The notes beneath the pieces were generated by a model. The model searched no databases and was not told where the DNA came from. It saw nothing but the letters and a program-made list of their open reading frames with translations. 64,000 bases of DNA from Morinoia aosen (lineage: Eukaryota > Arthropoda > Malacostraca > Amphipoda > Talitridae). Location: the NCBI GenBank assembly GCA_030386875.1, contig CM059575.1, forward strand, positions 17,632,293-17,696,292. The letters run 5' to 3'. Shown here in pieces: positions 1-64,000 of the stretch (the first letter of the stretch is position 1; each line of letters begins with the position of its first letter). The translations under genes were made by a program, and so were the position numbers.

Positions 1-2485
1 TCACAGTCAATCCAGTTAGAGTGACTCATAGCTTTACTCAGATCATTGTTGACGAAACCATGCGTTGAAAGTGTTTAAACAACATTTAAATTGGATTTTG
101 AAAGGAAACGCTTCAAAAAAAGCTTACAATGAAAATGAAAATAAAACTTTACATTTTTCTAAAATGGAAACATTAGAAAAATTCAAACCTTCGTAAATGC
201 CTCAAATTACGAGTCGTGGCGAGTAACATGAGCCAGCAAATAAAATCAACCACCAGATGAGACTTTTTCTTGTCTTAAATTAGCCTTCGGAATAACCCTT
301 TATGAGCACTAAGAAAGACGCAACACGACAATTCACTGAGTCTGTCACATAACAGATTGTAGCAACATTAGAACGATTATTCTCAATGATGGTGGTGCTA
401 ATGAAAGAAAGGTTAGAGTAGTGGAGGCGGTGGGGATGAAATACAAGTACGGTACGAGCGACACACGGCAACAGGAGCGGTAGCATCAGTAGTGGTAGTG
501 GCGGCAATTGTGCGTCAACTAGCCCAAACCACATCAGGTTGGCGGTTGTTCAGTGAGTTCCAGGTTAACAGGTTCCAGCGACGCATTTAGATGGAGATTT
601 TACAGGGCACCTTCTAGTTGCAGATGACCGAAGTTCTCCCTTGATAAGATCATTCTTCTTTTCGAGGTCGTCGATGAAATGGCAAGAAAATTACCAATCT
701 TCCCTACCATTCCTTGCTTTCAATTGTGCAATTCTCATTGCTGAACAGAGAGTAGGTTGAAGTAAATATGGGACAGAAATTCAACTGCGGATGCGACACT
801 TAATAATGAATATTGCACTCGTATTATATTCCCTCTCAAAAACACAGTCTGGTATTTCTGACTTCAAATTTTTTAAACATAGTACAATTAACTAATTTTA
901 TATGAAATTCACGAATCTGATTAAAGGAATCGACAGCAGATGTCCTCTCATGAAGGTTGTTTAGTTTGTTTATACATGAATGGGGACATCAAGGTATACT
1001 TTATCTCATATCGTAAATTATTGGCTTGGGACATTCTGGAGCGCCAAAGAAACTCCTGAACGTTCAAAGTCTAAGCCCGTACAGGAGGGCGGCAACAAGT
1101 ACGAGGTTCCACCCTGCGGTAAAGCATGCAATAACACAGACCGGCATGTGGGCTAATCTTTTCTCATATTTCGTATGGAAGTTTCATGCAAGCAACGAAC
1201 GTTGACATGCACGCCTTTACCTAAAGTAGGTACATACTTTCTCTACACGGATTAGTAATATTTATTGACTAATTATTTCAGACGATGGCTAAGTGCACGG
1301 CAGATTCTCGAAACTGCAAATTAGATCTTGCTCCTGCATGCGTAGAATGCGAGTTTACATCACTTTACAAGTTTATTGACGTTCCTCAAGAAACAGACAG
1401 GATACATGACGGCGTAGCATTCTACTGAAACAAAGTTTGTCTTATTGATTCTGCTGAGAGCGACGTCAAGGAAAACACCGACAGCAAGAGGGCCTCGGCA
1501 AGCACTACAAGTTTCAGAAGCACACATTTCTTCTCTTATTCTTATAGCGCACATCAGTAGCTTCAGCTTCTGGTTTCTTCATTATAACCAGCAGACTTAT
1601 ATTTACTAACCATCCACTAAGTACTAAGTAGGTATTGACAAGTCTAAGAAGATGCTCCAGGTCCACGACCTTCAAGCATTTGAGGTATTTTCTCGCTACA
1701 AAGTTTGATCAATCAAAAGTGACTAGGAACATAGACAGGGTCGCACTACAACACGAGAAATAGTTCAATATCTTACACAGTGTGCGTTTGACGCCAACGC
1801 TGGCTACAAAATTCAAAAGCTCTTCTCATCTCGATTGAAAATAGCGGACGTGACTATCTTTCATATTGCAGGTTCGAATTTCATCGACGCAGAGTGAGCG
1901 AGCAAAAATTTTTTTTTCTCATATTTGACTCTCAGCAAGGAAAGAGCTTGCTGAGGGCAACAGCTTTTCATTGGGCAGTACTATATTGAACGTCATGTTA
2001 ACATCCATCATGTCCCGACTGCAGCGATTCAGTTTTTGGAAATCGTAGAAACTGGCACGCTAACGATAGCACCTAACATTGTGGCCTGGCGATTGAAATC
2101 TCATGCGACTTTGGTAAATAAGCTCAACATATTTGCTGCACTAACATTTGAAGCATTGTTTTAGGGCACACAGTAACGTACGGGATTTTTTAGGAGTAAA
2201 AATTAATTCATTTGACACTGACAATCCCTGTAGATTGAACAGGGTCATTTAGAGGCAGCCGCCTATTGAAATGTAAATTATTACGTATAAGAGTCCTTGA
2301 TGAGTCATTTTTGCTATTATGCAAGGAATCCTCCTCACATAAAAAGTTAAAAGTAATACCACAAATTTCAACCTCTAGCAAAGAAGTTCTTCATTATTGC
2401 AGCTGATAGTGTATACTATCTAGCAACTAATGGAAGAAAATTGTCAAAACATTACACAAATAACTATACTGATAATTCTCTTGGT
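1..2485. other. 3' UTR and downstream flank, no further gene seen
   Basis: This stretch lies below the stop codon of the minus-strand gene. The part nearest 2485 is presumably 3' UTR. Open frames here are short, AT-rich and unremarkable, and I recognised no domain, RNA gene or transposon. Confidence 0.5.
1372..1377 (-). promoter_or_regulatory. Possible poly(A) signal of the main transcript
   Basis: The minus strand reads AATAAA here, about 1.1 kb after the stop at 2486, and a second copy lies at 1261-1266. I saw no closer AATAAA. Either could end the main 3' UTR. Both are weak calls in AT-rich sequence. Confidence 0.25.
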
Positions 2486-3334
2486 TTAACGCAAAGAGTC
2501 TTCATCATCATCTCCTGTAAGAAGATGCTGACCATTGAGGAAAGGATTGGTGCTGACATTGGTAACATGATGGCGTCCCAGGGAACCAAAAGGCCCGCCG
2601 CTGTTGCCAGCAGTGCCCACGAAGGGCCAACCACCTGCTATCGAAGCAGTGGATGCTGCTGTTGTCATGCTAAGATTGTCTGACATTGAAGACGGATGGT
2701 TTCCTCCCGATGAAGCCAAATCTGCGAGCTCTGGTTGAAAATCCCGGCCAAATCCTGAATGATTGTCCCTTCCTAAGCCTGATTGGCCGTCTCTGTCAAA
2801 ACCACTCACACCACTTCCAAGGAAGCTGTCCCGCTGGAAACCTCCTCCACTAGCACCGGAGCTCTCGGTGAAATAGCTGCCACTGGACATTTCTCTGCCG
2901 TAATTAGAGATGTTCTCGCGGCTCACGTTACCGCCAGCTGTCACAGATTCAAAGTTACTTCCTGACTGAGGCCCTCCGGGCACGTTGGCAGACATGGTTG
3001 CTGGTGGAGACGTAATTGAAGATGTGGGAGTGGACGTAATGGACCCTGATGTATTACCTCCAGATGAGTCGGGTCCGCTTGGGGTTAGGGAAGAACCTCC
3101 GAGCTGTCCTGATGACACATGAGGGACCATGCCTGGGAGGGGCACGCCGCCTACAATACCGCTACCGCCACTACCAGTACCGCCACTACCACTACCGCTA
3201 TATGCTCCTCTACCGTAACCCACCCTTCCACCGCCACCTTCCGCGCCACTGCCATTCTGGCGAGTAGAGACGACATTTTTGTTGTTGTTATTGCCGGCAT
3301 AGTATTGGTTCATGCTAGGAGAACTGCGGGGTAG

Positions 3335-3378
<44 letters not shown>

Positions 3379-3517
3379 GCTGTTGTTGCTGCTGCTGTTG
3401 CTGAGAAGGTAATTTTGCGCGGATGCTAACAGGCGGATTCGGGGAGGAATCGCTCTCGGAGCCGGGGGGGCTGAGCGGAGTCGAACTCCCCGACCCTCCC
3501 CCTGAAGTCGGTGCCAC
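2486..3517 (-). CDS. RhoGAP100F: RhoGAP100F/Syd-1, C-terminal polyQ/Gly/Ser exon with stop
   Basis: This is the last coding exon, 343 codons plus TAA (2488-2486), phase 0. The acceptor is gatgccgcgcag before GTG GCA. It begins APTSGGGSGSSTPLSPPGSE, contains a 23-residue polyglutamine run (plus-strand TTG/CTG repeat, about 3334-3402), then long Gly/Ser/Thr-rich segments, a repeated GFDRDGQSGLGRDNHSGFGR motif, and ends NPFLNGQHLLTGDDDEDSLR. No folded domain is visible. Such disordered tails are typical of active-zone scaffolds. The first codon is GTG within the exon and is not a start. Smaller frames on the plus strand and a shifted minus frame over the polyQ tract are shadows. Confidence 0.9.
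3334..3402 (-). repeat. CAA/CAG repeat encoding 23 Gln in the C-terminal exon
   Basis: The tract is mostly pure CAA on the minus strand, with CAG codons concentrated at its 5' end. The pure stretch (plus strand TTG repeated from about 3334) is a candidate for length polymorphism. Confidence 0.93.
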
Positions 3518-5499
3518 CTGCGCGGCATCGTTGTAAGTTAGGAGTTGCTCAAGCGAGCATGGATAGGCTAAGCTTCAAAATAAATTGTTAATACTTGTGG
3601 TTCTAAGCGCAAATTTTTAAAAGTTAATGTGAAATATTAAGGAATACCACATGATGGAATTCCATTACAAATTCATTTAAATTATCAGTGAAGTTGCTGA
3701 GAATACAACGCATTGAGCAGCAGGATTTATAAGGTTGCTTACGAGTAATTTTCAGCTGTCATTTTGGCATTTCTTAGACACGATTTTTGTGTTACCAACG
3801 TTGATGGACAAGTAAATCATTAGCGGTTGAAAGTGTTACAAGGTTTCTACGACGAAGTATAAATAGCTGAAAATTAAAAGGCATACAATAATTTTTAACC
3901 ATGTTAAGTGATTTCTCATAAAAAATAATTGTACTCAGTTTCTCAAACTTAAAAGCCTTAACTCAGCACTGGCTTAATGTAAGAAACTCTTTTTTGCACT
4001 CTTAATAGCGGCAATAATTCAAACTTGAATCGAGCGACTAGCAAAATATTAGTTCTCCTGCGTAAAAAACTACGCTCATGAGACCTGCGACACGCATAAA
4101 TGTTGTGTCCCAGAAATAGAAATTGCACTGATAAAAACGTACACATCGCAAGCGTGATAGTGAACGCTGAAGTTCATCATGCGAAAAGATGCACGAGTAA
4201 TTATGTCCTCGAAAAATTTTCTGTTATCTTCAAATCCATTTCAAGACTCATAATAGAAATAAAAATTTTAGTGATCAGGAATATTTTAGACTGCTGCAGT
4301 TGCAAGTCTAACTGCAGCTGGATGTTATTCAACAGTACATAAAACGCAAATTTAATCTCACATGAAACCTAACCTTTTGAGAATTGATAACGCTTAACTT
4401 TAAATGGTTTCCTACCAGAGCTGTCACCATTTGCGCAGTTTAAACTCATGAAATGTGTATTAACATAGTACATAGAGAAACATATCAAGGAACAATATTG
4501 TTAAATCATGAAGAAATTCTCTTTAGATAAGCACTCTCATGAAAATGATCAAATTAATTCGTTAGCCATGCACGACCATTCAGGTCTCGCCTCACCCATC
4601 AAGTTCTTCATGCATCCCCTAGTTCCTCATATTCATGCTCGTCGGCTGTCGCAAAAAAAACGCCAGACAAATGAAAAATGATGCTCCATAACTATAATAG
4701 TTTTTTTAATTAGTGTCCATTTACAACTGAGAAACGCTGTTCTTGGTCCTGTTGATCGAATACAGATATTATTTAAACTTAGGTAGTCATGGGTTTAGTT
4801 AAAATATGCATTCCGTATAAAAAGAACCCGCAACTGTGTGATCTGGAGACGGGCTGTCGCATCCACGGGCTGGCGAAGAGTAGGGAGCCTGGTAGCTCTG
4901 GTCTCGCCAGGTAGCCTGGATTGATTTTGGATTTTACAGTGAAGTCATCGATTCTTAAAAAATGTTCAATATTTTGTTTAACCCACCAACAGTAACCGCT
5001 TAACTCTTTGAACCTGAAACTTCAATATATCGGTGCGTGACGCGCCAAGGATTGCTTTTCTCCGAAACTCATGAAGCTCAATCCTAAGCAATCAGTTACA
5101 TCGGTGTAGTGGCGCTTACCTTCGACAAACAGTTCATAGGTGAAAATAAAGACTTGAAAATGAATTCACGTCTTACAACTAGGTCTGAGGGAGTCGAATT
5201 TACAATGTTTTGCTAGGAAGCCCAAGGGACGAAATTCTAATACAGTATTGGGGAAATCAGGATTCAAAAATTAAATTTATTTGACCACGGTTTTGATAGA
5301 AGGAAAGTTAGAAAGTATAGATGACTCTTTCTTAAAAGAAGCTGTCGTGCCCCGCGGTCTCTACCTCCTAGCACCGTAGTGACCGGAAAGCACGACATGC
5401 ACAACTCACAACACGTGGCACAACACGCTGAATTTTACACTTCCACCACGAAAGGCAAAACTGGAACCAATTCACGTCAACTTAGACTTGTGCGGATAC
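3518..5499 (-). other. Last intron (2.0 kb)
   Basis: This AT-rich intron lies between the Pro-rich exon and the C-terminal exon, with GTATCC at its start and gccgcgcag at its end. I saw no repeat, transposon relic or RNA gene in it. Confidence 0.6.
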
Positions 5500-5696
5500 C
5501 TTGCTGAGCTGGGAGCGGGGGGCGGGGGGCTTGCGGCGGGTCGCACCCTGGCTTGAAGGGCCCCCCACGGAGGGGGGCGATGTTGGGGAGCCGCCTGTCG
5601 TGGGAGTGGGGTTGCTGGGGTGCCTGGGGAGCAGCGGCGGCGGCGGCTTGGGGGGCAAGCCAACATTCCGAGCACTCGCTGCTTCCGCTTCCCGAG
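5500..5696 (-). CDS. RhoGAP100F: RhoGAP100F/Syd-1, Pro-rich exon
   Basis: This is a 197-nt exon, phase 1 in and phase 0 out when the acceptor is the second AG of ctctcagacag. The donor is AGCAAG followed by GTATCC. It encodes AREAEAASARNVGLPPKPPP, then LLPRHPSNPTPTTGGSPTSP and ends ATRRKPPAPRSQLSK. The Pro-rich motifs PPKPPPP and RRKPPAPR resemble SH3-ligand sequence. All three minus-strand frames are open because of the GC-rich composition. I chose this frame since its third codon positions are GC-rich like the other exons and it alone joins the long C-terminal exon. The upstream AG at 5701-5702 would add 4 nt, shift the frame and end at a stop 26 codons into the last exon. Confidence 0.75.
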
Positions 5697-6829
5697 CTGT
5701 CTGAGAGAACAGCCGTGAGGAGGGCGGACACACACGACAAAGTCATATCAAACAAATCAATAAATGCAGCAATGCATACAGAGGCAACAGATAACAAAAA
5801 TAGCTAGAGAAATGAAGGCTCCGAGACAGAGCTGCAGAGAAGAGACCAAGCGTTGTACAGGATATATTATACGAGTAATGATGGAGTGGCAGTCTCTTCA
5901 GAAGGTAATACAGCATGTACATCCTATCAACTAAAACGAAAAACGTCTACATAAGTAAGGCACTTTTATGGGATCAAACATTTTCCAGGGGCTTGGAATT
6001 TCATAGAGTCATTGTAAGTGAGAGAAATATAGTTAACAGTTCAAAATTACACACAAGACTCTTTAAATACATTCAACATTAACATTACAGTATATATTAA
6101 ATTTTTTTGAGTAAAATAGATCATTTAAATTGAGTTGAATTATATCCTGACATCTATGTTTGCATGAGATATATTTACTTTCAGAATTTCCTTTTTCTTA
6201 CTGTGGTATCTTTAACGATGTTACACTTGAGATGATGGCTTTTTCGTTTGTAATTGAAAGAATGTAAATTACTGAAATAATACTGAATTGTCTGAAAAGA
6301 ATATCCTCTCGTATTTACTCAGGGTAGTCTCAGAGTGAACCAAGCTTCCTCTCCCTCCAGGCTCCCTTCCCGCTGAATTCTGACTAAAGTCTCCCTGTCT
6401 AAAGTTCTGCACTGTACAAATCGTTGAATGTACGTGAATTTTTTCGATGAAGGCAAAATATACCTGGATTACAATTGTAATACCAAATAAAAGGCTAAAT
6501 GATGTGTTATTCTATCGCATGTGAATAGCGCAGTTCTTGCAACCCAAAGAGAATCAGTTACAATACATAAACTTTATGTCAGCTATGAGTTAAAAAAAAA
6601 TTCTGCTCGATAATTAACTCAAACACTCGCAATTGAGATCATTGCAACTAGTGGAATTTAAGCGAGGTCACAGTATGATTCTGGATTCTTTCAGTTGATT
6701 CTCGTCAATTTATTCAGTGTTCATATTAATCTGAGCTACATACGGTATTTCGTTTTGCCGTGTTCTGTTCACCCGAATATTAAAGACCTAAACAGGATAG
6801 GCCAAGTTATTGAATGACGATGTCCTTGA

Positions 6830-6837
6830 CCTGCAAG
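6830..6837. repeat. Left target-site duplication CCTGCAAG
   Basis: This 8-bp sequence immediately precedes the CAGGGTTGCGG terminus and is repeated identically, in direct orientation, at 12819-12826 just after the opposite terminus. Confidence 0.65.
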
Positions 6838-6842
6838 CAGGG

Positions 6843-7075
6843 TTGCGGAGTCGGAGTCGGAGTCGGGAGTCGGAGTCGCCGGAGTCGGATGTTTTAGGGT
6901 GGAGTCGGAGTCGGAGTCGCTTCTCTGAAGTGTGGTGGAGTCGGAGTCGGAGTCGGAGTCGCTATTCTGAAGTGTGATGGAGTCGGAGTCGGAGTCGCTT
7001 TTCCGAATGTGGTGGAGTCGGAGTCGGAGTCGGAGTCGTTCATTCGGATGTGGTAGAGTCGTGGTTGGAGTCGCT
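6843..7075. repeat. GGAGTC subterminal array, left end
   Basis: Runs of the hexamer GGAGTC are broken by spacers such as gcttctctgaagtgtggt and gcttttccgaatgtggt, giving a higher-order unit of roughly 45-50 bp. The array decays toward 7075. It begins inside the terminal inverted repeat of the surrounding element. Confidence 0.9.
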
Positions 7076-8674
7076 CTTTTTTGGTGTCTTGGATTCTAAT
7101 TTTTGCTAAAAATTATTTATAATTCTTTAAAACTAAAAATAAACCAAAACAGAGTTAGAATGCTTTGCTGAAAAATCTTAAAAATACTCAATGTTTTTGT
7201 TGATTGTTTTGTTCTAAGTTTGAAACAGCGTATTTATTCCTATCACCTAATATCGTCATGTTATCTAGTCATTGAGGGTTTGCACAGATATATATGAGAA
7301 ACCTACGAGTGCGAAATATAATTTTTGTACCCAGCATTGATGCATATTTTGTAGTTAAAAGCAGGAATTAGTAATTGAAAGCGTCGCATATTCATTCTGT
7401 ATATTTCTGTTTTATTCATTTTCCCTTCAATTAATACATAGGAACTGGAAAATAGTATTAAATGTGTTGCAAGTTACTTGTAGAACATTTCAGCTGATGC
7501 AATACATTGTACTCACATAAAAAGTGGTAACTCTGTATGCTCAAAATGATGCATTGATTGATAATGATCATAAACATTTCTAGTCTTTAGGTTATGATTC
7601 ATTGCCAATGAGTAGTCTTTGCCGAAACCTGAAGCTATGGTCTAGTGCACAAAGACTTCTAGTTTTCAAGTCTTGTTATCAAAATTGATATGGATTCCGT
7701 GTTTTTAAGTCAAGTTAGCATGTATTAATAATAAAAATTTATGCTCATTTCTCAAGTTATTCCTTGAATGTAATTTGGTTCTTTCAGAGTTATATTGTAT
7801 TTCACTATATCATCATCATGTTTAATTTTTATCTTCGTATCACTCCTCAGTTTCTAAGCAAGCATACGCTGAAATGGAGAATATTATAATTATCTTGATA
7901 CATTTTTAAAAACTGAAATAGTATTCGTTTTGTAGCATTATATAATTAATTACTTCTTGTTAAGGAAGATTTGGAAATGTTGTAAGGTTATCTATATCGG
8001 CATTGAGACACTTGAAAAAAATTAAAATACAATGTAAACGAGCTGCAATGAAAATAATTACACACACCAGCAAAAACTTCACTTACAGTCACACACACAC
8101 ATTGTAACTGAAAACAATGCACTATCTCAGCTGCAATGGTTTTTGCATTTATGCGATAGTACAAATTCTCTTGCTGGAAACGTTTCAAATTGCTCCAAAA
8201 AACACGAAATGAGAAGAACCAGGGCGTTTATTAAAATAACAAAGTGTCCAATACAAAGTAAAAAGTTAGACGAAAATAAGAGATAGTATCATATTACACG
8301 CAAAGAAGCTAGAAGTGACTTTTATTCGTAAAAAAACGTTCCGAAAACGTCAGAACCCTGCGATGAAAGCAGAACAACTTTTGCTTATTATATATAGCCG
8401 AAATGTAACAGAGTTGAGCAATAATATGACACCTTTTCTGCATTGTTACCCTGCATAGTGTAGGTACAGAGAAGAAAAGGCAGTGTGCAAGTCTGGCCTA
8501 CCTTATCTACACGTATACATAATTTTGGGGATTTGAAGCATAGTCATTGAATTAACTATTATAATTTCACTGAATTAGTGCATACTTAGTAATAAAAAAC
8601 TGTTGATACATATCTATGCTTCTCAGTGTAGACAATGCCTACATTACCTACTCAGAAAACACTTGTCAGTAATA

Positions 8675-9302
8675 TACAGGGTGTTTCAGATTCAGAATAA
8701 GAGGCAAAAAATTGCACACCAACTAGAAGATATCCAAATGAAAACTTTTTCTTCTATAAAATTTTCCGAAGAAAGAGACATTGAGTTGGCAGTTTATTGT
8801 TTTAAAGGGTGAAATTTAATGAATAAACTACTCGCAATATTTATTTTGAATTTACGTTGATCGGGAGAAATGTGCTAGTTGCAAGACCTCCTAGATCTTC
8901 TGACATGACTCCACTCGATTTCAATTTTTTGGGACACGTGAAGAGCCTTGTCTATGCTACACCCATTGAGTCTGAGGAAGATCTTGTGGCCAGAATTGCA
9001 GTGGCTGCAGGTGAGATACCTTAAATGCCAGACGTGTTTCCTAATATTCGGCAGCCGTTAAGGCCAACATTCGAAAAGTGCATAGATGTAGGGGGAACAC
9101 ATTTTGAAAAATTTTGTAAAGTAAATTCAGAATCAATATCGCGAGTAATTGTGCCTTTAAATTTCAGCCTTAAAAACAATAAACACCCAATACCTCCCAA
9201 CCCCGATTTTTTGGGGGAGAATTTCATAGGACAAAAAGTGTTTATTTGGCCATTTTCTACTTGATGTGCAATTTTGTACCTCGTGTTCTGAAACACTCAG
9301 TA
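8675..9302 (+). mobile_element. Nested Tc1/mariner-type long-TIR element with transposase remnant
   Basis: The termini are TACAGGGTGTTTCAG and its near-complement CTGAAACACTCAGTA, flanked by TA on both sides (8673-8674 and 9303-9304), the target of the IS630/Tc1/mariner superfamily. The inverted similarity extends inward for about 200 bp. Between 8887 and about 9118 the plus strand encodes RSSDMTPLDFNFLGHVKSLV and YATPIESEEDLVARIAVAAG, the C-terminal DDE segment of this superfamily (family form SPDLTPLDFFLWG), interrupted by a TAA. Most of the transposase is deleted, so the copy is dead. It lies wholly inside the 6838-12818 element and is therefore a later insertion. Confidence 0.75.
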
Positions 9303-10542
9303 TACATAATTGTGTACACGACTCGTCAAATGACAGGATTCGATATTGTCTGTATAGAAATCTTCCAGATGTGGACCATAAAGAAATATTTCCATCCTAA
9401 TAGCACCTGCGATTAAAATATTCTGATACTTGTGCACCGGTGAAACTCGCATCACAGGTACAGTAGTTAAGTATTTTAAGAGCGTGAAAGGGAGACAGAT
9501 CAACCAACAAAGACGGACAGCCAATTTTGTTTGTTCAATGAAATTTCCTGTTGAATATTTTCCGTATTTCTGATGGCGGCTTTGTGGAAGAAAAAGTTTT
9601 CTTCAGTTGGCCTCTCTTAGTTCACTGACAAAAATTTGAAACTGATGAAATGAGATCTTTTTGTTCGTTGTTTTTTGTTTTGCAGCTGCACCTTTTCTTT
9701 TCGATTTTTGTGTTTAAATTTAACTTTCTATAATTAAGCATGTTTGCGCTTCTAGCAGACCTGCATTAACCTTAAATAGCTTTAATTAAAATTACTTGTT
9801 ACGCTTTGGCGTTCACTCATTAAATTATCTTTGAGCTTGTTCTGCTTGGGCAGCATGTCGTCCTTTTAATAAAAGTGGGTCTGGTACCTCTAACTTATTT
9901 CTCTTGCGTAAAAAGTAGTCTCTTTCTGCGACTTGAACTCCTCGACACGGCTTTTGCAGCGTCTTGAATAGGCACTTACTATTCAAGGTAATTAATTGTC
10001 AATTAATTGGTAAAATCTTAGTGCTATATGCAACCTTACAATAAGATACGATATTCAGCTAGTCGGCGACCAGACATCTTAAAACTCTGTTTCTATCTAC
10101 TCAGAACGCCACTAAATCTTCCTACCGGAGTACCGTACTGATGACCGGCCGCGTCCATTGGGTGTCTTCTATTTTTAGCGCGTATCGTTTTAAAAACTAA
10201 CCTTACGTTAAAGAAGATCTTCGGTCTCTATTTTAAAGGAATTTAATAGTAAAAGTATTACAGAGGACGCTGCTGAGCGTACTGTTGGAATCCTCAAGAT
10301 CTGCATATTATGGATACGGTTTCTCTTTTTGCGCAGGAGAAAAGGGAAACGACTTGCTGATGTTCCCTTGAAGTTCTTCTGTATTTGAAATAAATGTTCG
10401 AGCAGTTGCTCTTAAGTTTCAAATCCTAAAACTCCATTGTATTAACATAGGAGAGATTACGCTCACGAAATAGCTAAACCTATTTATTAATTTCTTCAAA
10501 GGAGACACTTGACCATTTATTGTATATGAACAATCAATACTA

Positions 10543-11321
10543 TACCGGGTGTCCCACAAAAAATGTCCCGGACTTTTTAATTGATAATATCTCCGCTTTA
10601 AATTAACATATTTTAATTGTCTTTTATTTACAATTTAGTCAATTTTGTTTCCTTTCGAAATAATTTAAGTTTTTGAAAATCAGTTGAATAAACTTTAAGA
10701 TGATCGATTTACTGAAAGGGGTAGAAAAATTGTTCAAAGGGAAAGTTTTAAAAACAACACTGGTGTTCTTCTTCATTCCTCAATACCTACTGTTAAGAAT
10801 AATTTCATAACGATGTATCGTACATACAACTAAGTATTTAAACCCTCTGAGAGGTTTCAAGTTTCAAGTGTTCTCAATAATAGTGTATCAAGCACTGATA
10901 AAAAACGGTGGAATAATGGGTAAAACTCTTCGTTCAATGGTGGCAAGAAGTAATACTTGCCTTGAGAGAAATGGAGGGTATGTCGTTGGATACTGAAATT
11001 ACCTCATTTATTTAAACGTTATATAAGGTAATGATTTGTTACTCCTTAAAATTTTTGTGTGTTCAGTTGTATGGAAACTACAAAAAAAGGAAGAATATCA
11101 ATATTGTTTTAAAAACTTTTCCTCTGAACAATTAATTTTTCTGCTCGTTTCAGTAAATTGGACATTGTACAGTGGTTATTCAACCGATTTTCAAAAAATT
11201 AAATTATTCGAAAAGGAAACAAAATTTACTACATTGTGAAAAAAGGCGATCAAAATATGTTAATTTAAAGCTGAGATATAATTAATTAAAAATCGGGGAC
11301 ATTTTTATAGGACACCCGGTA
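10543..11321. mobile_element. Nested TA-flanked long-TIR MITE
   Basis: The left end starts TACCGGGTGTCCCA and the right end reads GGACACCCGGTA, each bounded by TA (10541-10542 and 11322-11323). Inverted similarity continues about 140-150 bp inward, including the shared segment CTTTAAATTAACATATTTT. The 779-bp interior has no recognisable transposase. Size, TA target and long termini fit a non-autonomous Tc1/mariner-like MITE. It sits inside the larger hAT-like element. Confidence 0.72.
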
Positions 11322-12528
11322 TAAAAAGAAGCCAGGTGTCCGTCAATGATAAGTATATGGTCTCGTGCGTAATTTCCCCTATCTCATTACAATGGGAATC
11401 TGCTTGCTTGGACAGTATCATAAATACCATCGAAATATGAAAAACCTGACATCTGCTCACTTATGTTTATAAGTAAAAAACATTGCGTGAAAATCGAATC
11501 AACTGTCAAGAAAATGCGACTCATCGCATTTAAATTTCAAAAACATTTAAATGCTTAAAAGGTATGGCAAATTTTTTAAAAACCTCTTGCGAACAATAAT
11601 TTAAATTACAATTCAGGTAGGTATTATGTTATACAATTTGCTTTGTTGTTGTGTGCGTTTGTGACGTTTTTAAATATGCTTAATGACCGTATCTGTGATA
11701 CGAGTTTTACCAGTGCACAAGTACGAGAATACTGTATTTTAATCGCGGGTACTATTTCAATGGATATATTTGTTTGCCATTTTTATCTTGAGATTTTTTT
11801 AAAACGATACCATTGGATCCCGTCATTTTTGACCAATCATGTACACTAGTAACTTGATTATTAACAATCTGTAGTCAATTTAAAAGTCGCTTGCTAATAA
11901 AGAATATAATGAACATATGCACAGGTTTCAACACCTGCAACCGTTTACTACTAAGAATGAGTGTCGTGTGTTTATTTATACGTATTGTGTCACGCTGTTA
12001 AGAATAATTGATGGGAAAAAAATAGCACTGGCGGTCTTGGTTCCAGTTCACGGTCAATTAATACACTCATTTTCGTTGTGCAATAGCTCTGTAATAAGTC
12101 ATTTTCATCACAATTAGAGCAATCCAGAGCCTTATATACTCAAGTTTGTATCGTGAATACCGAGTTCGGCGGGGTATTGCATATTGAAATATGCTGTATT
12201 GTATATTACAATATACTGTATTGCAATGTACTGTATTGCATATTACAATATACATACACAAGTTCGCAGTTGCTTTCAGTAATGCTGAATTTCTGTATTT
12301 TGGATACGACACGATGGCTATAACTACTTCTCTTGCGGCTCAAAAATGCTGTGTTCTGAGTGTTTATTACTCTTATAAGAAAATTAAGGTACCTTTGGAA
12401 TAAGCTGAAAGCATGGAAACTCCACTCAAACGAAAATTTGTTGAAGAAAGGTATTGAATCTTGTCATTTTTACGGTCTGAGTACACTAGTTAAGAAATAA
12501 AATATTCATCTTATAAATTATGAATAGG

Positions 12529-12790
12529 TGAAGTTGGAGTCACAAAATTGTGAATAGGCGGAGTCGGTGTTGGAGTCGCCAAATTCTGGAGAAATGGAGT
12601 CGGAGTCGGAGTCGGAGTCGCCAAATTCTGAAAAGGTGGAGTCGGAGTCAGAGTCGGAGTCGCCAAATTCTGAAAAGGTGGAGTCGGAGTCGGAGTCGGA
12701 GTCGCCAAATTCTGAAAAGGTGGAGTCGGAGTCGGAGTCGGAGTCGCCAAATTCTGGAAAGGTGGAGTCGGAGTCGGAGTCGGAGTCGCA
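12529..12790. repeat. GGAGTC subterminal array, right end
   Basis: The same hexamer is grouped in threes and fours and separated by the spacer gccaaattctgaaaaggt. The unit is about 42 bp, present in roughly five copies. Because both the hexamer (6 nt) and the 42-nt unit are multiples of three, long open frames on both strands (Ser/Glu, Arg/Ser and Thr/Pro repeats) result. These are artefacts of the repeat. Confidence 0.9.
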
Positions 12791-12818
12791 AATTTATTCC
12801 ACCGACTCCGCAACCCTG

Positions 12819-12826
12819 CCTGCAAG
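12819..12826. repeat. Right target-site duplication CCTGCAAG
   Basis: This is the direct copy of 6830-6837, immediately following the inverted terminus ending CCGCAACCCTG. Confidence 0.65.
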
Positions 12827-12897
12827 GCATAGATGAAAATTCAAATGGAAAGAATATTTCAACGCTTACTCTGGGAAATATACCTAGTTGCTCTCAC

Positions 12898-13093
12898 CGG
12901 ACTTGGAAGGCCAAAGATCTAGCAGGAACTTCAGTATACTGATGGGCTGATGGAAGTCCATGACTGCCTCCGGCTCGCTCTGCAGCATCAGCACAGGGCC
13001 AAAGCAGATGGCCAGATTCTGAGTGGTCATTTTGTTTCGTTCTGACTGGCTCGAGACCAGCCGTAGGTGATCCATCAGCAGGAAGAGGGTGAT
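12898..13093 (-). CDS. RhoGAP100F: RhoGAP100F/Syd-1, RhoGAP domain exon 3
   Basis: This is a 196-nt exon, phase 0 in and phase 1 out. The acceptor is ttttttttctcag before ATC ACC and the donor is TCCG followed by GTGAGA. It encodes ITLFLLMDHLRLVSSQSERN, then KMTTQNLAICFGPVLMLQSE and ISILKFLLDLWPSKS. N-K-M-T-x-x-N-L-A-I-x-F-G-P is the third diagnostic RhoGAP block, with the conserved asparagines. The catalytic domain ends here. The following intron is 7.2 kb and contains a 5.98 kb transposon-like insertion whose right end lies only 80 bp from this donor. Confidence 0.96.
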
Positions 13094-13848
13094 CTGAGAA
13101 AAAAAATGAACTGTAAGAACCTCATTTATAACTTTAAATAAATTTAAAGATTCTGTATAAGTTTTATGAGAAAAAATTTTTTTAAGGTAATCTGTGGGAA
13201 CTCACGCAAAAAAGGCTTTTTGACGTTGCTCACTGTTTCTCCATTTTGAAATGAGTGTCTTCTTTTTATCCCCCAAAAAAATAAAAAATAAAATTCGTCG
13301 TAACTTCTGCTTGAAAACATTAGAGTCATAAAGAGAATCAGTTCATTCAATTTTCCACTTGCGCTACAATAAAAAATATTCTCATGAAGAGAATGTTGTT
13401 GGAATGTAAATTTAAAATCGCACGCAATATAGAATAAGATTATTCATTAAAAAGTATTCCATAGGGATCAATCGGCGGTTGAATAAGTTATTCCACTTGT
13501 TGAAAAGAATAGAGCTCATTGTTTGACAGTGTTTATTGAGCACCGGCACTTCGCAATTTAGTTATAACAGCGAAATTTGCACGGTAAGCGTAAAACTATT
13601 TGTCCAACATATCAAGAGAACCAGAGTGGCAGGCGTTCATATACTCACGTCTGATGGAAGAAACTGCGTAACCTACTCAAAGCTGTCCAGTCACAATAGG
13701 AAAAATATAGAGATAGATCGCTGGAATTGAAAAATACGTGCTTGATGAGCGTAGTATGATTCCCAAAACTGGATGGATTTGATGCGCACCATAGTCTTAG
13801 TAACTATCATAACGTGTTTTAGAGAAAAGGGACACAGTAAGGTGGCAC

Positions 13849-14009
13849 CTTGTTGATCTTTGGAAGGCAGTCTAAAATGGAGAACATGAGCTTGGCGTTG
13901 CCCTCAGGGTCGTCGGGCAGCATGACAGTGAGGGCATCCACGAGCATCTGGTACAGGCACTTGGTGAACAGCGGCTCGGGCAGTTCACGCAGGTAGTCCT
14001 TTAGGATCC
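13849..14009 (-). CDS. RhoGAP100F: RhoGAP100F/Syd-1, RhoGAP domain exon 2
   Basis: This is a 161-nt exon, phase 1 in and phase 0 out. The acceptor is gttgagcag before GG ATC and the donor is AACAAG followed by GTGCCA. It encodes ILKDYLRELPEPLFTKCLYQ, then MLVDALTVMLPDDPEGNAKL and MFSILDCLPKINK. LKDYLRELPEPL is the signature second block of RhoGAP domains, including the conserved lysine. The exon is too short to stand out as an open frame, because neighbouring intron stops cut it, and it was found by reading for the motif. Phase joins both neighbours exactly. Confidence 0.95.
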
Positions 14010-15337
14010 CTGCTCAACAAATTGTGATTAGTTTCAAATCGACTGATGAGCATCAATTGGAATTAAATTATTTGATAAAACTGCAATTGATAAATGATTG
14101 CTAAATGGTAATGATATGGATCAAACACCAAGGGTCAAAATTGAAAACACGAAACTGAAAAGACGAGGGTGAAATTTCCTACATAAAGGTGACTCGGCAT
14201 GTCAGCCAAGAGTTGGTAGTTGCTTGCAGCTATATGTAAATTTGGGGTTGATAATTATCAAGGAATAGATAGATCCATTGATATATCAAAATGATAATTC
14301 AACAAAATTTTGAGCATGTCATCGTATCATCAGGTAGTTTTAAGTCCATCAGCTCTCCGCGAATCAAAAAGTCCCGGGTCTGTCTTACAGCATGCGGGAA
14401 CGAAAGGCAAGACTTTGTGCAAAAATTGTATTTTCCACATAAACCTAACGAAGCTTGCCTCCAGAGGGACGCAATCGAATTTCGTCCAAACATTGTCTTA
14501 ATAACAAAGTTGGCAGTGCGATCACGTCATTCACTGCCAAAAATTTGCAACAATGCGTACAGAAGCCATGTACAAATGAATGCTAGAAATTTGCATAGAA
14601 CTAATAAAAATTATTTTTCCAGGCCTAATTCATACCAGTACTTAGAAAACAATAAAGCCTACTAAACGAACCTGGTCTTAGTCAACGGTACTACTACAAT
14701 CCAGTTTTATTTAGATTTTTAAATGAGATATTTCAACATGACCTCGTGAAAACGAGAACCAATTTCTTGCAAGGAGGGTGGGACGCATTTACTTCTGTCA
14801 ATCACGGCCTCCAAAATTTACTCTTGATTCATTTCATTGATTGGACGAAACAATGTCCAAAATAAATGAATAAATGGAACGCAAGGGAAAAAGTTATAGG
14901 ATGGATGCTCCAGAGCCAGCTCTTGCATCAGTATGATTCGTGATGAAGTTCATAGAGACAGTGCCTAAAAATTTTGAAACATTTGTGAGTGAAAAGAAAT
15001 TGAACTTAGTAGGCATAGCTGTGAAATGAACAAACTTTTTTGTGCAAATTTTCAAGAAGATATTTTTCCAATCTGTTCCTTACTGGACGATTGCTTACGC
15101 AAAATCTTGACACAAATGCACGTTGCACATTCACAATCTACTAATTTTGGGTGTATTATATTCCATACAGTACTTTTTCAGTTACATTAAACCTTATTTA
15201 TGAAATGAAAATAGAAGTGGTCGAATGATTAATTTTTTGAAAGCGACGTAATTGGAGAATTCTACCAGAATTTGAACTAATTTTATTGAAAATTGTTCAC
15301 GTTAGAGGAAAAAGAAATGGGCACCCTAAGGCAACCA

Positions 15338-15505
15338 GTTAAATCAAGTCAATTAAATCGATTTAATTATCAATTTAAATCAATTAAATCAATTTAAATT
15401 CAAATGATGTTAAATCAAAAATGGCATTGAATGGCAGTTTAATGGCAATTAAATCAATTAAATAAAAAGTGTTAAATGGTGTTAAATCAATTCAAATCAA
15501 CGACG
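15338..15505. repeat. TTAAAT-type AT-rich simple repeat
   Basis: The stretch is dominated by degenerate copies of TTAAATCAA and its complement. It begins right where the 43-bp donor minisatellite ends, so about 370 bp of this intron's 5' part is repeat. Confidence 0.8.
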
Positions 15506-15509
15506 CTAT

Positions 15510-15722
15510 CAACACCACTCACCAGTGACAACGTTGATATCAGCTATGTCGTCAACGACGTTTACCCGTGAAAACGTTTGTATCAGGGGCATTATGAACT
15601 CCACTCACTCGTGATGACGCTGATGTCAAGGACATCACGAACTCTACTCACTCGTGACAACGTGGGTATCAGGGACAGTATGAACTCCACTCACCCGTGA
15701 TAACGTTGATATCAGGGACATT
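15510..15722 (-). repeat. 43-bp minisatellite repeating a 5' splice site
   Basis: Five tandem copies occur at an exact 43-bp step. Putative donor GTs fall at 15694, 15651, 15608, 15565 and 15522 on the minus strand. Four read GTGAGT or GTGAGTGG and one reads GTAAAC. Each is preceded by a version of the exon ending (ATCAACGTTATCACGG and variants) and most are followed by GGAGTTC. The first copy straddles the real end of RhoGAP exon 1. The others lie in the intron. Confidence 0.93.
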
Positions 15723-15935
15723 ATCAGCACTGAGATCGACGAGTCTTGGGTTCCTCTCGAAAGCGTCTCTAAGAAGCCGTTTCTTGGTAGCTGAGCCACA
15801 GAGCCGATATAGACCGATGATATCGAGGCCGCGCCGCTCCACCTCTGCCACACAGCGTGCGATCACCAGCGGTACCGCCGACCCACCGGACTCCCGTTGA
15901 GAGACCGTCTCCAGGTCTACTCCGAACACTGCACT
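15695..15935 (-). CDS. RhoGAP100F: RhoGAP100F/Syd-1, RhoGAP domain exon 1 (arginine finger)
   Basis: This is a 241-nt exon, phase 0 in and phase 1 out. The acceptor is gacctgtctccag before AGT GCA and the donor is CACGG followed by GTGAGT. It encodes the first third of the RhoGAP domain: VFGVDLETV, then AVPLVIARCVAEVERRGLDI and IGLYRLCGSATKKRLLRDAF. GLYRLCG aligns with the family's G-(I/L)-(Y/F)-R-x-x-G loop, so the catalytic arginine finger is present. By family rule the protein could stimulate GTP hydrolysis on a Rho/Rac GTPase. Oddly, the exon end and its donor are repeated in tandem into the intron at an exact 43-bp period. Reading through meets a stop at 15671-15669. Confidence 0.96.
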
Positions 15936-17353
15936 CTGGAGACAGGTCGAGAAGCGTGAGACATACATTTGAAATACTCTATTAACGTTCGACGTTAAAA
16001 AATTCAGTGGACGTGACGTGCACTTGGAAACAGTGATCAGGTAGAATAAAAAGACATTCTTTCTTCACTGTTTGGTCTAGGAAGGCACTGTGGGAACGTG
16101 ACAAATAGAAAAGTAGCAGAAATATGGGAAAAACGTAACAGCGCACCTGTTTCTCAATGCTGAATTGTGTTCAATAAGACGAGTGACAAGTATGCTACGT
16201 ACATTTTACCAAAAGCCCATGAACGGAATGAATAACCGATTATTATTACTCTTTTAGGAAAGAGACAGATACGATTGAGGAAAGTTTGGGGTAAGATACG
16301 CTTTAATAAAGCGTCAATGAGGAACAGTTTTTATAAATTCCATATTAAAAATTATCCAAACATGAATGGAAAGTGAAAAAAGAAGTATTAAACAAAATCG
16401 ATAGTAAATAACAAAAAAAAGTTCTTAAATTGAAAAGAAAATATTCGATTGAAACGTGTCATTTGAGAATATAAATCAATGATCGAATTGAGTTATTTTT
16501 CAATTAAGTCTCAACATAAGATCAGCATATGAGCCGAGCTCCAAGGCTGCTTATAAGTATCTTCTTTTCAAGATACTGCTTCTCTCAATTTAGCGCGAGG
16601 CCATCATGCTGACGAGGTGAGCAACCTTGATCATTCAGGTTTCAAATCCAGGAGGAAAAAATCGGCAAGTGGACGGACAAAGAAAATTCTTGTATCATTA
16701 AACGTGAAGAACAGCATTCAAAATAAAAAAATTCTACATGGAAAATAGTGAGTATGAAAAGCACTGCATTTGCAGCGATAATTACATGGTCAAACTTTAT
16801 CAACACAACTTAGTTTAGCAAACATTTCATAAAGCATTCCTAGCTTGCCTCTGACAACATCAGAAAAAAATGAATGATAGTTAATAAGCAAATCAGAAAA
16901 TTCGGTCGTGAATTCCATTTCTAATCATACAAAGTTAAATTAAATTTGCCTTTCATTACGGACTTTGTGATATAACTCACATACAACAAAACAAATGTAA
17001 ATCAGTGAATGAACGGTGCGAATCAGGAAATGGTAGCTCCAGAGCGCGGGCTGCACATAATAAGTGCTCAAGAGAGACAAGACGACAGTGGGAATATAGA
17101 TTGTTGAAATGTTTTAAAATCTGCAACACTAAATTGAATCCTGTTTGCATTTTCACATTTTTATTAGTGAGTCTTTAACGAAAAAAGCTAAAGCTGTTGT
17201 TGAAGATGTTTACAGTTTTCAACTTCACTACATTTTGTCAAGCTTACTTCCCCCAAAATTATTCTCAACGTAATAAAACTGATTGCAACGAAGTTCAAGA
17301 GCAAAAACATGCTAAATAGAAACGAATTCAAAATGCGAATGGTACGGACGTAC

Positions 17354-17799
17354 TTTTCTGAGTTTGGGTGTCCTGATGAAGGCGGTGACAGGGGGCGTGT
17401 AGCTCAGCTTGAGGTAGAGGGTGCCACGGGGCTCGACCTTGAGGGCGAGCTGATGGAGAGGCGCCTCCTTCAGGAGAGAGACAAGGTGCACGGAGCCCTT
17501 GTAGCAGAGCTTGTGCCGGAACTGAGGGTCCCACGAATATATGAGGAAGTCCAGCTCTTTGTTGTTGATGAGGTCCAAATCAAAGGTTTCGTCCCAGTCG
17601 AAGTTGTGGTCCCCAGTGCGCACGACCGTGCGCGCCTTGTGCACGCGGTCGCACTCCAGCACGCAGTACAGGTCGCGGAACTCGGCCCGGCCTGCCGCCT
17701 TCAGGCCGCGGCCCGCCAGCAGGTGCACCCATAGGATGCCCGACACGCCCTCCGTCACGCCCCCTATGCTCCCCACGCCGACCTTGTACTTCAGGAACT
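17354..17799 (-). CDS. RhoGAP100F: RhoGAP100F/Syd-1, C2 domain exon
   Basis: This is a 446-nt exon, phase 1 in and phase 0 out. The acceptor is gttgtctcgcag before AG TTC and the donor is GAAAA followed by GTACGT. It opens FLKYKVGVGSIGGVTEGVSG and then carries a whole C2 domain, about exon residues 20-135: ILWVHLLAGRGLKA, the strand FRDLYCVLECD, then DHNFDWDETFDLDLINNKEL, DFLIYSWDPQFRHKLCYKGS and GTLYLKLSYTPP. The usual loop-1 acidic residues look incomplete, although WDP keeps one Asp. I infer a calcium-independent C2 that serves membrane or protein contact. The last residues (VTAFIRTPKLRK) lead into the GAP domain. An antisense open frame over this exon is a shadow of its GC-rich codons. 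Confidence 0.95.
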
Positions 17800-18475
17800 C
17801 TGCGAGACAACCACCACAACTTCTTGTAACTTCACTGCTATTGCAGAACTTGCTGGGTCATGTAGAACAATTTTAATTTCTTCTATACAATTGGAACCAG
17901 AACACCTATGCTCTAATTCATCGTATTTTTTTGAGAAATAAAATTACTTACGAGCTTAAAATATTCATCAAGATAATGATTTTCAGAGAAACGTAGGTTT
18001 GTCTAAAATCCATAAAATCTAAAGAAAATGTACGCATATACTACATGGAAGTTTCAGAATGGATTTTTCAATCATAGACTGCATTTTTGTCAGAAAAATA
18101 TTACCTCACATCATGGAAATACTACAAATCACTAAATCCAAGAAAACTTTCTAGCGGAATAACTTTTGAGTATAAGGTATGCGTAAATACTTATTCGTGC
18201 TAAGCTGCGCAAAAAATGTAAAATTAAAGCCAGCTTAGTACTTAGTTGAACAATACGACAAAATTACTCCCACTGGCACTGATATAATTTGCCCAACTGA
18301 TGTACATCAATTGCAAAAACTTGCCCCTTTCTTCCTTAAACAATAGCCATTCTGGCAGATCGTCCATCTGTAATACATGCTGTTCCTCAAGGGTATTTAC
18401 CATCAAGTTTTTTATTCTCTTTGCTTTGAAGCCAGATGAAATTAACGTATTTTACCTCGAAATGCTATCACTCAC

Positions 18476-18740
18476 CGGCAGGATTAATGTCGAGCAGCGA
18501 CAGCGCCGGCATGCCTTTCGTGGGAGAGGGGTGAGGAGCCCCAGCAGCGCCTCCGCTTCTCGCCTCCTCCAAGAGGCTGCTGCGAAGTCTTCTGACACCT
18601 GCACCTCCTAATGCGGTGCCCCTCTCTAGGCTGCCCGTGTTCAGAGTCTTCTGAAGAAGAGCTGGGTCCTGGCGAGCTGACACCGCGGAAGCCCGACCTC
18701 CCGCTCCGAGGTGCAGACGGCGCGCATAGTACGGCAGGTC
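18476..18740 (-). CDS. RhoGAP100F: RhoGAP100F/Syd-1, pre-C2 linker exon 2
   Basis: This is a 265-nt exon, phase 0 in and phase 1 out. The acceptor is ttacgtgcgcag before GAC CTG and the donor is GCCG followed by GTGAGT, an excellent site. It encodes DLPYYARRLHLGAGGRASAV, then SARQDPALLQKTLNTGSLER, a Ser/Gly/Ala stretch, and KGMPALSLLDINPAG at the end. The protein is basic with possible phosphosites and probably flexible, leading into the C2 domain. A second open frame overlaps it on the same strand (118 codons from 18840) but crosses the acceptor and breaks the phase chain, so I discard that frame. Confidence 0.88.
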
Positions 18741-21629
18741 CTGCGCACGTAATATTAACTCTAAGGGCGGGTCCGACGTAAAAGTGAAACATCTTCGGTG
18801 ATGTATGTATCGTAACTAGTGCCATATCATCAATGTTCAAATAAGATAGAAGTAAGTTAAGCTTCGATTAGATTGAAAATCAACACTCAGACGTACAATA
18901 CATTTGTGTCTACAAGCGAGAACCTGTATTTCTTGTATACAAGAACATATTCTGACAACCACTCCCATTCACACGTACAGAAATACGTCAGTATGGCCGA
19001 GCAATACATGTCTGTTTAGCATTATAAACTTTTCCGAGTTATTATTTACTTTTTATTTAATACGGTAATAAAAAAAGCCTGATACAGCGGAAATTCTGAC
19101 ACTGATCTCTAAGTTTTAATTGATACGGAGAGCTTAATTCACGGATTTTAGCACCTTGGAAAATCATTGAGTGCTGGTAACGTCAAATGATCTGCTGTCA
19201 TGTGTTCAAACTTCTTTAACAACTTTTCAATTAAGTATTCTAACAGCTCATGATTGGAAGGTCCACCAAAGTCGACGGATTTTTCAGCACTCAAGAGGAG
19301 AAAAGTAGCACAAATATTTTATCTCAAAATATGCAGAAACAATCGATTGAAAATTTATGATTCTCTTGAGCAGAAAATTTAAGTATGTATTTCGAGCTGA
19401 AAAATTCTCCTAGCAACAAATATGCGGTATTATCGGTAGAGTGAGTGGCCATACATGGCTCATTTAATTTTTACATGTCCAAGAGAAGTTAATTGTTGCA
19501 ACACTGGACAATGGTGACTAGCTGTAAATAAATGTAATTACTTTGGACCTTCAGCCTTTTCAAAAGCATTACCGTAAGAGCTGCTGTACCTGGTCAGTCT
19601 CTTCTGAATTCTTAGAAAACTTTAAATTTAGCTGACAAAACTAATAACTATATAGACCGGCTTCAACTGAACAATATTAAAAAACGAATGTATTGTTTAA
19701 GTCTCTTCGATGGAGAACAAGCTCAAATGCTAATGCACACACTAGAAAACCTGAAAAAAAATTCCTAACAAGCTACAAAAAATTCACTAGTGGGAGAGAA
19801 GTTTTGGCCGATTACAAGTTCAACAGTTTGTCAGGTATTCTTGAAATTAAGGGCAAAAGACATGATTAACAGTACAGATTAGAACGACCGGGTAATTGGA
19901 ACGTTTTGTGTCTTGTATGTAAACCTTTTAGAATCTTACAAATCCGATTTTATAAAAAAATTAATGGTTATGTGCATAAACTTCAATATCAAACTTACAC
20001 GCATGACTAATATCATTTAGGGCTAAAATAAAGTATAGAAAAAATCTTCCGAGTTGTGTGCTGAATATTCTCCCTAAAACAAAAAAAAAATAATCATAAA
20101 ATTAGCAATGAGATTGTAACCATTGAAATTAAAACCGAGCCAATTTCTGCAATGTTCAAATTTTCCTCACGTATTTCGTGGCCAAAAAAAATAAAAAATA
20201 AGTAGCAAAATTTCAACAAATTGGTTGGGATTGAGAGCATTATGACCGTAGTGAGGAGCAGGGACTAGCTCTGATGAGACGCACAGCAGCCGAGCACATC
20301 TAACGTCAGCTGACGCCCAGGCAGCTTTAGAAGGCTATAGATCCAGTGAGTAATATATTTTTTTCGAGTATGAAAGTAAGAACCTCAAAAAGACTTCAGC
20401 TCACAGCTCGAAAACCTGGAGCCCTCCGTACTTTGCCTGATGAATTTATATTGTGTTTCGTAGGAGAAACTGGGTCCCTCTATTTCTTACTTCCTCAAAT
20501 GACGCAAAATACTGGTATTTTTTGGATGAAACTCAATTGTTGATAAGTTTGGGATTTTGTAGAGAAGTATTTTTTATTATAAGTGATTTTTTCTATGCAC
20601 GGAGATATCAGCAATAATAATAATTAAATGCAGTGCACCGATGGTAAAAAGAAACGCAGCTCTGCTTGGCACGCCTCTCACGCTAATCAATTGAATTAAC
20701 TATGAGGACAGAACGAGAACGAATAAGAGTATCTTACCTTCCGCCCCCACAGATTCTTCAATGTACGCATTTGCTTTAAAAGAACAACCCCTCGAATCTA
20801 CTCAGGGTGTGCTAAGTACAATGCCAGCTTTTACTTCTAGTCTGATTTATTCAGAGCCTCTATCAGATGCCACTACTAATAACGGTTTGACGTGACTAAA
20901 AGATTATTAGAACTTAAATCAATAATTCTTCGTCTCACTATTCAATGACACTTCAAAGTGTCTGACTTGAAATCTGTTTTTAAATGAGGTTCTTGGCCAG
21001 GGAAGCAATGTAACCGGACTAGAAAAATGTTTACAGGAAGTGGCGGGCATCTACAATTACACTAACGTTGAAAAATAATTATATATCATACGTACAGTCT
21101 GCATAAATATCTTGTATTCAGATATATTACACCTGTCGTTAGAGAGCTGAAAATATTTAATGTTTTAGTGTAATTTATCGTAGAACGAACACCCTGACAA
21201 TGTTTCCACTAGGGCTGCTAATAGATGAGATGATACATAAGACTTAACTCTGTAAAGCAGCTTCATTCGCTTCTTTAGATTGAGGCGAGTATATGTACAT
21301 GCTGTCGGATGTCGCGCTACGACCCTGACCCTACTTAAAATAACACTGTTTTGCAACTTTCTTCAATCATTTCTTTGACTCTACCTTACGGTGCGCATTA
21401 ATACCAACTGTTCACGTATACGCGAATAATACCTCAATTTTCACATTAGTTTTCTGAGTAAGGGTAGCAGTTCAATCCGCTAAAATATCTTTACAACGCC
21501 GGTACAGCCCTTAAATTTGTTTAGTATAAAGATACACATCACAATATCAGCACATGCATCACAGAAATTAAAATGAAAACTACCACTAGCTCTAGCACAA
21601 TAATTTTGACTATTCGAGTGCTATCTTAC

Positions 21630-21820
21630 ATCTCTAGAAGTGTCGGTGAGGTTGTCGGCGCTGTAGGTGAAGCGGATACCGGGCTTGTGCCGGTAGCCTG
21701 GCGCGCCGGGGCCCCCGGTAGCGGAGTGGCGGATGCGGTCGTAGATGGCAGTGGTGGAGGGGGCCCGGCCCAGCCATGACCGGTACTCGTCCCCAGTGAA
21801 GAGCGTAGGAGGCAGCATCC
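21630..21820 (-). CDS. RhoGAP100F: RhoGAP100F/Syd-1, pre-C2 linker exon 1
   Basis: This is a 191-nt exon, phase 1 in and phase 0 out. The acceptor is attttggcgcag before GG ATG and the donor is AGAGAT followed by GTAAGA. The peptide MLPPTLFTGDEYRSWLGRAP continues STTAIYDRIRHS and ends GIRFTYSADNLTDTSRD. It has no named domain but has the look of a conserved structured linker, with GC-rich codons and no low-complexity run in its first half. It follows a 13.5 kb intron, the longest in the gene, and both candidate upstream donors (35341 and 42861) supply the matching phase, so skipping the Gln-rich exon would also preserve frame. Confidence 0.88.
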
Positions 21821-23609
21821 CTGCGCCAAAATTAGGCTCATTATCGCACTCGTGTGAGCAACATCAGGCGCTTGTGGAGGCGTTGCAGACTTCCATTAGA
21901 GACATGATCTGCCAGAAGACTCGATTAGAATTTTCAACCCGATACTGTCTAGTGGAGTTCAAAGAGAAAGTTACATTTAAAAATCACGAACTGTTGTCAC
22001 AGGTGCATTTGATTTTAGTAGGTGGCTAAAAAGAAAGACTATGGAAAATGCAGGACTACAGCGTAAAACTTCTCCAATAGAAGATGTTGCTATTGTTTAT
22101 TGAACAATAATTCATAGTAAACAAATTGAATAATTGAATGAATATGACACAGGAGTTTAGCGAAGACTTCATGGACGTGGCACAAGACGCGGCTTTAACA
22201 CCGTAAGCGGCTGTTCTAAAAATGAAGGAGTAAAAAATTTCTTCTAGTGTATTTTTTACCTAAATATCTTAAAAGACACTCGTAATGATAATCACTGAAA
22301 AATTCTCGCCTCACACCTAAATGAACATAATTGAATTTAACGCCTACAACAAAAATACAAATTATACAGAGCATTTAAAAAAACGGAAATAATTCGTTCA
22401 TGTGCATCATGATAGCAATGGAACCATGAAATTATGAGTGTTAGATTTACTGATGTCTCACATTAATTCATTTGTTCATCTGTTATCTGACGCCTAAGTT
22501 TTTCAAAAGTTAAATAATTAACTTGTAAAACATCAAAGCGATCGCACTTTTTTCCACAAATTCAAGCAGTCTAAAAGTGTTTTGAACGATAAAATGAACT
22601 ACGACAGAAAGTCCGCGGCTTCCACGCCAAAGATTTAACTAACTTTTGAAATGAAAACTTGAACCCTGCTAGAAGAGATCAATGAACGCCAACAGCTCAG
22701 GACACTCAACAGGGATTACGATGATTCTAGCGTGTGGTATCGGCTCTAAATTCAACATCAACGTCCATAGAACACGAGCATCGCTTTGCGCGTACTCCGG
22801 GAGTCGCTCTCATGGGTCACGTTGGGAGCGGGGAAAATTAGCTCTAAGCGTTTTTTAGTCAAATTACTTACTATCGTGGCTTTGATTAAACCTTAACCGC
22901 AGTATCGCCAAAATCTCCATAAAAGTACACCACCAGGAATGGACTACGAGCAGCAGAGTTAGGATTAAGCTTGATGCTGCTAAACTAGTTCTTTAAGCGT
23001 TTTTCAGTATTGGAAATCCACACAATGAATATTTCACAGCTAATCCATGAATTATGAAATCATTGTATCAGTTTGTAAGCTTTCCATAGAATTTTTGATA
23101 ACGCATTTAAATATAGGAGGAGCCTGTTTGCGCTGCGAAAGGCAACGCCGCCAGGTTTTGTACCCAGCTGTCGCAATGCAACACTCTATTTCATCCGCTC
23201 TGATGTTCTCGCGTATTCATTCTCTGCACAATATTCATATGTGCAGTCTATTCGTGATAGATTTTTTACTTATTCCTTCGAATCTGAAAACAAGACTGAA
23301 ACTATTAATAAAGCCTGGAAGATCAGAGACTGGGCGTAAACAAAGCGAGCTCAACATTCCCGATCCTACACACACATATCAGGACACTAAGCGAAGCCTG
23401 ATTGATTGGTGGTCAAATGAAACACGATGAGGCGGGTAATTTGATCACCTAATCTTATCATTGGAAAGGTGAGTAACCATTAAAATTACCGTACTGAAAG
23501 ATGAATGGAATTAAAAATGTAGTTTCAAGTTTGTTTGATTTGCGATATTTTTTTACCGTGTTTTTAAGTAATGATCCACATACAGAAATTTACTTTAAAA
23601 AATGCCGTA

Positions 23610-23700
23610 AGGCAGAGGCCTAGTGGTACATTGCTAGCGACCGCTTAGATATTAATGGTCACTAATTCAACGTACAAATTAGCTCAGCTCTGTCCAGCTA
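23610..23700 (+). repeat. Possible degenerate tRNA-derived SINE head
   Basis: GAGGCCTAGTGGTACATTG resembles a tRNA A box, and GGTCACTAATTCAACG about 35 nt later resembles a decayed B box. No tail or target duplication was found. This could be chance. Confidence 0.25.
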
Positions 23701-26700
23701 TAAATAGTTAGACACAGTAATCCGTGAGTAGCCAATAGTGAGAGATGGTATTTAAGGTTTGAAACTTGGACTATCATTTCCAATAAAGTATGCATTATGA
23801 ATTGTGAAATGATGAAAAATATTTATTCATGAAGTGAGACGAACATTACTTATTGTGAAATAATTGGCTTGCTTAGCTGTAGGTTTTTTCAAATCAATGT
23901 GTGTAATGCACAGCTTATACGTGTAGGTTTGATTGTAAAATTGAGCTGTTATGCTAGCATTTCATTTTGCTTCTAAGGATTGAATGTTTATCTCAAAACT
24001 ACTATTGATGATTCATGGTAAATTTCCTTACTATGCACTAATACACTAGAAGTGAGCAAGTTCTGCTACATATCAGGGGTAATAAATTAGTCATTTCTAA
24101 GAGTTACTCAAACACGGTAAAAATTTGTGCACAGATCCGGCAAGCAGTCCAGACCAGCGCTTGTCTACGAATAACCTGTTCCTCAAAATTTGCAGTGGCA
24201 TCTTTACTTTGCCTGCCACGCAGAGCAGCAGAGTACCGCACGGCAAGGTTAAGCAGTATACAATAATCCAGTCTAGATTAAGTGAGGAGGGCCTAAAGTG
24301 TGCTGGTTGAGAGCGTACGCTCCCAGCACCCAACCATGGTCTCTTCTCTACCACAACACAGCACGAACAAGCAATGTGCGTGCGTCAGCAGCATTACATT
24401 TTTCCTATAACTTAGCCATACTGGGGCATGAAAACTGGCCCAAAGCCATGGCGTCTACAATTCTAGTATGCTGATGCCAAATTGATGAAATGAATTACGA
24501 AACCGACAACCTAACATTCACCGCATATCATAAATCGATAAGACGCCGCAGAATAATAAGGTTACTGGAAGTTTAATGTAAGGCTAACATTCTCGTGTAA
24601 TTCATATCGTTAATTGTAATCAATAACTATTAACGAAAATTTTAGGTAAAATTTCTGTGCGTCTGACCTCCATGTTCGTAAAATTATTCTTCAAAAATAG
24701 TATTAGATTCAATATTCTAGATTGGTGATTTATTGATGCACTATTTCTACTCGTTTATGGATATATGAGGAGCAAAACTTTTCTCTGATCATTTTTTCAA
24801 AAGTTTATCAGTTTGACTCGACAGCTCCAATCTTAAATGAGTTTTCCCTCTACTCAAATAGATTACTTTTGAACTACAGCTGCAGTCTGTCCTGAGTACG
24901 GAAAGCTGTAAGTTAAACACCTTTCACTGGCTTGAACAATAAAAGACCTCACAATTAACTGCGAAACAATTCTAATACTCAACGTGTCGCTGTATTGCCG
25001 GAATCTTATATAGAGTTCATATCCAGGAAATGTGCCATAAAAGTTTTTACTTTTATTGACGCCGGATCACATTAAGGCGGCATATAATTACCGAGTCCAG
25101 GTTAAATGAGATGGAAGACTTAAAGTGTGCTGGTTCCGACGATTTCGAGGAAATTAACTTTAGCTGCAGTTTTTGCATTCTTTCACACAGAGAGACGTCT
25201 TGCGAAAGCCTCTGTACTACGGAGTCCGCTGATTTTCGTTAGAAATACGCAAAGGGACTTGGGTTCAGTTTTATTTCATAATTATATAGGCAAAGGCAAT
25301 AAGTACGGAAATATTTCGTTAATGAGGCAACTCACGTCATTCTGTAGTTTTTGCGATAAAGTTATGTCATGAATAAAAGTAATTAACATTAGTCACCTTG
25401 ACGTCATTTCCTTGTTCGTAAATTTGCTGTGCATCGCAAGATTTGCAATTGTTCGATTTCTTTATTTTATCGAGTGCGAGTCTTTAAATTTGATTATTGT
25501 TTCAGAAACAAAAAAAAAGTCAATTTTAGGAAAGTTCCTCCAACGGACAGTTATAAAACCTCACTTTTCTGCACGCAGTCATATTCGGTCTGCGTTCGCA
25601 TGACAAATAACATTTCAGTAGACTGCATCCACTAAATTCAATCTTTATTAAAATTATCGTAGAGAACGTCATGTGTATCAGCCTATGCTAACTACTTTGC
25701 TAAACATTCTTAAGATATTACTTTTTCGTAACATCATTGCGCTGAATCTTACAATGAACCGTCGTATTCCAGGAAAACATTGAGCTAATCATTTCTACTT
25801 TTTTCATTGGAAATAGAAAATCCTTCAACATATCTCTTCGTCCGATTCGGAGACCAAATTTAATTTATTGTAATATAAATGTCTTGCCTTGAATTCTGTT
25901 CATTCACATTACGTTTTTGACAACTATTCTTACATTTTCACACCATCTTCAACAGCCCTCGGAAGGTAAACTATACTTCCCACATAATGACACATTCAGT
26001 TCCGTCGTTCCCTGTAAGTAGCTAATAATTGTCGTCGCTCACTCTTTAGCTAATGTTTGTTCTTCGCCTACGATTGCGTTCTCATTAAAGTGAAAGTAAT
26101 GAATGGTATAATTCACCAAAATAAGAATTATCCGCTTGAGGATCATTTCCATTAAAAAAAGTAGAATTGGTAAATTTCTTGCTGCAGTTTCTAATCATTG
26201 GTTTTCAACAATGCTGACTGTCGACTGCTTTTTTCACAAATGAGATCTGGACGAACTTTGTGTGGTGATTAAAATGATTTACATATGAACTCTGAATTAT
26301 TGAACTTATCTTCATCTAGCATTGCTTTATGATTGACGCTCATCCTTCGCAAAGATATTTGGTATACGTTATTGAAGCATTAGGAGGAGGAAAAAGAAAT
26401 TAAAATTTCCTGATTTATTTAATAGGCTCATCGTAAGAAGCAATGGCCTTGTCTATTTTGATGATTTTTCAGAGACTTCTGCGAGCAGACAAAAATAATT
26501 CTGTCACGTACTTGAAGTCGGGCCACTTCATCAATTGTTTTAGAACTTATTGGCGGAAAAAACAAATATTTTCTTAACTTTACTCGTTAACAAAATCTTC
26601 CAGCCCAAACTGAAATCTTTTAAATTAGTCAGTTCATTGGACATCCAATTTGGTGTATTGAAGTTTCTAAGAATACGATGAAAGTTTGACTCACTTCAAC

Positions 26701-28654
26701 GAGGTGATGCGACCAAACAATTTGCGTCAGTGTTTCGTAATTGATTTTAGAATAAAGGAAATTGTAGCTGAACTTAAGAAGGATAAGAAGAAGAAGCAAG
26801 GAAGCGGAAGGACATGTTTATTGGAATTTTAAAGCAGTTAACAAGAAATGGGAGGTCTTAAGAAGCTACAGGCAACAGGGAAGAAAGTTTAGACTAAATA
26901 GGTATGCTAAAAGAAGGAGTGCGTCACAGAAAAAATACGGACAACACAAAAAAAGTGCGGTGAGCACAAGACAAATGATCGCATGCAGGTCTTCCGACGC
27001 CTTAGTCACTTCAACAACACAACTGCCAGTAACGTGGGATGCCCACAATTTTGAGAATAACTTATTGAATTTTTGAAAATGCGGTTTTAGTGAGATGCTA
27101 ATGCATAGTTAGAAGTTGCGTGAATTCAAATTTCTAGATATGTTAGAGTGAAAAGAAAATTTATCGCCTGACGACGGAAACGTGAGTGAAAGCTGAAATC
27201 CGTAACCTCAGTAACAATGATATACAGTGAGTCAAGATTTGATTGATGTTATCTCATCGGAACTGCCAAGAGAGGTCACTCGACCATGTAGCTAGAGTTG
27301 TGTCAAGTGAACAAGGCAGCAGCAGAAATGTTGGCCAGAACTCTATGGCTACAGAAACAGTTGGTCTTACACTTGGTAGTTTTATATTAAGACGTCAGTT
27401 CAAATTTCCGAATCAAATGTAAATTTTGAAGATTACAGACACTACCCTCGTTACAGCAGAGTTTCTCAGAACCAAAAATTTCTGCACGATAATTAAACAG
27501 GAGAAAATATAAATTGGGTAGGGAAACCTAGATTAAGATAAAATGATTATATATAAATCGTAGACATAATGTAATATAATGTTATAGTATAGCACATATA
27601 TAATCATAATCAAAATTTTAAATAAATAAATTTTCAAGATTTGACGCTTCTAGTTTGAAGAAGAGCGATTCAATTTTACTAGGCTTTATGTTATGAGGCA
27701 AGAGAGGGAGGGCATGCATTCAAGCCAGTGTACGAGTATTAGACGCGACATGGCGGCTTTGCTGTCGCGAATGCGAGTGTCTCAGGTTGACTTGTAATTG
27801 CATCGAAACGTCCATGTGATTTTCAGTGGTTGGGTGCTGAAGAATTGGGTCACAAAGTTATTCAGACATTATTAATTATTTTCGCTATCATTTCGTTAAG
27901 TTATAGCACACAGCCTAACTTTAAGTGATGCAAGAATAAATGTTTCAAATCCCCGACTGTGGAGAAAACACATTTGGTTCCCTGGTTCGGTCACTTTCTG
28001 ATAATTATTGCGTATGCATATTTATTCACTTCAGTAAAGCTTAAATGGCGTGAAAATTTATTTTTGACCAAAGCCTTTGAAAGTAAGAGTAAAATATTCG
28101 TCACACACAAAGTTCAGCTACCAGAAAAGCTCATGTTTTAAGAATTTCAACTCTTTATTCTGAGGAAGTAAAATGTAGATTCAACAGTCACAGTAAATCT
28201 ATGATGAGATCATTTTGAAGAAACAAAGACTTAGTTTTAACAGAACGAACAGTTCCCTATTAATAAATGTTTTGTGATCAGAAAATTATTCTACTTTTGC
28301 ATAATGAAATTTTTAAATTTCTCTCTAAGAGATACTGAAATTAAGTCTCTATGTGTTGGAGAAGTTCAACGACTTAAAAGTTCGGTAGTTAAGGTGTCCT
28401 AATACTAGAATGAGAATTTATTGTTGGAATTAACAGATCATTTTATTTTATTTTGACATCAAGTTATCTTCGATTAAAGGTTTTGTTTTACCAGAGAAGC
28501 ACAAGCTAGTTTCCTACTCGTATCTTGCCCCAAAGAAAACAGTTAAGTTCCAGAACCACTTAGCCAGTTCAATTTAACATGACTTCAATGTACAGGCCCT
28601 GATATAGTTTCTATAATTCGTTTTCCTGGCTGTAAAAAGCTGAATATCACAAAC

Positions 28655-28760
28655 ACAGCGAGACTGGATGCCGCGATGTGCGCTAGTGACCAGACTTGTT
28701 GCGAGAGACAAGGTTCGAGTGCCTAGGTCGACGGGGTTCGTGCGGTTGTGTGCAAGGTAG
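28655..28760 (+). repeat. Possible tRNA-derived SINE head
   Basis: GTGCGCTAGTGACCAGACTT resembles an A-box arm, and AAGGTTCGAGTGCCTAGG contains a close match to the B box (GGTTCGANTCC), at roughly tRNA spacing. A GT-rich tract follows. I could not fold it into an intact tRNA, so a SINE fragment is the more likely reading. Confidence 0.35.
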
Positions 28761-29991
28761 TGTGTGGGGTGAGACATCTGCACTATCGGTTGCTCAGGGA
28801 CTCAGTAACAGAAATAAAGTAAATCAACAGCATCAAATTTGCATACCCATAAAATACAGCAGTGTTTCGTAAAACAATCAAATGTTACTGGTGAGAAACA
28901 ATAATACCACGGATTGACACACAAACATCACTAAGACACTAATGGTACAAGTGAGGAATTTTGAAATAGGGACAATTTAAAGCATGCTTAGGGTGACGGC
29001 GTTATAGGTCCTCAGTGTCAGAACATTTAGACCAACTAATTACTAGTGTAAGGTGAAACAAAACATCAAGGAAACGTGTCACAAAGTTCCGCTCACAGGT
29101 GCATAAAGCAATTGATTAAGAAATACTACTACAATATATAGTAACACCGATACAGCCAAACATCAATTACAAAGAACAAACTTCAACTCACAGTACAGCA
29201 CAGTAAGAACAGACACGGTATCAAGGCCATATCAGTAGCAATAACGTCTAATTTAAAACTCAAAATGTTTCCCATTTCATTGCTCTGTATGACACAAAGT
29301 TTTCAATAATTCAGAGTAGATAAGTTAGTTATGAAAAGCAAAGAACGTTCACACAAAATATTAGACTAGAGCATTGACGATGCGTAGCGATTTATCGCAA
29401 ACGAGAACTGACGATGCGTTCTGATGCTTCATTAGAAGAATCAAGTAAGCCGTTTAATTCTTTAAAATGAAGCTCATACAGACAGGTGGAACAAATTTCA
29501 ACTGCGACCGAAAATTACATTGGTTAGAACTAATTCACGATCCTTTAACTTTAAAACAAGTTAACATAATTTTTCTTTGTAGGAGTAAATGAGTTAGCAG
29601 CGACTGAAATTGACACAAGGTGAGAACGATGTGCTCCTCGACAAGTAAATACAAAACCTCTTACACAAGCTTCTGTCGAGTTACTCTCAGCGGATCATGC
29701 GATAGAAGTTCTCGAAAATATGGTAGAACGAAGCTAAAAATATGTGTTGAAGAGAAGTATGAATGACAGCAAGCAAGCAAACGCTTCAAATTTATTTGTT
29801 TTCATTTCGTGACTGCACAAATAAAGAAAATAAACAGAATTAAAGGCAATGGAATTAAAATTGAAGTAGCCATAATGGTTCATTTTCGTACTTCAAAGAC
29901 TCGGCCAAACATCTGGTGATGCAAAGTGAAGGCCGCAGCATCGCAAAATTTTACACAAGTAAACACCCTTAACGGCCTCCAACGACTTAAT

Positions 29992-30325
29992 GGCCACCAC
30001 CGCCTGCACCGCTGTAGCCACTCAGTGGCCACCACCGCCTGCACCGCTGCAGCCACTCAGTGACCACCACCGCCTGCACCGCTGCAGCCACTCAGTGGCC
30101 ACCACCGCCTGCACCGCTGCAGCCACTCAGTGGCCACCACCGCCTGCACCGTTGCAGCCACTCAGTGGCCACCACCGCCTGCACCGTTGCAGCCACTCAG
30201 TGGCCACCACCGCCTGCACCGCTGCAGCCACTCAGTGGCCACCATCGCCTGCACCGCTGCAGCCACTCAGTGGCCACCACCGCCTGCACCGCTGCAGCCA
30301 CTCAGTGGCCACCACCGCCTGCACC
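29992..30325. repeat. 35-bp minisatellite, about 9.5 copies
   Basis: The unit begins GGCCACCACCGCCTGCACCG and ends CTGCAGCCACTCAGT. Starts run from 29992 to 30307, exactly nine 35-bp steps, with only point changes. Each junction carries GCCACTCAGTGGC, a short inverted repeat. Since 35 is not a multiple of three and no frame has a stop, all three plus frames stay open as Ala/Thr/Pro/His/Leu repeats. I do not regard these as a gene. Confidence 0.95.
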
Positions 30326-31356
30326 CCAATAATTTGAAGCCAGGCTTCTTCAACGTGCTTCAGCTAAGAATATTCAAACTACAAAACTTAAACAGATGGT
30401 GAGATATCTTCCAGTAATCTCAACAGCTCAACATCCAAATCTCAAGTAATAACAAATCGAAAAGCTTAGGAAAAGTGGTAAATGCACAATAAATCTGCGT
30501 CCAAAATGTTAAGCAAGACCGCGTAGTTCAAATAAAGTGAGTCAAGTGAATCCCTGATAATACAAAATTATCCAATGTTTCTTGTGACGGTACCAGAAAA
30601 AGCTACCTCATACTAATCCGTATTGAATAATTAAGTCCACGTCTTACTTATTTATACACTGTGGGCACAGCACAGAGAGCGACCTTCAGGAGACGGAGGC
30701 TTACACAGCACAAACACAAGAGGCACACAGCGGGAAAGGTTAACGCTCACCAAATCGGTGATAGCTTACGAACAAATGCTGCGTACAAAATCACTCCTAA
30801 TTCCAGATAAAATAAAAAAGTTTCTTCAACCAACTAATCAACTTGAGATCTGAACCATTATATACACTGCATATTCTATCGAAAACGTTTAAATATACAC
30901 GTACATACAGAGAGGTTCCACTAGAGCTAATAAGTTCATTCAAACCGTAATTTCTAAATATGACGAAAAGTAAGATACCAAAACTTAACCTCAGCCCTTA
31001 TTTTGAGTAATACTTTAATGTTCTGCTGTGACCCACCACTGAGGCGGAACTCATGAGTTATAATATAAGATGACCACTGACGAAGGTTCTCTCCATCCTA
31101 CCTTTACCTGAACTAGCCCAACTTCAAAAGAGTGTCAACATTGACTTGAGGCACGCACAATGTCAGAGCCTCTTGTCCAGATTCGTCGTTACGCTACAGG
31201 CGGTGACGTCGGTGCATGAATGCCATGAGAATAACATTATAAAGGTCTACACGTATTGTTACCCCACAATGTAGGCCCAAGAAAAATTCTCACGCAAAAA
31301 ATGGGAAACTTCAAGTAGAAAAAAATTCTTCGTTTATAAACGTGTTATCCTGCTTC

Positions 31357-31655
31357 AAGCAAACAAACAAACAAACAACGGCATCTACGGATGCTTTATT
31401 TCCAATTTTAAGCCTGATACATATCACCTTGTACATTGGATTTTCAAATGCCTTATAACTAACGCCAGGACGCCATGACGCTTTCCCCTGGTCAAGACCG
31501 GTACCCATTTCAGACACCTGGGTAGAGTGGGGTATTGTGCTTTGAATTTTTCCCCTATACCCAACAGAGAAAATCGCCATCCAGCGCCGGGACTCGAACC
31601 CGCGTTTCCCGCACGGTGGGCAGGGCTTATAGACACACGGCTATGGCGAGCACTT
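31357..31655 (-). mobile_element. tRNA-derived SINE, about 300 bp
   Basis: On the minus strand the head reads CTCGCCATAGCCGTGTGTCT (A-box region), then GTGCGGGAAACGCGGGTTCG and AGTCCCGGCGCTGG, a clear B box in tRNA-like context. A non-tRNA body follows, and the copy ends with a (GTTT) tail of four units near 31360-31379. Structure and length are those of a SINE transcribed by RNA polymerase III. I found no clear target duplication. It lies in the 13.5 kb Syd-1 intron in the same orientation as the gene. Confidence 0.8.
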
Positions 31656-34600
31656 CATGGGAAATGCCGTTCCTCAGTTGGCACAGCAAGTTACAACAGG
31701 TAGAAGAACACAAAATTAGTTTTCTACAGAAACAGAATAGCAAAGACAGAACTTAAATCAAGACTAATTACATTACTAAAATAATCCGTAGAGTGACATA
31801 TGCAGGAGCAAAACATTGTGGAAACTGTTAGCGACGAGGTCTGATTGAAAACTAAAGCGAAACTTTATTTCTAAGCCAATTTGCTGTGAACCGTAAAATG
31901 GCGAATAAAATACTATTCATGAATTGATAAATCATAACTGTTTTCGAAGCGGTACCAGAAACCACGTTGTGCAGGGCAAACAAGTAAAATTTACACCGAG
32001 AGGTTTTGATCAGCCAGCATGGTAGAATAAACGAGAATTGGATCTCATCACTAGGTAATGGTGACTAAATATTTTTAACACTAGAAGGCATATAAATATG
32101 AAGAACATTAGAAGGCATACTCACAGCAAGTAATTTGCCATCGTCAGATTCACCACACAAGGCTTGAGGACTCAAGCACCTGCATTCACAGGAGCAGGAC
32201 AGCTATGCCGCGCTAGTTGCTAACATTACACGTAACAACACTATAAAATTTGTTACCTTGAACCACTGACATGTGAACTTTTGTGTAGTCTTACAAAGCT
32301 GCTTTAATAACCTGAGCTGTCAACGAAATACAGCAAAAAGGAAAACAATCGGAAACACGGCTGTTTAAAGCAATTGAATCCTATGTCAAGTAAGTAAGTA
32401 GGTAAAGAAGTTGTTCGATCGCAAGTAAAAAGAAAGGCATGTTATAGTAAGAGCTTCAAGTCTACAGTTCACTGAAAGCAATAAGCAGGAAACGAAAGAC
32501 TTGCATGTACGGCACATTTGCAAGCAGGCTTATACACATAAATATTGAATAAAAATTAAATGCGACTTGGTTTCATTCAGAGTATAAAAAGAGCATTGAC
32601 CTTCAAGCAGCTCTCTGTTAATGCCGACCTGCACGTTACCCACTCAGCACACCTCCGCTCATCCTCTCTTCCTCTGCACGCCATTGTCTTTTCTTCACTG
32701 AATCCTTTTTTGCACAATTTCTTTCTATTTCCATGCACAATGCACGACAATCTCTCCATAAGCTTCCTGTTCCTGCTTTGAGTCAGGGACACCTCTCTTT
32801 ACTTCCATTGCCTCTTATCGGCACGATTCGACGCAATTCCTTCAAAACTCTTCAGTACAGCTGCATTCATTACCTAAATAATTTGCTTTGAGTTGCCTTG
32901 CTCCATCCTCAACATCATAGCCAGCTTACTGCACAGCCTCTATAAGCTCGTCATGAACTAGAGGACAAATTGTGAACGTAAATTGTATAAACTTATCCTT
33001 GTACTAATTACCAGTGTAAAAAAATTGTTACGTTAGATTATCCGTTAGTTTAAGCCATACCATCCACATCGAAGGTGTTTCCAAGAGAATAAGGAGGAAA
33101 GCCTCAGTAAGTACGCCCGGAATTATTAAATCAGGGAATTTATGCACAGAGTGTTTCCTCACACCCTTCGTATAAAAACGGTAATAAAAAAGAAGTTTGT
33201 GAAACTAGATAAAAATTGGAGAAGAAAGTACTAATGGGTTGAATAAAATGAATAATAGTGTAGTGAAAAATGATGGTCCATAACAAAAAAATTATACCAT
33301 CGAAAGGAAGGCCTTCTTAACCTCCAGCTCTGGCCCTCACATCTTCCTTCTGGGAGAGCTATTTTTCATAGGTACAATAGTTGTATCCCCTGAAGAGGCG
33401 TAAGAATGAAACTATACGCAAAGACAACTATGCTCAGCTAGCTTTTCTACTACCAACTCATGAAAAGCGAAATTTTTCCGCATATAACCCAAGATCGCAC
33501 ACTGAGGGATGACAGCATCGGTACCCCGTCACCTACCAACCAATCGAAGCGGTGGGTACGAAGAAATACCACATGGATGGAATTTCTACAACGAATTTTA
33601 ACTCCTAGAAAATTAAGTCGTAATATCACAAGAAGAACAAAAATAAATTTCAAAATTAGTAAACTAAGAACTACATGATGGAAAAGTACAAAAAAATACG
33701 GCTATGCGCTTAAAGAAGGCACTAAGTTTTCAGAGTACAAGGGCATGCATGGACGTAAGTAGAAGACTAGGGTAAATTGACTTCTAACAACATCTACATA
33801 CTTTTTAATATCCTTTACAACTTATTTCTTCCACTCTTTACGTTTGCTTTGATGTTTAGATCAGATATTTTGATACAAAACATTATACGCACAGTAGTTT
33901 TTGGCTTTTTAAATGTATCATTTCCAAAAAATGAACATAAAATAATCACAGAAGGTACCGAAATCTAACTCCAATATACTAACAATACTATTGCAATCCA
34001 ATTTTAAGCATTAACTTCCAATTAGTGGGCGTTGTTAACGTGACGCAAAATGTGATGAACTCTTAGGTCTCACCCCCATCCTGCCAGAGCAGCCGGTAAT
34101 TGAATACGATTATATTTTTGTCCTGTTTGCGCCACATTTCACGTCTCATTCATCTTGACATGAAATTCTTGGGTATAAACTCTTAATTTAGAATCATTGT
34201 GAGTAGTTTACTTTAATATGCTAAGGACGAAATTAATTCATAATTAAATTTCTGTATCGCAGCAGCGAAAACTATGCAGCGAAACCCCATAATTCAAATT
34301 GTGCAACACCAAGGAGTCAGGACTGGTACGTAGAATGGAGCTATAACTGTTCTCACAGCACTCTCAGCACACGCATTGTTCCCGGGTTCCAGTGTCCAGC
34401 TCCTGCGTCACACCTGCTGGTGGCGTGAGGAAGCTATTTCTGCTAAGGCTTTTTAAGATGTTTCAAGAATTGAAACTCCTTCCTCAATCCTCCACAAGTA
34501 TTCTGCAAGAGCTATGCTGAGTGATGAAGGGAAAATCGAAGTCTCCTCCAAGCCACCAGAGGTTAGTATGAAGCACATAGTCCGTTTCACGCTGGGTTGT

Positions 34601-34804
34601 AGAAGTACGAGACAGTGCGAGTATATTTTATTTAGAGTCACAGTTTTAGTCAAAATTTTGTAAGAGTGGAAGTTTAATCTTGTATACTGTAACTCATGAA
34701 GTTGCACTCTGTAACTTTCTCCAAAACCCAATGCATTTAAATGTCTTGGAATGCATTTTCACTATTTCATCAGGCTCTATCACACGATAAATGAGTGAAT
34801 AAAA

Positions 34805-34810
34805 TTTATT
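34805..34810 (-). promoter_or_regulatory. Poly(A) signal AATAAA after the candidate short isoform
   Basis: The minus strand reads AATAAA here, about 160 nt after the stop at 34971 and inside an A/T-rich stretch followed by a CGTGTGAT segment. Distance and context suit cleavage of an intronically polyadenylated transcript, but AATAAA is common by chance in such AT-rich DNA. Confidence 0.4.
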
Positions 34811-34970
34811 TAAAAATTGTTTTCAGTGATAACAAGCTTCAGGAAATAAATGTTTGAATGAAGGGATTTGAGAAATTTTGCTCAGCTGTGAAATCTTATT
34901 ATTCATTGAATAACATTGGAAACAATGAATGGCAACACTGAAAATTAACGCTTTAACTTAACGTGGCATT

Positions 34971-35341
34971 TTACACGGGCTTAGAAGAAGGGCAAGTAAC
35001 AGCACTAGGAGAGGGCTTTTCCGTTTGGTTTTCATGAGTGAGAGTTGCTTGCTGTACTTGGGGAGGTTCGGCTTCACTGTTCGAGGCAGCAGCGAATGTA
35101 ACTCGACGAGTATGGAAATTCCTAGGAAGAGTCTGGGAAGACAGAGAGTAAAGGTAGGCCGATGATCCGTCGGAAGAAGAGGTGGGGTGGAAGGCGTGAG
35201 GAGAGGCGGAGCTGCCTCGCGCATTGTGTGAAAATTCGTTCGGTGAAACAGAAGGAGAGGTCCGGGGGGACGTCTTGCCCAGACTCTCACTTTGACAAAC
35301 AATCGATGTATTCTTTACAGCAATGTCTCGGACGCCCTTAC
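34971..35341 (-). CDS. RhoGAP100F: RhoGAP100F/Syd-1, candidate alternative terminal extension
   Basis: If the donor at 35341 is not used, the Gln-rich exon's frame stays open for 123 further codons to a TAA at 34973-34971. The extension reads like real protein: KTSPRTSPSVSPNEFSHNAR has SP phosphosite spacing and FHTRRVTFAAASNSEAEPP follows. An AATAAA lies about 160 nt past the stop. This suggests a composite exon: spliced, it joins the linker, C2 and RhoGAP exons; unspliced and polyadenylated, it gives a protein of about 1286 residues from the first placed exon, with PDZ and coiled coil but no C2 or RhoGAP. The alternative is a chance open frame in compositionally biased DNA, or an unseen later donor. 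A weaker donor, CAAA followed by GTGAGA near 35290, also has phase 1. Confidence 0.5.
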
Positions 35342-36535
35342 CCTGATGAAGAGGAAAGGACGTACGATAATCAATGGGCGAATCTCGCGGAGAATGTACC
35401 ACTACTTGAGGCAGAGGTGCGGTCTGTGGAGGAAACGAGGAATACATACTCGAATCACCTACTGGAAAGCGCCCAGCAAATGGATTTGTCACTTGAAGTG
35501 TATTTCCTCCCAAAAGCACAGCCGAACGAGTCGTATCTGTCGTCAGCAACTGCGCGTAAGAGTCAAACTTGGCGTAAGGGGCGCTGAATTCTTGGGTGGC
35601 ATGGATAGAGAACGAAGACTGAGCGTTCAGTTCGGTGTTATACTGCGTGAGTTCGGAAGGTAAGAGATCACTCACGGCTCCCGTTTGTTCACTCCATTTA
35701 ACGTAAGCGTCTGATTTAGCTCTTCTGTGCTTGAGGAGAGACTGTGGGAGTGTGTGCTGCTGCAGCACCAGTGGCACCTCTTCGTCCCGAGGGTGGAAGC
35801 CGGGCTCAGCTCCCCCGGAACTGAGGCACGCCAACTCTCGCGAGTGCTGAGATGGTTCAGTCACCCAGGAGTTGGAGGGTCCCAAATCCGATGGCTTGAA
35901 CTCTTGACCCTCAGCTGCCCCTCTTTCCAGCGCCTTAGGTGCGCGGGTCTGCAGGCCGTCATGTGGAGCTTCGTCTTCTGTTGCGCTGCTCGTGTTCACG
36001 TCGCTGCTGTCGCTGCTGTTGCGCGGCCGTACTTGAATGCTTCTTTTGAGCGACCCTCTAAGAGGCTTATCTCTGTTCCCAGTCCGTTTATCCTGCAGCT
36101 GCTTCTGCTGCCGCTGTTGTTGTTGTTGCTGCTGCTGCTGTTGTTGTTGTATATGTTGGTCCAACTGTTGGGTCAAGAAATCGCTAGATAAGTCTGGAAA
36201 AGACCCCGTTGCAAGGATTCCTATTCCAGATGTTTCTTCTTTTGAATGATGCCCAAGACTTTTCTGCTGATAAAAGATATGTTGATCCAATTGTTGTGCT
36301 AGTAAATCAGAAGGTGGTTGTTGTTCCTGTTGCTGCTGCTCCTGCAGCAGTTGCATGTGTTTCTCGAGAAGGATTTGCTGTCTGCTTTGCTTGAGCTTCT
36401 GCTTCAAGAATCGTTTCTGCTGAAGATGGTACTCCAGTTCGCACTGACGGGATGCAGGCACGACGAGCTCGCCAATATCCTTGGCAATTTCGCCAGCTTC
36501 GACGTCAACACTGTAGACACTCTTGGCTTTCTTGC
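35342..36535 (-). CDS. RhoGAP100F: RhoGAP100F/Syd-1, Gln-rich coiled-coil exon
   Basis: This exon is 1194 nt (398 codons), phase 1 in and out. The acceptor is tatttag before GC AAG, completing a Gly codon with the PDZ exon. The donor is CAGG followed by GTAAGG. It opens with KKAKSVYSVDVEAGEIAKDI and GELVVPASRQCELEYHLQQK, then a Lys/Gln/Leu helical region likely to form a coiled coil, a related motif pair (LLAQQLDQHI and FLTQQLDQHI) and a run of 12 Gln. A Ser-rich region with SSDSSDVNTSSATEDEAP follows. The donor gives the phase needed by the next exon (21820). The same frame also continues open past the donor, treated separately as an alternative 3' end. Confidence 0.86.
36119..36163 (-). repeat. 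CAG/CAA repeat encoding polyQ in the coiled-coil exon
   Basis: The plus strand shows TTG and CTG triplets in a run, read on the minus strand as 12 glutamines between QLDQHI and RQQKQL. Mixed CAG and CAA codons should slow slippage. Confidence 0.9.
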
Positions 36536-37839
36536 CTAAATAAAAGGTCATGTTAGAAAATTATTCACGAAATAGTGTGAATAAATAAACGTCATATTCG
36601 GATTATTTCACAAGCTCTGATCCCTTTCATCTACACATTACTGAACGCACGAGAATGTCGAAGTTAGTACAATAAATTGACTCATTTGTCACCATGGCAA
36701 CAACCAAACCAAATATATGTGCGAACTTGGAAGCTGTCAATGAACTCAACACTCTGCCTCTAGGAACATGAGACAACTCTACTCGACGAATGCTGCACAT
36801 CCTAGCACTCCCAAAAAAGTTCCCCAAATTAGCAAAGCCACCAATTACACTTCTAAAGAACTTTTTAAAATATCTATTACCAAATGCCGTCAGTGAACAC
36901 GAGCTCAAAACTTCAATACACGAAGCTGGAAATACGCTCACAAAATTTCTGTAAGGCATCGTCGCGAGACGGATCACCAGCCCCGGCCTTATTCTATTGC
37001 TCAATTGCAGCGTGAACGAACTTAGCTTACTGCTAATTAAATTTGAATTACTTGTGATCATGATATTGTCAGCCCAAGGTGACTGTATCAAAGTTATACC
37101 TTAAATTAAAAAAATGAAATATGGGATGTGATAAAGAAATTCTAACACCTAAAGACAGAAGAAGTTAAATTCCTAAATTTCTCAGTGATTAATGTTCATT
37201 CTTTCATCTATTATGAATTTAATATTTAAATATATTTATCCAAAAAACATAAAACCAACACGTATAGAAAATAACAAAAGGCGAATGTAGAAAAAATGTA
37301 TAATAGCCTAAATTGAGAAGTCAAAATTCTTATGCAGACTAAATTTCATTTTCACTGGAACACTGACCGAAAACCAAAAATCGTAAAGTGCACATAAAAC
37401 ACTGATATGTTATGTTATAAAGTAGTAAAATTACCAAATAACAAACCCTTAAATAGAACAAAATACTAAGCTATACCTCAATAAACAGTATTTACAGAAC
37501 TGAATTGTTTCGCGCATAAGCTATATCTGTACAATAAAAAGCATCACCAACTGGTCAAAACAATCTAAACAAAATTCTTCCCACGTTCACGCAGTACAGT
37601 ACAGCGTCTTTAAGATAAATCCGTTTAAATAAAAAACCTTGGTGATTTTGATCAACATAAAAGTTGGCAACACTGAAGTGAATCGGTTATACTTAGTTAT
37701 TTATGAAACCGAAAACTAACATTTAGAATCCGTTGCGCAATGAAATAGCCGAAGCGTTCAGCTATCTGTGAACATCGTCGCGCGGGCCAAAGCCCAACCT
37801 TTATTGCAAAAACCCTCCAGTATCCTAGGCAAACGAGTT

Positions 37840-38710
37840 ACGACGTCTGGGGCGTTTTGAAGAATCTGACCAAGATTACAGAGCCCTCATACGTCAAAAG
37901 AAGATAAAATTCACAAGCCTCGCTTTCTTGACGGCATCAAAAGAAGCGTTAAGGCTAATCCAACAGTGTCTTTATCGACATTGTCTAAGAAAAGGCTCGT
38001 CAGCATCATGGCAATTCACAGAGCAAAGACCTTGGCCTAACTATAGGAAAAATCTCCTGACTAATAAGATGAAAGAAATTCTCTAGGAGAGATGCAAAAA
38101 AGTTTTGAACTGAGTGAAGACCAAAGGGTTGAGCTCAAGTGCTTTTCTGAAAAGAATTTTTACAGTTGATAGGGCTTGTAACAAACGTAACGATCGCTGG
38201 ATTGTCTCTTCGAGCACTGACGTTCAACCCACGATGAACAAGAAGAAACCAGCTTGCGTCATAGCCCTCTGCCTGGTTTCAATCGAGGATGATGTCTTCA
38301 CCCACTTCTTCACCGGCAACTAAAAAGTGAATGCCGCCTCCCACTGCAACATCTTACGAATGGAAATCATTCTATGGATAAAGGTCCAGGATTCAAATAA
38401 GAAGTTCTTGTTCCAACAGAACTCGTCTTCCTCCCACACGGTGAGCAAAACCGTTGACTTGTTCCAGAGGTCCAGAGAAATTTGGCCTTCCAACTCGCCT
38501 GCCCTGAACCCATTGGACAACTATTTTTGGTCACAGATTGTAGCCAAAGCTTGTGTAAAGCCCCTCAACAGCGTTACAGCAAGAAGAATCACAACAGGCC
38601 ATGGAGTCCATGGAAACGGCAAAAGTTATTCGCGCTCTATCCAGCTTTCGAAAGCGAGTAGAAGCCGTCGTCAAAGCTGAAGGTGGTCATTTCGAACGAA
38701 ACTTTTGTTC
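37840..38710 (+). pseudogene. Dead Tc1/mariner-superfamily transposase
   Basis: Plus-strand fragments in shifting frames reconstruct the family order. They are a helix-turn-helix part (GIKRSVKANPTVSLSTLSKK), then KRIFTVDRACNKRNDRWIVS with the first catalytic Asp near 38166, FLFQQNSSSSHTVSK near 38410, NSPALNPLDNYFWSQI near 38510, and the C-terminal RVEAVVKAEGGHFE near 38655. The second catalytic residue, Asp in FQQDSAPAH of active relatives, is Asn here, and there are several frameshifts and stops. It is therefore inactive. It lies in the intron between the PDZ and Gln-rich exons, antisense to the host gene. I could not delimit its terminal inverted repeats. Confidence 0.82.
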
Positions 38711-41700
38711 GTTTTGTTTGCTGAATGATTGTTGAAATTTCATATTAGTATATTACTTTTACTGTGAACTGTTGCGACTTGGGCACAGAGAGGACAGTTG
38801 CACGGATTTATCTGAAAGACTTTGTACGACATAAAACGGTACTGGTGGATTTTTCAGCATTTGTTACCAGAAGATACCAAACGTTAGCATGGCCTGAATA
38901 GTGAGAAGAACGTAAACGTCTGGTAGGAAATCTTGAAATACGCTCAACTAAAGACAAAAATATTTACGTGGTTTCTTATGTATTTTCTCAAACACAAAGT
39001 ATACGGGCCAGGTGTACTGCGTGCGCATCGTCGGTGCATGCATAATGCTTTTCTGTGACTGTTAGTACATGCATGTCATGTGCAGTACTCGCAACGGACC
39101 ACTCACTCGGCATTTGTTTTGCACTGGAAATCTCTAGATGCTTTAATGAACCACAGCACATGCAACACACAACACAATTACTGAATTTGGAATACAATAA
39201 AGAAGTAGCAAGCCTCTTATTAACTTCCCGTGGCTCTGAACTCTTCTGCGTTCGTCAAAGGGTTACTGTATTAAGTTTGCCACGATGCTCGAATTTCTTC
39301 ATGTATAAAGTAAAGTCAGCTACGAAAATTTCAACAATTTCCTAACTTAAAATGTGCAATACTGTTGCAGTATTTCACCTGAGTTCACACCGCAAGCATC
39401 CACACTAAGTATTTTGTCTTGCGCGATGCGATTCTGTCAAATTTGGTGCGATCAAAGAGAGCGTTATTCATCCGTATATGAAACAGAACTCGTACTATAA
39501 TATCATTCGTTGTGCAGCATTGTTAGCACAACACTAAGAACAGCAGCAGCACCTTGAGCAGCAGAAGCAACTGTAGCAGCAGCCTCATCAGCAGCAGTAA
39601 CTCGCCCGCAGGGTGGGCCTGAAGTGCGCGCGCATTCCTACAAGAAGGGCGAAGCAAGCTCGCACGCCTACAAACTGCACTCTACATCACCTGAACGTCC
39701 CACAATTACTGAAATTAACCTAGACGCACTTCCGTCACTCAGCATAACTGCAAATAAATTCTCGAGTGAAATGTACGCAAAGCTGTGATTAAGAGAAAGT
39801 GCTAAGTGCCGAAACAGCCAAACTGAATAGCATTCAGCTAAAGCAGGTTTAATGTGTTAATGAGAGTAGGGGCTGCGGTAAAGAACGAATCGATGGAAAT
39901 CGATCGCGAGACATCATCATTCAAACGACTCACAATAAAGTCCCTCGCGTCCGGGCTCGTTACCATCACTTCACTTACGTTTAGACTTTAGGCAATGACA
40001 GTCGTCAAAAGGCGTTCGCAGATACCTGATATTTTCTATTCCTAGAATAAGTCTGACGCAATGATCTTCATAACTTTTAATTGCTTCATCGTCCAATTTC
40101 TGAATCGCGAGAACGATAAAAATTCGCTCGCATTTGGATTTGCGCGTTCAAACCTTTTCAAAATAAGTAACGGCGGAAGGTAAACACTGCAACGAGACCA
40201 TCGCCGAGAGCACACCGCGCAGCACAGCACACACACACACATGACCATAGAGCAGACGCACTATCCCGCTCTGAGCTGCGTGACGGGCTGCAACAATCAG
40301 GAGAGGAGGAGTGTGTACTCATGTGCATGCAGGCACGAACATAACTACTTAACTAAATTAGCACAGCATAACGTTGAATTTAATTTTTATAACAGGCCAT
40401 TTAACTTTTACACAGCACACTCTGGAATCTCCAAAGGCAGTCAGAGGTGTGCGATAGAACTAATCATCGCTTCAACTGTAATGCCGATAATGTCAGACGA
40501 ACTGGCTAAGGCTGCGCTCATGAAGAATTACGAGATTATGAGTCGAGACTTAAAAGTGCAAGAGACAACGCGACGTAGCAAAGCCGTCTTCGAGGGAAAG
40601 GCATGCCTTAAAGACGAGATTTTTAGCTGCGCAGCAGGGAATTGAAAGCCTGTCTGAGGACGCAGGTCTGCATCTGAGCCGGATGTCAAGAACAGCAGCG
40701 CACTTACGCTTCATTTCGACTGATGGCATTTGCACAGGACTTCGAAAAAATGAAATGAAAAATAAGTTGACCATATTTTTTAAAAATGCATGCAAATCAA
40801 GAAAGACATTTTACACGCATCTCAAGACGCCGCCACGTAGAAGCTTTATTAACAAAGGTTCGTGCGGGAGTTCGTTGATAAAACTTATCGAATGAAAAAT
40901 CAGTGATCGTGAGAAATAGTGGAGGCCGGCATCTGCGTGAAGATGAGAGCAGTCGAGTGATGAAAAATGCATTGTTCATCATTTATCACTTTCAGACAGC
41001 ATGCAAGGAAATGCTAAGCGCTTAAGTGCGTGAAGTAAAGCGGCGAAAAAAAAATAACGGGACTTAATTCATGCTTATAACTTTCGAGTGGTAAATTGTG
41101 CTCAAAGTAAGCCTCGTTCCAATAAAAATAGTACGAGCACTTAGATCATATCTGTAATCTCTCATATTTTTCTGAACAGGCTTTCTAAAATCTCGGAAAG
41201 GCCTTTCAGCATTGATGTGGCGACATTAGCTCTTGACGGCATTTCATTACTCCCTTTACGAGTTCAGAAACATGAATTACCTCAACCAAAGCTACAAACT
41301 TTTTAATAATGAATATCGTTTCACTTCACCTTCCGTTTTTGTCGTGAAGTAATCTAATTAACAACAGGTACAATTAAATACTGGCGTCGAGCCGCGATAG
41401 ACTTCTCGCTTGTGATGTTGTGAGTGCAAGCACGCAAGGTTTCTTCATGAAAATACCAATATTTCAACGTTTCCAACAATATTGAGCAGAAGTTGTACGT
41501 AACGGGAAATAAATGAACACATCAGCAAAGATTAATAGAGAGAGGAAGCCTGAGACAAAAGGAAACTATCAATATTTGGCAGCCAAAGGGAGGTTAAAAC
41601 TGAACGAACTTTCCTCAAAGGTTGAACTATGCACACAAAATTAAAGAGCTTTTTCGCATTATACTGTCGAGCTCGCAGTGTTTCACTGACAAACAAAAAA

Positions 41701-42779
41701 TTTTCATTTTAATTTTCATTTTAACACTATTATTCACAGCTCGCCATGGTTATGAGATTGAATTGGATGAGGCACACAAGATAACCTCTGATGAACTGAC
41801 CCTACATGACACGAGACTTACGATATCAACTCTACGAGCACTATTTAAGGCACTCAACAGCAGTCAGGCCATGAGGTCTCGAAGAATATTAGTAAAACCA
41901 AGGAGCATGTCAGTCTAAATATTTTGTAACATGCGCAGCGTGCGCAATTCCGTTGCAGACGGATGCTTTGTATTTCCTGCTCAGATCCTAGATAGAGCGA
42001 GCTTCCTTCACCAGACAAGCTAAACTTTTAACCTCAGAGGTCAAATATGAGACAAAGATAGCAGGCAGTAGAAACGGAACCTTCATTTCGGGAAGTTTTC
42101 GTACGACACATCATCCCTAAGTGAAACAGAAAATCTTTTCTCACGAGACAGCGTTCAGAATAACGCTCCCGTCTGATGAAAACAACCGGCAACAAAAAAA
42201 AGAGAGGTTGCACCATCAAATACTGCAATCGGTGGTATCGGTAGCAATCAAACTTATAACTATTAAACAGTTATCTTAATTGTAGGCTTCACATACGTAC
42301 GTAATATCAGAATAAGCATGTGAATTTAGCTTAATGTACGTAGTTTTGTCAAAATAAAGTGTACCGGTTAAATAAGGGAAATAAAAGATCAGGGATGTAA
42401 ATAAAAAAAGAAAATAAGCAAGACAATATTCAACAATTCACGGAGGAGACAAGCACGCCGCAGTATCGCAGCTGTACTGAGCAGTTTAGTTCAGGTCGAC
42501 GTACGCAGCAAGTGTAAAAATTTAATACTTTTTAAACGTTATTGGTGCTTCTAATACGTTAGCTGTAAATATAATAAATATAACGTTATATACATATAAT
42601 ACTTTAAACATGTTACTACAGTTATCGCACAATATTTTGGACAGCAAGCATTCCAAAAGAATGCTGAACACGAATTAATCACACACAGAAACCATACTGG
42701 TCAGAGAATGAACGAATAGCAAGTTTCAGGTTGGGAAATTTGCGTCTCATGCTCTGCTTGCGCCTTTAACATCCCACAC

Positions 42780-42809
42780 ACACTCACACAAACACACACA
42801 CACACACGT
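42780..42809. repeat. CA/GT microsatellite
   Basis: A broken CA repeat (cacacactcacacaaacaca and onward) lies about 50 bp inside the intron after the PDZ exon donor. On the transcribed strand it is a GU repeat. Confidence 0.85.
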
Positions 42810-42861
42810 AGCCCTTCCCAGTCAACCTACAATATCCTTTCCCTCTCCCTCCCTCCCTCAC

Positions 42862-44335
42862 CTCGATCCCTGCGATGACCACTCGGCATCTCCGGAGCGC
42901 TGACCGCACCGTCACTCTCGTCCTCGCTGCCGGCAAGGCTGTGGCGACCTCCAGACCCCAGTCGAAGTCCCGGACCTAAGGAAGATCTTGCGCTCCTGCC
43001 CACTCCCACGCCACTCCTTAGCATGAGAGGGTCTCCTCCGCCTCTGTGGAGGCGCTGGCGAGGGAGGCTGTTACTTCGCGAAGAGGCGGAGCGTGGTCTC
43101 GCGGCTAAAGGTCTCGGAGCCAAAACTTCTGTGTCACTGGCGTAGTCTACGGACCTCGTGCGCTGACGCAGGGCGCTGAGGCGCCTCATGGCCTCTTGGT
43201 ATCTGTCGAGCGTAGCACCTTCTCCCGAGCCGTATGCCTGTTGGAGAGGCGCCAGGGACGCCTCTTGCCACGCCTTATAGCGCCTCGCAGCGCTCACGCC
43301 GCTGCTACCTTCATAGTCGCTCAAAGCTTCCCTCTCCGTCGCAGGAAGTCTCTGATCACTCAGGGTCCTCGCCAGTCTTGGCCGTCCTGCTGTGCTGCGC
43401 CCAAGCGTCCCACCGTAGCCTAGACGAGAGTCTAGAGACTGGGGACCTGGAGGCTTTGGAGGTCCATAAAATGAATGTATTCTCTCAGCGAGAGATTCTA
43501 GTGTTTTGGGATATGAACGGTCGTATTGGTAGAAGTTTAAGTGATGCCTGGTACGAGGCTGCTCGGTGATGACTGGAGGTGGGGGATGGTAGAGGTGATC
43601 GGGGCCGGGTGGGACGCCGTAGCCACCACGGCTGCCACCTGGTCCTGGAAGACGGCCGACGCCCCCTGGCCCTCCTCTGCTGGGGTAGCCTGGGTGCGGA
43701 GGAGGCCCCATCCCCATGGGGACGCCTGGAAGAGGACCAAATTTCATACCGGGGTAATGAGGAGGAAGAGGAGGAGGACCTTGAGGAGGTGGCCCACTTC
43801 GGTTGTAGGATGCGAGAGGTTCCTCGTACCTCAGCACAGACATATCGGGAGGTCGGTAGCGAGGTAGTGTGCTGAACCTCTCGTGAGAAGGCGGCATGCC
43901 GTGGGGCGGAGGTGGTCTTCCCATCGCTCCAAGCCTCAGCTGGTCACCGTTACTGTTGGAATCATCCAAGGGATCTTCCTCATAATCTTTCTTGAGCACA
44001 ACGACGGGGGGCGGTTTGGGCTCGAGGCGGTTGGGCTGGTGAAGCGGCTGGCGGACGCCACGACGGGACCTCGTGGTCAGCAGCAGCCGGCGAGGAATAG
44101 ACATGATAATGACCACATCATCTAAGCTCATCCTCGTCACATCCACCAGATTTACGGCGAGCACTTCATCGCCAACTCTGAGACAACCGCTGTTATAGAC
44201 CGGCGACTCGAGCGCTATGCGTGAAATGAAAACTCCCTCTTGTCTCTCGGCTCCATTACCCTCTCTGATGTACAGACCCAGCGTCTGGCCCGGCCTCTTC
44301 ACTATCTCCACCAGCTGCACGCTGAACTTGCTCGT
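42862..44335 (-). CDS. RhoGAP100F: RhoGAP100F/Syd-1, PDZ domain exon
   Basis: This is a long exon of 1474 nt (491 codons plus one base), phase 0 in and phase 1 out. The acceptor is gttgtgcag before ACG AGC and the donor is CGAG followed by GTGAGG. Residues 5-87 form one PDZ domain: VQLVEIVKRPGQTLGLYIRE carries the carboxylate-binding loop as TLGLYI, and GCLRVGDEVLAVNLVDVTRM and SLDDVVIIMSIPRR follow. In Drosophila and C. elegans this domain links Syd-1 to presynaptic cell-surface partners such as neurexin. The remainder is Pro/Gly-rich (HPGYPSRGGPGGVGRLPGPG), followed by Arg/Ser-rich stretches with possible phosphosites (ARTLSDQR, RQRTRSVDYASDTE, SSRSNSLPRQ). A GT microsatellite lies in the intron shortly after the donor. 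Confidence 0.96.
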
Positions 44336-45266
44336 CTGCACAACGCATTGCTGCTTTATACATGATTCACTGAAGGAAATACAGCAACGACTGATTCGCT
44401 CAAATAATTTAAAGTGAGAAAATGAAACAGTGTTACGTGAAGTGAATTTTCTTCCTATATAGTTTTAAACTTAGTCATCTAATGGATGTAGATTTACGGG
44501 ATGAACTTCCATTCGTACTCTTTGGAATAGGTCTGGGGTCGAATACAGCTAAAAGAGACTAATAAATTATAAGAGCCAATAGAAAACTCATGAAATGCTA
44601 CCAAGACCACATACGGCCTTTAACCAGAAATGTTACACTCCTTCTGACGAAAATACAGCGTTTCTAAAGAAGTAAAATTTTTAACTTGTCGGAGAGAAAG
44701 TCACGAAGGTCACAAAGCGCGGTTGTTAACCCTCCAGGTTACAAATATAGTTTATATAAATATATTTTGCTTTACACCAATTTTAAATGAACTCATTTAG
44801 AAATTTATCTAAATGTTGAATGATGAAAATAGGTTGTAGGTGTACTCTGCAAGTATCACAAGGAGCAAAGTAGCATTTATTGAGACAAAATCAAACGGAG
44901 AAAAAGAGCCAAGGTTTTTCCGAAATTATCGTAACAACTAGAGGAAAAGAAAATTTTTCTTATATGTAGCCAAAAATAGTAATAACTCAGCTGTGAACAA
45001 GCCGTACAAGAAGTATTATAACGCATCTTTTTTTTTGTTTAAATCCTTTTTATCGAAAATAAAAGACCTTGCTGCAATTCAGCTAGTTTTTTTTTAGGTT
45101 TACATAACCACCGAACGATATCGATCATACCAACTAACTTTTCAATAAACGGAAGACCCAATAGAAATATTGTCATGTATAAATAGATCGTCGTTAAATT
45201 GACCAATGAGAGCAATAAATACCGGTCGTACCAACGTAAGAAGCACCATGGCAAGAAGAACAATAC

Positions 45267-45449
45267 CTGTAAGGCTAGGAAACGTTTGGCCGACTCATAG
45301 CCGTTGCGGCTGAGGGTGCGTGGATCCAGTAGCCGCACGACCATCTCTCCCCGCCTCTCCACCACGTCCATTGCCGCGGCCGTGCTTGCGTCGTGGTCGT
45401 TCTCGACCGTCTCGATTTGTCGGAAGATTTCTGAGCTGATACCCGACAC
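45267..45449 (-). CDS. RhoGAP100F: RhoGAP100F/Syd-1, conserved pre-PDZ helical exon
   Basis: This exon has 61 codons, phase 0 in and out. The acceptor is cgtgcgtgcag before GTG TCG and the donor is TTACAG followed by GTATTG. It encodes VSGISSEIFRQIETVENDHD, then AAAMDVVERRGEMVVRLLDP, and ends in FLALQ just before the PDZ domain. This acidic, helical segment is characteristic of arthropod Syd-1 proteins and is one of the clearest identifiers of the gene, though this rests on recalled family similarity, not a search. A longer frame reading on into the intron gives a hydrophobic tail, but it ignores a good donor and is probably meaningless. The exon can be skipped without a frameshift. Confidence 0.92.
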
Positions 45450-47072
45450 CTGCACGCACGAGAGAGCGTCGCTCGTCACTACAACTCCCTGGAGCTGGAC
45501 ACGTACACTGAGTGAGATAGTGAGTGGGGATGCGTGGTGAAGGAGGCACTGTCACAATCAAGCGCCAGCGATGAATAAATACAACTGATGGTGGATTTGG
45601 GCCAGGTTTCAATCGCACTCACCTGGAACGGTATTCATTGCAGCGAAGATGGCTGATATTGAGTGATGTCATTGGTGATGTGTTTTGATTTAAAACAATT
45701 ATTTTTTTCAAATTTCTCGTTGATTACAGAATACAGGATATCAAAGGTATTCAAATCAAAATGGCAGCTTATCATTAAAGGTCATTGAATTGAGTGGAGT
45801 TAGAACTGAGAAACGGTATTATAGGAGAATATCTAAAGATTTAGATCACCAAAACTAGGCAAAATTTAAATGATTGAAAAAAGACTTTCCGCTTCAAGCT
45901 ATAAAACTAACGTGACATCATGCTTCACAACTCCAGATCTGCAATCACCGACGCAGTGCATGAATGAGCGATGAGACTGTAGATTGACACCATCGCATCC
46001 GGATACTCGGGATACCTACGGCTGCTATGGCCGATGATAATACGGTGCTGTGGCGCGTGTGCGAACAAGAGATAATATGGCTGCTATTGATAATCATGTC
46101 GCAGTAAAACGCCCCTGACGATCCATACGGTCGCTCGTTATCCTGAGCATAAATTAAACTCATACAAGCCGACCAAATGTAATAATAATTGAGTTATCAG
46201 TGACAAAAAACCATCAGTGTGATGGGCTCGAGTGCGGTAAAACCTCTAGGAAACATTTGATGTAGATTGGTCGGAGTTATCAGTTGACAAGGCGATTTTA
46301 GCTTCAACTTGAAAGAGCACGGTAAAAATTTACGATGATGATCCAGATTAAAGGATCATGTTTATAGTCCAGAAGTCTATGACGAAGTAATTAGAATGGT
46401 ATAATTTAACTTTGAACTGCAGGGAGTCAAAATGAATGGAAGTTTCTCATTTTACTTAATTTCTCTTAAAATAGACCTAAGTAGTGGCACAATATGAGTT
46501 CCAATTTATTTCGATCTGAGTTACAAATGATTGCCAAGAAGAGAATTTCAAAGCCATTTCTTTTCTGAATAGTGAAAAACAAGAAATCGTATGATTTAGA
46601 AATAAGTAACTTGAATGACACAAGAATTACTCGTGTGATGTTACCAGAATGGTGGATAAAAGGTTTTAACTTAGCTGGTCTTAGCTGGTGCTTTAAAAAT
46701 TCGTAACTTTTACGTATCTAATCGTAAAAAGAAATGAAGTATCTTTATAACAAACTTTTAAAACAATGAAATCGAACAGGAAATCAATTGAAAATAGATC
46801 AAAGTTAATCTTTAGTCGCATCCCAAAATGTAGAAGCTAGGCTTCATTTCTTATTTAAGATAGGATAAGAGAAGTATAAATAGAAAAGGCTTAACCATCA
46901 CTTTTGATTGGCAAAGAGGCGGTATTTATCTTGATTTACAATTGAAAACGTATAGAAGTAATTTCTAATTCAAATTCAAAGTAGATGAGGATATACCTTC
47001 AATCAAAACCGAAAATATATTAAACTTAACCTGTTCAAGTACACACACGACTACACAGATTGTAAATCTCAC

Positions 47073-47207
47073 CTTTCTGAAGTCACTCTGAACAACCATG
47101 TGAGGGGGGTCCCGTTGCCCCCCCTGCCCCCCCTTGCTGCTGCCCCCGCCCCCCACGCGGCGGGGGGAGGCTGCCAGCTCCACTCCGCCGCCTCCATTTG
47201 ACCCCTC
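47073..47207 (-). CDS. RhoGAP100F: RhoGAP100F/Syd-1, Gly-rich exon
   Basis: This is a 45-codon exon, phase 0 in and out. The acceptor is gtacacgtgcag before GAG GGG and the donor is AGAAAG followed by GTGAGA. The peptide is Gly/Ser-rich at first (SNGGGGVELAASPRRVGGGG) and ends in DPPHMVVQSDFRK, which runs directly into the conserved VSGISSEIF of the following exon. The GC content contrasts sharply with the AT-rich introns on both sides. The Gly tract looks like a flexible linker, while the last dozen residues look constrained and probably belong with the conserved helical segment downstream. The exon length is a multiple of three, so skipping it would keep the frame. Confidence 0.85.
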
Positions 47208-50200
47208 CTGCACGTGTACAAACGCAATCATGTTAGAGCGCCAGCGAAATACACGCGAATACACAGAGAACTCGAGAATTCTTTTCTGGTAAGCCGAGCA
47301 CATTGAACTTGTTGAAGTCAACTGAGAATTTGAGAATAAATATTTTCTGTGCACATAATTGAAGCTATGAAAAAACTGACGCGCCGACAAGACAAGCTCA
47401 AGTTCATTTTATTCCAAGCTCGAAAAAGCTCGCTAATTTCTTTAGAGCCGTTTTTTTGTGCTTAAAATGCGTGAGCGTGTGCGGGAGTGTTGAAGCTACC
47501 AAGGGTGACATTTTCCGGAATGTTGACGTCACGCATCTACTGCTCCTAAGTTATCAAGTTGGCAGTGGTTAAAATCATGAAATGCTTCGCCATCATGTCT
47601 GCATGAAACTTCATTTCAATTGGTATTCAATTTTCCTCTCAAAACGTGATTAGAATTTCTGTTTTAATTAATAATTGTCAATAAAATCACAGATGAACAC
47701 ATGAAAAAGGAAGGACAAAGTAAACGTAGTCAAAAACTAAATGAGTAGAGCAGAGAATCAAATGTTTAGATACTCAGAGAGACCAGGCGAAAATTAGAAC
47801 TCTGTTGTCACTCAATTTTTAGTGACTGCCTGCACTCTGGTCATGGAGAATTTAGAATCCATTGGCTTCAATTCCGCTTTAGGCGAAGCAGCACAAATTC
47901 TTATACATATTTTAACGGACATAAAATTTTGAAGCAAATATTTTATTCGACATTGCGGGACTCCTCACAGTTGTTTTTTATTCTGTGAACTAAAAGACCA
48001 GAACAATTTTTTCGAAACCATTTCCAAGGAAGTCTTGACAAGCACAACCCGACGTGCTGGCAAAAAAATTAACTACTTCCAACTCCCAACGCGAAACGTA
48101 AACTTAGTTTACACGCATCTATTACTGTCGGGTAGAGAATGTGAAAGGCGAGATCCTTCTGAAATATAACTATGAGGATGAAAAAACACTATTTTGATGT
48201 CACGCTAAGGAAGTTAGTTAAATTATTTGCTATTTGCAGCAGATGTTGCAATCGCAGAAGCTACACAGTTGGATGCTCAGTGACTCAAGAACATCTGACG
48301 AGGTAAGATTGGTTGCAGTTTAGTGTGCGGCTACTATTGTGTTAGCGGCATGTGACAACTTCCAGCAGCTTTCCGTGGAAGCATTCTTAGAAAACCCAAT
48401 CAGTGACGTGACGCGGTGGCCGGCAAGGAAAACGCACCAACCCTTACAATAATGCAGGCGCAGGCCTGAAACTTTTGAAAATTTTCGCAAAATCAAACAT
48501 GAGAGTAGGATATAAGGGAATGAACATTTCTTTTCTAAAGTCAAAATGTGTGAAGACTGTCGGGACAAAATCCGACATTGTTTTACTCTTTGGGTTGCCA
48601 TGCAGCTTTAGTGTGAAATCACAAGTATGCAAGGCTCATTTGATCAAAGGCAAGAATGAGAATTAAAACTTTAACTGTTCCATACAAAGATTCGATTTTC
48701 ATTTAGAAACTGGGCATGAAAATGTAATAAAATTTTACGACAAAAAAGATTTACGTATTACGGAGAGCATACCAAGCAACTTCTGACAAACAAACCTTCC
48801 TTGCTCTGTGCTTCACACACTCACTTGAAACTGTTTACAAAATTTGAGCTTTCATAATCCCTGCGCCAAAATTCACCCTCGTTCGGCAAATTCTAACGGT
48901 TGGCAAATAATAGTGAAGTCTAGCAAAGTTTGCACAACTTTGGCAGCTTTCGGACCCGTGACTCAAATGTGAACTATGAGCTACTCTTCCTAAAGAGAAG
49001 TTGCGTAGTTCTTTCATGTCCGACTCCCTGTTATATTACTCGGGTATACACGAGTGAAGGGTAGTGGAAGCCTACAAAATAATTTCTTATCATCTGTAAA
49101 GTCGTCCGGAATCTTTATCACGCACTTGCTATCGTTGCAGCCTCTATGCCGCGAGTTGCGAGGCTCAAGTTGCCCAGCCTTCATTTCAACAAACCCTCTT
49201 GTAACTAGCAGTTGCTGTCGAAGTTCCACGAATGCCCTCACAGATCAGGGTGCATTTGTAAGATATTAATGCAAGCTTTCCATAGATACTCCTAACCCCT
49301 GCAGACAAGCATAATTATTTTCAAGCGTTGTCATGCCTGAACGTCAAGATTCTGAAACTTGACTTGCCGTTAGCACCAAAACATTGACTTATTCATTAGA
49401 CCCTCGGGCCAAACTTTTTCCATTATTTCTTTTTGGTTCTACTTTTAAATATCTTTCTTTAAGTGTACTTAATTATTTTTCAACTCCATGAGAGATTTTA
49501 GGGGTTATTTAACCACCTGCTGGTGCAGAATTTAAAGCCTCTTTAAATTTATTAAATAATGAAAGATAGTTGCCTGCTCTAACTTCTACTTGAGTGTGTC
49601 ACAAATGATGCAGTAAAATTGGGTTGTTATTGTGACGACGACGCTACCAGTTAGTAAGCAGGTTATGGTCCCCTACTTGTTGAGTATTTTGGCCGATCGT
49701 TTCACGTCACGAATTCTTCAGCTACTGAGAACTGTTCTTTCTTCTACATATTAACTTAATTTCTACATGAATACTAGTTATCAAAGTAAGTCAAATTAAA
49801 GAGCCTCACTATAGCCATCAAGGGCGAGATGCGATGCCGCCCATATGCAAAGATGAGAGGACGAGAGCTGCATGCAGTACCTGTACGTCAGTTCACTACC
49901 TCAACACAGCGCAACGAAAAAAAACTTCACCATAAAAAGCACAAACAAAATGCGCAGCCTTTTACCAATTACAAAGCACTGAAGTGACTGATTCAAATGA
50001 CTATTTAGTACACGGATTCCGAGTTTCAACTGCGTGTGCGTGGCTATTTTCACCCGATAAAAGAACATGCCAGAGGATTTTGAGGATATTCGCAGAAGAG
50101 AGAAGTTTTCAGCCGCTAAATGCTGGGCTTCACTTAAATGCGAGCCACGCAGCCAGATTTACGCAAAGCAACTCCAAATCTGCAGGCAGAACTCAATGTG

Positions 50201-50429
50201 CCAAACTTCTCGCTTAGTGCGCTTGCTGCTGCGTCTCAGAGAGCGCCGGAGAAGAATGTAAACGCACCAGGGATTTAAGTAGGGCACAGAAATACAAAGA
50301 ATGTAACATCCAGTAAGAGTAATGAGCAAAAACATCAGTGATTGCTGCTTTGATGCTTGCAGCCACTAAGGCAGCATGCCTTTGATGCTCTCTTAAAGCT
50401 GAGGATCGCCTGAGCTAAGGTTTAGGTGG

Positions 50430-50620
50430 GACGGGGTGGGGGAGTGCAACTGAACAACTGAAGCGGAGGAGGAGGAAGGGAGAGTTGTGGCAGCACCCTC
50501 AAGGGAGGGAAGAAGAGAGAGTAAGAGTAGCACTCACGGGAGGGAGTTGAAGGGAGAGTGGGAGTAGCACCCACAGGAGGGAGGAAGTGTGGGGAGGAGG
50601 AAAGGTAAGGGAGAAACTTC
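50430..50620. repeat. Purine-rich GGGAGGA/AGAG repeat
   Basis: The plus strand is nearly all purine, with imperfect units resembling GGGAGAGTGGGAGTAGCACC and CAGGAGGGAGGAAG. The minus strand is therefore a long pyrimidine tract within the intron. The open frame on that strand (Ser/Pro/Leu) is a product of composition. Confidence 0.75.
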
Positions 50621-50944
50621 TCCCACACGAGGTGCTGGGACCCCAAACCCAGTCGCAATGAATTTTGCATCAAAGCAGCAAATATTCTATGACATGCAAT
50701 TATATGCATAACATTTTCAGAAATATCACACTTAACCGACTTTAAGGAAATGAGGGCCTTGCTTTAGGAATTAGAGCCTAAAATCGAACTGCTTATAACT
50801 TTTTTATACTCACCCGGTATGAGCTAAAAGGACAGTGCGTGACATAACCTAACTCGAATTGAGTGATTAAAACATTTTGTTTCACATTTTTGACTAAAAA
50901 ATCTCACATTCATCATTGACATATTATTTATATTATTTTCACAT

Positions 50945-50966
50945 AAATCATCCGTAGATGCCTTCA

Positions 50967-51010
<44 letters not shown>
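50945..51010 (+). repeat. (ATT)n microsatellite after a SINE-like 3' end
   Basis: About fifteen ATT units follow the sequence CATCCGTAGATGCC. The same 14 bp sits immediately before the (GTTT) tail of the SINE at 31357-31655, so this may be the 3' end of a related retroposon on the plus strand. No tRNA-like head was seen upstream. Confidence 0.5.
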
Positions 51011-52611
51011 CAGTTGTTCGGAAGACGTCCTATCGGGCAATTATTTTTAAATAGAGTAGAGCATTGAAACTATATCTTTTAAATTATACTTAAAATTGAA
51101 GCAGATTGGCGGAATTCGTTTTCTACATTAATTAGTCAAAAAAATTAGGTCCCGAAAAATAGTCTTCCATTTTGAGTAGCCCCCTAGTGATACAATATAT
51201 GGACCGAAAGCCCACAAGAATTGATTTGTGACAAATATTCTGCCACATTCATTGCTTTAGAAAAGACTTTCTTTAAAACATTTTGAACCTTAATAAAGAA
51301 TCGATTTGGATCTACACTTTCCTACACACTGTAAAAATCCTTTGGGTGCAAACAAATGTAAGACAGCTCATGGAGTTCCTTTAAACTCTTGGAAAGAAAG
51401 CGTAAAACAATACAAACAGACGAGTTAACGAGGCAATAGCAGAAAAGTGTGAAGGCTTGTACAGAAATAATGTAGTAGGAGTAATGCTATCTGCTGGCAA
51501 GCGAGTGATTGGGGCCCCAGAACTACTGCGAGATAATGAAGGGTTTTGCGGGAGTGCGCACGGCTAAGGAGAGTTGGTGTATGAGCAGCGGAGAACTGCT
51601 GGAGTAAATGATTTTGAGAAACTGACGAGGCAGGGGAGGAGAAAGGAACATCTGAAGATTGCGAAAGAAGTACGAAGGAACCATGCAATAATTGAATGAA
51701 TACAAGTGAGCCGCAAATAATGCTCGTAGTTAAAAAGCTGCATGAAAATTTGCTTGCTCTAAAGTTAATGCTGCTTTAGTGCTATGGGCAGGAATGTATT
51801 TGCTTCTCCATTACCCGAAGTTCACCCACACTTATATTTATGTTTCAGAACGATTCCCTGTGCTGTTCATTCTTTTCAATTAATAAATCGGGAATCTTGA
51901 ATTTGATACAGCAAATTTTATGCGTATAATTTCAGTGATAAATTTGTGCTTGTTGATTCGCTCGGAATTAGTGATACAGCGCGATGACATGAAAGATGAT
52001 TACGAAAAGTAGAAATATGTGACATTCATGCACTTCACATTCCAGCATGCCGAAGAAGGCATACGATGGAACAGCCTACATCAGATTAGGGATAATCCAC
52101 CAGCAAAGTTTAGGGCTTGGTGAATGGAACGCAATTTGCTTCCGCAGATCAAATGAACCAGCTACGGCTAGACCTCAGCAATTGAGGCTTTCACGCACTA
52201 GTTCACATCCAAACGACATGTCTCAGATTCCTTAAGGAAATGACAGAGTTCTCAGTGTTTTATTTTAATTGAATTTTATGAGAGTTTGAGAACACGATTT
52301 CAATACAAAGAGAACTGAGCTTCATCTCGCATACATGGAAAGCACGGTACAAGTATCGCAGAGAGAGCAGGACGCTGCAACGAGCACTTTGTCAAGGCGT
52401 TGTGCGCTGTGCTCAGATGCGGAACGTAAGAACATCTTTCAGAGTTGTGCTAAGACGATCATTTCAAACCCAACTGTTTTGTCATTGAAAATACAGCAGT
52501 TGATGTACGAGCATGAGCTGGGCAAGAGTAGTATGGATAACCTTCTCATAAATAAAGACAAACCCTTAAAAGTTTAAAATAGGCAGAAGGACATCAATTA
52601 CGTCGACTTAC

Positions 52612-53115
52612 AGAATCCTCTTCACTCATTCGACGGTAGTTTCCACTCCATCTTTTCACTTCTTCGGCCAGCAAGTTCCTCCATGTGTCCTCGCCTTCTT
52701 GGTCGTACGGCCTTGCAAATTGCTCTTCTCTTTCCCAGCCTTGCCTCAAATCGGACTGCCTCTCAGTTATGCCCGTCCCACTCTCAACTCTAGATAGTTC
52801 CCGACTCTGCAGCATCCTCTCCCGAGAGTTCCGACTGCGCGATCCCGTTAGGTTGGAATTTTCAGGCATCTTAGGGGCTTTCGCCTTTGAACTCACAATT
52901 TTAGAGCTTCTATAACTTCTGGAATTTTTCTTAATTAAACTATGGACTTCTAAGTAATCGCAGTCGGTTTCGGTCCCACAGCTGTCAAAGCTGTCGGTGC
53001 TGCTGTGTCGACAATCTTGCATGTCGGTTCGACGCTGCCGGCACTCCCTGAGCCACTCCGACACTCCGCCTAGCCAGTTCCACATCAGACTGTTCCAATC
53101 GAATGAAGACCTCAA
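52612..53115 (-). CDS. RhoGAP100F: RhoGAP100F/Syd-1, N-terminal charged exon
   Basis: This 168-codon exon is in phase 0 at both ends. The acceptor reads ttatacag before TTG AGG and the donor is TCT followed by GTAAGT, a near-consensus site. The protein is hydrophilic and probably disordered. It opens with a short aromatic motif (FDWNSLMWNWLGGVSEWLRE) and continues Ser/Arg/Glu-rich, ending near RRMSEEDS. No known domain is visible. I assign it to the Syd-1 gene because the phase matches the next minus-strand exon and no stop interrupts the frame. An in-frame ATG lies 12 nt upstream of the acceptor at 53127, so an unspliced start there is possible, but the good acceptor argues for an upstream exon. 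A degenerate minisatellite abuts the acceptor. Confidence 0.72.
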
Positions 53116-53121
53116 CTGTAT

Positions 53122-53480
53122 AAGCAACCAGGTGTGTACCGGCTGCGCACTGCTAAATGCATTAGCAACCAGATGGCTACAAAATGCAATAGCAGCCAGG
53201 TGTGTACCGGCTACGTACTTCTTAATGCATTAGCAACCAGTTATATACCGGCTGCGAACTACCCCATGTATCAGCAACCAATTAGGCACCACTGGAAATT
53301 GCCAATGTATTCACAATAACGTGAGTACCAGCCAAGCGTTACCAGATGTATCTGCAACGAAGTATGTACCAGCTGGGAATGCCACGTGTATCACAACCAG
53401 GCGTGTACCAGCTGAAGACTGGTGTATACTTTCTGCGCACTGCCACGTGCAACAATAACCAGCTGTGTGCTAGCAGCGTG
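53122..53480. repeat. Degenerate ~41-bp minisatellite abutting a splice acceptor
   Basis: Variants of AGCAACCAGGTGTGTACCGG, CTGCGCACTGC and AATGCATT recur at about 41-bp steps (starts near 53124, 53165, 53192, 53233, 53274, 53313, 53354 and 53393), eight or nine units, one of them shortened to 27 bp. The array begins only a few bases upstream of the acceptor at 53115, so that exon's branch-point region lies within repeat units. Confidence 0.8.
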
Positions 53481-55837
53481 CTTTTTTTCCCCGGAATCAC
53501 ACGAGCGTTTGTACATAGACAACTTGAGATGATTCAAATTCCCACAGCGCTTCGAGTTTCAGCATGTTATGTTCGAAAGCAGTCATTTTTCACCGAACTC
53601 GTTGACGTGGGCTGAGACGGCACCGCCGTACCGACGTCGTAACGTCATCCCTGGGAGCGGCGAAGCTGCGTGGGAGTTGCTCCCGAGAGTAGCGAGAGTG
53701 CTTGCTTCTGATGCCAAAATTTCCTTTATGCTTGAATCTCAAAGGAATACGCGGAATACATTTTTCACTTCAGACACCAGTCAAAGGTTTCAGTGCTCTT
53801 TCATCTCGTCCAATAATGCTTGGATGAATATTCCGTCTTTCGCATTTGTCTAAACTTCAAGGCAAATTCCTCTGGGAATCTCATGCGAAGTTTACACAAA
53901 AAATTAATTCATCTAGCTTCACAAATTTCTCATGATCAATTTCTAAGAGTGAAGACATTGATACAACCAAGCCGGGTCGCACTACCCGATTCTTGAAAGA
54001 AAAACGCTCTAATTTTAAAACCTTTCCTTCAGACAGTAAACCCGGGAGATTGAAATGAATTTACTCATACTCTTTGATTACCCACTGAACTTTCCATAAA
54101 TATGCATAGATGATTCAAACTCCACCTTTTCTTATGAAGTTCAGCACGATTGATTGAGTAGAATTCCAAAAGTTAATTCAATTAAATTTTTGGTAAGTAT
54201 TTAAAAACTCTTAGCAACAATTTACACTTCTCAAAGAAAAATTTACTGGTCAAACCCTACTTAAATACTAAACACAGCAATGGTAGAGTCGGTAGTTGGG
54301 AAGCATTCAATAAAAAAGACGTGATGAAACAAAGTGATGAAGCGATTAATATAAGAACATACATCACTGAAAGATGCAAGATCAGCTATAAGGTTTAATG
54401 CTAGCATGGTTACATGTACGGTTTACGCAAGTGCATCTTGCTTGTGAAGCGCTATTGCCGAGTCCATCTGGAAGGAAAAAGCTCATGAAACAATATCGAA
54501 AGTCATAGCTAAATCAGAAGGTGCTTGTCTTCATCCATTCAATAGGAAAAAATAGTTCCAAGAATACATGTCCTAAAAGCTCAATATCTGCTGCACAATG
54601 CAAAACAAAGTGACAACAATCTATTCTGACAGCTAATTTGTGCCACACAAACAATCGCATCAAAATATCTCGCAGTTCCAATAAACTCTTAGAACCGTGA
54701 GACTGCACCACTCCGATCAGTTTAAGTGAGACTGGGAGAAACAGCAGGTCAGGTCAGAGCACACAGACGCAGTCATGCGTTGGCCGGCAGGCTACACTTC
54801 ACAGTCGCACAAGGAACATACACTTCTCCTGCACTGGCGCCTCTTCCCCTTGCCTCTCAATACATTACTTATTCAGCACGAGTGTCTAGTTAATTATCAT
54901 CTGAATTTTTCATTCAAATTCTAAGGGAGTTAGAAGGAAGAAGTGCACAGACCACCTTCGCAAGGCACTATCCTGGGCTCAATGAACTGGCTGCCATCCT
55001 CCCACCACCGCCGCTGTCGCCAGACGTTGAGTCAGCCGCGCCGCGTCGCCATCTACGCCCAGACTTGGAACCGCCGTGAGGTCCAGTTTTGTGATCTTTC
55101 ATCCTACGCGGGTCATTTTGCTCCCTCGGGACACGCGTATTGCGTAGCAACTACAGCTTGAACTTTTATAAAGCGATAAATCAAGAAAACCTGAAGTCTG
55201 CTTCCGAGAGTGGCTCGATGTTTGCACTCAATATTATCAAAAGTTACTCTAAGGAATGATAACATTGGAAGTAACACGGGGACTGACAGCCCTTTTTAGT
55301 ACAGAGGAAAGTCTGAAAGTCAATTGTGCCAAAAGCTTATTTCGAGAGAGCCTTCTGGTGGCGTTGGCCGCCACCTTAAATATCAAGGACGCAACTGACA
55401 CATCACTAAAGCCACATCACTCAACCGCAAATTTTATCATTTCATAACTTGTGATTATTTCGCACGTCAGTTCATAATAATGATACGATTTTGATTATTT
55501 TTGTGTTTGCTATCCACGTAATCCGAACGCGACGAATAAAAGGTCAGTTTTTTAACACTTGAAGTAAGTTGCAACCGAAAAACCAAAGATATTCGGTAAG
55601 TTGAAAACATATAGTTGAAATGAGAAATAACTTTAAACAAGAAAATTAATTCAGCTAGTCTTTCGTTACACGATGATTACGAAACTAAATCTCTCACTCC
55701 CTTCAAGTACGGGCGTCAACAACACCATACCGTCGTAATTCATGTCGTCATGTCGTACGAAGGACGATAAAAAATATACAGATAATAATTTACAAAGCCT
55801 CGCTCGAAAGCTGCTGGCTGTGGCACCTTGCGTTCAT
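53481..55837. other. Upstream flank or 5' intron, GC-rich patch near 54945-55150
   Basis: This is mostly AT-rich. A GC-rich patch at about 54945-55150 is open for 60 codons on the minus strand (HGGSKSGRRWRRGAADSTSG and so on) behind a possible acceptor at 55151. I found no donor of the phase needed to join the exon at 53115, so I leave it unassigned as a possible 5' exon or promoter-proximal region. Confidence 0.3.
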
Positions 55838-56915
55838 GGTGATCTAAGCATGTCAGGCGGTGTAATGTGACAGGTGATCTCAGCGTGTCAGGCGGTGTAA
55901 TGGGACAGGTGATCTCAGCGTGTCAGGTGGTGTAATGGAACAGGTGATCTCAGCGTGTCAGGCGGTGTAATGTAACAGGTGATCTCAGCGTGTCAGGCGG
56001 TGTAATGTGACAGGTGATCTCAGCGCGTCAGGTGGTGTAATGTGACAGGTGATCTCAGCGTGTCAGGTGGTGTAATGGAACAGGTGATCTCAGCGTGTCA
56101 GGAGGTGTAATGTGACAGGTGATCTCAGCGTGTCAGGTGGTGTAATGGGACAGGTGATCTCAGCGTGTCAGGTGGTGTAATGGAACAGGTGATCTCAGCG
56201 TGTCAGGCGGTGTAATGTGACAGGGGATCTCAGCGTGTCAGGCGGTGTAATGTGACAGGTGATCTCAGCGTGTCAGGCGGTGTAATGTAACAGGTGATCT
56301 CAGCCTGTCAGGCGGTGTAATGTGACAGGTGATCTCAGCGTGTCAGGCGGTGTAATATGACAGGTGATCTCAGCCTGTCAGGCGGTGTAATGTGACAGGT
56401 GATCTCAGCCTGTCAGGCGGTGTAATGTAACAGGTGATCTCAGCGTGTCAGGCGGTGTAATGTGACAGGTGATCTCAGCGTGTCAGGGGATATAATGGAA
56501 CAGGTGATCTCAGCGTGTCAGGCGGTGTAATGTGACAGGTGATCTCAGCCTGTCAGGTGGTGTAATGTGACAGGTGATCTCAGCGTGTCAGGTGGTGTAA
56601 TATGACAGGTGATCTCAGCGTGTCAGGCGGTGTAATGTGACAGGTGATCTCAGCGTGTCAGGCGGTGTAATATGACAGGTGATCTCAGCGTGTCAGGCGG
56701 TGTAATGTGACAGGTGATCTCAGCGTGTCAGGTGGTGTAATGTGACAGGTGATCTCAGCGTGTCAGGCGGTGTAATGTGACAGGTGATCTCAGCGTGTCA
56801 GGCGGTGTAATGTGACAGGTGATCTCAGCGTGTCAGGTGGTGTAATGTGACAGGTGATCTCAGCGTGTCAGGCGGTGTAATGTGACAGGTAATCTCAGCC
56901 TATCAGGCAAACTGC
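55838..56915. repeat. 35-bp satellite, 31 copies with no length change
   Basis: The unit begins GGTGATCTCAGCGTGTCAGG and ends CGGTGTAATGTGACA. First and last unit starts (55838 and 56888) differ by exactly 30 x 35 bp. Variation is by substitution only, mainly C/T in CAGG(C/T)GG, a GTGA/GGGA/GGAA/GTAA tetramer, and GCGTGTC/GCCTGTC. Nearly every junction contains CAGGTG, an E-box. A diverged relative, GGGTGATCTAAGCC, occurs alone near 57435. Confidence 0.97.
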
Positions 56916-58949
56916 ATCAAAGTTGAGACGGATGAGACGTTGGACAGTCAGCAAGTTGATACATGGTACATTTCAAGTTGGTGCATAAAGAAGAATTAAG
57001 TGATACGCTTAAATAAGTTGAGATAGCTGAAAAATTGATAAACATGTAAAAAAACATGTCTAAGAGTAGAGCTTTCAAATATTGTCCGAATGAGAAAAAT
57101 CAAAGATTAGCTTTAAATACTCGTAGATCCTTTGTCACATTGCTTTGGAATTAACTCTTGAAATTTTGAGCTATTCAGCATCGTTCCCAGCTGAATGGTT
57201 AAACTTCCTTATGTATTATGAAAAATATCTTTGCCACAAGAAAACGTCCAAAGTTATTTATTCACTTGTAAGTAAATTCAGATTTAATTTGTCAATTTTC
57301 CAAAAAAAGGTACTCATCGTTGTAAATAAAATGCTTTCGATGTGTAATGTTAAGTATTAAGTAACTCTCTCATATCGAGCTTGCACGGAGCCTAATGCTC
57401 AACTTAACCAATTAGAAGCCTTAGAGCCACTGCTGGGGTGATCTAAGCCACTGTAAGATGATGCAAGGCGAAGCTCAGAGGAAGATCCTTGTGTAGAAGT
57501 AAAAAGCGAGTGATGATTATAAGCCTGTAAGAATTACGTCTGTAATTCTTTATGCTAAAAATAGTACACTTTTCAAGCTACAAAAGAAAATTACACTTCT
57601 AAAGTGAAATTCACGAACTGACTTCAGTTTTGAACATCGACACATATTTGAAAATATTTAATATGAGCTCTGCCATTTCAAATCACCCGACCCACTTCAT
57701 TATCTCAACCCCTTTCCCATAGACTTCTTGCAACCCAGCTAGGGATGACATTGTAGCAGGAGAGAAGCAAGTCCACGACCAGCTTCGCCGCTACTGGATG
57801 CGACCGTTGCAGCCAGTTTAACACTAGATAAATTGCGAAATGCTTCAAAATTATCTGAGCAGCTTCAGCCTATTTTATGAAGAGTTCAATAGGATCTATC
57901 GGCTGAAAACCTAATTACTAAAATGACTAAATTTTTTAACTGTACATTAAAAATGAGAATCGTAATGAAGAAAACATAATACATCATCGAACATGGTTTT
58001 CTGTACGCTGTACAAATCGCTGATAAACAGGCAGATAATCCCAATCTAGTTCACGCATGGCAAGTATTCCATTAGTGACGATTTCATTGGCATAGAATAG
58101 AATAAGGTGGCAAGGATGAGCCGAGAGGCCCATTTTCGAGTTGCTAGCAAAGTCCCATGCTCGTAGACATCAATCACGCACAGGCATGAGTACGTGAAAA
58201 TAGTGGAGAAATTGCCGTCACATTCACAGCCATCAGTATTCATGCACAAGCGCCTATATATTCGTCTTAGCACAAGAGAGCAGCGTTTCACAAATGTGTG
58301 GTTCTATGATTTCCCAGTTTTTTTAATTGTCAGTTACATTTGAGCCTTCACAAGTTCTTTTCTTTTTAAATCGATCTTCAGATGTGACACCACCAAATTA
58401 CTCACCATGAATCGGCAAATTAGAAAGAAAATAGTTTTACCGCAAACTGAAAAGCATGGATAAACAGCGGAAAAACATGGATAAAATTAATGAAGTGAAA
58501 GAAGCGTTTACTGTTGAAAAACTATTATCAGCTACGTTCAAATACGCAAAGCGGGGTAAAGGGAATGGTAAAAATTCTAAAGTTTGTATCAAAAATACAC
58601 GGACTGTGATACTGTGTGATGAATTTTTCAGATATCTTAGGAATTCCGGTCCAGTTTGCACTTTAGAAACGGGAATTTTTCACGCGGTAGTGGTCAAGAT
58701 GTTTTTTTGGAGGTCTTCACTGCTTCAGAAGAGACGATTTTCTCTGGTATTTGGGTACAGATTCTGCCGTTATCAAGTGGCAAAAAGTTTAGGTTCACAT
58801 GCAAGGGCTCTAAAATGTTTTATTTTTATATTTTTTTAAATACTGGTTATTTCTGGTGCGGACATACCGTTGGTGTCGAAAAGTTATTCTGCGCTCATAT
58901 AATAGAAGTCAATACGATGTTAAGTAGTTTGGATTAGTTGACATAGCAG

Positions 58950-60400
58950 TTGCCCTTATTCCTGAGAAATGCGATCAAACCGTTGAAGGCGCATTTCGTA
59001 GCTAAGGTCAAACAGTTCTGGAAACATTTTCGCGACTTTAAACAAAATTTTCCCCATTTTATTGATATTTTGCCGTAAGGTTAACCAGAGTTGTTCTACT
59101 TTTTCAAGATGAGTCGGGCAAGTGGTATCATGTCCTTTGACTTGAATTCAATGTTTCCAGCTATTAAATGAAATCTTTTTCTGATTTTTAAAGTTTCTTT
59201 CCACTAGCTCGTCATCCTTGCTGTCTTTGGTGAAACTGACGTCAAAATCTTTTTGATGCTCTACAGCTTCAATTGAAGTATCGTTCTTTATTTTTGGGAA
59301 GGGCCGATTATTCATTACAGTGAACGTTAGCGAGCTTTTGCCAATGTCGAAACACATTTGCTGGCTTTCAAGTTTTGGTCCACTGGAGAAGTTAGTTCAG
59401 ATCTTTTCGAAAATTAATTCAATCTCGACCGTTGACTGCCATGCGGCAGCGCACGGTGTAATTTGAGAACATGTTGATTTTACTGACGATTCCATAACCT
59501 AGATAATTGATGTATGTACATGATGGAAAAGAGCGGACTTAAAATGGTTATGATATTATTTTTGTCCAGTTACTAAATTGCTCGTGAATTACAACTCGTT
59601 GTGAGCGACAAGCGTGCCAGTTCCGTAGCAAGAGTAGTTTCTTTGCATACCATGGATTTTTTACTGTGACAATTGGTTTTCCGTGAGGAACTTTAATGAA
59701 CGCATTCTGAAAGTCAAGGTATTCGTGGCGTATAGCTTTTGCACAATCGTTGATTCAGATGACATCCCAAATGAAGTCGAGAAAGCTTGGGAGTCAGGTA
59801 AGATTTTCCAAGAATCAGTGCTGTCAGCAATTTGATTTTGGGTTGAGATATTTTACTTTGCGTGCTTTAAGCAATCGTGCAATTTTTCTACTGATGATAG
59901 ATGTCAAGCAGATTGATCGATAGCTAATAGATTCCTATTTGTTTGGTTTTTGAAAATTGGAGTGACATTCGGCTGCTTTAAATCCAGTGGGGCTAACTCT
60001 GTTAAGAGAGATCGATTGAGGATGCTCGCTCAGTGTTCGCTCACAACTTCAACAGAGCTTCAAGAACACGGGGAGCTAAGCCGTCAGGTCCGGTGGATTT
60101 GCATGGGCTTAGGAGCTGAGCTCTCTTCCTACCTTTTCCAACGTGAATAAGTCGTATGCTAGAGATAACTGAGTATTAAAATTTTCATGTTTACGAATTT
60201 TTGGCACATTTTCCCTCGCGGACACGGAGGTAAAATACGTAATTAAAATATTTATTTTCCAGTTAGCTTTTGGCAGTCAAGATCGATCAATTTTCCAATA
60301 ATGTTTCGCTTGCTTTTTCTTTTATTTTTTATTTTTTAAAAGGTTTTTGAATTTCTTTTAGCTCGTGTTGCAACTCAGATTTCTTTGTCATACTATGTAA
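58950..60400 (-). mobile_element. CR1/Jockey-type LINE reverse transcriptase relic
   Basis: Minus-strand fragments, in order from high to low coordinate, follow a non-LTR retrotransposon RT: TYFTSVSARENVPKI, then CKSTGPDGLAPRVLEALLK, LDLKQPNVTPIFKNQT, YLDFQNAFIKVPHGKP, RNWHACRSQRVVIHEQFSNW, INYLGYGIVSKINMFSNYT, FDIGKSSLTFTVMNNRPF and LSYEMRLQRFDRISQE. These match the family blocks SPGPDG, NVTPIFK, LDFxKAFDxVPH, FADDT and LSYEERLxRL. The catalytic FADD box reads FSNYT, and there are many frameshifts and stops, so the copy is dead. The family assignment between CR1, Rex1 and related clades is inferred from recalled motifs. It lies upstream of the placed Syd-1 exons. Confidence 0.85.
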
Positions 60401-60533
60401 GTTTGATCATGCACTCAACGGCCATAGAGGCACGAATGTCTCCAGCAGATGGGCTTTTGCTTACTGCCTTTTGTGTCTTCTACACCATTGTTGCCTAGCG
60501 TTTATGAAGTATCTAATCTCCTAAAAAACAGGA

Positions 60534-60590
60534 AGAATTGGTTAGCTTGAGTCTTTTAGCAATGCAAAGCGATTAAAGCTAACCAATTCT
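60534..60590. repeat. Perfect 15-bp inverted repeat (hairpin)
   Basis: AGAATTGGTTAGCTT at 60534-60548 is the exact complement of AAGCTAACCAATTCT at 60576-60590, with a 27-nt spacer. It lies just beyond the 5' side of the LINE relic. No U-run or gene follows that would make it a terminator. It may be the end of a small element. Confidence 0.7.
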
Positions 60591-63500
60591 AAATGACCAT
60601 AAATCACTAACAGTAAAAAAAAATTATTTTAAAATCATGCAGCACGAATAAATGCTCGAATAATTTTTTTAACCCGCTTCACGTCCCGCAGCAGACGTTT
60701 ACGACGTGCAAAACAGGTGGCGTCGGAAAAATTTTCGCCATGGCTACCAATCATTACCAAACTGAAAATAATTCATACTTCACTAATTCAAGCCTTGTCA
60801 GCAGACGGGTTCGCGGACCCCGCTGTGCTCGGCCGTCAGAAGCACTCGAGTCCCTGGCAGTGGCGTGAGAGCTGAAGCTCGAGCTACGCGCTCCTCTCAA
60901 CGAAGCAGCAGCGCTTCTGCCGTAGGCGTGCAGCGCCTGCTGATGATTTTTTTCAAAACGTTACCTTAATACACCGTTCGCATTAAATGCATTCTCGAAC
61001 AGGATCATCTGCAGGGGTTCATTAGAGCTTCACTTGCAGAAAATAAATATATCCGACATTGTTTTTCAAATTGAGGTATTTGATTGATTACTCTTGGGAT
61101 GAAAATATTAATAGTGCTATTCATCCGTGAAGTGCACGGTGTATTTTATTATGGTGATAAAGATTTAATAGGGTGATTCTTACGTAAAGTATGATCTGTA
61201 TTTTATCATGCCCTCTCTCAAGACGTATAAAAGTTGGTTTTTGCTTTGTAAACGGGTAACAAAAATTATTAGAAAACAAACTGACGGCCATTAATTTACG
61301 TTAATTGCTGCCAGTTAGTCTAGAGCGTCTTCCAAACACCTAATATTATAAATTTAAAGTATTTTTAACGATTTTTGATTGCAAGAATTCTCTTCTGCAG
61401 CCACGAGTAAGCATTGCCTACACACAGCGATCGTGCGAGGGCCATTGCAGTGATGGATGCGTCGGTAATAATGATTACACCAGTTGTTGAAAGCTTTTGC
61501 GTGAAACACTTGCTTTTATTCCATCAACAGTTCCATCAACAACACTTAATAACTCAGTTTAGAAATGGAACCAGAACCTGTAAGGGCAGCCTCGCCGAAA
61601 TAAAGATTGACGTTGAAGGCCAAGCTTTCCTGCATCGAATCGTCGCCATTGATGGGCCGTGTGTGATAAACCTTGAGCTGTAGTTAAAATCTCAGACGTA
61701 AAGAGAGAAGAAGTCAATCTCCCCATGTACAAAACAAATTGTTTCGCTCACTCAAAGGTCGAAAATACAGTATCGTCTCTGCGTAAGGTCATCACGCACG
61801 ACAATCAGAATTCCACGTAGGAAAATGATACAGTACTGTATTATCGGGTATTTATCTCTAAGCAAAGCACAAAAAGCAGAAGACACGTGCCAAGATCACT
61901 CACGATTTACGATTGTGCTTTTCATACGCCACCAAAGTCGTTACTGAAAAGCGTCGTGAATACGGCTGGTATGTGTCATCTCGTGCATATTGCTGTCCTG
62001 ACAATAGTAAAATTTGAAACTACCTATGCAAGAATGTCACTTTTCATCGTTTGAAAAGCTTTATTGTGCCGCTAATCGAGCCATTCGTTTGATGGAAAAA
62101 AGATTTGATGAAGTTGAGCATTTATGTATCGGAACTTTGTAATTAAGAAACACTGAAATTATGTTGAAACACTGCAAAATAATTTGTCGAGACAGTGTAC
62201 ACCAGAGAAAAAAGGAATTGTGCAAATTTCTAACACAGCTCTTTTACCTTCGATATAAGCTGGATCTGAGACTTCGGGTTGGTTGCAGCTACACTTGCGG
62301 GAGCTGTAACCTTGCATTAAGTGTGTAGACAAAGTCATCACATAAAGAAATTATAAGCATTTTGTACTTAGAGAAAAAAGCAACTATCACGATATTTAAT
62401 TCTGACATTGTAATAACTCTAGCAGAGCAATAATAATATGCAGTGAAAACTTCAGTGGATGGATCACTTCAATGCAGTTTGGATTGGTATTTATCTTACA
62501 TTGAACCGGAGAGGATGAAGTAAGGCTTCGCTAATAATGGTAATTCTCAAAATGTATTCGAGATAGTTATTCGCACATCAGAAACAAGGGTACATCGAGC
62601 TCTCACAATTTTTGCAGATTGTATTTTATTTTCTGTCAACATTATACAAAATCAGCAACAAATGAGGAAAGTAAACTTCTCTAATCGATTCTGAAACATT
62701 TAAACCCCATAGTGACGACCAAGTAGTGGCCCTCACTCTTGAACCAAAGCATTGAAATTAAGCTTTTACCTCTCAATTAAAACCTGTCAGTTGTGATATT
62801 TTGAAGAGTAAGAGAAAGCTGTAACGCCTATGATTTTCGAGATATTGTCACTGCCTTTGAGACCAGATGTTAGCAGCAATGGTTTAACCAGGGAACCATT
62901 TAACAATGGTGCAATACACATAGATAGACCATCATTTGAACATTACATCAGTTTCTATTCTCAAAAATCATTTGAAATAATTCATCATTTTAGCAACATT
63001 GATGGTTTCAAAATAGTGGAAGCGATGTAAATGAAGAATTAAAATCTAATTATTTACTTTTAGTAAGATGAATATTTTTTTATTCTTAATTACAGGTGTT
63101 TACCATTTTTACCTATGTCTTCATGGGTGTAAACTTGTTGAAATATTTAATCAAAATCAATTTTATCATGTTTTCTAGATTTTGACTTTATTTTCAATTC
63201 TCCTGATGGTAGCTGCAGTTCACAGCCGATATGACGATTTTAAATGCTTGTTTTCTCCAAGAGAGTAATGTTTGTTCCTCAAAAATAGTATTAGGGAGAT
63301 TAGATCGCAACTATTAACTAATTTATCAAATAAATAAGAAGTTATGTAAGCTGTACAAAAAGCTAAATGTCGATTTACCGTCCATATGGACATCTATCGA
63401 TTTTTAAGTTGTTCTTCAAAATGCTCCCATCAAGCCCAAATCACAACTTCTAGTCGCTCTCGAATGCTCAGTAACGCTACGCAACAAGTTTTGAAAATAT

Positions 63501-63639
63501 TAATCTATACCTTGTTAATTTTTTAGGGAACGACTTGAAGATTCATTTGTGGGAGAGAGGGCCCAGACTTGAGATTCCAAAATGAATTATTGAGAAAAAT
63601 CGACCAAGTTGGAATCAAGAGAAGCGAGGACTACTTTGC

Positions 63640-63895
63640 AATATTCCAAAGCAGTTTAAGATAATTCTGTTATATTTTTTGAGTCTTGCTTGATACCGGA
63701 GAGAGTGCCCTGCTGATTGAGAGTGAACGTTTTCAGTTTTTTAGTTTCCTGAAGCGCTGGAGTGAAAAAATGTTCGATGCGTGACGCCTTGCTGAACAAG
63801 AGCGAGAACAGATTCCTATGATTTAGAAAGGGCAGTCCACAGTAAGTCCAGTCAGCCATTTGACGTCCATAACTGTTCATCAGGGGACTAGGATT
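63640..63895 (-). mobile_element. Possible Penelope-like or related RT fragment at window edge
   Basis: A 74-codon minus-strand frame contains MADWTYCGLPFLNHRNLFSL, LFSKASRIEHFFTPALQETK and LKTFTLNQQGTLSGI. The spacing is reminiscent of the thumb region of Penelope-like reverse transcriptases (a WTG-like start, a basic LxxRASRI-like block, then ExxxLKxxFxxNGY). The match is weak and rests on memory of the family pattern. It may continue past the window end, though the sequence above 63895 shows no clear RT core. Confidence 0.28.
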
Positions 63896-64000
63896 TCAGC
63901 AAAAAACTTTTCATCACCATGTTATTGCAGCGGCTGAATTTCGTCTGAAAAGTGAAAAGTTTGCTAAACTGAAAGTGCTGTGTCATTGGAGATTGTGTTC

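Follow-up and report, generated by a model that had tools for sequence, protein, structure and literature searches.

How did the boundary between an exon and its intron come to be repeated in tandem, splice donor included, and do the additional donors take any part in splicing? The question is raised by positions 15724-15510 on the minus strand of the window (the whole stretch of 64,000 nucleotides analysed), where five 43-bp units follow one another in exact register and without indels. Each unit opens with 30 nt corresponding to the last bases of an exon and continues with 13 nt corresponding to the first bases of the intron, as set out here in the direction of transcription:

15682-15724, minus strand: unit 0, borne by the exon (30 nt of exon and 13 nt of intron), with the donor taken as genuine, CGG/GTGAGTGG, at 15694
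15639-15681, minus strand: unit 1, intronic, 37 of 43 bases identical to unit 0, with donor copy CGA/GTGAGTAG at 15651 (A at -1)
15596-15638, minus strand: unit 2, intronic, 36 of 43 identical to unit 0, with donor copy CGA/GTGAGTGG at 15608 (A at -1)
15553-15595, minus strand: unit 3, intronic, 33 of 43 identical to unit 0, with donor copy CGG/GTAAACGT at 15565 (hexamer altered at three of six positions)
15510-15552, minus strand: unit 4, intronic, 33 of 43 identical to unit 0, with donor copy CTG/GTGAGTGG at 15522

Across 15510-15724 the identity is 0.71 at a lag of 43 and 0.73 at a lag of 86, whereas the highest value reached by 2000 single-base shuffles at any lag from 5 to 99 was 0.44. 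The initial annotation had described a 43-bp unit with GT dinucleotides at 15694, 15651, 15608, 15565 and 15522, and both the period and all five positions are confirmed; its statement that the donor had been copied five times counts the genuine site at 15694 among the five, hence the extra copies number four. Pairs of units share 26-37 of their 43 bases. The similarity reaches approximately 30 nt into the exon and, at its opposite end, stops near 15510-15500. A BLAST comparison found no comparable copy outside the array within the 64-kb window, where matches extended over only 9-16 bases, and a single 32-base match (75%, E 1.6) lies inside the array but on the opposite strand. AT-rich degenerate repeats resembling TTTAATTGATTTAA, at 15338-15500, adjoin the downstream end of the array.

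The domains encoded around the array identify its host gene. Matches to PDZ, C2_SYDE and RhoGAP occur in this order on one strand, and the gene is therefore classified, on its domain content, as a PDZ-bearing orthologue of syd-1/SYDE. The relevant features are as follows:

42830-44464, minus strand: open frame with a PDZ domain (PF00595, 1.7e-10)
17354-17857, minus strand: C2_SYDE exon, upstream in the same gene; 17857 marks where the open frame ends and does not imply an exon limit; the frame joins the next exon as LRK-SAVFGV
15695-15935, minus strand: syd-1 exon of 241 nt with the first part of the RhoGAP domain, acceptor CTCCAG/AGTGCA; phase taken from the joined exons, limits predicted
14010-15694, minus strand: intron of 1685 nt, acceptor GAGCAG/GGATCC, phase 1 as predicted from the joined frame
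13849-14009, minus strand: next RhoGAP exon, encoding the Rho-interface Lys and Arg; 3' limit predicted from AAG/GTGCCA

The C2_SYDE match (PF25336, 1.8e-24) covers 17315-17857, and the RhoGAP match (PF00620, 4.5e-24) falls on the joined pair of exons that flank the array-bearing intron, with a further piece of the domain at 12887-13201 (1e-10). The best relatives in the PDB, where 39 distinct sequences match at 0.001, are ARHGAP12, the chimaerins, ARHGAP15, MYO9B and MgcRacGAP. The PDZ frame probably belongs to the same gene, judging from its strand, its order and the PDZ-C2-RhoGAP layout. In lower organisms the PDZ domain is reported to lie N-terminal of the C2 domain, and vertebrate proteins are reported to be without it (PMC8918327). 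With C2_SYDE and PDZ exons upstream on the same strand, the array-bearing exon is the first exon of the RhoGAP domain and not, contrary to what had been proposed, exon 1 of the gene. Also on the minus strand, 2489-3574 and 34974-36560 are long open frames with low-complexity sequence and runs of polyglutamine; they have no Pfam match at 0.01 and may be disordered regions of this syd-1 gene.

Use of the donor at 15694 gives a continuous reading frame, in which ATC ACG G is joined to GG ATC CTA AAG beyond the acceptor ending at 14010, and the upstream join, LRK-SAVFGV, is likewise in frame. From any downstream donor copy, the frame reads ITGEWSSYCP and then stops at a TGA at 15671-15669 (minus strand), the position at which the initial annotation had placed an in-frame stop. 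Use of donor 15522 would add 172 nt that include this stop. The stop in the first copy precedes the rest of the RhoGAP domain, which bears out the earlier expectation that use of a downstream donor would truncate it. In the joined stretch, Lys84 and Arg88 lie 40 and 44 residues past the arginine finger R44, offsets equal to those among Arg436, Lys476 and Arg480 of SYDE1, for which residue roles are named in PMC8918327. A truncated product would thus be predicted to keep the arginine finger (residue 44) and to lose Lys84 and Arg88. The earlier remark that copy number alters the frame, 43 not being a multiple of three, turns out to have little consequence, as the array is intronic when 15694 is used and the stop comes first otherwise. 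Retention of three units (129 nt) does restore the downstream frame, but only after two in-frame stops.

We consider it likely, at a probability of about 0.8, that the array is a degenerate mirage, that is, a minisatellite formed from an exon-intron boundary, whose four intronic copies are removed with the intron and drift largely neutrally. The array would have begun when a 43-bp segment, covering the 3' end of the syd-1 RhoGAP exon together with the adjoining 5' splice site, was duplicated in tandem, with slippage or a microhomology event as the presumed cause of the first duplication. The four downstream copies would then have come to sit in the intron, to be spliced out from 15694 to 14010, and would have drifted under little or no selection. 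The exon part of the unit encodes DINVITG, which in alignments is close to DINIITG of chimaerin and to DIHVITG and DIHVVTG of ARHGAP12 and ARHGAP15; because this is conserved RhoGAP sequence, the exon is the likely source of the array units. A TGATA motif spans the beginning of unit 0 (15726) and recurs across the end of unit 4 (15511), at a distance of exactly five units; four further occurrences lie elsewhere in the array. As a trace of the origin of the array by microhomology, this motif is suggestive only.

The divergence of the copies can be compared with this history. Compared with the exon copy, units 1-4 show 6, 7, 10 and 10 differences in 43 bases (14-23%), fewer than are found among the copies themselves. 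Of the 43 columns, 42 have the same base in the majority consensus of all five units as in the exon copy, and the remaining column (-7) is tied. When unit 0 is left out, the consensus of the four intronic copies departs from the exon copy at three of 43 columns, in none of which another base has a majority, and this difference counts against the preferred reading. Summed over the four intronic copies, the differences among them come to 86, compared with 85.2 (sd 4.0) for a simulated star centred on the exon copy. Five columns share a derived base, where chance gives a mean of 3.8 (P of at least five = 0.32). The array is unhomogenised, and its copies have diverged in star-like fashion from the exon copy.

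Donor strength was scored in two ways, with a matrix built on human donor frequencies and by pairing to the 5' end of U1; since the matrix is human and may not suit this host, the ranking is approximate. From 15694 through to 15522, the matrix gives 6.21, 3.06, 3.06, 1.53 and 6.10 bits, and the U1 pairing gives -12.6, -7.3, -6.8, -7.6 and -10.3 kcal/mol. The intron contains 99 GTs, of which 15694 ranks first by both measures, which supports the silent reading, and 15522 ranks second by both. The other three copies occupy places three to five by U1 pairing; the matrix puts 15651 and 15608 in third and fourth place and 15565 in seventh, so the two measures disagree on 15565. Two of these results count against silent copies: the five donors of the array are the five best of the 99 GTs by U1 pairing, and 15522 nearly equals the true site. 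It is the only serious competitor of the true donor. Since the choice among competing donors is reported to depend on SR proteins (PMC5585400), strength alone cannot predict the outcome.

GT is kept in all four extra copies and GTGAGT in three, and with the genuine site the hexamer is exactly GTGAGT in four of five, in agreement with the initial annotation. Its description of the sites as identical does not hold, for G has become A at -1 in 15651 and 15608, and the hexamer of 15565 reads GTAAAC; their strengths differ. No significant constraint was detected on the donor hexamers of the copies (three of 24 cells changed, against 30 of 148 elsewhere; Fisher p 0.58) or on the nine-base donor sites (6 of 36, against 27 of 136; p 0.81). 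The divergence outside the hexamer predicts 1.07 intact extra hexamers, compared with the three observed (P of at least three = 0.057). This excess is a weak sign of constraint, and it counts against the silent reading.

RNA structure was considered as a reason for the true site to win and was rejected. When the five units were folded, none did significantly better than its own shuffles (z 0.01, 0.88, 0.08, -0.94 and 0.51). A local model of a longer RNA has all five donors mostly paired, with the true donor least accessible: its hexamer has an unpaired probability of 0.0013, against 0.0398, 0.0215, 0.0118 and 0.0142 for the copies in order. In this model, accessibility gives the silent reading no help and would count against it, even though naked-RNA models tell little about a protein-coated transcript. 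As conceivable acceptors for a mini-exon within it, the array contains four YAG sites (with only C or T accepted before AG), preceded by 8, 11, 8 and 7 pyrimidines in 18 bases.

Arrays of this type are already known. The amphioxus "mirages" are described as minisatellite-like tandem duplications across exon-intron boundaries in Adh3 and the globins BflGb6 and BflGb9; they may involve the 5' or the 3' boundary, and have units of 10-72 bp at Adh3 and 150-160 bp in the globins (PMC3087553). AG/GT signals are reported in many, though not all, of their repeats, and their lengths are reported to be unstable (PMC3087553). The syd-1 array resembles them in that its unit spans an exon-intron boundary (30 + 13 nt in five units, with the exon limit predicted from the frame) and in that its copies keep splice signals, and in structure it is a mirage. 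Unlike BflGb6, its units are strongly diverged and do not show homogenisation, a feature that, like length instability, is not strictly defining. According to the authors, Adh3 data and globin RT-PCR suggest regular splicing without interference from the mirages (PMC3087553), and by analogy this would support silent copies in syd-1.

Other comparable systems are known. The minisatellite of human IFI6 (6-16, G1P3) is described, in the title of its report, as giving multiple splice donor sites (Turri, Cuin and Porter, 1995), and the units of syd-1 likewise carry multiple donors. Two downstream units of IFI6 are said to be used, giving three mRNA species (PMC4526556), whereas the copies in syd-1 are putative donors whose use would meet a stop. 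In human duplicated genes, tandem repeats at exon-intron boundaries are reported as a possible source of novel introns (PMC2812944). Tandem duplications are also reported to have formed introns in fission yeast and vertebrates, with SPOG_01682 of fission yeast (24-bp unit), ATP2A1 and potato RdRp among the cases (PMC4974935). As in those cases, tandem copies of an exon segment with its splice signal have come to lie in an intron. In syd-1, by contrast, the intron presumably existed beforehand, and only its donor end was multiplied, with no new acceptor proposed. Expansion of a repeat across an exon boundary had been called uncommon in the initial annotation; to judge from these papers (PMC3087553, PMC2812944 and those on IFI6), it is a recognised phenomenon.

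The main alternative to silent copies is that 15522, perhaps along with others, is used in part of the transcripts as a poison donor, so that the added stop leads to degradation of the transcript or to a truncated SYD-1 with the arginine finger but without the rest of the RhoGAP domain. The second rank of 15522, the intact hexamers in three of four copies and the low modelled accessibility of the true site all favour this alternative, as does the reported use of downstream units as donors in IFI6 (PMC4526556). Against it stand the hexamers, which as a class show no significant constraint, the weakening of two copies at -1 and the regular splicing reported for amphioxus mirages (PMC3087553). 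On balance we regard a poison donor as unlikely. In a more specific version, the last copy, 15522, would have been maintained at high strength to act as a regulated poison donor, intron-proximal in position, by which the level of catalytic SYD-1 at synapses is adjusted, and the copies in between would have decayed to weak spacers; this we find quite improbable.

It is also conceivable that the minisatellite is still active, with a copy number that varies between individuals and with unequal exchange able to rewrite the end of the exon. Amphioxus mirages offer a precedent, since they are reported to be unstable in length, with BflGb6 haplotypes of six and three units and somatic instability at Adh3 (PMC3087553). 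The units of BflGb6, however, are 81-100% identical and evolve in concert (PMC3087553), whereas those of syd-1 have the low pairwise identity and star-like divergence described above, with neighbours that are not homogenised, and we judge continuing activity very improbable. Least credible of all, and very nearly dismissed, is the idea that the resemblance is accidental or that the assembler stuttered in the copies. Nothing found here supports it, and the only precedent is the BflGb6 array, which is described as aberrantly assembled in the draft genome of amphioxus (PMC3087553). The identity at a lag of 43 lies far beyond that of the shuffles. Every intronic copy departs from the exon copy at 6-10 positions in its own pattern, which a stutter of identical sequence would not yield, and this makes misassembly unlikely. 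The preferred reading thus remains that of a degenerate mirage with copies that are most likely silent.

Either way, the five donors of this one intron are graded in strength and form a natural series for the effects of strength and position on donor choice. Silent copies would show how the splicing machinery can pass over an intron-proximal site of nearly equal strength; if they are used, a gene of synapse assembly would contain a poison-splice switch.

The surroundings of the array contain repeats of other kinds. In total, 13 merged arrays with a period of at least 10 cover 2561 bases, or 4.0% of the window, with the syd-1 array taken as 15510-15724. Open frames at 8827-9021 and 38324-38677 (both plus strand) resemble the ends of mariner/Tc1-type transposases, and neither has a Pfam match at 0.01. 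The minisatellites at 6846-7073 and 12532-12794 have much the same GGAGTC-rich unit of approximately 41-42 bp, ending in TTTTCTGAA.. and AAATTCTGAA.., respectively, and a dispersed minisatellite family thus seems to be represented at two places in a 6-kb interval close to the 3' part of syd-1. A large 35-bp minisatellite at 55838-56908 has 30.6 copies with 94% matches, and the region around it shows a strong skew of G over C (0.36 at 56001-57000). Another 35-bp minisatellite, at 29991-30325, has 9.6 copies with 97% matches; it is far less diverged than the syd-1 donor array, and is therefore a better candidate for length variation.
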